The position numbers were made by a program, and so were the translations under genes. The notes under the pieces are model-generated. The model searched no databases. It saw only the letters and a list, made by a program, of their open reading frames with translations, and had not been told where the DNA came from. Below, piece by piece: positions 1 through 41,007 of a stretch of 41,007 nt of DNA (the first letter of the stretch is position 1; every line of letters starts with the position of its first letter). Source of the stretch: Pirellulales bacterium (GTDB taxonomy: Bacteria > Planctomycetota > Planctomycetia > Pirellulales > Lacipirellulaceae); NCBI GenBank assembly GCA_022448265.1, contig JAKVCC010000017.1, positions 1 through 41,007 on the forward strand. Reading direction: 5' to 3'.

Positions 1-23
1 TGGCGGTGGCGGTGGCGGCGGGA
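1..23. repeat. TGGCGG hexanucleotide repeat at window edge
   Basis: The first bases are three perfect copies of TGGCGG followed by a degenerate fourth. It may be part of a Gly- or Pro-rich coding end lying outside the window, or a simple-sequence tract. Nothing else is recognisable between it and the rph stop. Confidence 0.5.
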
Positions 24-138
24 TTTAGGCGGTCGGATTTACCTCGAGGATGGATTCGCACAGACACGAGGCGCCCTCGCGATTAAGCAAGTTGCAGCTA
101 TTGCGTCTAATACGGGGGCACCGGATACCGGATAGGGG

Positions 139-157
139 CTCGCCCAATAGGGGCGAG
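139..157 (-). terminator. Hairpin just after rph stop
   Basis: A perfect 7-bp inverted repeat (CTCGCCC/GGGCGAG, 5-nt loop) begins nine bases beyond the rph stop codon on the minus strand. No T-run follows, so it is a terminator-like or 3'-end-stabilising hairpin rather than a textbook intrinsic terminator. Confidence 0.4.
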
Positions 158-166
158 AATTGTGGG

Positions 167-919
167 CTAGGTACCTGCGCTGCGGGGCGGCGGCCAGACG
201 GTGCCCAGGAATTCAGTCTGGCGACTGGTTAACTCTGCGATCCCGTGTCGCGCCACTTCCAGGAGCGCAGTCAATTGCTGGCCACTGAAGGTGGCCTCTT
301 CACCCGAGCCTTGCACTTCGACGAATTGCCCTCCACCAGTCATGACGATATTCATATCGACCGCGGCGCGCACATCCTCGCTATAGTCGAGGTCCAACAA
401 CACGGTGTCGTCGACGATTCCCGCGCTGATCGCGGCCACCGAATCTACCAGTGGCGTGGTCTCCGTGAGATCCAAATCTGGAATCGCTTCCAGTGCAGCA
501 GCCAGCGCGATAAACCCACCGGTGATACTGGCCGTGCGGGTGCCGCCGTCGGCTTCCAGTACGTCGCAATCTACGGTAATCATGCGTTCGCCAAGCTGGG
601 CCAGATCAACTACCGCGCGCAAGCTACGACCGATCAATCGCTGAATCTCCGACGTGCGTCCATCTACTTTGCCGCCTCGCTCACGGCGCTTGCGCGGGTG
701 GGTACTGCCGGGCAGCATATTGTACTCCGCAGTCACCCAGCCCTTTCCCTGTCCCTGCAGCCAGGGAGGCACGTCGTCGGCCACACTTGCCGTGCACAAC
801 ACGGCTGTTTTTCCGGCACGCACCAGGACGCGGCCGGGAGCCGCCCCAGGAACATCAGCGTCGATCTGAAAGGGGCGCAGCATGGTAGCCGAATCGCGTC
901 CGTCATCCCGCAGGGTCAT
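167..919 (-). CDS. rph: Ribonuclease PH
   Basis: A 250-residue protein of normal RNase PH length. This phosphate-dependent 3'-5' exoribonuclease trims the 3' ends of tRNA precursors in the cytoplasm. The family signatures run in order: an N-terminal [11 protein letters not shown] segment, the [11 protein letters not shown] strand, the [21 protein letters not shown] block with the basic tRNA-contact patch (about residues 60-80), [13 protein letters not shown], and the [21 protein letters not shown] phosphate-site region (about 114-134). The ATG at 919 has an AAGGAG Shine-Dalgarno just upstream (reverse complement of bases 920-935), which fixes the start. It is the last minus-strand gene before the window edge. 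In many bacteria rdgB follows rph, but that would lie outside. Identification is secure. Confidence 0.95.
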
Positions 920-1449
920 GGTTTATCAACTCCTTCTTTGCCACTGTATTGGTGTGTCGTTGCGTTTCACAGAACGCTCCGCTCGAAAACGGGCAGGGAA
1001 ACTTTGATCCGCCATGATTCTACTTAGACGCAGACTGGATGAAAAGGAGATTTCAATCCAGCTATTTGCGTCTATGGCCAGTTTTACTTGGCGATTCGTA
1101 TAGAGTTTATGAATTTCTGAGACCGCGCACTGATCTGGGTGGTCTTGAATGTTTTTTGTGCGGGAATATCAATTGAGGGGATGCCGCTGCGTGGCGATCA
1201 TCATGCGTAGCATGGCGGCTACAATCTTGCCAACATGGGATTTGCCTAATCCTGATTTCTCTTGCAAGCGCTTAGCCAAGGAGTAGCGTTTGCTCATGTT
1301 TGATTCATCTAATGAGTGTTGTCGGGCGGTTGAGAGGTTTTGCCTACGGGCGTTTTTGGTGTCGTTTGGCTTCCTGTTGTTCTGGTTCGTTTTGATAGTC
1401 GTCGCAGGGGATTGGGTGACCGGTATCCACGGTGCGATGTTTGGGATCG
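920..1449. other. Intergenic spacer rph-argF, no convincing gene
   Basis: This 530-bp spacer follows the argF end on the minus strand and contains the promoter region of rph. A plus-strand reading frame (ATG at 1296, AAGGAG at 1278-1283) would encode a hydrophobic segment, but it runs antisense into the argF 3' end and loses any protein-like character there, so I do not call it. No RNA gene or strong hairpin was recognised. Confidence 0.5.
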
Positions 1450-2367
1450 TCAGCTTTGCGCGGCCAGAAGCCAGGCGAGAATCCCTTTTTGCACGTGCAT
1501 GCGGTTGCCGGCCTGAGCGACCACGATGCTGTTGGGACTATCCACAACGGCATCGCTAACTTCTTCGCCGCGCCGAGCAGGCAGGCAATGCATAAACAAG
1601 GCATCCTCGGGAGCAGAAGCCATGAGCTGCTGGTTCACCTGGTAGTCGGCAAAATCTTGTTTCCGTTTGGCTTGCTGCTGTTCCTGCCCCATGCTGGCCC
1701 ACACATCGGTGTACACCGCAGAAGCACCGGCAACGGCCTCGTGCGGATCGTTGGTAATCTGCAATTCCCAGCCTGGCGCGTCCGTACGCCAGGCCTGGCA
1801 CTGCTCTGCATCAAATTCATAGCCGCGCGGGGCAGCCACGGCGAACTCGACGCCCAGCTTGCTACACGCAATGGCCAGGCTGCGAGCCACATTATTGGCG
1901 TCGCCCACCCAGGCCAGCCTGGCCCCATCCAGGGTACCTCGTTGTTCCTTGAGCGAATACAGATCGGCCAATGCCTGGCATGGATGTGACAAGTCGGTGA
2001 GCCCGTTGATGACCGAGCACGTGGCGTGCTGGGCGACCTGCTCCACCGTATGATGCTGCTTGGACCGCACGACCAGCACATCGATAAACTCGCACAGCAC
2101 ACGAGTGAAGTCGTCGATCCGTTCCCGTTTACCGAAACCGACATCGTCGCCTAGCATCAAACTGGTTCCGCCCAGATGGGCCATACCCGCCTGGAAACTC
2201 ACCCGTGTCCGCAGCGAGGGTTTTTCAAACAACAATGCCATCACCCGACCGGGTAGTATCGATTCGCGCACTCCTTGGGCCAGTTTCGACTTCAGGTCGT
2301 CGGTGAGCGCAAAGATTCGGTGGATTTCGTCACCAGATAGATCGCTAACCGTTAGGAGGTGGCGCAT
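1450..2367 (-). CDS. argF: Ornithine carbamoyltransferase
   Basis: A 305-residue OTCase that makes citrulline from ornithine and carbamoyl phosphate in arginine biosynthesis. Visible family motifs are the carbamoyl-phosphate site SLRTRVSF (about residue 51), the DLSHPCQALADL block carrying HPCQ (about 126-140), and HCLPARRGEE with the catalytic Cys (about 260-270). Length matches the family. It lies 41 bp downstream of argD on the same strand, so it is probably the third gene of an argB-argD-argF transcript. No Shine-Dalgarno is visible before the ATG, which is common in this window. The carbamoyl phosphate donor would come from the synthase whose small subunit is encoded at 18549-19691. Confidence 0.95.
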   Translation of the reverse strand: MRHLLTVSDLSGDEIHRIFALTDDLKSKLAQGVRESILPGRVMALLFEKPSLRTRVSFQAGMAHLGGTSLMLGDDVGFGKRERIDDFTRVLCEFIDVLVVRSKQHHTVEQVAQHATCSVINGLTDLSHPCQALADLYSLKEQRGTLDGARLAWVGDANNVARSLAIACSKLGVEFAVAAPRGYEFDAEQCQAWRTDAPGWELQITNDPHEAVAGASAVYTDVWASMGQEQQQAKRKQDFADYQVNQQLMASAPEDALFMHCLPARRGEEVSDAVVDSPNSIVVAQAGNRMHVQKGILAWLLAAQS

Positions 2368-2408
2368 GAGTTGGACCTGGCCAATGTTTTGTGAGCAGTG
2401 TTTCGTGT

Positions 2409-3614
2409 TCAGTCTTTGGACTCTCTCAGCGCCGCCTTAAGGATTTCGCACCCCTCCTCGAGTTGTTGGTCGGTGAGCGTCATCGCGGGCAACAACCGTA
2501 TGATGTTGCCTTGCGTGCAATTGATGAGCAGGCCGTGATCGATGCAATCTTGAACTAGTGGCGCCGCTTCGACGGTAAGTTCCAGGCCTATCATCAATCC
2601 GCACACCCGCAGCTCCACGGCAACGGCCAACTCCTCGACGACCGGGGCAAGCTGTTTCCGGAAACTTTCGCCCAACTCGGTGGCCCGGTCAAGCAGCTCC
2701 AACGATTCGATCATTTCGATCGTGGCTATTCCTGCGCGCGCGGCAAGCGGATTGCCGCCGAATGTGGCAGCGTGCATTCCCGGACGCAAGCTACTGGCAA
2801 CTTCCCTCCGCGCCACCATTGCCCCGCCGGCAACTCCGCCGCACAGGCTTTTTGCAAGCGTCATGATATCGGGCTCGACACCAAAATGCTGGTGAGCGAA
2901 CCATTTGCCCGTGCGACCGCAGCCGGATTGAACCTCGTCAAAAATCAAAAGCAGGCCATGCGCGTCGGCAAGATCCCTTAGCCCTTGCAGAAATCCATCG
3001 GGAGGGAGGCAAATCCCGCCCTCACCCTGAATCGGTTCCACCAGGATGGCCGCAGTCTCGTCGTCAATCTTGGATTCCACCTCGCCCAAATCGCCAAACG
3101 GAACATAGTTGAAACCGGGCAGCAAGGGCCCGATGTCTTCGTGGTACTTGGGTTGGGCGGTGGCGGTCACGGCTGCAAATGTTCGGCCATGAAACCCGCC
3201 AGTAAATGTGATCGTTTTGTACCTTCCGGGCGAAGTATGAAGGCGGGCCAGTTTGATAGCCGCCTCGTTGGCTTCCGCGCCTGAGTTGCAGAAAAACGCC
3301 TGCCCACCAAAGCTCCGCTCACTGAGGAGCTGTGCCCAGCGACCCTGGGCTTCCAGGTACCAGGTGTTCGGAGCGTGTATGAGTTGGCCTAGTTGCTGTT
3401 GTACCGCATCTACGACGGGCGCCGGGCAATGGCCTAGCAGATTGCAGCCCCAGCCGGGGAAAAAGTCAAGGTAGCGATTGCCCTGATCGTCCCACACCTC
3501 AGAACCCGCGCCGCGTACCAGCGCCACCGGGTAGCGCCCGTAATTGGGGATCACATATTTTTCAAACCGTTGGAGAGTCTCGGCGCAGATCGTAGATTTA
3601 GCGGTCATAGTCAT
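2409..3614 (-). CDS. argD: Acetylornithine aminotransferase
   Basis: A 401-residue class-III PLP-dependent aminotransferase that converts N-acetylglutamate semialdehyde to N-acetylornithine. The N-terminal YGRYPVALVRGAGSEVWD and YLDFFPGWGCNLLGHC blocks, the cofactor region SGAEANEAAIKLAR, the FDEVQSGCGRTGKWF strand and the PLP lysine in TLAKSLCGG are all present in order. Length is typical. Only six bases separate it from the argB stop, and its ribosome site would lie inside the argB 3' end (GGGGAT), so translational coupling is likely. A second ATG two codons in (3608) is an alternative start. Related class-III enzymes such as GABA or succinylornithine aminotransferases look similar, but the arg neighbours on both sides decide the call. 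Confidence 0.93.
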   Translation of the reverse strand: MTMTAKSTICAETLQRFEKYVIPNYGRYPVALVRGAGSEVWDDQGNRYLDFFPGWGCNLLGHCPAPVVDAVQQQLGQLIHAPNTWYLEAQGRWAQLLSERSFGGQAFFCNSGAEANEAAIKLARLHTSPGRYKTITFTGGFHGRTFAAVTATAQPKYHEDIGPLLPGFNYVPFGDLGEVESKIDDETAAILVEPIQGEGGICLPPDGFLQGLRDLADAHGLLLIFDEVQSGCGRTGKWFAHQHFGVEPDIMTLAKSLCGGVAGGAMVARREVASSLRPGMHAATFGGNPLAARAGIATIEMIESLELLDRATELGESFRKQLAPVVEELAVAVELRVCGLMIGLELTVEAAPLVQDCIDHGLLINCTQGNIIRLLPAMTLTDQQLEEGCEILKAALRESKD

Positions 3615-3620
3615 ATGAAT

Positions 3621-4622
3621 CTAATCCCCAACAATTTCTGTGCCAACGCCCTGGTTGGTGTAGATTTCCAGCAGCAACGAGTGACGCAAGCGGCCATCGA
3701 TGATGTGAATCTTGCCTACTCCCTTCCGGAGAGTCTCCAGACAGGCCTCCACTTTGGGTATCATTCCGGCTTCGATATGCTTGTCGACGATGAGTTGCTG
3801 GGCCGCACTCGCGTTCAGCGAGTGGATCAGTGATTTCGCATCGTTCTTGTCGCGGCGGACGCCGTTGACGTCGCTGAGAAAAACGAGCTTTTCAGCACCC
3901 ACCGCTTGGGCAACTGCGGTAGCGGCCGTGTCGGCGTTGACGTTGAGGCGCTCGCCGTCTTCTGTTTCGCACATTGATGGAATCACCGGGACCTGGCCGG
4001 CATAGGAAAGGTTGTCCAGGGTTTCACGATCGACGCGAGTGACTTGTCCAACTGCTCCCAAATCCACGAGTGCTCCACGCGAATCCTGAAGCTGAAGCTG
4101 TTCGCCAAAGAGCACGTTGTTATTCATGCCGGAAAAGTTCAGCGGCATGGCGCGGCCGCCGTACTCCTCAATGCGGGCGGCGAGTGCTTCGTTGACTTCG
4201 CCCGCCAGCACCCGCTCGACGATGGCCAGGGTATCGGCATCCGTATAGCGACGTCCTTGGATGAAACGCGGCTCAATATGGGCCTCGGCCATCGCTCGGG
4301 TAATGGCGGCTCCCCCACCGTGTACCAGAATGGGTCGCATACCGACGGTCTCCATGAACACGATGTCGACGAGCAAATGACGAAGCGCTTCTGAATCTTC
4401 CATCACGCTCCCGCCCAATTTGATGACGGTGATCTTGTCGCGAAAGCGGCGAATCCAGCCCATCGCTTCGATGAGGACATCGGCCTTTTTAATGGCATCT
4501 TGCAAGACGGGTTTCCTTCGCGGAAGCGGGGCTACGAGAGGCTCATCATGGGCAACACTCACGGTCGGCCTTGGTGCATGAACAAGAGAGTCAGGAGGAC
4601 TGGAATTTGCTGAATCCCGCAT
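3621..4622 (-). CDS. argB: Acetylglutamate kinase
   Basis: An amino-acid kinase of about 333 residues that phosphorylates N-acetylglutamate, the controlled step of arginine synthesis. It shows the nucleotide-binding [11 protein letters not shown] motif, the [13 protein letters not shown] glycine loop, [20 protein letters not shown] and the [14 protein letters not shown] segment. Before the first strand it has a helix ([14 protein letters not shown]) matching the N-terminal helix of arginine-sensitive hexameric NAGKs, so feedback inhibition by arginine is inferred. The frame stays open upstream to 4835, but that extra 71-residue stretch has no kinase similarity and probably lies in the leader. 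I chose the ATG at 4622 (MRDSANSS...). A Pro-rich, poorly ordered 35-residue lead-in remains. It heads the argB-argD-argF run. Confidence 0.93.
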
Positions 4623-4989
4623 TTTAGGATGCTTGGGCAGCGGGTGGAAGTGGCCCCGAGCGGAGAGTGAGCCTCGAAAGTGAGCCCAGTGAGCAGATAG
4701 CGGGTCTTTTTTCTGGGCGTCACAATCAAATAAATCCCCCGTTCCCCATGCCATGCGTGAAAAGTTGGAACTACCGGCCCCATTGGGCCAGCGGGCATTC
4801 GCCATTGATATTTGGTCAATTGGGTGATTGCTCATTGGTCACGACTGTGTCTCTCGATTGGCCTTACCGGGAGCCCGCGGCAGGCCCAGCGTCGCGGCGG
4901 CTCCTCCGGGCAAGACCCTTGGCAGGCCATGGCGGTTCATGGCAAGATGGCCCGTGTTGCGACCATTTCCGTTCCCCCGAGTTTCCTCG
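4623..4989. other. Divergent promoter region argB / glmU domain
   Basis: A 367-bp space between the divergently oriented argB and the GlmU-type gene. Both reading frames could be extended into it (argB to 4835, the plus-strand gene to 4828), but the extensions are low-complexity and not family-like. It presumably holds promoters for both directions. I could not identify convincing -10/-35 boxes or an arginine-repressor operator. Confidence 0.5.
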
Positions 4990-5769
4990 ATGCGCACTAG
5001 CTCTGATTTAATGGCCATTGTCCTGGCGGCTGGCAAGGGAACTCGCATGGAATCAGAGCTTCCCAAGGTGCTGGTGCCCGTCTGCGGCCGGCCCATGGTG
5101 GGCTACGTCCTGGATGCCCTGGCCGCCGCCGGCATTTCGCGAATCGTCGTCGTTGTGGGGTATCGGGCCGATCGGGTTCGTGAGGCCCTGGCGTCGGTGC
5201 CAAATATAGAGTTTGCTCAGCAGTCGCAGCAGCTCGGTACCGGCCACGCGGTGATGATGTGCCGCGGTCCTATTGCGGAGCATCAAGGGCCTGTCGTTGT
5301 CGTGGCCGGAGATTCTCCGATGCTGGAATCAAGGTCCGTGCAAACCCTCGTCGATACATGCAGGCGCGAGCAGGCGGCTTGCGTTTTGGGCACGGTTGAG
5401 CGAGAAGATCCTGCCGGTTTTGGGCGGATTGTCCGTGACGCGGAAGGAAATTTTTCCAGAATCGTTGAAGAAAAAGACGCAAGCGACCAACAACGGGCGA
5501 TTCGCGAGGTCAACGTCAGTACCTATGTGTTCGACGCCCGCGAACTGCTGGCAGCACTAAGTAAGCTGAACAGTGAGAACGCGCAAGGCGAATACTATTT
5601 GACCGATTGTCCTGCTTTACTACTTGCCGAGGGCAAACGCGTGATGGCCCATAAAGTCCTTCAGCCAAGCGAATCGCTTAGCATTAACAGCGTGGCGGAC
5701 TTACGGGCGGTGGAAGAGGCGATGGGCAGTACGGGTGTGCGAAACAGTACTAAATTGTCGTATTATTGA
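4990..5769 (+). CDS. GlmU-type UTP-sugar uridyltransferase, N-terminal domain only
   Basis: About 259 residues forming a single nucleotidyltransferase (GT-A fold) domain. MAIVLAAGKGTRM is the nucleotide-binding signature and ELPKVL the adjoining lysine motif. QQLGTGHAV contacts uridine, VVAGDSPML contains the metal-binding Asp region, and EVNVSTYVF and GEYYLTDCP match the distal GlmU uridyltransferase motifs. Full-length GlmU is about 450 residues with a C-terminal left-handed beta-helix acetyltransferase. Here the protein ends after VADLRAVEEAM with a short unrelated tail, so it probably makes UDP-GlcNAc from GlcNAc-1-P without doing the acetylation. The upstream frame to 4828 lacks family features. 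Starts at 4990 or 5011 are both reasonable. First gene of the plus-strand run, 108 bp before prs. Confidence 0.85.
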   Translation: MRTSSDLMAIVLAAGKGTRMESELPKVLVPVCGRPMVGYVLDALAAAGISRIVVVVGYRADRVREALASVPNIEFAQQSQQLGTGHAVMMCRGPIAEHQGPVVVVAGDSPMLESRSVQTLVDTCRREQAACVLGTVEREDPAGFGRIVRDAEGNFSRIVEEKDASDQQRAIREVNVSTYVFDARELLAALSKLNSENAQGEYYLTDCPALLLAEGKRVMAHKVLQPSESLSINSVADLRAVEEAMGSTGVRNSTKLSYY

Positions 5770-5877
5770 CCCCTGCGCAGCCGATGAGCCACCCGGCAAT
5801 CGGATTTTTGCGGAAGGTTGTGAGTTGCAGGGGGTAACTGGCGTCCATGAGAACCGCATGTGTCCATAGGAGGAATT

Positions 5878-6822
5878 ATGGCCGATTTGAAGTTGTTCAG
5901 TGGCAACGCGAATCCGGCATTGGGATCGTCGATCGCCGACTATCTAGGCGTCGAGCTAGGGGCGATCGCTCTGGGGGCTTTTCCCGATGGTGAAACGTCG
6001 TGCAAGATTGAAGAGGATATCCGCGGTCGCGATGTCTATCTAATCCAACCGACCTGTCCGCCCGCCAACGAAACGTTGATGCAATTGTTGGTGATGATCG
6101 ACAGTTGCAGGCGGGCCAGCTCGGAGAGGATCACCGCAGTAGTCCCATATTTCGGCTATGCCCGCCAAGATCGCAAGGACGAGGGTCGCGTGCCGATTAC
6201 GGCCAAATTGGTTGCAAATATGATATCGATGGCCGGGGCGGATCGCGTGCTGACCATGGATTTGCATGCTGCCCAAATCCAAGGTTTTTTCGACGTGCCG
6301 GTCGACCACCTGTACGCCGCTCCTGTGCTGAATGAGCACTTCCTGCAACTCAATATTCCTGCGGAGGAGCTAGTGATTGCCAGCCCCGATGAAGGGAGCA
6401 TCAAGCGGGCGCTGGGGCATGTCAAGCGGCTGGGCGGCACTCTTGCGATTGTCGATAAACGCCGGAAAGACGCCGAAACGACGATCCAGGAAAACGTGAT
6501 TGGTGGTCCGGTCGAGGGAAAAACCGTCCTCATATTTGACGACATGATTAGTACAGCCGGTTCTATCTGCGGAGCTGCGCAAGTTTTACACGATCATGGG
6601 GCTCGGGAGATCCACGTCGCCACCACCCATGCCGTGCTGTGCGGACCGGCTGTGGAGCGGCTCCAAGGGGCCAATCTGGATAGTATCGTCTGCACCGACT
6701 CCATTCCGCTCCGGCAGGACCAGATGCTGCCGCAGACCCAGGTACTCACTATTGCCCCGCTACTGGGCGAAGCCATCAAGAGGATTCACCGCAACGAATC
6801 GGTGAGCCGGCTGTTTCCCTGA
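5878..6822 (+). CDS. prs: Ribose-phosphate pyrophosphokinase (PRPP synthase)
   Basis: A class-I PRPP synthase of about 314 residues, making PRPP from ribose-5-phosphate and ATP for nucleotide, His and Trp synthesis. The FPDGETSCKI segment, the ATP-loop region YFGYARQDRK, the metal/active-site MDLHAAQIQGFFDVPVDHL block and the PRPP-binding loop VLIFDDMISTAGSI are all present. An ATG at 5860 is in frame, but AGGAGG at 5868-5873 sits five bases before the ATG at 5878, which clearly sets the start at MADLKLFSG. It precedes rplY and pth, a gene order conserved in many bacteria. Confidence 0.96.
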   Translation: MADLKLFSGNANPALGSSIADYLGVELGAIALGAFPDGETSCKIEEDIRGRDVYLIQPTCPPANETLMQLLVMIDSCRRASSERITAVVPYFGYARQDRKDEGRVPITAKLVANMISMAGADRVLTMDLHAAQIQGFFDVPVDHLYAAPVLNEHFLQLNIPAEELVIASPDEGSIKRALGHVKRLGGTLAIVDKRRKDAETTIQENVIGGPVEGKTVLIFDDMISTAGSICGAAQVLHDHGAREIHVATTHAVLCGPAVERLQGANLDSIVCTDSIPLRQDQMLPQTQVLTIAPLLGEAIKRIHRNESVSRLFP

Positions 6823-6984
6823 AATCAGCATCGCTGGGGTTGAATTCCTTGCCAAATCGGGCAAAATCAGTAGTTTGCCAACTGCGAGCATCGCCCAGCC
6901 TAGGAACCCCTCTGGGGGTGGTATTGCTGGCCGTGTTCGCGGATGTTCGCCCTTGTAGGGGCCCTCAAAAAACCAGAGGTCCTG

Positions 6985-7623
6985 ATGCCGGATTTACTCG
7001 ATGTCGAGCCGCGGACAGCGCTCGGTAAGCTGAACAGTCGCCGCATGCGAAAGAGGGGCCAACTGCCCGCTGTCCTGTATGGCCACGGTGAGGAATCGTT
7101 AAGCCTGACGGTTGTGGCAGACCAACTGGATGCGACGCTCCGCCACGGTGCGCATCTGGTTGAGCTCCAAGGTGCGGCCGATGGACAGGCTCTTTTGCAG
7201 CATGTGCAATGGGACACCTTTCAATCGCACGTGTTGCACGTCGATTTATTGCGAGTTAAGGCATCGGACCGGGTAAAAGTTGAGATTCCCGTATTGATTC
7301 GGGGGGAAGCGCCGGGCGAGAGCGAGGGGGGTGTAGTAGAACATGTGTTGCATTCGGTCGAGATAGAAACAAGTGCGGCAAGCATTCCGGACAAACTCCA
7401 TTTGAACATCAATAATCTGCATTTGGGAGGGTTGCTCCGGTCGGCAGACATCGAAGACATGCCGGCCGGCGCCGAGGTCATTACCGACGCTTCGGCCGTA
7501 CTGGTCCAGTGCGTTGAAGTGACGGGCAAAGAGGCAGGCGAGGCAGGCGAGGCAGCAACCGAAAGCGGCGCCGAACCCGAGGTCATCGGTGAAAAAGCGG
7601 AGGAAGAAGGGGCGGCCGAATAG
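6985..7623 (+). CDS. rplY: Ribosomal protein bL25, long CTC form
   Basis: About 212 residues. The N-terminal domain (MPDLLDVEPRTALGKLNSRR, then LPAVLYGHGEE) is the 5S rRNA-binding L25 fold. The rest, ending around VIPxDASAVLVQCVEV-like sequence, matches the extra beta domain of the long CTC/TL5 type. The tail is acidic and carries a 9-bp direct duplication (GAGGCAGGC, about 7531-7555) giving EAGEAGEAA. The frame opens at 6943, but the residues before MPDLL are not L25-like, so 6985 is preferred. It sits between prs and pth, the usual place for this gene. Confidence 0.92.
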   Translation: MPDLLDVEPRTALGKLNSRRMRKRGQLPAVLYGHGEESLSLTVVADQLDATLRHGAHLVELQGAADGQALLQHVQWDTFQSHVLHVDLLRVKASDRVKVEIPVLIRGEAPGESEGGVVEHVLHSVEIETSAASIPDKLHLNINNLHLGGLLRSADIEDMPAGAEVITDASAVLVQCVEVTGKEAGEAGEAATESGAEPEVIGEKAEEEGAAE

Positions 7624-7660
7624 TCTGGCGTAGCTGGTCGGTAGCCCGACTGGAGCCAGA
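7624..7660 (+). terminator. Two-tier hairpin after rplY
   Basis: Starting at the base after the rplY stop, TCTGGC pairs with GCCAGA as an outer stem and GTCGG with CCGAC as an inner stem, separated by an internal loop. Only a short TTTAA follows, so it is a weak terminator or processing hairpin at best. pth starts 52 bp further on. Confidence 0.3.
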
Positions 7661-7712
7661 TTTAAGCGGAGTGTGATGAGGGAGGGACTGAGACCCGGAT
7701 TGGTTATCGGCT

Positions 7713-8309
7713 ATGAAATTGGTTGTTGGCTTGGGAAATCCCGGGAGGAATTACGAAAAGACACGTCATAATGTTGGCTTTGAAGTAATTCGGCGGCTTG
7801 CCCAGCGGCACGCGGCCGGTGCCGGCCAGGGCGGGGGCGCAGCCAGTAAAAGGAAGTTTGATGGGGAATTGCAGGAGGCCTTGATCGGTGGAGAGCGGAC
7901 CTTGCTGCTCATGCCACAAACGTTCATGAACCTGAGCGGTCAAAGTGTGAGGCAGGCGGTCGACTTTTACAAGATCGCCCAAGACGAGTTCCTGGTAATA
8001 TGTGATGATTTTCAGCTTCCGTTGGGCAAGATCCGTTTGCGAGCGGGCGGCTCGGACGGTGGGCAGAAAGGACTCGCCGACACAATTCGACAATTGGGTA
8101 GCAATGCGTTTTCTCGTTTGCGATTTGGCATCGGCCCGGTGCCCGAAGGGTGGGAAGCAGCCGATTTCGTACTAGGAAAGTTTGGCAAGGCCGAGCAGAA
8201 GTTGCTGGAAAATGAATTGGTTCGTGCGACCATCGCTGTGGAGACGTGGGTGGAGCGGGGAATTGCTGTGGCGATGAACATACACAATGCAGACCCGCTG
8301 AGGGATTAA
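7713..8309 (+). CDS. pth: Peptidyl-tRNA hydrolase
   Basis: A 198-residue Pth that recycles peptidyl-tRNA released during translation. The family motifs are clear: KLVVGLGNPGRNYEKTRHNVGF at the N-terminus with the catalytic His of TRHNVGF (about residue 20), LLMPQTFMNLSG with the substrate-binding Asn, and the DDFQLPLGKIRLRAGGSDGGQKGL block with the conserved Asp and glycines. Length is normal. There is no clear Shine-Dalgarno at this ATG. It follows rplY and precedes rpsF in the translation gene run. Confidence 0.95.
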   Translation: MKLVVGLGNPGRNYEKTRHNVGFEVIRRLAQRHAAGAGQGGGAASKRKFDGELQEALIGGERTLLLMPQTFMNLSGQSVRQAVDFYKIAQDEFLVICDDFQLPLGKIRLRAGGSDGGQKGLADTIRQLGSNAFSRLRFGIGPVPEGWEAADFVLGKFGKAEQKLLENELVRATIAVETWVERGIAVAMNIHNADPLRD

Positions 8310-8439
8310 AATTTTAGGTGCAACTCAGAAGTAGGGCAGCCTAAATTTGGGTACGATTAGCAAGGGTGTCCCGCGGACTGTTGCGGGATTGGCTCTAGAG
8401 TTTAGTAAATTGGGATTGAGTATTTTTTGGAGAACTATT

Positions 8440-8841
8440 TTGGCTGAGAATACGGCTGTCTACGAAGGTTTGTTCATCCTAGATGCCAATAAATTGGCAC
8501 GAGATCGCGATGGCTTGCCTAGCGCAGTGAATGGGCTGATCGAAGGGGCTGGCGGGCAGATTGAGGTCAGCCGCCTTTGGGAAGAGCGTCGCCTCGCCTA
8601 CCAGATCCATGGCCAGCGCAAAGGCGCCTACTGGATTACCTACTTCCGATTGCCGACCGACAAGCTTGCCGATTTGACCCGGCAATTCGAGCTTCACGAC
8701 GGCATCTTGCGACAGTTGTTCGTGCGGTTGCCTGCGGCACTGGTCGATCCGGTTCTGGAGCATGCAAAGGAAGGAAACGCTCCCGCTGCCGAGGGTACTC
8801 CCCAAAAAGCAGGGCCGGCGACCGTCGAGGCGACTACCTAA
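8440..8841 (+). CDS. rpsF: Ribosomal protein bS6 with TTG start
   Basis: Small-subunit protein bS6, about 133 residues: NTAVYEGLFILDANK at the start, LWEERRLAYQIHGQRKGAYW in the middle, and an Ala/Pro-rich tail. The frame is open back to an ATG at 8347, but those 31 residues are not S6-like. A TTG at 8440 is preceded by GGAG at 8429-8432 and places the start exactly where bS6 proteins begin (xAENTAVYEGLF), so TTG is very likely the real start codon. The stop codon lies inside a 17-bp tandem duplication. ssb follows as in most bacteria. Confidence 0.92.
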   Translation: MAENTAVYEGLFILDANKLARDRDGLPSAVNGLIEGAGGQIEVSRLWEERRLAYQIHGQRKGAYWITYFRLPTDKLADLTRQFELHDGILRQLFVRLPAALVDPVLEHAKEGNAPAAEGTPQKAGPATVEATT

Positions 8842-8872
8842 TCTAATTGTTGGGCTAATCTAATTGTTGGGC
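8838..8872 (+). repeat. 17-bp tandem duplication spanning the rpsF stop
   Basis: TAATCTAATTGTTGGGC occurs twice head to tail (8839-8855 and 8856-8872). The first TAA is the rpsF stop codon, so the duplication lies at the gene boundary and leaves the protein unchanged. Confidence 0.9.
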
Positions 8873-9230
8873 CATGGTGCTAAGCGTTGTCGTGGTGCAA
8901 GCCAAACTTTTTGGGTGGCTGGGTGCGTTTTTTGACGCTTTTGGACGGGTGGGTACGCTGTGGGCCGAATAGGGGGTTGTTGGGGTTTTTCGGTTGTTTT
9001 GTGCTGTTTTTTAAATCGATTTGTGCTGCCTGCCCGGATTTGCTAGGCTCAAGCTCATTGGGGTACAAGTGTTCAGCATGGGTATTCCAGGCAAATTCGG
9101 GTTATTGGGCGATAGGACTCCCAATCGGATTTTTTTGGCTGGGTTTTCGGCTCAATCACGTGGCTGTGTCGGCTGATTGCAAGTAGGCGGTTGTTGTATT
9201 TTTCTCCTGTAGCCAGGAAGGACAATCGAA
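8842..9230. other. G/T-rich spacer rpsF-ssb
   Basis: A 389-bp spacer whose plus strand is strongly enriched in G and T. It contains G-runs at 8947, 8951, 8962, 8972 and 8982 that could form a G-quadruplex, and several T5-T7 runs. A short GCGT/ACGC hairpin followed by TTTT near 8928-8945 is too weak to call. No protein-like frame is seen. The ssb promoter is probably here. Confidence 0.5.
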
Positions 9231-9710
9231 ATGGCAAGTTACAATCGGGTGGTTTTGATGGGCAATCTCACGCGGGATCCCGAACTGCGCTATATTCCCA
9301 GCGGTACGGCCGTATCGGAGATTGGTTTGGCCGTTAACGATCGTGTTAAACGCAATGAGCAATGGGTCGATGAAGCAACATTCGTCGACGTAACGCTATG
9401 GGGGCGTACCGCGGAAGTTGCCAACGAATACCTCAGTAAAGGCTCCAACGTTCTCATCGAAGGTCGGCTGAAACTCGACATGTGGGAAAAAGAGGGGCAA
9501 AAGCGTTCGAAGCTCCGGGTAGTTGCCGACAAAATGCAGATGGTAGGTGCCCGCAGCGGAAAAGCAGGCCGTAGCACAGAAGATGGGTCGCAAAACAGTG
9601 GCCCGCGACTAGCTCAGGAATCAACGATAGGGGCAGAGGCGGACGGCTCACAGGATAGGTTGGGCGAGCCCGCGCCGGCAATGCCACCCAGCGACGAAAT
9701 ACCGTTCTGA
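9231..9710 (+). CDS. ssb: Single-stranded DNA-binding protein
   Basis: A 159-residue SSB that coats single-stranded DNA at the fork and recruits repair and replication proteins. The OB fold is clear ([19 protein letters not shown], then the [14 protein letters not shown] strand, the [18 protein letters not shown] core and [21 protein letters not shown]), about residues 1-105. A Gly/Ser/Glu-rich flexible linker follows. The C-terminal tip PPSDEIPF is the acidic partner-binding peptide (usually DDDIPF). AAGGA at 9218-9222 supports the ATG. It sits between rpsF and rplI. The rpsR gene normally found right after ssb is absent. Confidence 0.96.
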
Positions 9711-9748
9711 CAAGCATGTGCGATCGGCATATACGATCGCTGGCTACT

Positions 9749-9776
9749 ACAACATCTTCTAAACAACATCTTCTAC
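9749..9776 (+). repeat. 14-bp tandem repeat in ssb-rplI spacer
   Basis: ACAACATCTTCTA plus one base occurs twice in tandem with a 14-bp period, and a degenerate third copy (TACATCTTC) follows near 9782. It lies just after the ssb stop in a 158-bp AT-rich spacer. Confidence 0.75.
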
Positions 9777-9796
9777 TATGGTACATCTTCAATGGC

Positions 9797-9818
9797 ATGT
9801 CTGCTGTGACATTTTTTT
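9797..9818 (+). promoter_or_regulatory. Small hairpin plus T7 in rplI leader
   Basis: ATGTC and GACAT form a 5-bp stem with a 6-nt loop, directly followed by seven T residues. The stem is short and half AT, so full termination is doubtful. A partial terminator or attenuator between ssb and rplI is possible. The CATGTCTGCTGTGACAT element is echoed 25 bp later as CATGTTCGCTGTGACAC. Confidence 0.3.
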
Positions 9819-9868
9819 AACATGTTCGCTGTGACACGTTCGCTATAACATTCGCTTCAAAATCCGAA

Positions 9869-10450
9869 ATGACATCTGCTATGAAAACCAACGTCAAGAA
9901 GAGCAGCGTTAAAAAGGCTCCCCAAGTCAGGAACCGAATTCCAAAGCGCACCAATCGTTTACCCAGAGGGCCGCATGGTGGCGTTGAGCTGCTGCTGATT
10001 CACAGCGTAGAAGACCTGGGCAATCAAGGAGACGTTGTTGAGGTGCGCCCCGGTTATGCCTACAACTTCCTGATCCCTCATGGCTTGGCCACCTTTGCAA
10101 CTGACCATCACAAGCGAATGATAGGAAAACATCGCGCCAGGCTGCAGGCTGTGGAAAAGGCGCAGCAAGCCGACCTCCGCAAACGGGCGGTCGAGATTTC
10201 CAAACAGAGCATCACCATCGAGGCCAATGCGACGGACGATGGGCATCTGTACGGAAGCGTTGGTGCGCCGGAGATTGTTGCTGCTCTGAAGAAAAACGGT
10301 GTTCAATTGACGGTTGAGCAAATTCGATTGGAAGGATTGCTCAAAGAACTTGGCCTTTACACGGTTAATTTTCGTTTAGCCAGTGAGATAGAAGGTGAGT
10401 TAAAGGTATGGGTGGTTCCAACGGTTGGCGCGGAGACTGAGCCAAGCTGA
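9869..10450 (+). CDS. rplI: Ribosomal protein bL9 with basic N-terminal extension
   Basis: A 193-residue bL9. The normal L9 start corresponds to about residue 39 here (VELLLIHSVEDLGNQGDVVEV), followed by RPGYAYNFLIPHGLA, a central helix, and the C-terminal domain with DDGHLYGSVGAPEI. Ahead of this is a Lys/Arg-rich extension of about 38 residues (KTNVKKSSVKKAP..., RIPKRTNRLPRGPHGG) with no L9 counterpart, likely to contact rRNA. ATG at 9869 or 9881 could start translation and neither has a strong Shine-Dalgarno. No internal start coincides with the canonical N-terminus, so the extension appears real. It sits between ssb and dnaB, as in many bacteria. Confidence 0.92.
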   Translation: MTSAMKTNVKKSSVKKAPQVRNRIPKRTNRLPRGPHGGVELLLIHSVEDLGNQGDVVEVRPGYAYNFLIPHGLATFATDHHKRMIGKHRARLQAVEKAQQADLRKRAVEISKQSITIEANATDDGHLYGSVGAPEIVAALKKNGVQLTVEQIRLEGLLKELGLYTVNFRLASEIEGELKVWVVPTVGAETEPS

Positions 10451-10541
10451 AGTGTGAACCTGCGAGACGGGGCTTGCTTGGCGTTGGGTTCGTTTGGGGT
10501 AGGCACGGTAAAAAACGCGTAGCAGAGGAAGGGAACCTGCC

Positions 10542-11963
10542 GTGGCAACAATTCAAGGGAAGCAGCCATCGGGTGCGCGGCGGTCAAAAGATGCGATAGA
10601 TCGCCAACTGCCGCGTAATCTTGAAGCCGAGAGGGCTGTTCTCGGCAGCATCTTGCTGCTTCCGGAAGTGTTCGACGATGTCGCAACCATCGTTCGGCCA
10701 CAGGATTTCTACGACGACGCGAATCGCACAATCTACGAACATTTGCTGCAAATGCAGGACGGCAGTCAGCAGATCGACCTAATGTTGTTGGTCGAGCGGC
10801 TACGCAGTGCCGAGCAGTACGAATCGATTGGCGGGGCGGCTTATCTGGCCGAAGTGGGACAGCAAGTGCCCACGGCCGCACATGCCGAGTACTACGCCCG
10901 AATCGTTGCTGACAAGGGAGTCCTTCGCTCGCTTATTCACGCCGGCACCGACATTTTGCACGATGCCTACGATCCGGCGGCCAACACCCGCGATATGCTA
11001 AGCAAAGCAGAAACAAAGGTCTTTGGCATTCTCGAGTCGCGGACTGCGGGCGAGGTCCGAGTGATCGGCGAAGTCTTGCAGGAATCGCTCGATCGCATCG
11101 ACGCGCGGATGGACCACCAGCATGCTTTCGGCGGCTTGGAAACGGGCTTCGACGATTTTGATCAAATGACAGGCGGGTTGCAAAACTCGGAACTCATCAT
11201 TCTCGCGGCTCGACCTAGTATGGGGAAGACGGCCTTGGCGCTGAATATGACCGAGCATATTGCGCTGAGAGTTGGCGCGCCGGTACTATTTGTCAGTTTG
11301 GAGATGGCTGCCCTTGAACTGGGAGACCGTTTGCTCTGTAGCGCTGCCGAGGTCAATGGGCATCGGTTACGTAATGGCACGATTACCTCCGACCAGCGGC
11401 GCAAGCTAGTCCAGACGGCCGCCAAAGTCAGCCAATCGCCGCTTTTTATTGACGATTCTGCGAGCCGCAGCATGACGGAGATTTCAGCCAATGCTCGTCG
11501 CCTGAAACGCCGCGAGAAACTGGGACTGATCGTGATCGATTACTTGCAGTTGATTGAGCCCGATAATGCGCGGGACCCACGGCAAGAACAAGTTGCCAAG
11601 ATCGCCCGTCGGCTCAAGGGTCTGGCTCGAGAACTAGATGTGCCTGTCCTTTGTTTGGCCCAGCTCAATCGGCAGGTTGAGGTGGGGGGGGATAAAAAAC
11701 CACAACTCAGTAATCTGCGCGAGTCGGGAGCGATCGAGCAAGATGCGGATGTCGTTATGTTTATCCATCGCGAAGAATATTTCCAGACCAACGAAGAGGA
11801 TCGCGAAGCGGTGCGCGGCGAGGCTGATTTGTTGGTTCGTAAGCAGCGTAACGGACCCACTGGCGACATCAAGTTGACCTGGAGCAACGAGTTCACCCGC
11901 TTTCGCAACTACGCCCAAAAGGCCTACAGCGAATTCGAAGCCTATGGCCAGGCGGACTTCTAG
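10542..11963 (+). CDS. dnaB: Replicative DNA helicase
   Basis: A 473-residue DnaB, the hexameric fork helicase. The N-terminal helical domain begins at LPRNLEAERAVLGSILL (about residue 23). A linker leads to the RecA-like domain with TGFDDFDQMTGGLQ, the Walker A LAARPSMGKTAL (about 221-232), the Walker B LIVIDYLQL (about 329-337), and the LNRQVE and LRESGAIEQDADVV arginine-finger region. It starts with GTG at 10542 behind GAGGAAGGG. There is no intein. A run of eight Gs (about 11684-11691) lies inside the gene (VEVGGDK) without breaking the frame. Last gene of the plus-strand run. Confidence 0.96.
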   Translation: MATIQGKQPSGARRSKDAIDRQLPRNLEAERAVLGSILLLPEVFDDVATIVRPQDFYDDANRTIYEHLLQMQDGSQQIDLMLLVERLRSAEQYESIGGAAYLAEVGQQVPTAAHAEYYARIVADKGVLRSLIHAGTDILHDAYDPAANTRDMLSKAETKVFGILESRTAGEVRVIGEVLQESLDRIDARMDHQHAFGGLETGFDDFDQMTGGLQNSELIILAARPSMGKTALALNMTEHIALRVGAPVLFVSLEMAALELGDRLLCSAAEVNGHRLRNGTITSDQRRKLVQTAAKVSQSPLFIDDSASRSMTEISANARRLKRREKLGLIVIDYLQLIEPDNARDPRQEQVAKIARRLKGLARELDVPVLCLAQLNRQVEVGGDKKPQLSNLRESGAIEQDADVVMFIHREEYFQTNEEDREAVRGEADLLVRKQRNGPTGDIKLTWSNEFTRFRNYAQKAYSEFEAYGQADF

Positions 11964-12663
11964 CACGGATTTCGTGCGTGGTCGAATAGTGTAGGGGCTG
12001 TTTCATGCAAGGGTCTGGCCTTCCCCTGCTTTTAGTACCAGCCCAAGTGAGAGAATCAGGGTTAAGGGTTCTGCCGTTCTATTGGAGTGCGGCCGTAGGC
12101 TCCAGCGGAAGAAGAACAGCGGGTGGTGAACGCCGCGGGGTCTGATAATCCAATGAACCTTGAGGTTGAAGTGATTGTAGCCAAGTCGCCAGCGGTTAAT
12201 GACCGAGCGCGCCTCAGTTAAGCTAAGGAATAACTCGCATTCAAGAACTCATTGCGGATTTTTCTTGGAGTTGGCATTTTGGAAGCCAAAAAGTGTGTTG
12301 AGCAAAATTCGGATCGCCGATAGCCCACACGACTCCCTCAGGTTCTCACGGGGTTAGCTTTCTCGCTGGGCCAGCTTTCTCATGGGGCCATGCTGGCACG
12401 GCTAGCGGTGTGTTTGCTTTGTCGTGCGGCAGAAGAACTGATGTGGAATCGTGAGCGATGAAGGGTTGTTTTCCGAGTTCGGCCCAGTCGGATGGCTTCT
12501 GGATGGTGCTTGTCAACAGGTTGCCAGCATCAAATTCATCTTGCCGCTTTTAGGCACAGTCGTTATTTCTTTGTCGCTCGTTTTGCGGTGGAATTGCGCG
12601 ATTCCAATGTGCGACTCCGCGGCAGGCCCTGCTTTTCACACAAATTTTGCCCCTTTACTGCCA
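11964..12663. other. Long spacer dnaB-bamA with a coding-like scrap
   Basis: About 700 bp without an intact gene if bamA starts at 12664. A small GCACG/CGTGC hairpin (about 11966-11980) follows the dnaB stop without a T-run. From 12099 to 12227 one plus-strand frame reads APAEEEQRVVNAAGSDN then PMNLEVEVIVAKSPAVNDR before a stop. This looks protein-like, and its only ATG (12153) gives just a short peptide. It may be a gene remnant. The bamA promoter should lie in the second half. Confidence 0.45.
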
Positions 12664-15588
12664 ATGTCTCGTTTTACCGTAACGCAGCGTGCGATCAGGC
12701 GACGGGTGCGCTTGCTGCTTGTGTTTATTGGGATGGCAAGCTGTGGTCTGGAGAGCTTCGCTCAAGAATCACCACCGGCTACTGCCCGTGGTGGGGCGGC
12801 CGGCGAAATGGTTACTGAGATTCGTATTCTGGGCAACGATACTATTCCCACGGGAAAGGTATCGGAGCACCTGACCACCCGGGTTGGCCGGCCTTTTGAA
12901 CGTGCGGTTGTGCAGAGCGATGTCCGTCGATTGGCCAATCTGGGATGGTTTATCGACGTCAAGCCCCTTTATCAGACCACACCCCTGGGCCGTATCATCA
13001 TCTTTAAGGTCGTTGAGCGGCCTACGATACGCTATGTAACCTATTTAGGAAATGAAGTCCTTTCGGACAAAAAACTTGCGAAACAAACCAATCTCAAGGT
13101 GGGCGGCGCGGTCGATCCTTATGCCGTGGAAGAAGGCCGCCGCAAGATTCTGGAACACTACCAGGATCGCGGTTTCAATAAGGTCCAAGTGGTCGTTTTC
13201 GAGGGCAATAAAGCCACCGACCAGGGCATTACTTATCTGATTAACGAGGGCCGCTCGCAAAAAGTGTGGGACGTTGATTTCGTTGGCAACGACTTTGTCA
13301 GCGATTCACGCTTGTCGGCAATTATCAAGTCAAAGCCTCCTAAATTCATGGTTCTGAAAGGATATCTGAATCGTGAACAGATCGATAAGGACGTCGATTT
13401 GCTGACCGAGTACTATCGGTCTTTTGGATTTTTCCAAGCACGTATCAGTCGTAAGCTGGAACCAAATGCGAAGGGGAATTGGGTCAATTTGACGTTTGTG
13501 ATCTACGAAGGAGAGCGGTATCGAATCCGTAGCGTGCGGTTTATGGGCAACACCAAGTTCGAACCGACTGCGCTGGCGAGTACTGCCAAGTTGACGGCCG
13601 GTGACCCGTTTGAACAAACGGTTGTTGCCCGAGATGCGCTCTGGCTCAAGGAGCTCTACGGTAGTCACGGCTACGTATTTGTCGATGTTCGTCCTGAGAC
13701 GGTCTTTCTTGAAGAGCCGGGCGATGTCGACCTGATTTACCACATTGACGAAGGTGAACGTTTCCGTATTGGAAAAATACTCGTCAACATCGATGGCGAC
13801 AATCCCCACACCCGCATCCAGGTCGCATTGAACCGCATGTCGATGCGGCCGGGTGACGTTGTCGATATTCGCGAAATCAAGGCGAGTGAGCGGCGCCTTC
13901 TGCAAAGTGGCATATTTCATGCGGATGCAGCGACGAACATCCGCCCCACTATTACCTACCAGATTTCGGAAAGTAGTGGAATTGATTTCGTCGAACGTCC
14001 GCCGGTCCGGGAAGCTTCGCAAGGTTCTGGAGCACCGGGTATCCGCGGGCAGAGTCCTCTTCCGACGGGGCCAACGGTGTTGCCGCCTGCGGACACCGAA
14101 TCGCCTTTGCCAAACAGGAAATCAGACGAAATCGTTTTTCGTGGCCAGAGCCCCGATCGCCAAAACCGTGGCCAACTTTCCTGGTGGGCCCAGCGGAAAC
14201 AGGAACGTCGAATCGCCAGTGCCTACGAGCATATTCGCGGGCAGAGTCCTGGGCTGGGTGCTTCTAATGCCTACGCAGAGCTGCCTGCCGGCGGGTCGCA
14301 AGTCGCCTTTGGAGGCCGGGCTGTCGGTGCAACTGGGCCGGCCAGCAAAACGCTGCCGGCGCTGCCCACAATTCGACAAGCGCAGTATAGCGATTCGATT
14401 CCACCGCCTGCCGGTTCGTTTGGCCCGACCCCCGGTCTTTCAGCCAATCCGGTTCCCGGATACCAGGTTTTTCCAGGCGGGAATTTGGGTTTGCCGGGCC
14501 ATCCTTATCCGGAACAAATGGTCGACTTGATCTTCCAAGGCCAGGAAACACAGACGGGCCGCTTGATGTTGGGAGTAGGCGTAAACTCCGACGCCGGGAT
14601 AATTGGCAATATTCTCATCGATGAACGCAACTTCGACTGGAGGCGGCCACCAACCAGCTTCGAGGACTTTCGCAATGGCACCGTCTTTCGCGGTGACAGT
14701 CAACGGTTCCGGCTCGAGGCTTCGCCAGGTAGCGTAGTGAATCGTTACGTGGCTAGCTTCAGCGAGCCGTATCTTTTAGATAGCCCGTTGAGCTTGAGTC
14801 TGAGCGGCTCTTTTTTTGACCGGCGGTTTCGCGATTGGGACGAAGAGCGGGCGGGTGGCAGAGTTGCCGTCGGTTGGCAATGGGTGGAACGCGACGTGTC
14901 GGCCAACGTGTCCTATCGTGGCGAGAATGTGACCATCACCAACGCCACTGCCGGCGTGCCAGAACTCGCCTCCGTGCTGGGCAGCAATTCTTTGCACGGT
15001 TTCAAGCTGACGATGATCAACGACACCCGGGATAGCGCTTTTCTGGCGACGCAAGGCCACTACCTCGAAGCCTCGGGCGAGTATGTCACCGGATCGTTCG
15101 ACTATCCTCGTGTGATGATCGACTACCGGCGTTACTTCCTGCTTCGAGAGCGACCGGATCACTCGGGTCGGCATGTGCTCAGTATCTCGACCAACGTGGG
15201 ATGGCAGGGAAACGATGCACCGATCTACGAGCATTTCTTCGCCGGCGGGTTTTCGACGTTGCGAGGATTCGATTTTCGAGGTGCTTCGCCCGTGGATCTC
15301 GCTACGGGTGCTGAGGTGGGTGGCGAATTTCAGTGGTTAAACTCTGTCCAATATCTGTTTCCGGTTACCGCGGATGAAACACTTCATGGGGTCGTATTCT
15401 GCGACTTTGGCACTGTAGAACGCAATGTGACGATCAATGATTTTCGGGTGGCTCCGGGTGTCGGCCTCCGCGTGAGTGTGCCCGCGATGGGGCCGGCGCC
15501 AATCGCGCTCGACTTCGCCTGGGCCGCGAATCACGCGGCAACCGATGATCGGCAGGTCTTTAGCTTCAGCATGGGCCTGCAGCGCTAA
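12664..15588 (+). CDS. bamA: Outer membrane assembly factor BamA (Omp85)
   Basis: About 974 residues from the ATG at 12664. A signal peptide (MSRFTVTQRAIRRRVRLLLV..., cleavage near ESFAQ-ES) sends it to the periplasm. Five POTRA-like repeats follow to about residue 437, each with a xGN strand (IRILGND, VTYLGNE, VDFVGND, VRFMGNT) and a YxxxGF/Y turn. Residues about 438-616 form a Pro/Gly/Ser-rich linker with three RGQSP motifs. The C-terminal barrel (about 617-974) has NDTRDS, the ...GGFSTLRGFDFRGAS L6 motif with its RGF, and a last strand ending FSFSMGLQR. It folds beta-barrel proteins into the outer membrane. The linker is much longer than in proteobacterial BamA (about 800 residues in total). 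The frame is open to 12451, but that part does not resemble a signal peptide. Confidence 0.9.
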   Translation: MSRFTVTQRAIRRRVRLLLVFIGMASCGLESFAQESPPATARGGAAGEMVTEIRILGNDTIPTGKVSEHLTTRVGRPFERAVVQSDVRRLANLGWFIDVKPLYQTTPLGRIIIFKVVERPTIRYVTYLGNEVLSDKKLAKQTNLKVGGAVDPYAVEEGRRKILEHYQDRGFNKVQVVVFEGNKATDQGITYLINEGRSQKVWDVDFVGNDFVSDSRLSAIIKSKPPKFMVLKGYLNREQIDKDVDLLTEYYRSFGFFQARISRKLEPNAKGNWVNLTFVIYEGERYRIRSVRFMGNTKFEPTALASTAKLTAGDPFEQTVVARDALWLKELYGSHGYVFVDVRPETVFLEEPGDVDLIYHIDEGERFRIGKILVNIDGDNPHTRIQVALNRMSMRPGDVVDIREIKASERRLLQSGIFHADAATNIRPTITYQISESSGIDFVERPPVREASQGSGAPGIRGQSPLPTGPTVLPPADTESPLPNRKSDEIVFRGQSPDRQNRGQLSWWAQRKQERRIASAYEHIRGQSPGLGASNAYAELPAGGSQVAFGGRAVGATGPASKTLPALPTIRQAQYSDSIPPPAGSFGPTPGLSANPVPGYQVFPGGNLGLPGHPYPEQMVDLIFQGQETQTGRLMLGVGVNSDAGIIGNILIDERNFDWRRPPTSFEDFRNGTVFRGDSQRFRLEASPGSVVNRYVASFSEPYLLDSPLSLSLSGSFFDRRFRDWDEERAGGRVAVGWQWVERDVSANVSYRGENVTITNATAGVPELASVLGSNSLHGFKLTMINDTRDSAFLATQGHYLEASGEYVTGSFDYPRVMIDYRRYFLLRERPDHSGRHVLSISTNVGWQGNDAPIYEHFFAGGFSTLRGFDFRGASPVDLATGAEVGGEFQWLNSVQYLFPVTADETLHGVVFCDFGTVERNVTINDFRVAPGVGLRVSVPAMGPAPIALDFAWAANHAATDDRQVFSFSMGLQR
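14044..14250 (+). repeat. Three RGQSP motif copies in the BamA linker
   Basis: The pentapeptide RGQSP is encoded at 14044-14058, 14140-14154 and 14236-14250. Copies 1 and 3 are identical at DNA level (CGCGGGCAGAGTCCT) and copy 2 is diverged (CGTGGCCAGAGCCCC). Each copy starts exactly 96 bp after the previous one, which suggests an old 32-residue duplication. Confidence 0.85.
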
Positions 15589-15900
15589 CAAACGGTCCTG
15601 GCCATTCAGCAGCCGCAGTCACGGTCTGCAAGAAATACGAGCCTAAGAAAGAGCCGATCCCCTGCAAAGGCGCGTTTTGCCTGTGTTGAATCAGAAAGGG
15701 GCCAGGGTACAGAAACCCATCACCAGAGCCATAGAGGCAACTTATTGCAGCAAAGCGATCCCGATAAGCAACCTCAAGACTCTTTGTGCCCCCCCCCAAA
15801 AAAAAATATAGTCCTCTGTTAGGCATGCGATCGCGCCACTGCAAAGAAAAACCATGTTTTCAAATGGTTTGCGAGAGGCGGCTGTTTACCTATATGCGGG
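15589..15900. other. Convergent spacer with a C9A9 tract
   Basis: A 312-bp spacer between bamA (plus) and the membrane protein gene (minus). It contains nine Cs followed by nine As (15789-15806) and a weak GCAAA/TTTTGC repeat near 15663-15680. No gene or convincing terminator was found. Confidence 0.5.
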
Positions 15901-16410
15901 CTAGCCCATCATTTTTACCAGCAGCCCCAGGATAGGCGCTGCCGCTACACAAACGCCAAACACTGCGACGCCGCGCGGAGGCGGTACTCGGCGAACGCGG
16001 TAGAGAAATGGCAGTAGCAATAGCGAGCCCAAGCCCAATGCCGCGCTAGCCACCAGCAGCAACTTCCCCAGCATCGGTATGAGCTCCGCATCGGGATGCA
16101 GCACTTGGTAGTAGTGGGCCGCGATCGTCACCAGATTGCACACGACCAGCGTCGTCACCGTCACGCCCCAGCCAACGGTCAGCGCTTCACTGGATCGAGT
16201 CTCTACGACTCGGGCGACTTGCTTCGCTCTCTTGAGTCGCCGTGACTGACGACGTTTTTTTTGGCGATCCGATTGGTGCACCGAAAAATGCTGCAGAAAA
16301 GCAACATCCTTATTCCGATTCAGACGGCGTTTGTGACGATGTTCTCCATTGAGCCCGCAAAAAAATGGCCGTATGGGCGGCAGGCATTCTGCAGTCTCCA
16401 CAATTACCAA
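15901..16410 (-). CDS. Small three-TM membrane protein, function unknown
   Basis: Up to 169 residues. A strongly basic N-terminal part (RQKKRRQSRRLKRAKQVAR, about residues 49-67) is followed by three hydrophobic segments (about 77-102, 113-137 and 147-167), with a short loop RVRRVPPPRG before the last. The positive-inside rule puts the basic tail in the cytoplasm. I do not recognise a named family, although short basic-tailed membrane proteins of this style are frequent in planctomycetes. The first in-frame start is a TTG at 16410. A GTG at 16281 (VHQSDRQKKRR) is an alternative, and neither has a Shine-Dalgarno, so the start is uncertain. It is isolated, converging on bamA. Confidence 0.6.
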   Translation of the reverse strand: MVIVETAECLPPIRPFFCGLNGEHRHKRRLNRNKDVAFLQHFSVHQSDRQKKRRQSRRLKRAKQVARVVETRSSEALTVGWGVTVTTLVVCNLVTIAAHYYQVLHPDAELIPMLGKLLLVASAALGLGSLLLLPFLYRVRRVPPPRGVAVFGVCVAAAPILGLLVKMMG

Positions 16411-16656
16411 TAGAACGCATCCGCATACTACTGTTCAAGCCCACCTGAGAATTTCGCTGTTCTCGCTGATGCTTTTTCCCTCTGATGATTGGTGAGCCAT
16501 CTTCTATTCGGTCATGCAGAGTGCACTGCATGCCGTCTTTTCTTTGCTGCCGGCGTTTGGGTCCTACCTAGCTGCCAACCACTCTCTATCACGAACATTT
16601 TGCGCTTCGTATCCCATCTCTTATTTAGCTGCGCGATCTACAAGGAGTTGAGGTCT

Positions 16657-16746
16657 ATGCAAAGACCCAGTAGCATTGAAAATCTTCAAGCCTCAATTGA
16701 ATCACTCGAGGCAATTCTCGCTGATCAATCGCAATTGGAAACATAG
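16657..16746 (+). CDS. Possible 29-codon ORF with strong ribosome site
   Basis: ATG at 16657 is preceded by AAGGAG at 16642-16647 with ideal 9-nt spacing. It opens a 29-codon frame beginning MQRPSSIENLQASIESLEAI and ending TAG at 16744-16746. The peptide is heptad-like and helical. It may be a genuine small protein, or more likely the surviving head of a broken coiled-coil gene, since coding-like text resumes in another frame downstream. The rest of 16411-16656 shows nothing recognisable. Confidence 0.3.
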   Translation: MQRPSSIENLQASIESLEAILADQSQLET

Positions 16747-16801
16747 GTCAGCTACTCCTTTCAAGCCTTAAAAAAATAGGCATGGCGAACTGGCCCAGTA
16801 G

Positions 16802-17002
16802 CAATCAGACCTATTCTGCAATCAAACGAAACTTGGTTTACAGAAAGATTCCTTAGATAAATGTCGACAGGAGGAGCAAGGCCTAAGCGGAAAGGTCAGC
16901 CAGTGGAAAGAAGAGTTGGCCCGCCCAACGCGTACTTGCCGCAGAGTTTCAGCAATTGTGACTTTTGAAAAAGGACCAGTTTATGTCGACGGTACTCTGT
17001 AG
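16802..17002 (+). pseudogene. Coiled-coil coding remnant before the sialidase
   Basis: Between stops at 16799 and 17000, one plus-strand frame reads QSDLFCNQTKLGLQKDSLDK, then CRQEEQGLSGKVSQWKEELA, with charged heptad-like residues typical of a coiled coil. It has no start codon and its end overlaps the sialidase start in another frame. With the small ORF at 16657 it may be the debris of one gene interrupted by frameshifts. The assignment rests on composition only. Confidence 0.25.
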
Positions 17003-18269
17003 AACGTGTGTCTTGTTTGTGTTGCTGACTGCCCTTTCAAGCGGGACACTTGCCTGGGCGGCCAAACCGGTTGAAAACCCAGCCGGTCCTCAAGTCGCGG
17101 TGGTCAGCGGGGGCGAGTCACACTTGCCGGCAAAAACGTGTCGCAAGATGATTGTCGGGCCCGGCGTGAATCAACCAGATCCTTTCCCGGGGTATGAGGG
17201 GTTTGTAGGCTGGGAAAGCCCTGTTCGCCTGCGCGATGGGAGCATGCTGGTTAGTTTCAACGCCGGCTATTGGCACGCCTCGCGACCAACGCCCCTGAAG
17301 CAAAGTTACATGGACCAGTATCAGTCAAAGTACGGTCCGATTTTCGACGTCGATGCTCCCAGGGGGGGCCGGGCGATGATTTCGCGGTCGACCGACAACG
17401 GCGTGACCTGGAGCAAGCCGGCCACGATGCTCGACACGCCCTACGACGATCGCCACCCGGCCATTACCCAGTTGTCCGACGGAACGCTCGTCTGCAGCCT
17501 GTTTACGGCGGCCAGCGAGAAAGGTGATTGTGAGCAGCTTGATCCATCCAAGGGGCCTCGCACCGCCGTGGTGCGGTCAGGTGACGGTGGCGAGACTTGG
17601 GAGTCCGACCCGCACCGGTTGCCTTTTGTTTTCCTGCAAGAGGCGACCGACGGCCCCCCCCTTGAGTTGCCTGACAAGTCGGTACTGCTGACCTCCTACG
17701 GGAGAGACAAAGAGCTGGACCGCTGGGTTATTGGCGTATTTCGTTCTACCGACCGAGGGGCCCATTGGGAGCTTCTTTCGAAGGTCATCGCCGACCACAA
17801 CCTGAGCGAGGCGAGCATGGTCCGCTTGCAGGATGGTCGGTTGGTGATGATCACCCGGCCTGAGGGTGCGTTGTGCTGGTCGACCGACGAAGGACGATCG
17901 TGGACACCACCGGTTAGCTTTGGATTCAAAATGTTTGCCCCAACGCTGCAGGTGCTTGCCGACGGGACCCTGCTGTGCATCCATGGGTGTTACCACGGGG
18001 ATTTGGGTGGGGGTGGCCTGCGAGCCATTTTTAGCTGCGACGGCGGAGCAACCTGGGTGGCACCCAACAAGCGGTATGGGTTTGCGGTTGACGATACGTA
18101 CGGCTACTCCCGCAGTTGCCTGATGCCTGACGGTGCGGCCTACCTGGCTTACATTGGTACCGGCGGGCATCGTTTTGAGGACGCCAGAAACAACAGCATC
18201 TGGTCGATCAAGCTGCGCGTGAGGCCCGACCATTCTGGCATCGAGCTGGTACCGGTGGCGGGGAGTTGA
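16983..18269 (+). CDS. Secreted sialidase-like BNR/Asp-box protein
   Basis: About 428 residues. A signal peptide (MSTVLCRTCVLFVLLTALSS..., cleavage near LAWA-AKP) indicates export. Five Asp-box motifs (SxDxGxTW type) are visible: SRSTDNGVTW, VRSGDGGETW, FRSTDRGAHW, CWSTDEGRSW and FSCDGGATW, at about residues 134-358. These mark a six-bladed beta-propeller of the sialidase/neuraminidase superfamily, so an exo-glycosidase acting on acidic sugars of polysaccharides or mucins is likely. Substrate and true sialidase activity cannot be read from the sequence, and non-catalytic BNR proteins also exist. A TTG at 16965 is in frame, but AAGGA before the ATG at 16983 favours the latter. It is flanked by decayed sequence on both sides. 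Confidence 0.82.
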   Translation: MSTVLCRTCVLFVLLTALSSGTLAWAAKPVENPAGPQVAVVSGGESHLPAKTCRKMIVGPGVNQPDPFPGYEGFVGWESPVRLRDGSMLVSFNAGYWHASRPTPLKQSYMDQYQSKYGPIFDVDAPRGGRAMISRSTDNGVTWSKPATMLDTPYDDRHPAITQLSDGTLVCSLFTAASEKGDCEQLDPSKGPRTAVVRSGDGGETWESDPHRLPFVFLQEATDGPPLELPDKSVLLTSYGRDKELDRWVIGVFRSTDRGAHWELLSKVIADHNLSEASMVRLQDGRLVMITRPEGALCWSTDEGRSWTPPVSFGFKMFAPTLQVLADGTLLCIHGCYHGDLGGGGLRAIFSCDGGATWVAPNKRYGFAVDDTYGYSRSCLMPDGAAYLAYIGTGGHRFEDARNNSIWSIKLRVRPDHSGIELVPVAGS

Positions 18270-18289
18270 TCCGTACCCTGAAAAAATGG

Positions 18290-18510
18290 CTACCACTTGA
18301 GGCGGTGTGAAAATCTGGCCACTTGCCTTACGGTGATCATCCGAATGCCCAGCAGCATGAGAAAGATCCCAAACCCGATCTGCCTTGCCCGCGGGGAAAG
18401 TGATGCAACACCTTGGTGCCCAAGGGCGCCAGCAACACGGTTCCGGTGGCCACGGTCACAACCGCCGGTCAGTAGGCGTAGCCTGTCGCCCAAAGTTCAG
18501 CTTTATTGAT
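18290..18510 (-). pseudogene. Decayed C-terminus of a TauE/SafE family permease
   Basis: On the minus strand, reading from about 18510, one frame gives ELWATGYAY, a TGA stop at 18469-18471, then PAVVTVATGTVLLAPLGTKV. After a frame change near 18385-18400 another frame continues ARQIGFGIFLMLLGIRMITV to a stop at 18290. Joined, this matches the last two membrane segments of TauE/SafE (sulfite/organosulfonate exporter) proteins, whose tail typically reads GYVxxPAxx...APLGxxxAHxLP...FxxFLLLLAxRM. One nonsense mutation and one frameshift are needed, and no N-terminal part is present, so it is a dead fragment. It lies between the sialidase (convergent) and carA. Confidence 0.6.
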
Positions 18511-18548
18511 GATTTTTGCAATAGATTTATCAGTCTTGCCAAGCGCGC

Positions 18549-19691
18549 CTAGCTACCTGCAGATAATCCTTCCAAAAACTCTTCGAATAAATAATGACTG
18601 TCGTGCGGTCCAGCTGAGGATTCTGGGTGATATTGTACACTGAAGGCTTCGTACTGGAGATGCCGGACTCCTTCAATCGTGTTGTCATTGAGACTGCGGT
18701 GGGTTACCTCCAGTACTGCCGGCAGTGTGTCTTCGTCCACGGCGAAGCCGTGATTTTGTGACGTGATTTCGACCGTGCCGTCCACGAGTCGTTGGACGGG
18801 CTGATTCGCGCCTCGATGGCCGAACTTCATTTTGAATGTCTTGGCTCCGCAAGCCAGCGCCAGGAGTTGGTGGCCTAGGCAGATTCCAAAAATAGGCTGC
18901 TTGCCGAGCAGCGCGCCAATCGTGTTGATGGCGTAGTCCAGAGGCTCAGGATCGCCAGGCCCATTGGAGAGGAACACCCCATCCGGTTCATGGGCGAGAA
19001 CTTCTTCAGCATGGGCTGTGCCCGGTAGCACCGTAACCTGACACCCGCGCGCGTAAAGATGGCGAGGAATATTCCATTTCATTCCAAAGTCCAGCGCCAC
19101 CACATGGGGAGCCTTAGTGTCTTTCGCTTTCCACTTGGCACTTTCCGCTTTGCCCAAATAGGTCCACGGACTGACCGATTCTCGCCAAGCACTAGATTCG
19201 TTCGGCACCACTTCACGGACGAGATCTCGCCCCACGAGCCCGGGGCTGGCCAACGCCTTCGCTACGAGGCGTGTGTCGTCCATGTCTTCAGTAGAAAGGA
19301 CCCCCCGCATGGCCCCTTGAGCGCGAATACGGCGGACCAGCGCACGGGTGTCGATCGACTCAATTGCAACAACACCGCAATCTTTCAAGAACTGGCTCAG
19401 CGAGGCTTCTGCACGAAAATTGCTGCGCACGCGACTGTGCTCGCGAACCACGAACCCCGCCAAATGAGGTCGCGGGCTTTCCAGGTCTTCGGTATTGACC
19501 CCATAGTTGCCAATCTGGGGACAGGTCATTGTTACGATTTGCCCGCGATAGCTGGGGTCAGTCAGGATTTCCTGGTAGCCGGTCATCGAGGTATTGAAAC
19601 ACACCTCCCCATCGACTTCTCCCGCCGCGCCGATCGACACGCCGGTAAAGACTGTACCATCTTCGAGCGCCAGTTTTGCCGGTTGTGACAT
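18549..19691 (-). CDS. carA: Carbamoyl-phosphate synthase small subunit
   Basis: About 380 residues. This is the glutamine amidotransferase subunit that supplies ammonia to CarB for carbamoyl phosphate, feeding arginine and pyrimidine synthesis. The N-terminal CarA domain has LEDGTVFTG, EVCFNTSMTGYQEILTDPSY and GAMRGVLS. The class-I GATase domain carries LSNGPGDPEPLDY, the nucleophile Cys in FGICLGHQLLALA, and the catalytic His/Glu in VQYHPESSAGPHD. The frame begins at 19703, but MSQPAKLALEDG from 19691 matches the usual N-terminus. No partner carB lies in the window. It is separated from alaC by about 300 bp. Confidence 0.96.
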   Translation of the reverse strand: MSQPAKLALEDGTVFTGVSIGAAGEVDGEVCFNTSMTGYQEILTDPSYRGQIVTMTCPQIGNYGVNTEDLESPRPHLAGFVVREHSRVRSNFRAEASLSQFLKDCGVVAIESIDTRALVRRIRAQGAMRGVLSTEDMDDTRLVAKALASPGLVGRDLVREVVPNESSAWRESVSPWTYLGKAESAKWKAKDTKAPHVVALDFGMKWNIPRHLYARGCQVTVLPGTAHAEEVLAHEPDGVFLSNGPGDPEPLDYAINTIGALLGKQPIFGICLGHQLLALACGAKTFKMKFGHRGANQPVQRLVDGTVEITSQNHGFAVDEDTLPAVLEVTHRSLNDNTIEGVRHLQYEAFSVQYHPESSAGPHDSHYLFEEFLEGLSAGS

Positions 19692-19989
19692 GCGAGACAA
19701 CATGGGGTGATCAATTCGTGCGGCTCGCCGTCAACGGATTGCAGCCCAGGGCGCTTACCTGTCGACAGGCAGCGTAGGCTGTGGGGCTCCGGCTTCGCAA
19801 GAAACCAGTCAGCCTGACAACATGGGGGTTCTTGTTCCGGCGAGCAAGGACCCTCTATTTTTTTGGGCCCCTAAAGTGAGTATAGCCGCGCAGGCACTGA
19901 AACTGTAGGGGGGGTGGGTGGCCAACCTGGAAGCGTCACCAGCAGCCGACCAACTTTCTTTCGCCAAAACGCGCCCCGTCGGGATAGAC

Positions 19990-21267
19990 TCACGACTCGG
20001 AGAGTCGTGCCACTTTCGCTTGTGACGACAAGGCTGTAGAGCGCTGATCCTCTGCGTCGGCCAGACACCTCTTGATTTGTCGTACCGCCTGCCGCAAACG
20101 TTCCTCGTTTTCAACCAGCGACATTCGGAGAAAGCCTTCACCCGCTGGACCAAAGCCGCTGCCGGGGCTTACCGCAACATTGCCTTTTTCGAGCAGCAAC
20201 ATAGCAAAATCCATGGTGCTCATCCGCGAGCGCCACGGCTCGGGAATCGGCTGCCAGACAAACATGCCCGCCTTGGGAACGTTTGCCTTCCAGCCCAGTC
20301 GGGCTAGGCCGTCGCACAAGGCATCACGGCGACTCTTGTAAACGAGCGATTGCTGTTCGACGGCGGCCTCCGTATGGCGGAGCGCCATAATTGCCGCGAT
20401 CTGGATAGCCTGAAACATACCGTAGTCGTAGTACCCTTTGATCGTAGCGAGGGCACGTATCATCTCGGCATTGCCCGCACAGAAGCCCACCCTCCATCCG
20501 GCCATGTTGTAGCCTTTGCTCATGGTGGTGAATTCGACACCTACTTCGGCAGCCCCCGGTGAAGCCAAGAAACTCGGCGGCTTGTAGCCGTCGAAGGCCA
20601 CGTCCGCGTAGGCAAAGTCGCTGATCACCATCAGATTGTATTTTTTGGCAAGTACCACGACCTTGTCGTAAAAATCTTGCTCAACCACTTCGCTGGAAGG
20701 ATTGTGCGGATAGCAAAGGATTAAGAGTTTTGGTTTGGGGTAGAGCGTTTCGCAGGTGTAGGCAATGTCAGAAAGAAACTTCTCGCTGTTGCATACCGGC
20801 AAGGAGATAACATTGCCGGAGGCCAAAGCCACAGCATAGACGTGTACCGGAAAGTACGGCGCGGGCACGATCGCCGTATCTCCAGGGCCCATCAGCGCCA
20901 AACACATGTGGCTGAACCCCTCTTTTGATCCGAGACAAGTAATCACTTCGCCATCGGGATCAAGTCGCACACCATATTTCTTCAGGTATTTGGCCGCGAC
21001 TTCCCGACGCAGGTTGGCGATCCCATTCGATATGCTGTAGCGATGGTTTCGTGGGTCGTGGGCTGCCTCGGCCAACTTGTCGATGACCATTTCCTCCGGT
21101 GGATCGCTCGGATTTCCCATGCCCAACTCAATGACGTCGTCACCCGCCACCCGTTTCTCGTAGATGAGCTTGTTGATTTGCCCAAACAAGTAGGGTGGCA
21201 AACGTTTGACGCGCTGCGCAGCCTCAACCTTGAACGGTTGTGTGGACGGGGACGGAGCGTTGGGCAT
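19990..21267 (-). CDS. AlaC-like class I aminotransferase
   Basis: A 425-residue fold-type I PLP aminotransferase. Visible are [14 protein letters not shown] at the N-terminus, [12 protein letters not shown], the cofactor region [27 protein letters not shown] with the PLP-phosphate Asn, [13 protein letters not shown] and the PLP Lys in [19 protein letters not shown]-terminal [18 protein letters not shown] carries the substrate-carboxylate Arg. The pattern is that of the AlaC/MalY-side group (glutamate-pyruvate aminotransferases), so alanine synthesis is the best guess. LL-diaminopimelate or aspartate aminotransferase roles cannot be excluded. A GGAG site lies about seven bases before the ATG. 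Monocistronic, with a hairpin at its stop codon. Confidence 0.85.
19991..20009 (-). terminator. Perfect 8-bp hairpin at the alaC stop
   Basis: CACGACTC and GAGTCGTG form a perfect 8-bp stem around a 3-nt loop, overlapping the last codons and stop of the aminotransferase gene. No T-run follows on the minus strand, so it may act as a 3'-end stabiliser or a factor-assisted terminator. The remaining 298 bp towards carA hold nothing recognisable. Confidence 0.4.
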
Positions 21268-21507
21268 CGCGCGACTCCAGCGGAATCAACAAGGGGTACA
21301 GAAACAGACCCATTATACCTGGCAACGGTTCACGGCACAGTGGGCTGAGCGAAGAATGACAAAGGTCTGATCACCAGTGACAAATTCAGGGCCGCTTGCG
21401 CTAAATTTTACGACTGTTTGGACCCTGCCACTCCGACATTCTCCGATGGACGGCTGCGCAGGGATCCTTGAATTGCGCAATCGGGTATTTTCGTGTTGCG
21501 TCATTTG

Positions 21508-23460
21508 TTAGCGCCGCTGCGCGGAGGCGGGTCGCACCTCTCCATCACGGCGAACGCCTGCTGCGGTATCAGTCGAGCTGCCGCGGGCCGCATGCGACGT
21601 CCCTGCTAGGTAATTGTCGATGCGCGAGTTAGTCCGGATTTGTTCAAACTTCTCGTTCATCGCCAATCGTAATTTCTTCTCGTAGATATCGCGCCTCAAG
21701 GTATCGTCGACGATAGACATGTCGACATCCATTCCCGGTGTACGGCCTTCGCACCGAAGCACGATGAATTTGTCGCCCGTTTGAATAATGCCGGACAATT
21801 GCCCAGGCAGCAACTGAAAAGCCACTTTTTCTAACTGTGGATGCCCGCCAAAACGCTGGAGTGGCGGCACCTCGCCGCGCAAGGACCGCGTGGTTGGTTC
21901 GATCGAGTATTCTTCGGCTAGATCGCCGAAGTAGTCTGCTGAATCATTCTGGCGAGCTTTATCCCAGACCTCCTGCGCGCGTCGCATGGTTCCCAATACG
22001 ATAACCCGGCAGCGAACTCGCTCGCCGTAGTTAGCTTCAAATCCTTTCTGCATGTCCTCGTCGGTTACCACAACGTCGTGGGCGGTAAGTTTTTTTAATG
22101 CCGCCGAGGGCCAAACTGCGTTCTGCATATAGTGGGCCTTACTGATCCCCTGGCCCGTGGTGGCCGTCTGAATCCACTCTTCTAGGTTTACCTGGCCCTG
22201 TGTATCGATTGCCCCGGCAAGTTCTGCTGCGTGACGCACTTCAGTTTCCAGGTCGTCCTGGGTGATCTCGAGGCCCGCATTCTGAAGGGCTTGGCGCAAT
22301 AGCAATTGCGCGATTTCACTTTCCAATAGCTCTTCGCCATGACGGACTAGGCATTCGTTTCCTAACTCCTTCATCGTAATGCGGTCGCCATTTACAGTAG
22401 CGACGACGCCAGGCATTGTCTCGCGCAGATGTGGATTGTTATATACATTTTTTACCGTTGCCGAAGACTGCAGCTTTTCAAACAACCCTTGGGCCACCTT
22501 GCGTAGCTTTTCGTCCTTGATTTTGTCAACGATTCGGCTCTGCTCTTCCTGGGCCGTCAATGCGCGCGCTGGAATCCGCTGCTCGCATTTTAAAATGACG
22601 AACTGGTTGGCGACGCTGATGATTGCAGAGATCTCGCCGGGCTGCAGGCTAAACGCTGCTTTTTCGATGGCCGCATCGCCCACATGACGACGAATTGGCT
22701 GGATCAGTCCCCCTACGCTGGCGCTGTTAACATCGACCGAATACTCAATCGCTGTACGGGCAAATAATTTCGGATCGGCCACCAGTTTCGCATGCAGTTG
22801 CTTGGCAAGTTGATTGCTTTCAACGGTAATCAAGCGTGCTCGAACCATTTCGCCAAATTCCTGTTCATAGGCTTTTTGTTTTTCTGCCTCGGTCACCTCA
22901 ATCTCATTTGCTGCCGCCAACTTGCGGAGAGCCAGCGTGGGCCATACAATGTCGCGCACATACTGCTGAGCCTTGATGCCGCGCTGCTGCTCCAGCATCT
23001 CCAGCCATTGCTCGCGTCCCAGTTGGAAGCGGCTGGCCATGCGATCGACTTCAGCGGCAATCTCTTCATTCGCAATCGTGATACCGCGCTTCTGGCAATG
23101 GTTTGTGATGAGTCTTTTGTTGACAAGGCTTTCAAGGACCTCTTTGCCGTGGCGTTGGACGCAGGCGGTGATGAGGTCGGGGCGCGTGATGTCCTGGCCA
23201 TTGACCAGGGCCATCACATCGTGCTGCGGAAGATCGACTTTCGGGAGGACAGCCTGCTCGGCGGCCGCGCGACCACGTGGTAGGATCGACTGCGCCTTAA
23301 CCGCGCGATCGCCTTCCACCTGGCGAAACTGAAAAACAACCGTCAGCACCACCGCTGCGGCTATCATCCAACCCACTTGGTTTCTCCAAGCCCAACGAAG
23401 CAGACGGGGAACTAGCAGACGCGAAGCATCATCCTTGTGATACACCGGTACGCGAGACAT
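21508..23460 (-). CDS. Membrane-anchored peptidyl-prolyl isomerase with duplicated SurA/PpiC module
   Basis: About 650 residues from the ATG at 23460, chosen because GGAGA lies just upstream and the earlier frame is not family-like. One N-terminal membrane anchor (GWMIAAAVVLTVVFQF, about 30-46) precedes two homologous modules. Module 1 (about 82-297) has ALVNGQDITRPDL, IVWPTLALRKLAA and EYSVDVNSASVGGLIQPIRR...FVILKCE. Module 2 (about 352-590) has ATVNGDRITMKEL, AVWPSAALKKLTA and EYSIEPTTRSLRGEVPPLQR...FIVLRCE. Each module is a SurA-N-like chaperone part plus a parvulin domain. It most likely folds exported proteins, perhaps BamA clients, in the periplasm. The first parvulin repeat looks more diverged. 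Stands alone. Confidence 0.82.
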   Translation of the reverse strand: MSRVPVYHKDDASRLLVPRLLRWAWRNQVGWMIAAAVVLTVVFQFRQVEGDRAVKAQSILPRGRAAAEQAVLPKVDLPQHDVMALVNGQDITRPDLITACVQRHGKEVLESLVNKRLITNHCQKRGITIANEEIAAEVDRMASRFQLGREQWLEMLEQQRGIKAQQYVRDIVWPTLALRKLAAANEIEVTEAEKQKAYEQEFGEMVRARLITVESNQLAKQLHAKLVADPKLFARTAIEYSVDVNSASVGGLIQPIRRHVGDAAIEKAAFSLQPGEISAIISVANQFVILKCEQRIPARALTAQEEQSRIVDKIKDEKLRKVAQGLFEKLQSSATVKNVYNNPHLRETMPGVVATVNGDRITMKELGNECLVRHGEELLESEIAQLLLRQALQNAGLEITQDDLETEVRHAAELAGAIDTQGQVNLEEWIQTATTGQGISKAHYMQNAVWPSAALKKLTAHDVVVTDEDMQKGFEANYGERVRCRVIVLGTMRRAQEVWDKARQNDSADYFGDLAEEYSIEPTTRSLRGEVPPLQRFGGHPQLEKVAFQLLPGQLSGIIQTGDKFIVLRCEGRTPGMDVDMSIVDDTLRRDIYEKKLRLAMNEKFEQIRTNSRIDNYLAGTSHAARGSSTDTAAGVRRDGEVRPASAQRR

Positions 23461-23711
23461 AGCGGTTTCTCCATAAACCGAGCCAGGGATATCAGGGGGT
23501 TCGACACGCAAAAGAAAGCGCGAAGAGTACGGGAACGCGCAGGAATTATAGGCCAGACGGGCTCTGGCGAACAAGACAAGCTAGCGGAACTGCTAGCAGT
23601 GCTGGTTTGTTGCGTTCGATATATGGCAGTCGTAACACACGGTTGCAGGGGGCTTGTAATCCCCAGGCGTCAAAATCAGCAATTCCGTTGCCGCAATTTG
23701 ATTACTCCTCC

Positions 23712-24272
23712 TCATTCGTCCATGACTTCCAGTTCTTTGGCCTTGGCCACGTCGTTAACACTACCTTCATGCTTTTTAGTGAGTTCTTGAATCTCGGCTT
23801 TTAGCTTCTTGCAGTCGTCTTCCGAAATTTGCTTCTCTTTTTCACTTTGGTCGGCATATTTATTGCTGTCCCGGCGAATGTTGCGAATGGCGACGCGCTG
23901 TTCTTCAGCCAGTTCCCTCGTGCGGGCGACCATCGAGCGGCGGACTTCCGTCGACAGGGCCGGGATGTTGAGCCGGACAACTTTGCCATCGCTCTGAGGC
24001 GCCAGGCCCAGGTCGCTGGCGATGATGCACTTCTCAATATCTTTGATCGTCGATGGGTCAAATGGGCGAATTACCAACTGGGTCGGCTCAGGAGCGCTCA
24101 CCGAAGCAATCTGTTTGAGCGGTGTTTGTGACCCATACACGTCGGCTCGCAAAGAATCCACCAGTCCAGGGTTCGCCCGGCCGGTACGAATCCCCGTCAT
24201 GTCGTTCTTGAGCTTCGCGATGGCCTTTTCCATGCGGTCTTCGGAATCGAGAAGAATTTCATCGGGATCCAT
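23712..24272 (-). CDS. frr: Ribosome recycling factor
   Basis: A 186-residue RRF that, with EF-G, splits post-termination ribosomes. The family sequence is clear: MEKAIAKLKNDMTGIRTGRANPGLVDSL in the first long helix, the PLKQIASVSAPEPTQLVIRPFD beta domain, LNIPALSTEVRRSMV, and the closing helices (EEQRVAIRNIRRDSN, then the LTKKHEGSVNDVAKAKELEV tail). Length is normal. It lies 44 bp after pyrH and closes the rpsB-tsf-pyrH-frr set, an order conserved in most bacteria. No Shine-Dalgarno is visible before its ATG. Confidence 0.97.
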   Translation of the reverse strand: MDPDEILLDSEDRMEKAIAKLKNDMTGIRTGRANPGLVDSLRADVYGSQTPLKQIASVSAPEPTQLVIRPFDPSTIKDIEKCIIASDLGLAPQSDGKVVRLNIPALSTEVRRSMVARTRELAEEQRVAIRNIRRDSNKYADQSEKEKQISEDDCKKLKAEIQELTKKHEGSVNDVAKAKELEVMDE

Positions 24273-24316
24273 GATGGCTGAGGGGGCTTGGGGTGAGGGG
24301 ATTGGGGCTCTACCAA

Positions 24317-25081
24317 TCAGTCGGCGGAGGGTGATGTTCCACAGGTAACCGTAGTGCCAACGTTTTCGCCACGTACTGCGCGTTCAATATTTCCATCGAG
24401 ACGGTAGTTGAATACTAGGATGGGCAAATCGTGCTCCATACAGTGGGCGATCGCTGTGGGATCCATGACACGCAAATTTTGCTCGCGGACTTGATCAAAG
24501 CTGAGATGATGATAGAAGTCGGCATCAGGGTTTTTTTCCGGATCGTCACTATAAACCCCATCGACGCGCGTTGCTTTCATCAGCACATCAGCACCAAGTT
24601 CTAGCGCTTTTTGAGCTGCCGCTGTGTCAGTCGTTACAAAAGGCGCGCCCGTGCCGCCGGCCAAAATGACGATCCGACCTTTTTCTAGGTGACGTTGGGC
24701 GCGACGACGAATGTAGGGTTCTGCCACGCCATCCATCTTGACGGTACTAGTCAGGCGAGTTTCACATCGAAGCGATTCCAGTGCGTCCTGCAGGGCCAAT
24801 CCGTTGATAACCGTTGCCAGCATTCCCATATAATGGGCCGTTGCTTCCTGAATACTGGAGTTATCTTCGGTAAACTGCGCGCCACGCAAAATATTGCCGC
24901 CGCCAATGACAACGGCAATTTCGACACCTTGTTGCTTGGCCCGCATGATCTGCGAGGCGATATCGACAACTTCCGCCATGCTGATTCCGCGTTCGCCTGA
25001 TGGAGCAAAGCTTTCACCCGAAAGCTTCAGCACAACGCGCTTGTAGGGGCCAGAGTTCGCGGTTTTCTTGTCACCAGACAT
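24317..25081 (-). CDS. pyrH: Uridylate kinase (UMP kinase)
   Basis: A 254-residue hexameric UMP kinase of the amino-acid kinase fold, converting UMP to [24 protein letters not shown] opens the fold. [11 protein letters not shown] is the phosphate-binding loop, [14 protein letters not shown] is typical of Pyr[24 protein letters not shown] follows, and [22 protein letters not shown] with [14 protein letters not shown] closes the active site. Length is normal, with a short polar extension before the first strand. It lies 56 bp after tsf. Confidence 0.96.
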
Positions 25082-25137
25082 TTTCGCCGGCTTTCAATTG
25101 GGGCGCGTCCTGTGTGCGCCTTTGGTTGCGCTACTGT

Positions 25138-26010
25138 CTAATTTGCCGAAACTACCTTTTCGGTACTCGACTCCTGACCTGTACCTGTTTCGCCTAATTG
25201 CCACCTGACAAAACGGACCAACTTCATTCCGCCTTCCTTGGCCACTGCGCCAACAGTCTTTTTTTCTTCTTTCACAAACGGCTGCTCTTCGAGTACGTGC
25301 TCCGCGTAATAGTTTCGCATCCTTCCTTCTATCATCTTTTCAATAATCTTCTCCGGCTTCCCTTCTTTGCGCGCGGCTTCACTGAGCAAGGCCCGTTCCC
25401 GATCAACTGCGTCCTGGTTCAAATCCGCTTTGGTAGTCGCCTGAGGATTCATGGCTGCAACGTGCAAACTAACGTCCTTGGCCAACGCATCGTTACCCCC
25501 TTCCACTTCGAGCAGCACGCCAATCTTTGCCATGTGGACAAAACCGCCGCACGGTGCATCGAAACGCTCAAGGCGGGCCAGACGAAATACTTCGCGAATC
25601 TTATTCTGGATTTCGTCCCGCTGCTGTTCCAGCATCACACCGCTTTTCGACGGCGACTGCTGTGCCCAAAGCGCCTCCGGTGTCGTAGCGCCCGGTCCGG
25701 TCGCCAATTGTTTGGCCAGATCATCTGCAAGCTGGATAAACTCGTCATTGGCGGCAACCGGGGCGGATTCGCATTGCAACTCGATTATTGCTCCCACGCC
25801 ATCGCCGATGCTGGCGTAAACCCCAATTCGCCCTTCTTCAGTGGCGCGATCTTGGCGCTTGCCCATAAACTTCTTTCCCGATTCGCGAAGTGTCTGTTTC
25901 GCCGCCTCCATGTCTCCGCCGGACTCGTTGAGTGCCTTTTTGCATTCCATCATTGGCAACTGCGTTTCGTCGCGCAATTGCTTGACCATTGCGGCTGTGA
26001 TCTCAGCCAT
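25138..26010 (-). CDS. tsf: Elongation factor Ts
   Basis: About 290 residues, the nucleotide exchange factor for EF-Tu. MAEITAAMVKQLRDETQLPMMECKKAL is the classic N-terminal UBA-like module. The TDFVAxND-like EF-Tu contact is changed to the SAPVAANDEFIQLADDLAKQ segment. Two core domains follow with HVAAMNPQATTK and the helical hairpin EGRMRNYYAEHVLEEQPFVKE. The frame extends back to 26085, but AGGAG before the ATG at 26010 and the family N-terminus fix the start. It lies downstream of rpsB with a 120-bp spacer holding a hairpin. Confidence 0.96.
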   Translation of the reverse strand: MAEITAAMVKQLRDETQLPMMECKKALNESGGDMEAAKQTLRESGKKFMGKRQDRATEEGRIGVYASIGDGVGAIIELQCESAPVAANDEFIQLADDLAKQLATGPGATTPEALWAQQSPSKSGVMLEQQRDEIQNKIREVFRLARLERFDAPCGGFVHMAKIGVLLEVEGGNDALAKDVSLHVAAMNPQATTKADLNQDAVDRERALLSEAARKEGKPEKIIEKMIEGRMRNYYAEHVLEEQPFVKEEKKTVGAVAKEGGMKLVRFVRWQLGETGTGQESSTEKVVSAN

Positions 26011-26082
26011 GGTGGGTAGCTCCTGTTTAAAGTATTTCAGAGTTTGATTGCCGAATGTGCTTGTGGGAAGGTCCGTAATTCC

Positions 26083-26105
26083 CACGGTAGGCGTGCGCTA
26101 CCGTG
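26083..26105 (-). promoter_or_regulatory. 8-bp hairpin in rpsB-tsf spacer
   Basis: CACGGTAG and CTACCGTG form a perfect 8-bp stem with a 7-nt loop within the 120-bp spacer between rpsB and tsf. No T-run follows. The rpsB-tsf spacer carries dyad symmetry in other bacteria too, where it lowers read-through. A similar partial attenuator or processing site is inferred here. Confidence 0.4.
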
Positions 26106-26130
26106 CACACATGTGAATGCAGAAGGAATC

Positions 26131-26874
26131 CTAAACCTCGAGAGGCTTGGGAGCCTCTTCTCCTTCAGCCTGCTGCTGCTGTTTCGCAGCCGCCTGGGCT
26201 TTGCCTTCATCAATTGCATCCGCCAGGAGGTTGACTATTAGATCGACCGAACGCATGCTGTCGTCGTTGCCTGGGATCGGCAAATCAACTTGATCTGGGT
26301 CGCAATCTGTGTCGATCAGAGCTACCGTGGCAATGCCTAACTTGCGCGCTTCCTTGACGGCGTTCTTTTCCTTTTTGGGATCGACGACAACCAAACACTC
26401 CGGCAGTCGATTCATGCCGCGCATGCCATCGAGATTTCGAAACATTTTCCGGTATTCACGATTGAGAGAAGACTGCCTCTTTTTGGAGTAGGTATTTATC
26501 TCGTCGCCATTGCGGATTGTTTCGAGTTCTTCCAAGCGGGTGAGGCGGCTGCGAATGGTACGAAAATTTGTCAACGTTCCACCCAGCCAACGGTCGTTGA
26601 CAAACGGCATCTGGCAGCGACTGGCAGCCTTCTGCAACGCGCCACCGGCCTGCCGCTTGGTACCTACAAAAAGCACGAGGCTTCCGTGTCCGGCGACGTT
26701 GCTAAGATACTTTTTGGCCCGCAACAAGCCTCGGATGGTTTCGCGAACATCAATGATATGGATCTGGTTGCGGCGGGCATAAATGTAAGGCCGCATCTTG
26801 GGATTCCAGCGACTCGAGCGGTGCCCGAAATGCACGCCCGATTCCACTAATTTCTGTACGAGGTTCGAAGGCAA
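26131..26874 (-). CDS. rpsB: Ribosomal protein uS2, probable TTG start
   Basis: uS2 of about 247 residues: [16 protein letters not shown] at the N-terminus, [55 protein letters not shown] and [19 protein letters not shown] at 26898 is in frame. However, a perfect AAGGAG (reverse complement of 26884-26889) lies inside that extra stretch, exactly nine bases before a TTG at 26874. Starting there gives [18 protein letters not shown], aligned with usual S2 N-termini. I therefore prefer the TTG and regard the GTG-initiated eight extra residues as leader. The tail is Gln/Ala/Glu-rich. First gene of the rpsB-tsf-pyrH-frr run. Confidence 0.93.
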
Positions 26875-26898
26875 GGGTCTAATCTCCTTCCAAGGCAC

Positions 26899-27543
26899 GC
26901 CAGCATCGCAGCACCCCTACGGGGAGCCGCTACCCACCTGCGCCGAGTCGAGGTTTACTTTTCTGCAAGCGATCTTCGCCTGACCCTACACAATCGGGCA
27001 CTGCCTAATCCGATGCTGCACAATCAGGTCATACGCCCTGATTGGCCTAGCCTAATTGAACCCAAACTGGATTGAGCCAACGTTGAGGCACAGGCTGCTT
27101 GGGGACAGGTAGGCAGTTTGGGGTAGCTGTGGATCGCCGCCACGAAAAGCCAGGTCGAACCCGACATATTGGGGGGCATCTAGCGTTGGGTAACACTGCG
27201 GCCGGAAAACAAACGTCAGCAGAGGCTCGGACCGGGCAAGCCAAACTAGCCCTGCAGTCTATCGGCTCTGCCGCGGATCGTCAATTGCCGCCTAAGCCCT
27301 ATGTGAATACAACATAGCCGTCGCGGATGGAGGCTCAAAGCGCGCCACGCGTCGGTGCTATTCGATCGGGGGCTGCTTGCATTCTATAGCCCTTTGCGAT
27401 CGGTCGCCGGTTGCTTTTGGGCCCCGGTGTCAATCTTTGATGTCCTTCGCCCCAAAGCGGTCTTCCGCAGGTGCTTTGAGGCTCCGATAGACGACGATTG
27501 AACTACATGCCACGTATTTGAAGGTCGCAAGTTAATCAACTAC
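26899..27543. other. Spacer upstream of rpsB, nothing recognised
   Basis: About 650 bp containing the rpsB promoter and leader near its low-coordinate end. Open frames here (for example plus 27099-27317) have unnatural composition. A CTATGT/ACATAG repeat near 27299-27317 is too short to interpret. No tRNA or structured RNA was recognised. Confidence 0.45.
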
Positions 27544-28071
27544 TTGATCGAGAAAACGTCGAGTTCCGCCAATGCAGAATTATTGCACCGTGAAGATTGT
27601 TGCAACTTTCGGATGACGATCTTTTTGGCCCTTCTGGCGGCAGTCGGAGTGGGCAGCACCATTGGAGCTTTGAAGCTATTTGTCAATCAAGAGACCGAGC
27701 ATGTCGGTACCCGATGCATAGCGAGGGCGTCGGCCGACGTTCAGGCGTATGTGGAGAGCCAGACGATTCAGTTCAAGGAAGACGTGAAATTGCGTAAGCC
27801 GTCATCGCATAAGTCGAGGAGCAGGTAGGGCAGGCTCGGGCTGAACTGCGCCACTGCAAGATCTGCCAGGAACTTATCCAGCACGTTCGAATCGTTATGT
27901 TGGAACTGGAAGGGGCGCTTTATGGAAAGCTCTCCATGCACAATACCATTGCACTGAATTTGACCGACTTACTACGGGCAGGCCAGTATCTCCTCGGCGT
28001 ACCCTGTCGAAGAGTTGACTTGAGAGCATGTGGCGATCACCCCGTTACGCTCAGGCGCCGATTTTCTTGAG
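27544..28071 (+). pseudogene. Frameshifted gene for a one-TM coiled-coil protein (tentative)
   Basis: A plus-strand frame from 27544 includes MTIFLALLAAVGVGSTIGAL (ATG at 27613), a single membrane segment. It continues as ASADVQAYVESQTIQFKEDV and stops at TAG 27826-27828. Just before that stop, a second frame opens and reads VEEQVGQARAELRHCKICQE, then LELEGALYGKLSMHNTIALN, ending at a TGA about 28071. Joining the two with one frame change near 27811 gives a continuous anchored, charged helical protein, so a frameshift in a real gene or a decayed gene is plausible. I recognise no family. The end overlaps the cysQ 3' end on the other strand. Confidence 0.35.
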
Positions 28072-29064
28072 CCCAGCGAGCAGCGCGTCGTGCAATAGAC
28101 CATTAGTCGCTAAAACGCCCCGATTGTTAGCTAGCGTGCGCCCCTGAGAAAAGTCGAGCGGCGTACCCGACAGGTCGGTCACCCGCCCACCGGCCTGTTC
28201 GACGATGATCGAACCGGCGGCCTGATCCCAGATCTTCTCGCGGTAGTCAGGCCGTGAAGGAGAGATCAGCCGCAGATTCACGTCGCCTCCGCCGGCTGCC
28301 AGGACTGCGTATTTCGCCTGACTGTCCATCGGTACTGGATCGGCCGTAATGCCCAGTGTCTTGGCCAGCAGGCCAATCCCACGGGTATCGGTGTGCGCTT
28401 TTTCGACTGAGCAAAGGAGGCGAGTTTCGGCACAGGTTGCTCGTTCGGAAACGCGTAACCGTTGCCAATCGTCGTCGGCATCGGCCCCATCGGCGCTACC
28501 GAGCGTACCGGCCCAAGCACCGCTCTCGCGTCGGGCTATCAGAAGTGAACCCGCGCCGCCTTTATCGGGCCGCACCGCCGCAGCCAGCTCCGGACATCCG
28601 AGTGCACCTACCCGTACGATGCCATCTTTGACGTAACCCAGGGCCACTGCATACTGATCGCCTCGCAGAAAGCCTTTTGTGCCATCGACCGGATCAAGGG
28701 TCCAAAAGGTGTCGGTGGGCTCTTCGGCCCCCCAATCGATCCAATCGCAAACCGCCTCTGGCGTGGCGTCCGGCTCGACCTGTTGCACAAAGTGGGTGAC
28801 TTGGTCCAGAGTTTCTTTGGCTTCTGGTGTGCGGAGGACTTGGGCACTCTCTTCGCCCACAAAGCCCATTTCCGGGAAGGTCTCGGAAAGTCGTTTCGCT
28901 ACTAGCGCCTGAGCGGCAAAGTCAGCCACGGTTACGGGGGACTTGTCGTCCTTTGCCAGGGCAACCACGACCATTTCACGCTGTACAAGACGGACTAATT
29001 GGGCCGCTTCCCGCACAGCGGCAATCGCAAAACGAGCCTTGGAGCAGTCGATGGGAGAGGACAT
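28051..29064 (-). CDS. cysQ: CysQ-like 3'(2'),5'-bisphosphate nucleotidase
   Basis: A 337-residue member of the Mg-dependent, lithium-sensitive inositol monophosphatase superfamily. Metal-binding elements are KSPVTVADFAAQALV, MGFVGEES, the WTLDPVDGTKGFLRG signature (about residues 119-133) and WDQAAGSIIVEQAGGRVTDLSG near the C-terminus. Length and the TKGFLRGDQYAVALG continuation match the eukaryote/plant-type PAP phosphatases (SAL1/HAL2-like), which remove the 3' phosphate from PAP or PAPS in sulfur metabolism. A general inositol-phosphate phosphatase is the alternative. The ATG sits directly beside a 14-bp tandem repeat. Stands alone, upstream of nothing co-oriented nearer than the tRNA. 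Confidence 0.85.
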   Translation of the reverse strand: MSSPIDCSKARFAIAAVREAAQLVRLVQREMVVVALAKDDKSPVTVADFAAQALVAKRLSETFPEMGFVGEESAQVLRTPEAKETLDQVTHFVQQVEPDATPEAVCDWIDWGAEEPTDTFWTLDPVDGTKGFLRGDQYAVALGYVKDGIVRVGALGCPELAAAVRPDKGGAGSLLIARRESGAWAGTLGSADGADADDDWQRLRVSERATCAETRLLCSVEKAHTDTRGIGLLAKTLGITADPVPMDSQAKYAVLAAGGGDVNLRLISPSRPDYREKIWDQAAGSIIVEQAGGRVTDLSGTPLDFSQGRTLANNRGVLATNGLLHDALLAGLKKIGA

Positions 29065-29067
29065 GGG

Positions 29068-29106
29068 TTACGAGTCGGGAATTACGAGTCGGGAATTACG
29101 AGCGGG
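29068..29106 (-). repeat. 14-bp tandem repeat at the cysQ 5' leader
   Basis: TTACGAGTCGGGAA occurs twice exactly and then a third partial copy (TTACGAGCGGG), starting three bases outside the cysQ start codon. On the transcript this is a run of CTCGTAATTCCCGA units in the ribosome-binding region, and no Shine-Dalgarno is seen. Confidence 0.9.
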
Positions 29107-29275
29107 GCCAGCCTTTAAGGCCCGATTTTTCTGGGCGCCAATATGTCAGGGCACCGTACACAAGTTCGAAGTAAGGGAAATGTCAGTCGCCGACCATGAT
29201 CCTTTGGCCGGCGCTCCGTCCCTCGCAACGCGCCAAATGGGCCCCGCGACCTCCACGTCCTCGGCGACCCTCAAA

Positions 29276-29347
29276 CTACCCCGCCAGGACTTGAACCTGG
29301 AATGAGGGAATCAAAATCCCTAGTGTTACCAATTACACTACGGGGTA
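29276..29347 (-). tRNA. tRNA-Gln (anticodon TTG)
   Basis: A complete minus-strand cloverleaf. The 7-bp acceptor stem is TACCCCG/CGGGGTA with discriminator G at 29276. The D stem is GTGT/ACAC with loop AATTGGTA. The anticodon stem is AGGGA/TCCCT around loop TTTTGAT, anticodon TTG. The T stem is CCAGG/CCTGG around TTCAAGT. It reads CAA/CAG glutamine codons. The 3' CCA is not encoded (TTTG follows), so it must be added by the CCA enzyme. It stands alone between cysQ and rex. Confidence 0.95.
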
Positions 29348-29577
29348 AATGGGCGGGTGCTGACGCGCCAATCGTAGGTCGGATCCGGCGAAGCTCATTC
29401 GTTGCGGACCGTTGCGAGTAATTTACGTCAATTAGGCCTATACCGAAAGTGTACCGGGTAAATCGCCAGGGAACTTTCGCCGGCCTCATCTTAGAGCCTA
29501 TCCCAAAACTGTGCGAGGGATGTCCCCATCACGGTTGCTGTCGTAGCTGCTTAGTGATTTTTTTGGGCAAACTCGTG

Positions 29578-30234
29578 CTAGGGCTGCTCACGAAGCCGGT
29601 TGGCGACGGCAAACGTGATCTGCTCGAGTTCTCTCGCTAAATCGACACCCACTTTGCTAATGCCCTCGGGTACATTCAATGTCACCGGCGCAAAATTGAC
29701 GATCCCACCAATGCCTGCAGCCACGAGCTGGTCGGTTACTCCCTGGGCATCCGCTGGGGGTACTGCGACCAACCCGAGCTCAATTCGCTCCTGGGCCAAG
29801 ATTTCGTTCAAGCGACTCATCGCGTGTATTTCGACACCTTCGATTTTGGTGCCAGTTTTTTCCTGGTCGATGTCAAACGCCGCAATTAAACGAAAACCCT
29901 GCCGAGAAAAACCTCGGTAGCCAAGTAGCGCACGGCCCAGGTTGCCAACCCCCACCAGCGCCACCCGCCACTCGCGATCTGTCCCCAAGATCTTACGAAT
30001 TGCCTGCACCAGATCGTCGCAACGGTAGCCGATACCCGGCTGGCCAAAATGGCCAAAATGGGCCAGATCCTTGCGAACCTGGGCGTCGGTAAAGCCTAGC
30101 CGTCGACCGAGTTGACTGCTGCTGGTGGTCTGCTCACCATCGCTGATCAGATGCTGCAATTCCCGCAAATACAACGTCAACCGATTCACGACCGCCAAGG
30201 GCACGTGCGTTGGGTCAGGTCGGGACGAACTCAT
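29578..30234 (-). CDS. rex: Redox-sensing transcriptional repressor Rex
   Basis: A 218-residue Rex, a dimeric repressor that senses the NADH/NAD+ ratio and controls respiratory and fermentative genes. The N-terminal winged helix ends in the signature TDAQVRKDLAHFGHFGQPGIGY (DNA-recognition part, about residues 47-68). A Rossmann domain follows with VALVGVGNLGRALLGY (NAD loop), IAAFDIDQEKTGTKIEG, and the ligand-region VPPADAQGVTDQL and GIGGIVNFAPVTLNVP. Length is normal. No target operon lies directly downstream, where the next gene is the tRNA. I did not find a TTGTGAA-type Rex operator nearby. Confidence 0.94.
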   Translation of the reverse strand: MSSSRPDPTHVPLAVVNRLTLYLRELQHLISDGEQTTSSSQLGRRLGFTDAQVRKDLAHFGHFGQPGIGYRCDDLVQAIRKILGTDREWRVALVGVGNLGRALLGYRGFSRQGFRLIAAFDIDQEKTGTKIEGVEIHAMSRLNEILAQERIELGLVAVPPADAQGVTDQLVAAGIGGIVNFAPVTLNVPEGISKVGVDLARELEQITFAVANRLREQP

Positions 30235-30676
30235 GCGAGGATCAGCAGTCCAGGAGGGGAGATCGGAAAGCGGCGGCGCAGGGCAGCTGTCCGCACTTTA
30301 TCAGGTATCTCTCTGCCGCAGCAAGACGGAGCCGATTGCTATGTCTGCTAAGAAGGCTGCCTAAGCGGAGTGTTGCCCGTCGCCGGAGGTCCACCTAAGG
30401 CCTCTTGCCAATACGGCGGCGGACCGACGCAAAATTCGATTTTACCCGCAGTACCGGCCCTTTAGCTCCAATCCCTAGCAGGCTTGTGGGTACGGCAAAA
30501 TGCAACAGCCGGATCGTATCAATTGGGCATAGCTGGTCGTCTGAAACCTGTGGAAAAAATGCGTTATCTAGCTAATAAGGGCACCTTGTGCGGGACGAAT
30601 AGTAGCTTAGATGAACACCCTCCCATTTTAACTAAGCTATTCGTTTTCCTAATTGGAGCGAACAAGGAGAAGAGCA
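30235..30676. other. Divergent promoter region rex / YTV protein
   Basis: A 442-bp space between divergently transcribed rex and the YTV gene. The last 100 bp before the YTV start are AT-rich and presumably carry its promoter. Frames on the plus strand here are antisense shadows of rex or have no protein-like features. Confidence 0.5.
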
Positions 30677-32113
30677 ATGAGAGCAAAACCCGCATTGCAG
30701 GCTCTCGCCGTCTTGGCCTTAACAATGCTGCCGTCTATGGCATGGGCCGGATACTTTGGAGTTGCACGGTACAATGGGTGCAATTCCTCTTGCCGCCCGC
30801 GGCAGTGTCACACCGTGATGAAAACTGTCCGCTCTGTGGAATGGGAGCGTCAGTGCGTGCAGCGCTGCCGTACGGTTTATGACCGTGTTTGCGAAGATCA
30901 GGTCATCAACGTAACTCGCTATGTTCGCGAGCAGCGCCAGAAGGAAGTTTCTTACACGGTTTGCCGGCCCGTTTGGGAAACCAAGCAGCGGACCTACACC
31001 GTCAGCAAACCCGTATGGGAAACCAAGACCCGCGATGTTTGCTACACCGTGCATCGCCCGGTCTGGGAAACCAAGCAGCGGACCTACACCGTCAGCAAGC
31101 CTGTATGGGAAACCAAGACCCGCGATGTTTGCTATACCGTGCATCGCCCGGTCTGGGAAACCAAACAGCGGACCTACACCGTCTCCAAGCCTGTCTGGGA
31201 AACCCGCCAGCGCACCTACACGGTCAATAAGCCCGTATGGGAAACTCGCACGCGAGAAGTTCCCTACACGGCTTATAAGGCAGTTTGGGAAACCAAGCAG
31301 CGCACTTATACCGTGTGTCGCCCCGTGTGGGAGACTCAGACGCGGGAAGCAACTTATTACGTTCGCAAAGCGGTCCCGTATACCAAGACCATCCAAGTTC
31401 ATGGCGGTCATTGGGAAACTGAGTCTTACCAGGTCCCAGGCCGCACCTACACCCGCCGCGTCCGCCAGCCGGGCACTTGGCAATGGGATCCGTGTCGCTG
31501 CAAATGCGTGTATTGCCCCGGGCCGGTCTGCAAGGTGTGTTGCCAGGGTCCACCGCGCACGTGCTGCAAGCGTCATTGGGTTCCGGAATGCCACACCAAG
31601 GAGATCTGCTGTACAAAGTACGTTTGCGAGCCTCGCACCCGTACGTGCTGCTACAAGGTGCGCCGCATGGTTCCTGAGACCAAGACGTGCTGCTACAAGG
31701 TGTGCCGCATGGTTCCTTGCCAGCACACCCGCACGTGCTGCTACAAGGTGTGCCGTATGGTTCCTGAGACCAAGACGTGCTGCTACAAGGTGTGCCGCAT
31801 GGTTCCTGAGACCAAGACGTGCTGCTACAAAGTGTGCCGCATGGTCCCCAAGCAGTGCACCAAGACCTGTTGCTACAAGGTGTGCCGCATGGTTCCCGAG
31901 ACCAAGACGTGCTGCTACAAAGTGTGCCGCATGGTTTCTGAACAGCGAACCAAGACTGTATGCTACACGGTTTGCACTCCCGTATGCGAGCAGAAGACCA
32001 TCCAAGTTTACAGGTGTGTGCCGCGGCAAGTGCCGTACACCGTCACACGCTGCGTGCCTCGCGTCTATTGCAAGCAGGTTCCGGTATGCGTTTGCTGCCC
32101 GTGCTGCCGCTAA
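30677..32113 (+). CDS. Secreted cysteine-rich YTV-repeat protein (planctomycete cell surface)
   Basis: About 478 residues from the ATG at 30677, which has GGAG nine bases upstream. A signal peptide (MRAKPALQALAVLALTMLPS..., cleavage near AWA-GYF) indicates export. Residues about 98-221 hold nine VWET repeats alternating with YTV motifs (PVWETKQRTYTVSK). A Cys-rich bridge (CRCKCVYCPGPVCKVCC) follows. Then come seven CCYKV repeats (TCCYKVCRMVPETK) at about 323-425, and a tail ending VCVCCPCCR. Such YTV proteins are known from Rhodopirellula-type planctomycetes and are thought to be disulfide-cross-linked surface or cell-wall components. That role is family-based inference, and the exact structure cannot be read here. 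Monocistronic, followed by a strong hairpin. Confidence 0.88.
   Translation: MRAKPALQALAVLALTMLPSMAWAGYFGVARYNGCNSSCRPRQCHTVMKTVRSVEWERQCVQRCRTVYDRVCEDQVINVTRYVREQRQKEVSYTVCRPVWETKQRTYTVSKPVWETKTRDVCYTVHRPVWETKQRTYTVSKPVWETKTRDVCYTVHRPVWETKQRTYTVSKPVWETRQRTYTVNKPVWETRTREVPYTAYKAVWETKQRTYTVCRPVWETQTREATYYVRKAVPYTKTIQVHGGHWETESYQVPGRTYTRRVRQPGTWQWDPCRCKCVYCPGPVCKVCCQGPPRTCCKRHWVPECHTKEICCTKYVCEPRTRTCCYKVRRMVPETKTCCYKVCRMVPCQHTRTCCYKVCRMVPETKTCCYKVCRMVPETKTCCYKVCRMVPKQCTKTCCYKVCRMVPETKTCCYKVCRMVSEQRTKTVCYTVCTPVCEQKTIQVYRCVPRQVPYTVTRCVPRVYCKQVPVCVCCPCCR
30968..31340 (+). repeat. VWET/YTV tandem repeat block, 90-bp higher-order unit
   Basis: The first two 90-bp units (30968-31057 and 31058-31147) are nearly identical at DNA level and each encodes PVWETKQRTYTVSK plus PVWETKTRDVCYTVHR. 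A third, partly diverged unit starts at 31148. Later copies have drifted (RQR, RTREVPYTAYK, QTREATYYV). Near identity of the first copies points to recent unequal recombination. Confidence 0.9.
31643..31953 (+). repeat. CCYKV 42-48 bp tandem repeats
   Basis: Seven consecutive units encode TCCYKVCRMVPETK (42 bp) or a two-residue longer variant (...VPCQHTR, ...VPKQCTK, ...VSEQRTK). Several 42-bp copies are almost identical, for example ACGTGCTGCTACAAGGTGTG at the unit start. This block is distinct from the VWET block in the same gene. Confidence 0.9.
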
Positions 32114-32223
32114 TCGGCTTCATGGGTTAGCGATTGATCCCTGCGTATTGAATGAATCCGTGCCACTGCCAGCAGCTCGTTTCCTTCGAGAGGTAGTGAG
32201 AGTTTGATTAATTGACGCCTGCA

Positions 32224-32256
32224 GCGGCCTGAATCACCCTCAGTGATTCAGGCCGC
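32224..32256 (+). terminator. Strong 13-bp hairpin between convergent YTV and CPBP genes
   Basis: GCGGCCTGAATCA and TGATTCAGGCCGC form a perfect 13-bp stem with a 7-nt loop, followed by CTTTAT on the plus strand. It lies about 110 bp after the YTV stop and about 50 bp beyond the CPBP stop on the other strand, so it can serve both directions. Confidence 0.75.
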
Positions 32257-32303
32257 CTTTATGCCTCTGCCCCTTCTTCCTGGGCCCCCTGCCGAGACGT
32301 GCG

Positions 32304-32876
32304 TCATCTCTTGCCCCGCATCAGTCTTTGCCGGATGTAGACAATCGCTCCAAAATCGTAGAGCGCGTGAGCGATGATCGGCGCCACTAGATCGTCGTAC
32401 GCGATCGCTAGCCAGCCGAAATATCCGCCGATAAGAGTGGCCGCAACTAGATAGGTCGTTGAGATCGCATGGGCGAAGCCGAATAGCAAACTCACCGCGC
32501 ACAGGGCAAAGAGCGGATTGGTCCAGGTGGTAATCCATGGTTGCAACGCGCCTCGAAAGAAGACCTCCTCGCCCAATCCGGCCGCCAGACTAATAAGGGC
32601 GATTTCTATCCAGTGACTGTCGCCAAACAAGTCACTAACGAGTAATTCCACCTGCTGTCTAAGCCGCGCTAGTGGGGCCCACGTCGCTCGACCTGCCACC
32701 CCTAATAGGACAAACATCGGCAACGTGGCCAACACGCCTCGCAGGAGCACCTCTGCCGTCAAGTCGAGACGCGAAAAAAACGGGACGCTTGTCCACCAAA
32801 CTAAACCAACCCCGGCAAATCCGAGACTCGTTTCGAGCAACATTGCCCAAGCAAAAGTACGGCCTTTATACTGCAT
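32304..32876 (-). CDS. CPBP family intramembrane metalloprotease
   Basis: A 190-residue, multi-pass inner-membrane protein of the CAAX-protease/bacteriocin-processing (CPBP, Abi) family. Conserved glutamates lie in AGLGEEVFFRGALQPW (about residues 102-117, the EExxxR motif). The second motif is FGFAHAIST (about 132-140), and HALYDFGAI (about 170-178) carries the third His. These residues bind the catalytic metal in the Rce1-like fold. About five or six hydrophobic segments are visible. The substrate is unknown. Bacterial members process peptides or have immunity or regulatory roles. Divergent from ppdK, convergent with the YTV gene. Confidence 0.88.
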   Translation of the reverse strand: MQYKGRTFAWAMLLETSLGFAGVGLVWWTSVPFFSRLDLTAEVLLRGVLATLPMFVLLGVAGRATWAPLARLRQQVELLVSDLFGDSHWIEIALISLAAGLGEEVFFRGALQPWITTWTNPLFALCAVSLLFGFAHAISTTYLVAATLIGGYFGWLAIAYDDLVAPIIAHALYDFGAIVYIRQRLMRGKR

Positions 32877-33122
32877 GAAAGCTCTTTTTCACCCGTCTGA
32901 AAAGCTTGAGGTATCGTTAACGTCGCCGCCACCGGAGCAGCTCACATCTTGACGATTCTTGTCGTGAAGGCTAGTTTAACGGGTTCGATTATCTCGCCGA
33001 GAGTCTTTCTCGGATGCGCTCCGCCCCGCAAAAAAGATATGCAAGGGCTGATTCCGGTTTGCTGAGCGTATTACTAAACTTTGCCTCCTTTCCCTAGCGG
33101 CTCAACCAGGATTGTTCCCATC

Positions 33123-35783
33123 ATGGCAAAAAAGACGCCCCGAACTCCCAAGATGACCTACTACTTTGGCCAAACCAAGACCGAAGGAGATGGTACGAAA
33201 AAACAACTTCTTGGTGGCAAAGGGGCCAATCTGGCGGAAATGACTAGCATTGGTCTTCCGGTGCCACCCGGTTTTACGATCACAACGGAGGTGTGCGATC
33301 TTTATTATAAGAACGAGAAGCGGTTCCCTTCCAGCTTAATGGAGGAAGTAGGCAAGGATATCAAGACGCTCGAAAAGGAATTGGGAAAAAAGTTTGGTGA
33401 CAACCAGTCTCCTCTGCTGGTTTCGGTTCGCTCCGGTGCGGCGGTGTCCATGCCAGGCATGATGAATACAATTCTCAACCTGGGGCTCAACGACCTGTCG
33501 GTAGTTGGTCTGGCCAACGCGACAGGTAACGAACGCTTTGCCTACGACGCCTACCGCCGGCTCATCAATATGTATGGCGATGTCGTTTGCGGCGTCGATC
33601 ACGAATACTTTGAGCATGCTTTCGGCAAGATCAAGAAGAAGTACCATGCTACCGAAGACAACGATGTGCCCGTTGAAGGCATGATCGAATTGTGCGAAGC
33701 CTACAAGAAGGTTTTTCGCAGGCACTTCGGCAAGCCGTTTCCCCAGGATCCGATCCAGCAACTCGAAATGGCGGTAGAGGCTGTTTTTCGAAGTTGGATG
33801 CAGTCGCGAGCCATTCGCTACCGCCAGGTAGAAAACATTACCGGGCTACTGGGCACAGCAGTTAATGTCCAGTCGATGGTGTTTGGCAATATGGGAGACG
33901 ATTCCGGCACGGGCGTCGCATTCACACGGGATCCTTCGAACGGCAAGAACGAATTTTACGGCGAATTTTTGATCAATGCCCAAGGCGAGGACGTGGTGGC
34001 TGGTATCCGTACGCCTCAGCCAGTCGCCAAAATGACCAAATGGAACAAGAAGATTTACGACCAGTTGCTGAAGATTAAAACCAAGCTTGAAAAACACTAT
34101 CGCGATGTGCAGGACATCGAGTTCACGATCGAAAAAGGCAAATTGTACATGCTGCAGACTCGCAACGGCAAACGGACGGGCGCCGCGGCAGTGAAGATTG
34201 CCTGCGACATGGTCAAGGAAAAGCTGATCACCGAGAAGGAGGGCGTGCTGCGTGTTCCGGCAGGCGACCTAACGCAATTGCTACTCCCCAGCTTCAGTCC
34301 CGCTGCCAAGAAGTCGGCCAAAATTTTGACGATTGGCCTGCCTGCTTCGCCAGGAGCCGCTAGTGGCAAGCCGGCGTTTACTGCAGCCGAGGCGGTCCAA
34401 CGCACGTTGGCCGGCGAAAAAGTACTCCTCGTACGAAAAGAAACCAATCCTGAAGACATCGACGGTATGCACTCGGCTGCAGGTATCTTGACGAGTACCG
34501 GTGGCATGACCAGCCACGCGGCGGTCGTTGCCCGCGGCTGGGGGCGCTGCTGCGTTGCCGGTGCGGGCGAAATTACCATTAGTCAAAAGTCGCGTAAGCT
34601 CACCGTAGGAGGAAAAACCTACTCGCATAACGATGTGCTTTCAATCGACGGCTCCACGGGCGAAGTGATGGCCGGCGAGGTGGCCACGCAAAATCCCAAA
34701 CTCTCCGACGATTTTAGCACGGTCATGAATTGGGCGGATAAGTACAGGGCGATGCACGTGCGTACCAATGCCGACACACCCAGTGACGCCAAGCGGGCAC
34801 GCGACTTTGGCGCCCAGGGTATTGGGCTGTGCCGCACCGAACATATGTTCTTTGAAGGCGATCGTATTCTAGTCATGCGGGAAATGATTCTCGCTGAAAA
34901 CGAGGACGAGCGAAAAGAGGCGCTCAAAAAGCTGCTTCCCGTTCAGCGGAAAGACTTTGTCGGTATCTTCACCGCTATGAAAGGCATGCCGGTTACGATC
35001 CGCCTTCTGGATCCGCCGCTGCACGAGTTTTTGCCGCATGACGACAAGAGCCAGGCCGAGATGGCCAGCCGCCTGGGAGTGAAGCGATCAGTGGTCAAAA
35101 ACCGCGTTCAGTCCCTGTGCGAGATGAATCCGATGCTTGGCCACCGCGGCTGCCGATTAGCCGTCACCTATCCCGAGATTCTCGAAATGCAAGTCACGGC
35201 GATTACCGAAGCTGTGATTGCCTGCAAGCAAAAAAAAATCGATGCGCAGGCCGAAATCATGATCCCATTGATCGGTACGGCCGAAGAGTTGGAGCTGCTT
35301 AGCGGTCGTGTTCGACAGGTGATGAAGGAAGTGCGCAGTGCTAAAAAGTTTAAAGGCAAGCTGGGCATTCTGGTCGGCACCATGATTGAGATTCCGCGGG
35401 CCGCGCTCGTCGCAGATCAGGTGGCCGCGTCCGCTGATTTTTTCAGCTTTGGCACCAACGACCTGACGCAGATGACTTTTGGCTACAGCCGCGACGACAT
35501 TAACACGTTTCTGCCCGCCTACCTGAGCGAAGAAATACTTCCTCGTGATCCCTTCGAAACACTTGACTCTACGGGAGTCGGACAATTGGTTGCGATGGGC
35601 GTAACGAAGGGACGTTCGACGAAGAGCAAGCTGAAATGTGGCATCTGCGGTGAGCATGGTGGCGACCCTGACTCGATCTCTTTCTGCCAGGAAGTCGGGC
35701 TCGACTACGTCTCCTGCAGTCCGTACCGAGTGCCGATCGCCCGCCTGGCAGCTGCCCAGGCATCGCTGAGCAATGGAAAATAG
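33123..35783 (+). CDS. ppdK: Pyruvate, phosphate dikinase
   Basis: About 886 residues, converting pyruvate, ATP and phosphate to PEP, AMP and PPi reversibly in the cytoplasm. The N-terminal ATP-grasp part has LLGGKGANLAEMTSIGLPVPPGFTI and VSVRSGAAVSMPGMMNTILNLG. The central domain holds the phospho-His in GGMTSHAAVVARGWGRCCV. The C-terminal TIM barrel has GIGLCRTEHMFFE, GILVGTMIEIPRA, FFSFGTNDLTQMTFGYSRDD and the catalytic Cys in KCGICGEHGGDP. The frame opens at 33081, but MAKKTPRTPKMTYYFGQ from 33123 matches the family. It overlaps a convergent inverted repeat at its stop. It may run in either the gluconeogenic or pyrophosphate-using direction. Confidence 0.96.
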   Translation: MAKKTPRTPKMTYYFGQTKTEGDGTKKQLLGGKGANLAEMTSIGLPVPPGFTITTEVCDLYYKNEKRFPSSLMEEVGKDIKTLEKELGKKFGDNQSPLLVSVRSGAAVSMPGMMNTILNLGLNDLSVVGLANATGNERFAYDAYRRLINMYGDVVCGVDHEYFEHAFGKIKKKYHATEDNDVPVEGMIELCEAYKKVFRRHFGKPFPQDPIQQLEMAVEAVFRSWMQSRAIRYRQVENITGLLGTAVNVQSMVFGNMGDDSGTGVAFTRDPSNGKNEFYGEFLINAQGEDVVAGIRTPQPVAKMTKWNKKIYDQLLKIKTKLEKHYRDVQDIEFTIEKGKLYMLQTRNGKRTGAAAVKIACDMVKEKLITEKEGVLRVPAGDLTQLLLPSFSPAAKKSAKILTIGLPASPGAASGKPAFTAAEAVQRTLAGEKVLLVRKETNPEDIDGMHSAAGILTSTGGMTSHAAVVARGWGRCCVAGAGEITISQKSRKLTVGGKTYSHNDVLSIDGSTGEVMAGEVATQNPKLSDDFSTVMNWADKYRAMHVRTNADTPSDAKRARDFGAQGIGLCRTEHMFFEGDRILVMREMILAENEDERKEALKKLLPVQRKDFVGIFTAMKGMPVTIRLLDPPLHEFLPHDDKSQAEMASRLGVKRSVVKNRVQSLCEMNPMLGHRGCRLAVTYPEILEMQVTAITEAVIACKQKKIDAQAEIMIPLIGTAEELELLSGRVRQVMKEVRSAKKFKGKLGILVGTMIEIPRAALVADQVAASADFFSFGTNDLTQMTFGYSRDDINTFLPAYLSEEILPRDPFETLDSTGVGQLVAMGVTKGRSTKSKLKCGICGEHGGDPDSISFCQEVGLDYVSCSPYRVPIARLAAAQASLSNGK

Positions 35784-35810
35784 GGTGCCACAGCGTAGAA
35801 ATGCACCCTA
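35781..35810 (-). terminator. Inverted repeat holding both convergent stop codons
   Basis: TAGGGTGC (35781-35788) and GCACCCTA (35803-35810) form a perfect 8-bp stem with a 14-nt loop. The left arm begins with the ppdK TAG and the right arm carries the lpxA TAG on the other strand. In the minus direction the stem is followed by TTTTCC, so it can act as the lpxA terminator. In the plus direction no T-run follows. Confidence 0.55.
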
Positions 35811-36722
35811 GCCGGCGAAGTGGTGCAGTACAGACCCGGGCTCTTGCTGTAGGGATTCGCTGATTATTGGCGGGTCAGCTGTGTGGTTCGCGCGCTGAGG
35901 TTCATCATCGAGGGCAGCAGGGTACACGCGCAAGTTCGGGCGTGGCGGACTGCGGCGCTCTTGCACGAAGCCGCGATCACCGCCTTGGAAGAAGCTGGCA
36001 AACTCCGCTGCTATTCCATCAGGAAATCGCTGCTGGATCGCATGAATCGTTTCGCGAAATGACAGTCCGCCGCGGTAAATCACCCGATATGCGGCTTTTA
36101 AGTCGAGCATTTCCTGACGCGATAATTTTGCTCGACGCAGGCCAACTCGGTTGAGCCCCACCACCACCGCAGTTGCCCCGTCGGTGAGTACAAATGGAGG
36201 AATATCTTGCACGACCTTCGTGCAGCCGCCGACCATGACCAGTCGCCCAATGCGACAGAATTGATGCACGGCCGAATTGCCACCCAGGCAGGCGCGGTCG
36301 CCAACGGTGACGTGGCCGCCCAGCATGGTCCCATTGGTCAATATGACATGGCTGCCGACCTGGCAATCGTGGGCAACGTGAGCGCCCACCATAAGCAGGC
36401 AATCGTCGCCGACAGTGGTGCTATTGGTTTCGAGCATGGCACGATGCACGGTAACGTGCTCGCGCAACACGTTGCGGGCCCCAATCACGACGCGACCCGA
36501 GGCGCCTGACAAATTGGCATGCTGCGGCAACCCGCCTAAGACGGTTCCTTCATAGACGATCGTTTCTCGACCAACGGTGGTTCCCTCTCTGACCGTAACA
36601 TGGGCCACCAAACGACAGCCCTCATCAATTTGCGCACCGGCTTCCACTAGGCAAAACGGGCCAATCTCAACATTTGGGCCAATTTTGGCCTGAGGACTGA
36701 CGATCGCAGCAGGGTGAATCAT
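35808..36722 (-). CDS. lpxA: UDP-N-acetylglucosamine acyltransferase LpxA
   Basis: About 304 residues, catalysing the first lipid A step (3-O-acylation of UDP-GlcNAc). Hexapeptide repeats fold the left-handed beta-helix (IHPAAIVSPQAKIGPNVEIG onward). The catalytic His region is MVGAHVAHDCQVG, followed by ILTNGTMLGGHVTVGDRACLGGNSAVHQFCRIGR and a helical tail (LRRAKLSRQEMLDLKAAYR). It is about 40 residues longer than E. coli LpxA because of a disordered Pro/Arg-rich C-terminus. MIHPAAI from 36722 is preferred over the frame opening at 36740, and AAGGA lies upstream. lpxD, lpxB and fabZ are not adjacent. Family membership is clear and acyl specificity is unknown. Confidence 0.92.
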   Translation of the reverse strand: MIHPAAIVSPQAKIGPNVEIGPFCLVEAGAQIDEGCRLVAHVTVREGTTVGRETIVYEGTVLGGLPQHANLSGASGRVVIGARNVLREHVTVHRAMLETNSTTVGDDCLLMVGAHVAHDCQVGSHVILTNGTMLGGHVTVGDRACLGGNSAVHQFCRIGRLVMVGGCTKVVQDIPPFVLTDGATAVVVGLNRVGLRRAKLSRQEMLDLKAAYRVIYRGGLSFRETIHAIQQRFPDGIAAEFASFFQGGDRGFVQERRSPPRPNLRVYPAALDDEPQRANHTADPPIISESLQQEPGSVLHHFAG

Positions 36723-37054
36723 GAATGCACATCCTTGCAAAGACGCCTACTTAATTTCTGGTTGCGGCAGGCCATCGGACAACGATGTCGCCTGCTTGCG
36801 AACAGCGTGGATCGTATTAACGCTGCATGATCCTCGGGGCCGCTGCCAAGTTTATCGGTAAATCCACTTCTGACGGCTTAAAGTTTGGATTCGGATTGCT
36901 CTATTTCACCAAAAATACCGGGTTTGCCCTGACGCGGGCGACCGCTAGCAGTCTTCCGCGTCAAGGTACCCCGTGCAGAACACGCTAGCATGCAGTAAAC
37001 TTTCGGTCTCCCACCCCAATGTTCCCCAAAAAGCCGCTCCAGGAGTTCTTTGCC
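36723..37054. other. Divergent promoter region lpxA / TPR gene
   Basis: A 332-bp spacer upstream of both lpxA (minus) and the TPR gene (plus), presumably with both promoters. Short frames here are not protein-like. The TPR gene's AGGAG lies at 37041-37045. Confidence 0.5.
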
Positions 37055-37402
37055 ATGTCCGACACCACGTCCGATGTAGTCGTCCTTTACGATGCGGCCG
37101 ATAAGCTCAAGGAGGAAGGTAAGCTCGACGAAGCGGTCGAAAAGCTGGAAGCCGCATTGGCCCAGGATCAGCAGTATGCCCTGGCTCATTCGGCACTTGC
37201 TGTGATTCTGCAGCGGATGGGCAAGCACGAAGACGCCGTCAAACACGCCGCGCGCGTGTGCGAACTGGAACCAAACGAACCGTTCAGCTACACCGCTATG
37301 AGTGTCACGTACCAGCGCGCCTACGCAGGCACAAACAACATGGACTACATTAAGCTGGCCGAAGACGCCATGGAGCGGAGTCGCCAGCTGAGTCAGGGGT
37401 GA
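37055..37402 (+). CDS. Small tetratricopeptide-repeat protein
   Basis: About 115 residues, soluble, with no signal peptide. Helical pairs follow the TPR pattern: ADKLKEEGKLDEAVEKLEAAL (about 13-33), YALAHSALAVILQRMGKHEDAVKHAARVCELEP (about 38-70, a near-perfect TPR with W/L-G-Y/H-A-F-A-P-like positions) and PFSYTAMSVTYQRAY... (about 73 onward). It is a protein-interaction scaffold with unknown partner. AGGAG at 37041-37045 puts the start at MSDTTSD (37055), although the frame is open from 37019. Its stop lies inside a 19-bp tandem duplication. Convergent with the DUF3467 gene. Confidence 0.82.
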   Translation: MSDTTSDVVVLYDAADKLKEEGKLDEAVEKLEAALAQDQQYALAHSALAVILQRMGKHEDAVKHAARVCELEPNEPFSYTAMSVTYQRAYAGTNNMDYIKLAEDAMERSRQLSQG

Positions 37403-37426
37403 CCAGTTGAGTCAGGGGTGACCAGT
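37389..37426 (+). repeat. 19-bp tandem duplication spanning the TPR-gene stop
   Basis: TGAGTCAGGGGTGACCAGT is repeated exactly at 37389-37407 and 37408-37426. The TPR gene's stop TGA (37400-37402) lies in the first copy, so the second copy is untranslated. Confidence 0.92.
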
Positions 37427-37473
37427 CAGGAGCTACGACGGACACCGTGTCTTGAAACGGCAACTGGCATCTC

Positions 37474-37490
37474 GCTCAGTTCTGCTGAGC
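37474..37490. terminator. Hairpin at the convergent TPR/DUF3467 junction
   Basis: GCTCAG and CTGAGC form a 6-bp stem with a 5-nt loop, over the stop codon of the DUF3467 gene and 71 bp after the TPR gene. A short CGTCTTT follows on the plus strand. Weak but suitably placed. Confidence 0.3.
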
Positions 37491-37862
37491 CGTCTTTGCC
37501 ACAACCCGCTTTTGCACGTCCGTTTCCAGCACGCCAAAGGCTTGTTCGTGTCGCTGTACAGATAGTTGCAGCGCATGCAACATCCGCTTCGCGGTGTAGT
37601 AGTTAGTGACAATACGCTGCGTAATTTTTACGGGCTCCGACGGCACCCCAAATGGCTGTGCATTGAGTCCGAAATCGACGATCAGTTCCTCCGGAGTTCC
37701 CGTGACGCGACAAAAATTAGCGTAGGCACACCTAGCATCCGATTCATCAACCTGCACGCGGCCTGCTTGTGGGTCCGCCTTTTCCCTCGTCGCCCCACCG
37801 TCAGGGGAAACGCCTATGGAAGTAGCTTTCTCTGCAGATTCTTTTCTCTTTTCGTCGGCCAC
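37476..37862 (-). CDS. DUF3467 family protein
   Basis: A 128-residue soluble protein with the DUF3467 pattern: CAYANFCRVTGTPEELIVDFGL (about residues 45-66), then ITQRIVTNYYTAKRMLHALQLSVQRHEQAFGVLE (about 80-113). The first 35 residues are a charged, disordered lead-in. GGAGA nine bases before the ATG supports the start. The family is widespread in bacteria with no assigned function, and its short beta-strand plus helix core resembles small binding domains. Monocistronic, converging with the TPR gene. Confidence 0.8.
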   Translation of the reverse strand: MADEKRKESAEKATSIGVSPDGGATREKADPQAGRVQVDESDARCAYANFCRVTGTPEELIVDFGLNAQPFGVPSEPVKITQRIVTNYYTAKRMLHALQLSVQRHEQAFGVLETDVQKRVVAKTAQQN

Positions 37863-38198
37863 AATTATTTCTCCGTATTTGTCTTGCGTGGATTGGAAGG
37901 AACTCGTCTGGTTTTAAGTTATTTGCAGCGTGCTACGGATTGATTCCAAACGAAACTGTGGCAACACCGTTAAACGATGGTCTGCCCAGTGTAAAACCCC
38001 AACCGAAAATCACTAGGCGAAATGCAGTGTAGTAGTCTAGTGGCGTATTTTAGGGAACGATCGTCCAATTTTCCATCCCGTATTGACTGGTGTACCGTCA
38101 ATAACTCTTTACTACCATTACAACTCGCCGCCCACAGGCGCGAACTTGTGATTGTGGCGGCGGATTGGCTGCGCAGCGGTCAACAATGGAAGGTTTGT
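37863..38198. other. Spacer rsmG-DUF3467, nothing recognised
   Basis: 336 bp downstream of rsmG and upstream of the DUF3467 gene, both on the minus strand. It should contain the DUF3467 promoter. A plus-strand frame at 38022-38297 runs antisense into rsmG and is not protein-like. Confidence 0.5.
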
Positions 38199-38882
38199 TC
38201 AATCGCACTCGGCCCTCAGGCTCAAAATCACACTTTCTCGATCCGTCCCAAACGTCAGGTAACTGGCGACTTTACGAAGCTCAAGTGGTTTGAGTAAACC
38301 TAAGTGTCGAGCTTCGCCCCGCTCCTCAATCCATCGCTGTCCCTTGATTAGCAGCAATTCCTCGAAAGCCGACCAATGGGGCTCAAGCCAGCGCAGCATC
38401 TTGGGAAGCGGCGCGACGCCGCGAGCTACCAACGAGTGAAATGTTTGCTTCTGCAGCACGTCTTCGACCCGACGTGCCAGGACCTGCACTGGCAATTGCA
38501 GCTCTTCTACCATCGTTTGAACCACTTTGGCTTTTTTTTGCACAGAGTCACAAACGGTGACGCTCAGGTCGGGCCGGCAAATACAAAGTATCATTCCAGG
38601 TACGCCGCCCCCTGTACCGACGTCAAGGACTCGTTGGCCCTTGTCAATTAGTTTGGCAAGCTCCAAGCTATCCAATACGTCCCGAGTCACAAACTTTTCC
38701 AACGTGGTATGCCGAGTGAGATTGAGCCGCTCATTCCACTTCCAGAGCAGCGCCCGATAGCGGTCGAGCGTCTGAATTTGCTCCTGTGGCAAGTCGAGCT
38801 GATGCGCTGACAGGGTTTCGGCCAATGAGTTGGGTTCGGTAGTCAACGACGACCATCTTTCGTTAGGGTAATCAAAGGGCAA
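38199..38882 (-). CDS. rsmG: 16S rRNA (guanine-527-N7)-methyltransferase RsmG
   Basis: A 227-residue class-I SAM methyltransferase (GidB family), modifying G527 of 16S rRNA. The N-terminal helix region has RYRALLWKWNERLNLTRHT. The SAM loop is VLDVGTGGGVPGMILCICRP (about residues 83-102), followed by VTVCDSVQKKAKVV and the catalytic-side VEELQLPVQVLARRVED, with FHSLVARGVAPLPKML and LLLIKGQRWIEE completing the family. Length is normal. Divergent from truB with a 127-bp shared upstream region. Confidence 0.93.
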   Translation of the reverse strand: MPFDYPNERWSSLTTEPNSLAETLSAHQLDLPQEQIQTLDRYRALLWKWNERLNLTRHTTLEKFVTRDVLDSLELAKLIDKGQRVLDVGTGGGVPGMILCICRPDLSVTVCDSVQKKAKVVQTMVEELQLPVQVLARRVEDVLQKQTFHSLVARGVAPLPKMLRWLEPHWSAFEELLLIKGQRWIEERGEARHLGLLKPLELRKVASYLTFGTDRESVILSLRAECD

Positions 38883-39009
38883 GCAGACAAATTATCGCAC
38901 CCAGCGCGACCACGCAAGGAAAGCAACAGATCCTATCACTGCTGGAAACAGCATTCTACACCCCGCACCTCCAAAAAAATGGGTCTTGCAACCCACTCCC
39001 GGCTACTCC

Positions 39010-39966
39010 ATGTTCGGCATCCTGAATATCCATAAACCGTCTGGTTGGACTTCTCGCGATGTGGTCAATCGGGTGCAAGGTCGCGTGCGGCCGGTCAAGG
39101 TGGGGCACGCCGGAACGCTTGATCCCTTGGCTACCGGTGTGCTTGTAGTTGCCGTTGGGCCTGCTACGCGGTTGATTTCATTGGTGCAGCAGATGCCCAA
39201 GGAGTACCAAGCGACTTTTCTTTTGGGCCGCACGAGTCCTAGTGAAGACACCCAATCCAAGGTCACTTGCTTGCGGAGCGTTGCCCAGCCAACCCTGGCA
39301 GATATTGAAGCGGCCCTGCCTGCATGGATCGGCGATGTTGAGCAACGGCCCCCGATCTACTCAGCGCTAAAGATACATGGCCGACGGGCCTACCAGCTTG
39401 CGAGACAAGGATGCGAGGTCAGCCTTCCGCCGCGCATCGTGAGTATTTTTTCCATCAACATTGTCCGATACGCTTATCCCGAGCTGGAACTGTCAATTGT
39501 TTGCGGCAGCGGCACCTACGTGCGCAGCTTGGGGCGCGACTTGGCTGAGTCGCTTGGTACCGGGGCCGTGATGTCGGCCTTGAACCGTGTTGCGATTGGC
39601 CGCTACCTCGACGCGGATGCAGTCGACATCGAACAATTGCAGGCTACTTCAATAAAGACACAGCTCCTGTCGCCGCTCACGGCGGTCTCTCATCTACCGC
39701 AAGCGATGCTCAGTGCGGAACAGGCAGAGGAGATCCGGCATGGAAGATTTATCGCAGCTGCCGAAGTTAACATTGCTGGCAACACGTCGTTCGCTTCCAC
39801 GAGCGGCCCAGCCCGTCCAGTCAGCGGGGCGGCCTTGACGCCGGGGAAAAACGAGTCGCGGGGCCCGATAATTGCTGCCACGAACCCGCTAGGCCAACTT
39901 GTCGCCCTATTGGGGGCGCGATCGCCTGGCCGACTTGGACCCTTGTGCAATTTCAACCCCTGTTAG
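39010..39966 (+). CDS. truB: tRNA pseudouridine-55 synthase
   Basis: About 318 residues, making pseudouridine 55 in the T-loop of tRNAs. FGILNIHKPSGWTSRDVVN is the TruB N-terminus, and GHAGTLDPLATGVLVV holds the catalytic Asp. YSALKIHGRRAYQLAR and IVCGSGTYVRSLGRDLAESL are the later TruB motifs. The frame opens at a TTG (38986), but the ATG at 39010 matches the family. The C-terminal part after LTAVSHLPQAML has a PUA-like start and ends in an unusual short tail (LGPLCNFNPC). An intrinsic terminator begins four bases beyond the stop. Confidence 0.95.
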   Translation: MFGILNIHKPSGWTSRDVVNRVQGRVRPVKVGHAGTLDPLATGVLVVAVGPATRLISLVQQMPKEYQATFLLGRTSPSEDTQSKVTCLRSVAQPTLADIEAALPAWIGDVEQRPPIYSALKIHGRRAYQLARQGCEVSLPPRIVSIFSINIVRYAYPELELSIVCGSGTYVRSLGRDLAESLGTGAVMSALNRVAIGRYLDADAVDIEQLQATSIKTQLLSPLTAVSHLPQAMLSAEQAEEIRHGRFIAAAEVNIAGNTSFASTSGPARPVSGAALTPGKNESRGPIIAATNPLGQLVALLGARSPGRLGPLCNFNPC

Positions 39967-39969
39967 GAT

Positions 39970-40013
39970 CGTCACAGTTGGAGCGGGTAGCTCGCCGTGC
40001 TGTGACGTTTTTT
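39970..40013 (+). terminator. Intrinsic terminator after truB
   Basis: CGTCACAG pairs with CTGTGACG over 8 bp, enclosing a second small stem (GAGC/GCTC), and is followed directly by six Ts (40008-40013). It begins four bases after the truB stop. This is the best intrinsic terminator in the window. Confidence 0.85.
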
Positions 40014-40291
40014 CCTGTGGTCCGGTCCAGGTAAGAGGTAGCACGCGACTGAGGTCGATTGGATGCTGAGCGGCCAATTGGACGAGATTTTCTACGGCGA
40101 GCTTTATGCGCTCAGCGTGCGTTTATAGCTTGCCGCCCCCACTAAGGAAAATAGGAGTCGGGCACGGATGAGCCCTGCGATCGGTCCGCATGTTGCTAAG
40201 AGAAGTAGCATCGGATGTCCCGTCGAGGACCCTTAAGTCGATTCATAGCAGACTAATCGACGAGAATGGGTTCAAGATCGTTCAGGCTTCC
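40014..40291. other. Spacer truB-ftsK
   Basis: About 280 bp after the terminator, presumably containing the ftsK promoter. One frame reads MLSGQLDEIFYGELYALSVR to a stop near 40128. This is protein-like but very short, and I do not call it. Confidence 0.45.
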
Positions 40292-41007
40292 ATGTTTGAA
40301 AATCGAAATCTGAGATTCGATCTCTTTGCGCTACTGCTATTGGCAGCGACTGTACTCCTGGCTGTTGCGCTAGCTAGCTATGCTCCGGCTGATCCTCCCA
40401 GCACGTTGGTCTACCCTACGCCCACTGAGTTCTACAATGCTTGTGGACCGATTGGCGCTTATACGACGCATTTCTTGCTGGAAAGTATTGGTCTGGGTGC
40501 TTATTACCTAGTCGCCTCGTTGGGCACCCTGGCACTGACCCTGCTCTGGAGACGGGGAATCAATCAACCTGTACTACGAGCGGTGGGCTGGACCGCATCG
40601 CTGGTCGCTGTTTGTGCTCTCGCAACAATGGCCCTGCCGCATACAACGCCTGGCCCTGTAATCGGTGCAGGCGGCTATTTGGGGGCCATGGGGCAAGCGC
40701 TGCTCGAGTCGAATTTTGCGAGCACGGGCGCTTATATTCTGACATTCACTGTGCTGCTTGCCGGAATTTTTCTCTGCACGGATTATCTACTGCTCAAGAT
40801 GGCAGCCATTACCACCGTTGTGTCCGGCCGTGGACTGATGACGCTCGGTCATCTAGGTCCTGTACTCGGGCCGCGCCGAGGGGCACGTCCTGACTGTGAT
40901 CTCGAAGACCCGATCGATGAAGACGAGGAGTTCTATGAATATGAGGACGACGCAGAAGAAGACGATAAACAGGAGAGCACCGAAGGGGAGGACGAGTATG
41001 AATACGA
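40292..41007 (+). CDS. ftsK: FtsK/SpoIIIE DNA translocase, N-terminal part (runs off window)
   Basis: 238 codons are visible, with no stop before the window end. Four transmembrane segments (about residues 9-31, 66-86, 97-115 and 145-169) form the FtsK-type membrane anchor, with LALASYAPADPP after the first helix, resembling the SYxPxDPS motif of FtsK proteins. RRGARPDCDLEDP then leads into a strongly acidic linker (about 203-238: DEDEEFYEYEDDAEEDDKQE and on). The motor and gamma domains lie beyond the edge. It would pump chromosome ends through the division septum. The call rests on the membrane domain plus linker, so another membrane protein with the same topology is the alternative. Confidence 0.75.
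   Translation, partial: MFENRNLRFDLFALLLLAATVLLAVALASYAPADPPSTLVYPTPTEFYNACGPIGAYTTHFLLESIGLGAYYLVASLGTLALTLLWRRGINQPVLRAVGWTASLVAVCALATMALPHTTPGPVIGAGGYLGAMGQALLESNFASTGAYILTFTVLLAGIFLCTDYLLLKMAAITTVVSGRGLMTLGHLGPVLGPRRGARPDCDLEDPIDEDEEFYEYEDDAEEDDKQESTEGEDEYEY

Follow-up and report, generated by a model that had tools for sequence, protein, structure and literature searches.

Planctomycete cells have little or no cross-linked peptidoglycan, and what keeps them intact has long been asked; in the literature, the chief candidates for a role in the planctomycete wall are YTV proteins. Passages of the relevant studies report that boiling in 10% SDS yields Gemmata obscuriglobus walls in which YTV proteins are major constituents (PMC5287468), that the two top-scoring wall proteins of Tuwongella immobilis are cysteine-rich YTV proteins (PMC8567305), and that a YTV protein of Planctopirus limnophila falls in a planctomycete-restricted group of essential genes (PMC10632474). 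Envelopes of the Pirella/Planctomyces group are described, in passages of further reports, as proline- and cysteine-rich, disulfide-stabilised and resistant to 10% SDS (PMC3035269; a protein envelope also in PMC2754498). Here we analyse a YTV gene lying in a 41,007-nucleotide stretch of Pirellulales DNA (the window), and compare it with its relatives.

A YTV-family gene and its surroundings

The open reading frame runs on the + strand from the ATG at 30677 to the stop at 32113 and encodes 478 aa, 56 of them cysteines. The protein matches PF07639 (YTV) in Pfam with an E value of 2e-76 and 252 bits over 9 stretches (curated cut-off 21 bits). This match adds the gene to an already known family, and its product is probably a cysteine-rich planctomycete wall protein, probably exported. 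The features of the locus are as follows.

29578–30234, - strand: Rex-type redox repressor gene (Put_DNA-bind_N and CoA_binding, Pfam), divergent neighbour
30677–30748, + strand: residues 1–24, putative Sec signal peptide (MRAK...AWA), hydrophobic sequence read by eye
30749–30805, + strand: residues 25–43, short N-terminal segment with 2 cysteines and no strand in the model
30806–31435, + strand: arm 1, residues 44–253, 8 cysteines (core parsing and model)
30967–31204, + strand: 90-bp (42+48) higher-order DNA repeat within arm 1 (Tandem Repeats Finder)
31100–31216, + strand: residues 142–180, break separating two arm-1 strands (AlphaFold2 model)
31436–31555, + strand: residues 254–293, cysteine-rich bridge, predicted beta tip of a hairpin (sequence and model)
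31556–32095, + strand: arm 2, residues 294–473, 36 cysteines (core parsing and mirror test)
31643–31941, + strand: 42/48-bp DNA repeat within arm 2 (Tandem Repeats Finder)
32096–32113, + strand: C-terminal CPCCR and stop (sequence)
32224–32256, + strand: 14-bp perfect hairpin, 110 bp past the YTV stop (folding against shuffles)

Much of a preliminary description of this gene holds. It had proposed a signal peptide, and by eye the N-terminus is hydrophobic and ends in AWA-G, as in a putative Sec signal; the AlphaFold2 model of the protein has a helix at residues 4–15. The nine VWET/YTV repeats with a 90-bp unit that it listed are found as nine VWET units and as a DNA repeat at 30967–31204 of 2.7 copies with 93% matches (score 413), and its dense cysteine bridge contains 7 cysteines in residues 254–293, with further cysteines directly after. 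Its attribution to YTV-type planctomycete surface proteins agrees with the Pfam match, with the presence of PF07639 in 296/297 genomes of class Planctomycetia that are at least 90% complete, and with the published SDS-resistant walls. It had further described a second, different repeat, which is correct as to the 42-bp unit (31643–31941, 6.8 copies, 83% matches, score 406) but not as to the difference: single PF07639 matches lie above the cut-off in both blocks, those within block 2 at 31694–31798, 31784–31888 and 31874–31996. By its profile matches, block 2 is a YTV repeat with other letters than block 1 (YKVCRMVPETK against YTVCKPVWETK). Both blocks mix 14-aa (42 bp) and 16-aa (48 bp) units, neither having a single period, and the 90-bp unit is 42+48. 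Proline is present in most units (KPVWET, MVPE). Other short tandem repeats in the window, of 14–19 bp and about two to three copies each, lie at 8838–8872, 12343–12390, 29068–29106 and 37384–37426.

In the draft genome of origin (3.64 Mb, 87 contigs, 97% complete) the 11 YTV matches fall within two open frames, the window gene and one of 443 aa on contig C23. The latter gene (L002, G000:C23:272952-274016) has only 13 cysteines in 427 aa and has 16-aa units in both halves; a further YTV type, in which both halves have 14-aa units, occurs in related genomes and has no match listed in the window's own genome. Matches to the window protein were found in 14/14 genomes of the genus set and 43/43 of the family set, counts that include paralogues. 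In a draw across the phylum PF07639 was present in 6/59 genomes, namely 4/4 of the class and 2/55 others, both weak, and it was found in 0/14 control genomes. A scan of named genomes gave at least 80 related loci, among the matches listed being loci of Bythopirellula polymerisocia, Adhaeretor mobilis, Lacipirellula limnantheis and Blastopirellula marina. One orthologue (L018 and L041, G004:C127) has its arm 2 split over two frames, through a frameshift or an assembly error.

The region 30235–30676 separates the YTV gene from the gene for the Rex-type NAD(H) repressor. Of the 80 related loci among the matches listed, 59 have a Rex-type gene upstream in divergent orientation, at a median start-to-start distance of 522 bp, and this shared arrangement supports orthology. 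Through this neighbour a disulfide-rich wall protein might be tied to redox sensing; a search with a Rex operator consensus gave three weak matches in the window, none of them between the two genes, and a promoter scan found no promoter. The downstream hairpin (32224–32256; 71 nt folded, -29 kcal/mol, z -5.1 against shuffles) may be a terminator, although its T run is short and a terminator pattern scan listed nothing there.

Unit lengths and copy number in the two arms

Y-T-V cores were placed by dynamic programming with spacings of 12–20 permitted. Of 104 unique proteins, one (L026) was not parsed and ten paralogues were left out, leaving 93 main-type proteins with 1,629 gaps, of which 1,222 are of 16 residues, 404 of 14, 3 of 12 and none of odd length, as would be expected if each unit is a beta strand whose facing must be kept. 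The spacing across the bridge, from last arm-1 core to first arm-2 core, is 99 residues in the window protein and 99 in 77/93 proteins. Counted outward from the bridge, arm 2 has its 14- and 16-residue units in the reverse of the order in arm 1. In the window protein, arm 1 has three degenerate 16-aa units followed by core spacings of 14, 16, 14, 16, 14, 14, 16, 14 and 16, and the YKV core spacings of arm 2 (14, 16, 14, 14, 16, 14 and 16) mirror them at 7/7 positions. The even-only spacing, the constant bridge and the mirror rule are demonstrated, as is membership of the family, at the level of sequence.

The mirror rule was scored in three sets. In the discovery set, three proteins with bridges of 75, 76 and 91 were left unscored and 51 of the 93 were informative, with 37 distinct patterns, 32 of them not strictly alternating; the register (last arm-1 gap dropped, adjusted for bridges of 115 and 85) was chosen after this set had been seen. 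Over the 32 irregular patterns the mirror order matched at 228/245 positions and the direct order at 184/245 (253/270 and 209/270 when alternating patterns are included). Shuffling within proteins 20,000 times never gave 228 (mean 148, maximum 174), and taking arm 2 from another protein gave a mean of 0.55 and a maximum of 0.72 against 0.93 observed. Shifting the register by one unit reduced agreement to 0.38–0.40, and by two units to about 0.70.

With the register frozen, five new proteins of a second set matched the mirror order at 58/67 positions and the direct order at 42 (maximum of 20,000 shuffles 52). These five came from 33 collected frames, limited to proteins with a bridge of 99, no masked residues and both unit lengths; some of the 33 were copies of discovery-set proteins, paralogues, wrong-strand frames or all-16 proteins. 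Allowing one skipped run of units post hoc gave a full match in all five. A third set, again at the frozen register, comprised 11 patterns of one family and gave 115/123 for the mirror order against 54 for the direct order (maximum of 20,000 shuffles 86). Its 30 loci were reduced by dropping 3 with too short an arm and 7 with similarity of at least 0.9 to earlier proteins, as checked against eight earlier loci, together with those having bridges other than 99 or masked residues; it is related to the first two sets and phylogenetically not independent of them. Swapping arm 2 between relatives in this set gave a mean of 0.859 and a maximum of 0.976 against 0.935 observed, and a two-unit shift 0.83–0.84. 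The swap is uninformative because relatives share patterns, so the third set can tell a mirrored order from a direct one but cannot distinguish between relatives. The mirror match is exact in L153 (15/15), L207 and L208 (19/19 each), L210 (16/16) and L216 (13/13). A further fetch of proteins for held-out tests yielded no informative protein. Among paralogues, those with 14-aa units had them in both halves in 5/5 tested, and those with 16-aa units in 3/3.

The numbers of units in the two arms also vary together. With partial proteins dropped, arm 1 has 6–24 units and arm 2 has 2–19 (Spearman 0.73, n=93 pairs, the P value ignoring relatedness); the numbers are equal in 48/93 proteins, within one in 73/93, and apart by at least two in 20/93, including the window protein. 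There the arms have 9 and 7 gaps, with one 30-aa (90-bp) unit fewer in arm 2, and this shortfall may be real or an assembly collapse. Short-read collapse of near-identical 90-bp units is likely. Ten of the parsed family genomes have at most 10 contigs. In eight of these the arms are within one unit of each other, and the remaining arms of 8 and 12 (in a single-contig genome) and 8 and 4 units indicate that unequal arms do exist in good assemblies. Across the genus arm 2 ranges from 2 to 10 units, a copy-number variation at species level.

The preliminary description had called the DNA repeats recently expanded and had taken near-identical copies to suggest copy-number variation between strains. 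For block 1 recent expansion is not supported: its exact unit order is old, being common to 12/30 family orthologues in four genera (two of the 12 with one extra 14-unit called beside the bridge). The first two 90-bp units of the window gene are 87% identical to each other; compared with five congeners, unit 1 is 78–79% and unit 2 71–83% identical. On these identities the 90-bp units look partially homogenised rather than freshly copied.

A predicted hairpin ribbon and competing readings

DNA duplication keeps unit order and therefore cannot alone produce a reversed order. Another cause is needed, and unit-to-unit antiparallel contact is the simple candidate. We consider it probable that block 1, bridge and block 2 together form one giant antiparallel beta-hairpin ribbon of an exported planctomycete wall protein. 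Arm 1 would run out, the cysteine-rich bridge would form a small beta tip that turns the chain, and arm 2 would return beside arm 1, placing the signal peptide and both termini at one end of the ribbon and the tip at the other. Each arm-1 unit would face one arm-2 unit, so that a two-residue change in length must be matched opposite, giving the mirrored 14/16 order. The rise of a strand is about 0.33 nm per residue; at that rise a straight ribbon with 180–210 residues per arm would be about 60–70 nm long.

The continuity of the ribbon and its register are predictions of structure models. AlphaFold2 modelled the window protein (47 sequences) at low confidence (pLDDT 64.3, pTM 0.22), with strands at residues 44–141, 181–253, 294–366 and 376–473 and four short tip strands in the bridge at 257–263, 267–271, 276–280 and 284–290. 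The Bythopirellula polymerisocia orthologue L062, with 9 gaps in each of its near-equal arms, gave pLDDT 61.7 and pTM 0.22 and strands at 44–159, 177–253, 294–370 and 388–503. Strand pairing was read from strand ends, not from a contact map, and all four strand-end pairs of L062 sum to i+j=547. In the window model the bridge side sums to 547 and the terminal side to 517. This 30-residue slip equals the shortfall of arm 2 of the window protein against 9-gap relatives; the break at residues 142–180 is likewise 30 residues longer than the opposite break. A mid-arm break had been expected to vanish in the equal-armed L062, yet it is still there, symmetric and 17 residues long on each side. The middle of both arms has pLDDT below 50.

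Covariation between the arms was compared with unit-shifted controls in 36 all-16 proteins and reached 1.90, 2.09 and 1.76 times the controls at registers 8, 10 and 12, and 1.40 and 1.57 times at registers 9 and 11, though register 13 is high as well (1.75 times). The peak is centred on register 10, the register of the model, and the signal is spread over the unit, with top positions from -3 to 11. AlphaFold2 and covariation are not independent lines, because both use the same sequences. In 41 mixed 14/16 proteins covariation showed no peak over registers 8–19 (2.0–3.1 times). Charge pairing singled out no register: register 10 is free of like-charge pairs, 12 has strong opposite pairs and 18 is equally good.

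The arms could instead pair antiparallel unit by unit while the units bend, giving a compact coil or solenoid and not a straight ribbon. The mirror rule requires only that units be adjacent, proline recurs from unit to unit (KPVWET, MVPE) and a pTM so low does not fix the overall shape, all of which would suit such a shape. We nevertheless regard it as unlikely, given that the longest strand assigned by DSSP in the models runs without a break for 116 residues and that covariation extends across the unit and is not confined to one spot.

The preliminary description had seen two roles in the two blocks, which would then be modules set end to end, first VWET/YTV as a binding rod and after it an anchor cross-linked by disulfides. 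The cysteines are indeed strongly unequal (8 in arm 1 against 36 in arm 2) and the consensus letters differ (VWET against MVPE). Against this, one HMM family covers both blocks, the same unit recurs in both with mirrored lengths, and the models form one hairpin; independent modules would moreover give no reason for a reversed 14/16 order or for correlated unit numbers. Two separate modules are on this evidence very improbable. Least credible of all is a mirror order without structural meaning, arising by chance from common ancestry or from alternation that is nearly regular: relatives do share patterns, as the swap control of the third set illustrates, and the direct order scores well in the discovery set because many patterns alternate or are near-palindromic, but the asymmetric patterns decide for the mirror (15/15 against 11/15, 16/16 against 4/16 and 13/13 against 5/13), the mirror totals were reached by no shuffle, and duplication would give a direct order, not a reversed one.

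The mirror rule lends the giant hairpin an architecture that can be tested, its register being specified residue by residue. An evolutionary puzzle comes with it, in that arrays on two sides of the gene stay matched though DNA duplication copies the direct order. No mention of a YTV fold or of a mirror rule was found in literature passages, titles and abstracts other than the main family paper (Mahajan 2020).

Cysteines, the wall and comparison with known systems

Disulfides across the ribbon were considered and rejected, as same-face cysteine pairs are few (4 in the window protein, 6 in L062). Since arm 2 has 36 cysteines and arm 1 has 8, most arm-2 cysteines would lack a partner across the ribbon; they would form bonds within arm 2, along its length, or with adjacent molecules, and such cross-links would make the SDS-resistant wall. 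The arms may differ in cross-linking, block 2 being far richer in cysteine. Cysteine–cysteine contacts were observed at 0.36, 0.12 and 0.30 times expectation at registers 8, 10 and 12, but the avoidance predicted at contacts is not specific, since unit-shifted controls were also low (0.14–0.58). No match to the penicillin-binding-protein (PBP) transpeptidase family was found in the window's own draft genome (10/14 in controls), and this family occurs in 5/43 family genomes; the own genome has two Mur-ligase-type matches and a VKOR-type disulfide-forming enzyme.

We lean towards a broader proposal, in which YTV wall proteins make up a new structural class of beta-ribbons, each a single hairpin with an estimated length of tens of nanometres. 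Mirrored units would hold the two strands in register, the arrays would have to change in compensating pairs, and the ribbons would form a cysteine-cross-linked woven wall in bacteria that mostly have no penicillin-binding transpeptidases.

Structure searches (Foldseek, VIA-align) returned only long-hairpin stems, with TM scores of at most about 0.15 and a best Z of 3.3, and a PDB sequence search gave one chance-level row, the LysM protein 4oit (E 0.065). Pore-forming toxin stems and phage tail proteins share with the predicted ribbon the long two-stranded antiparallel hairpin. There is no sequence relation, however, and the YTV arms are repetitive and 180–210 residues long, so that the likeness is one of shape only. 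The cysteine-rich outer-membrane complex of chlamydiae, another PVC phylum, is a disulfide-cross-linked protein envelope, for which we know of no YTV repeats. As far as the passages cited above describe them, the envelopes of the Pirella/Planctomyces group fit in composition, given 56 cysteines in 478 aa and proline in most units, although those envelopes are known from chemical analyses and the window protein from its sequence. The closest likeness is to the YTV-domain, cysteine-rich wall proteins of Planctomycetia (PF07639), with which the window protein has in common the family match, the class range, the richness in cysteine and the probable export. No tested feature sets it apart from that family, and its two-block architecture is kept in the YTV orthologues inspected, including that of Blastopirellula marina.
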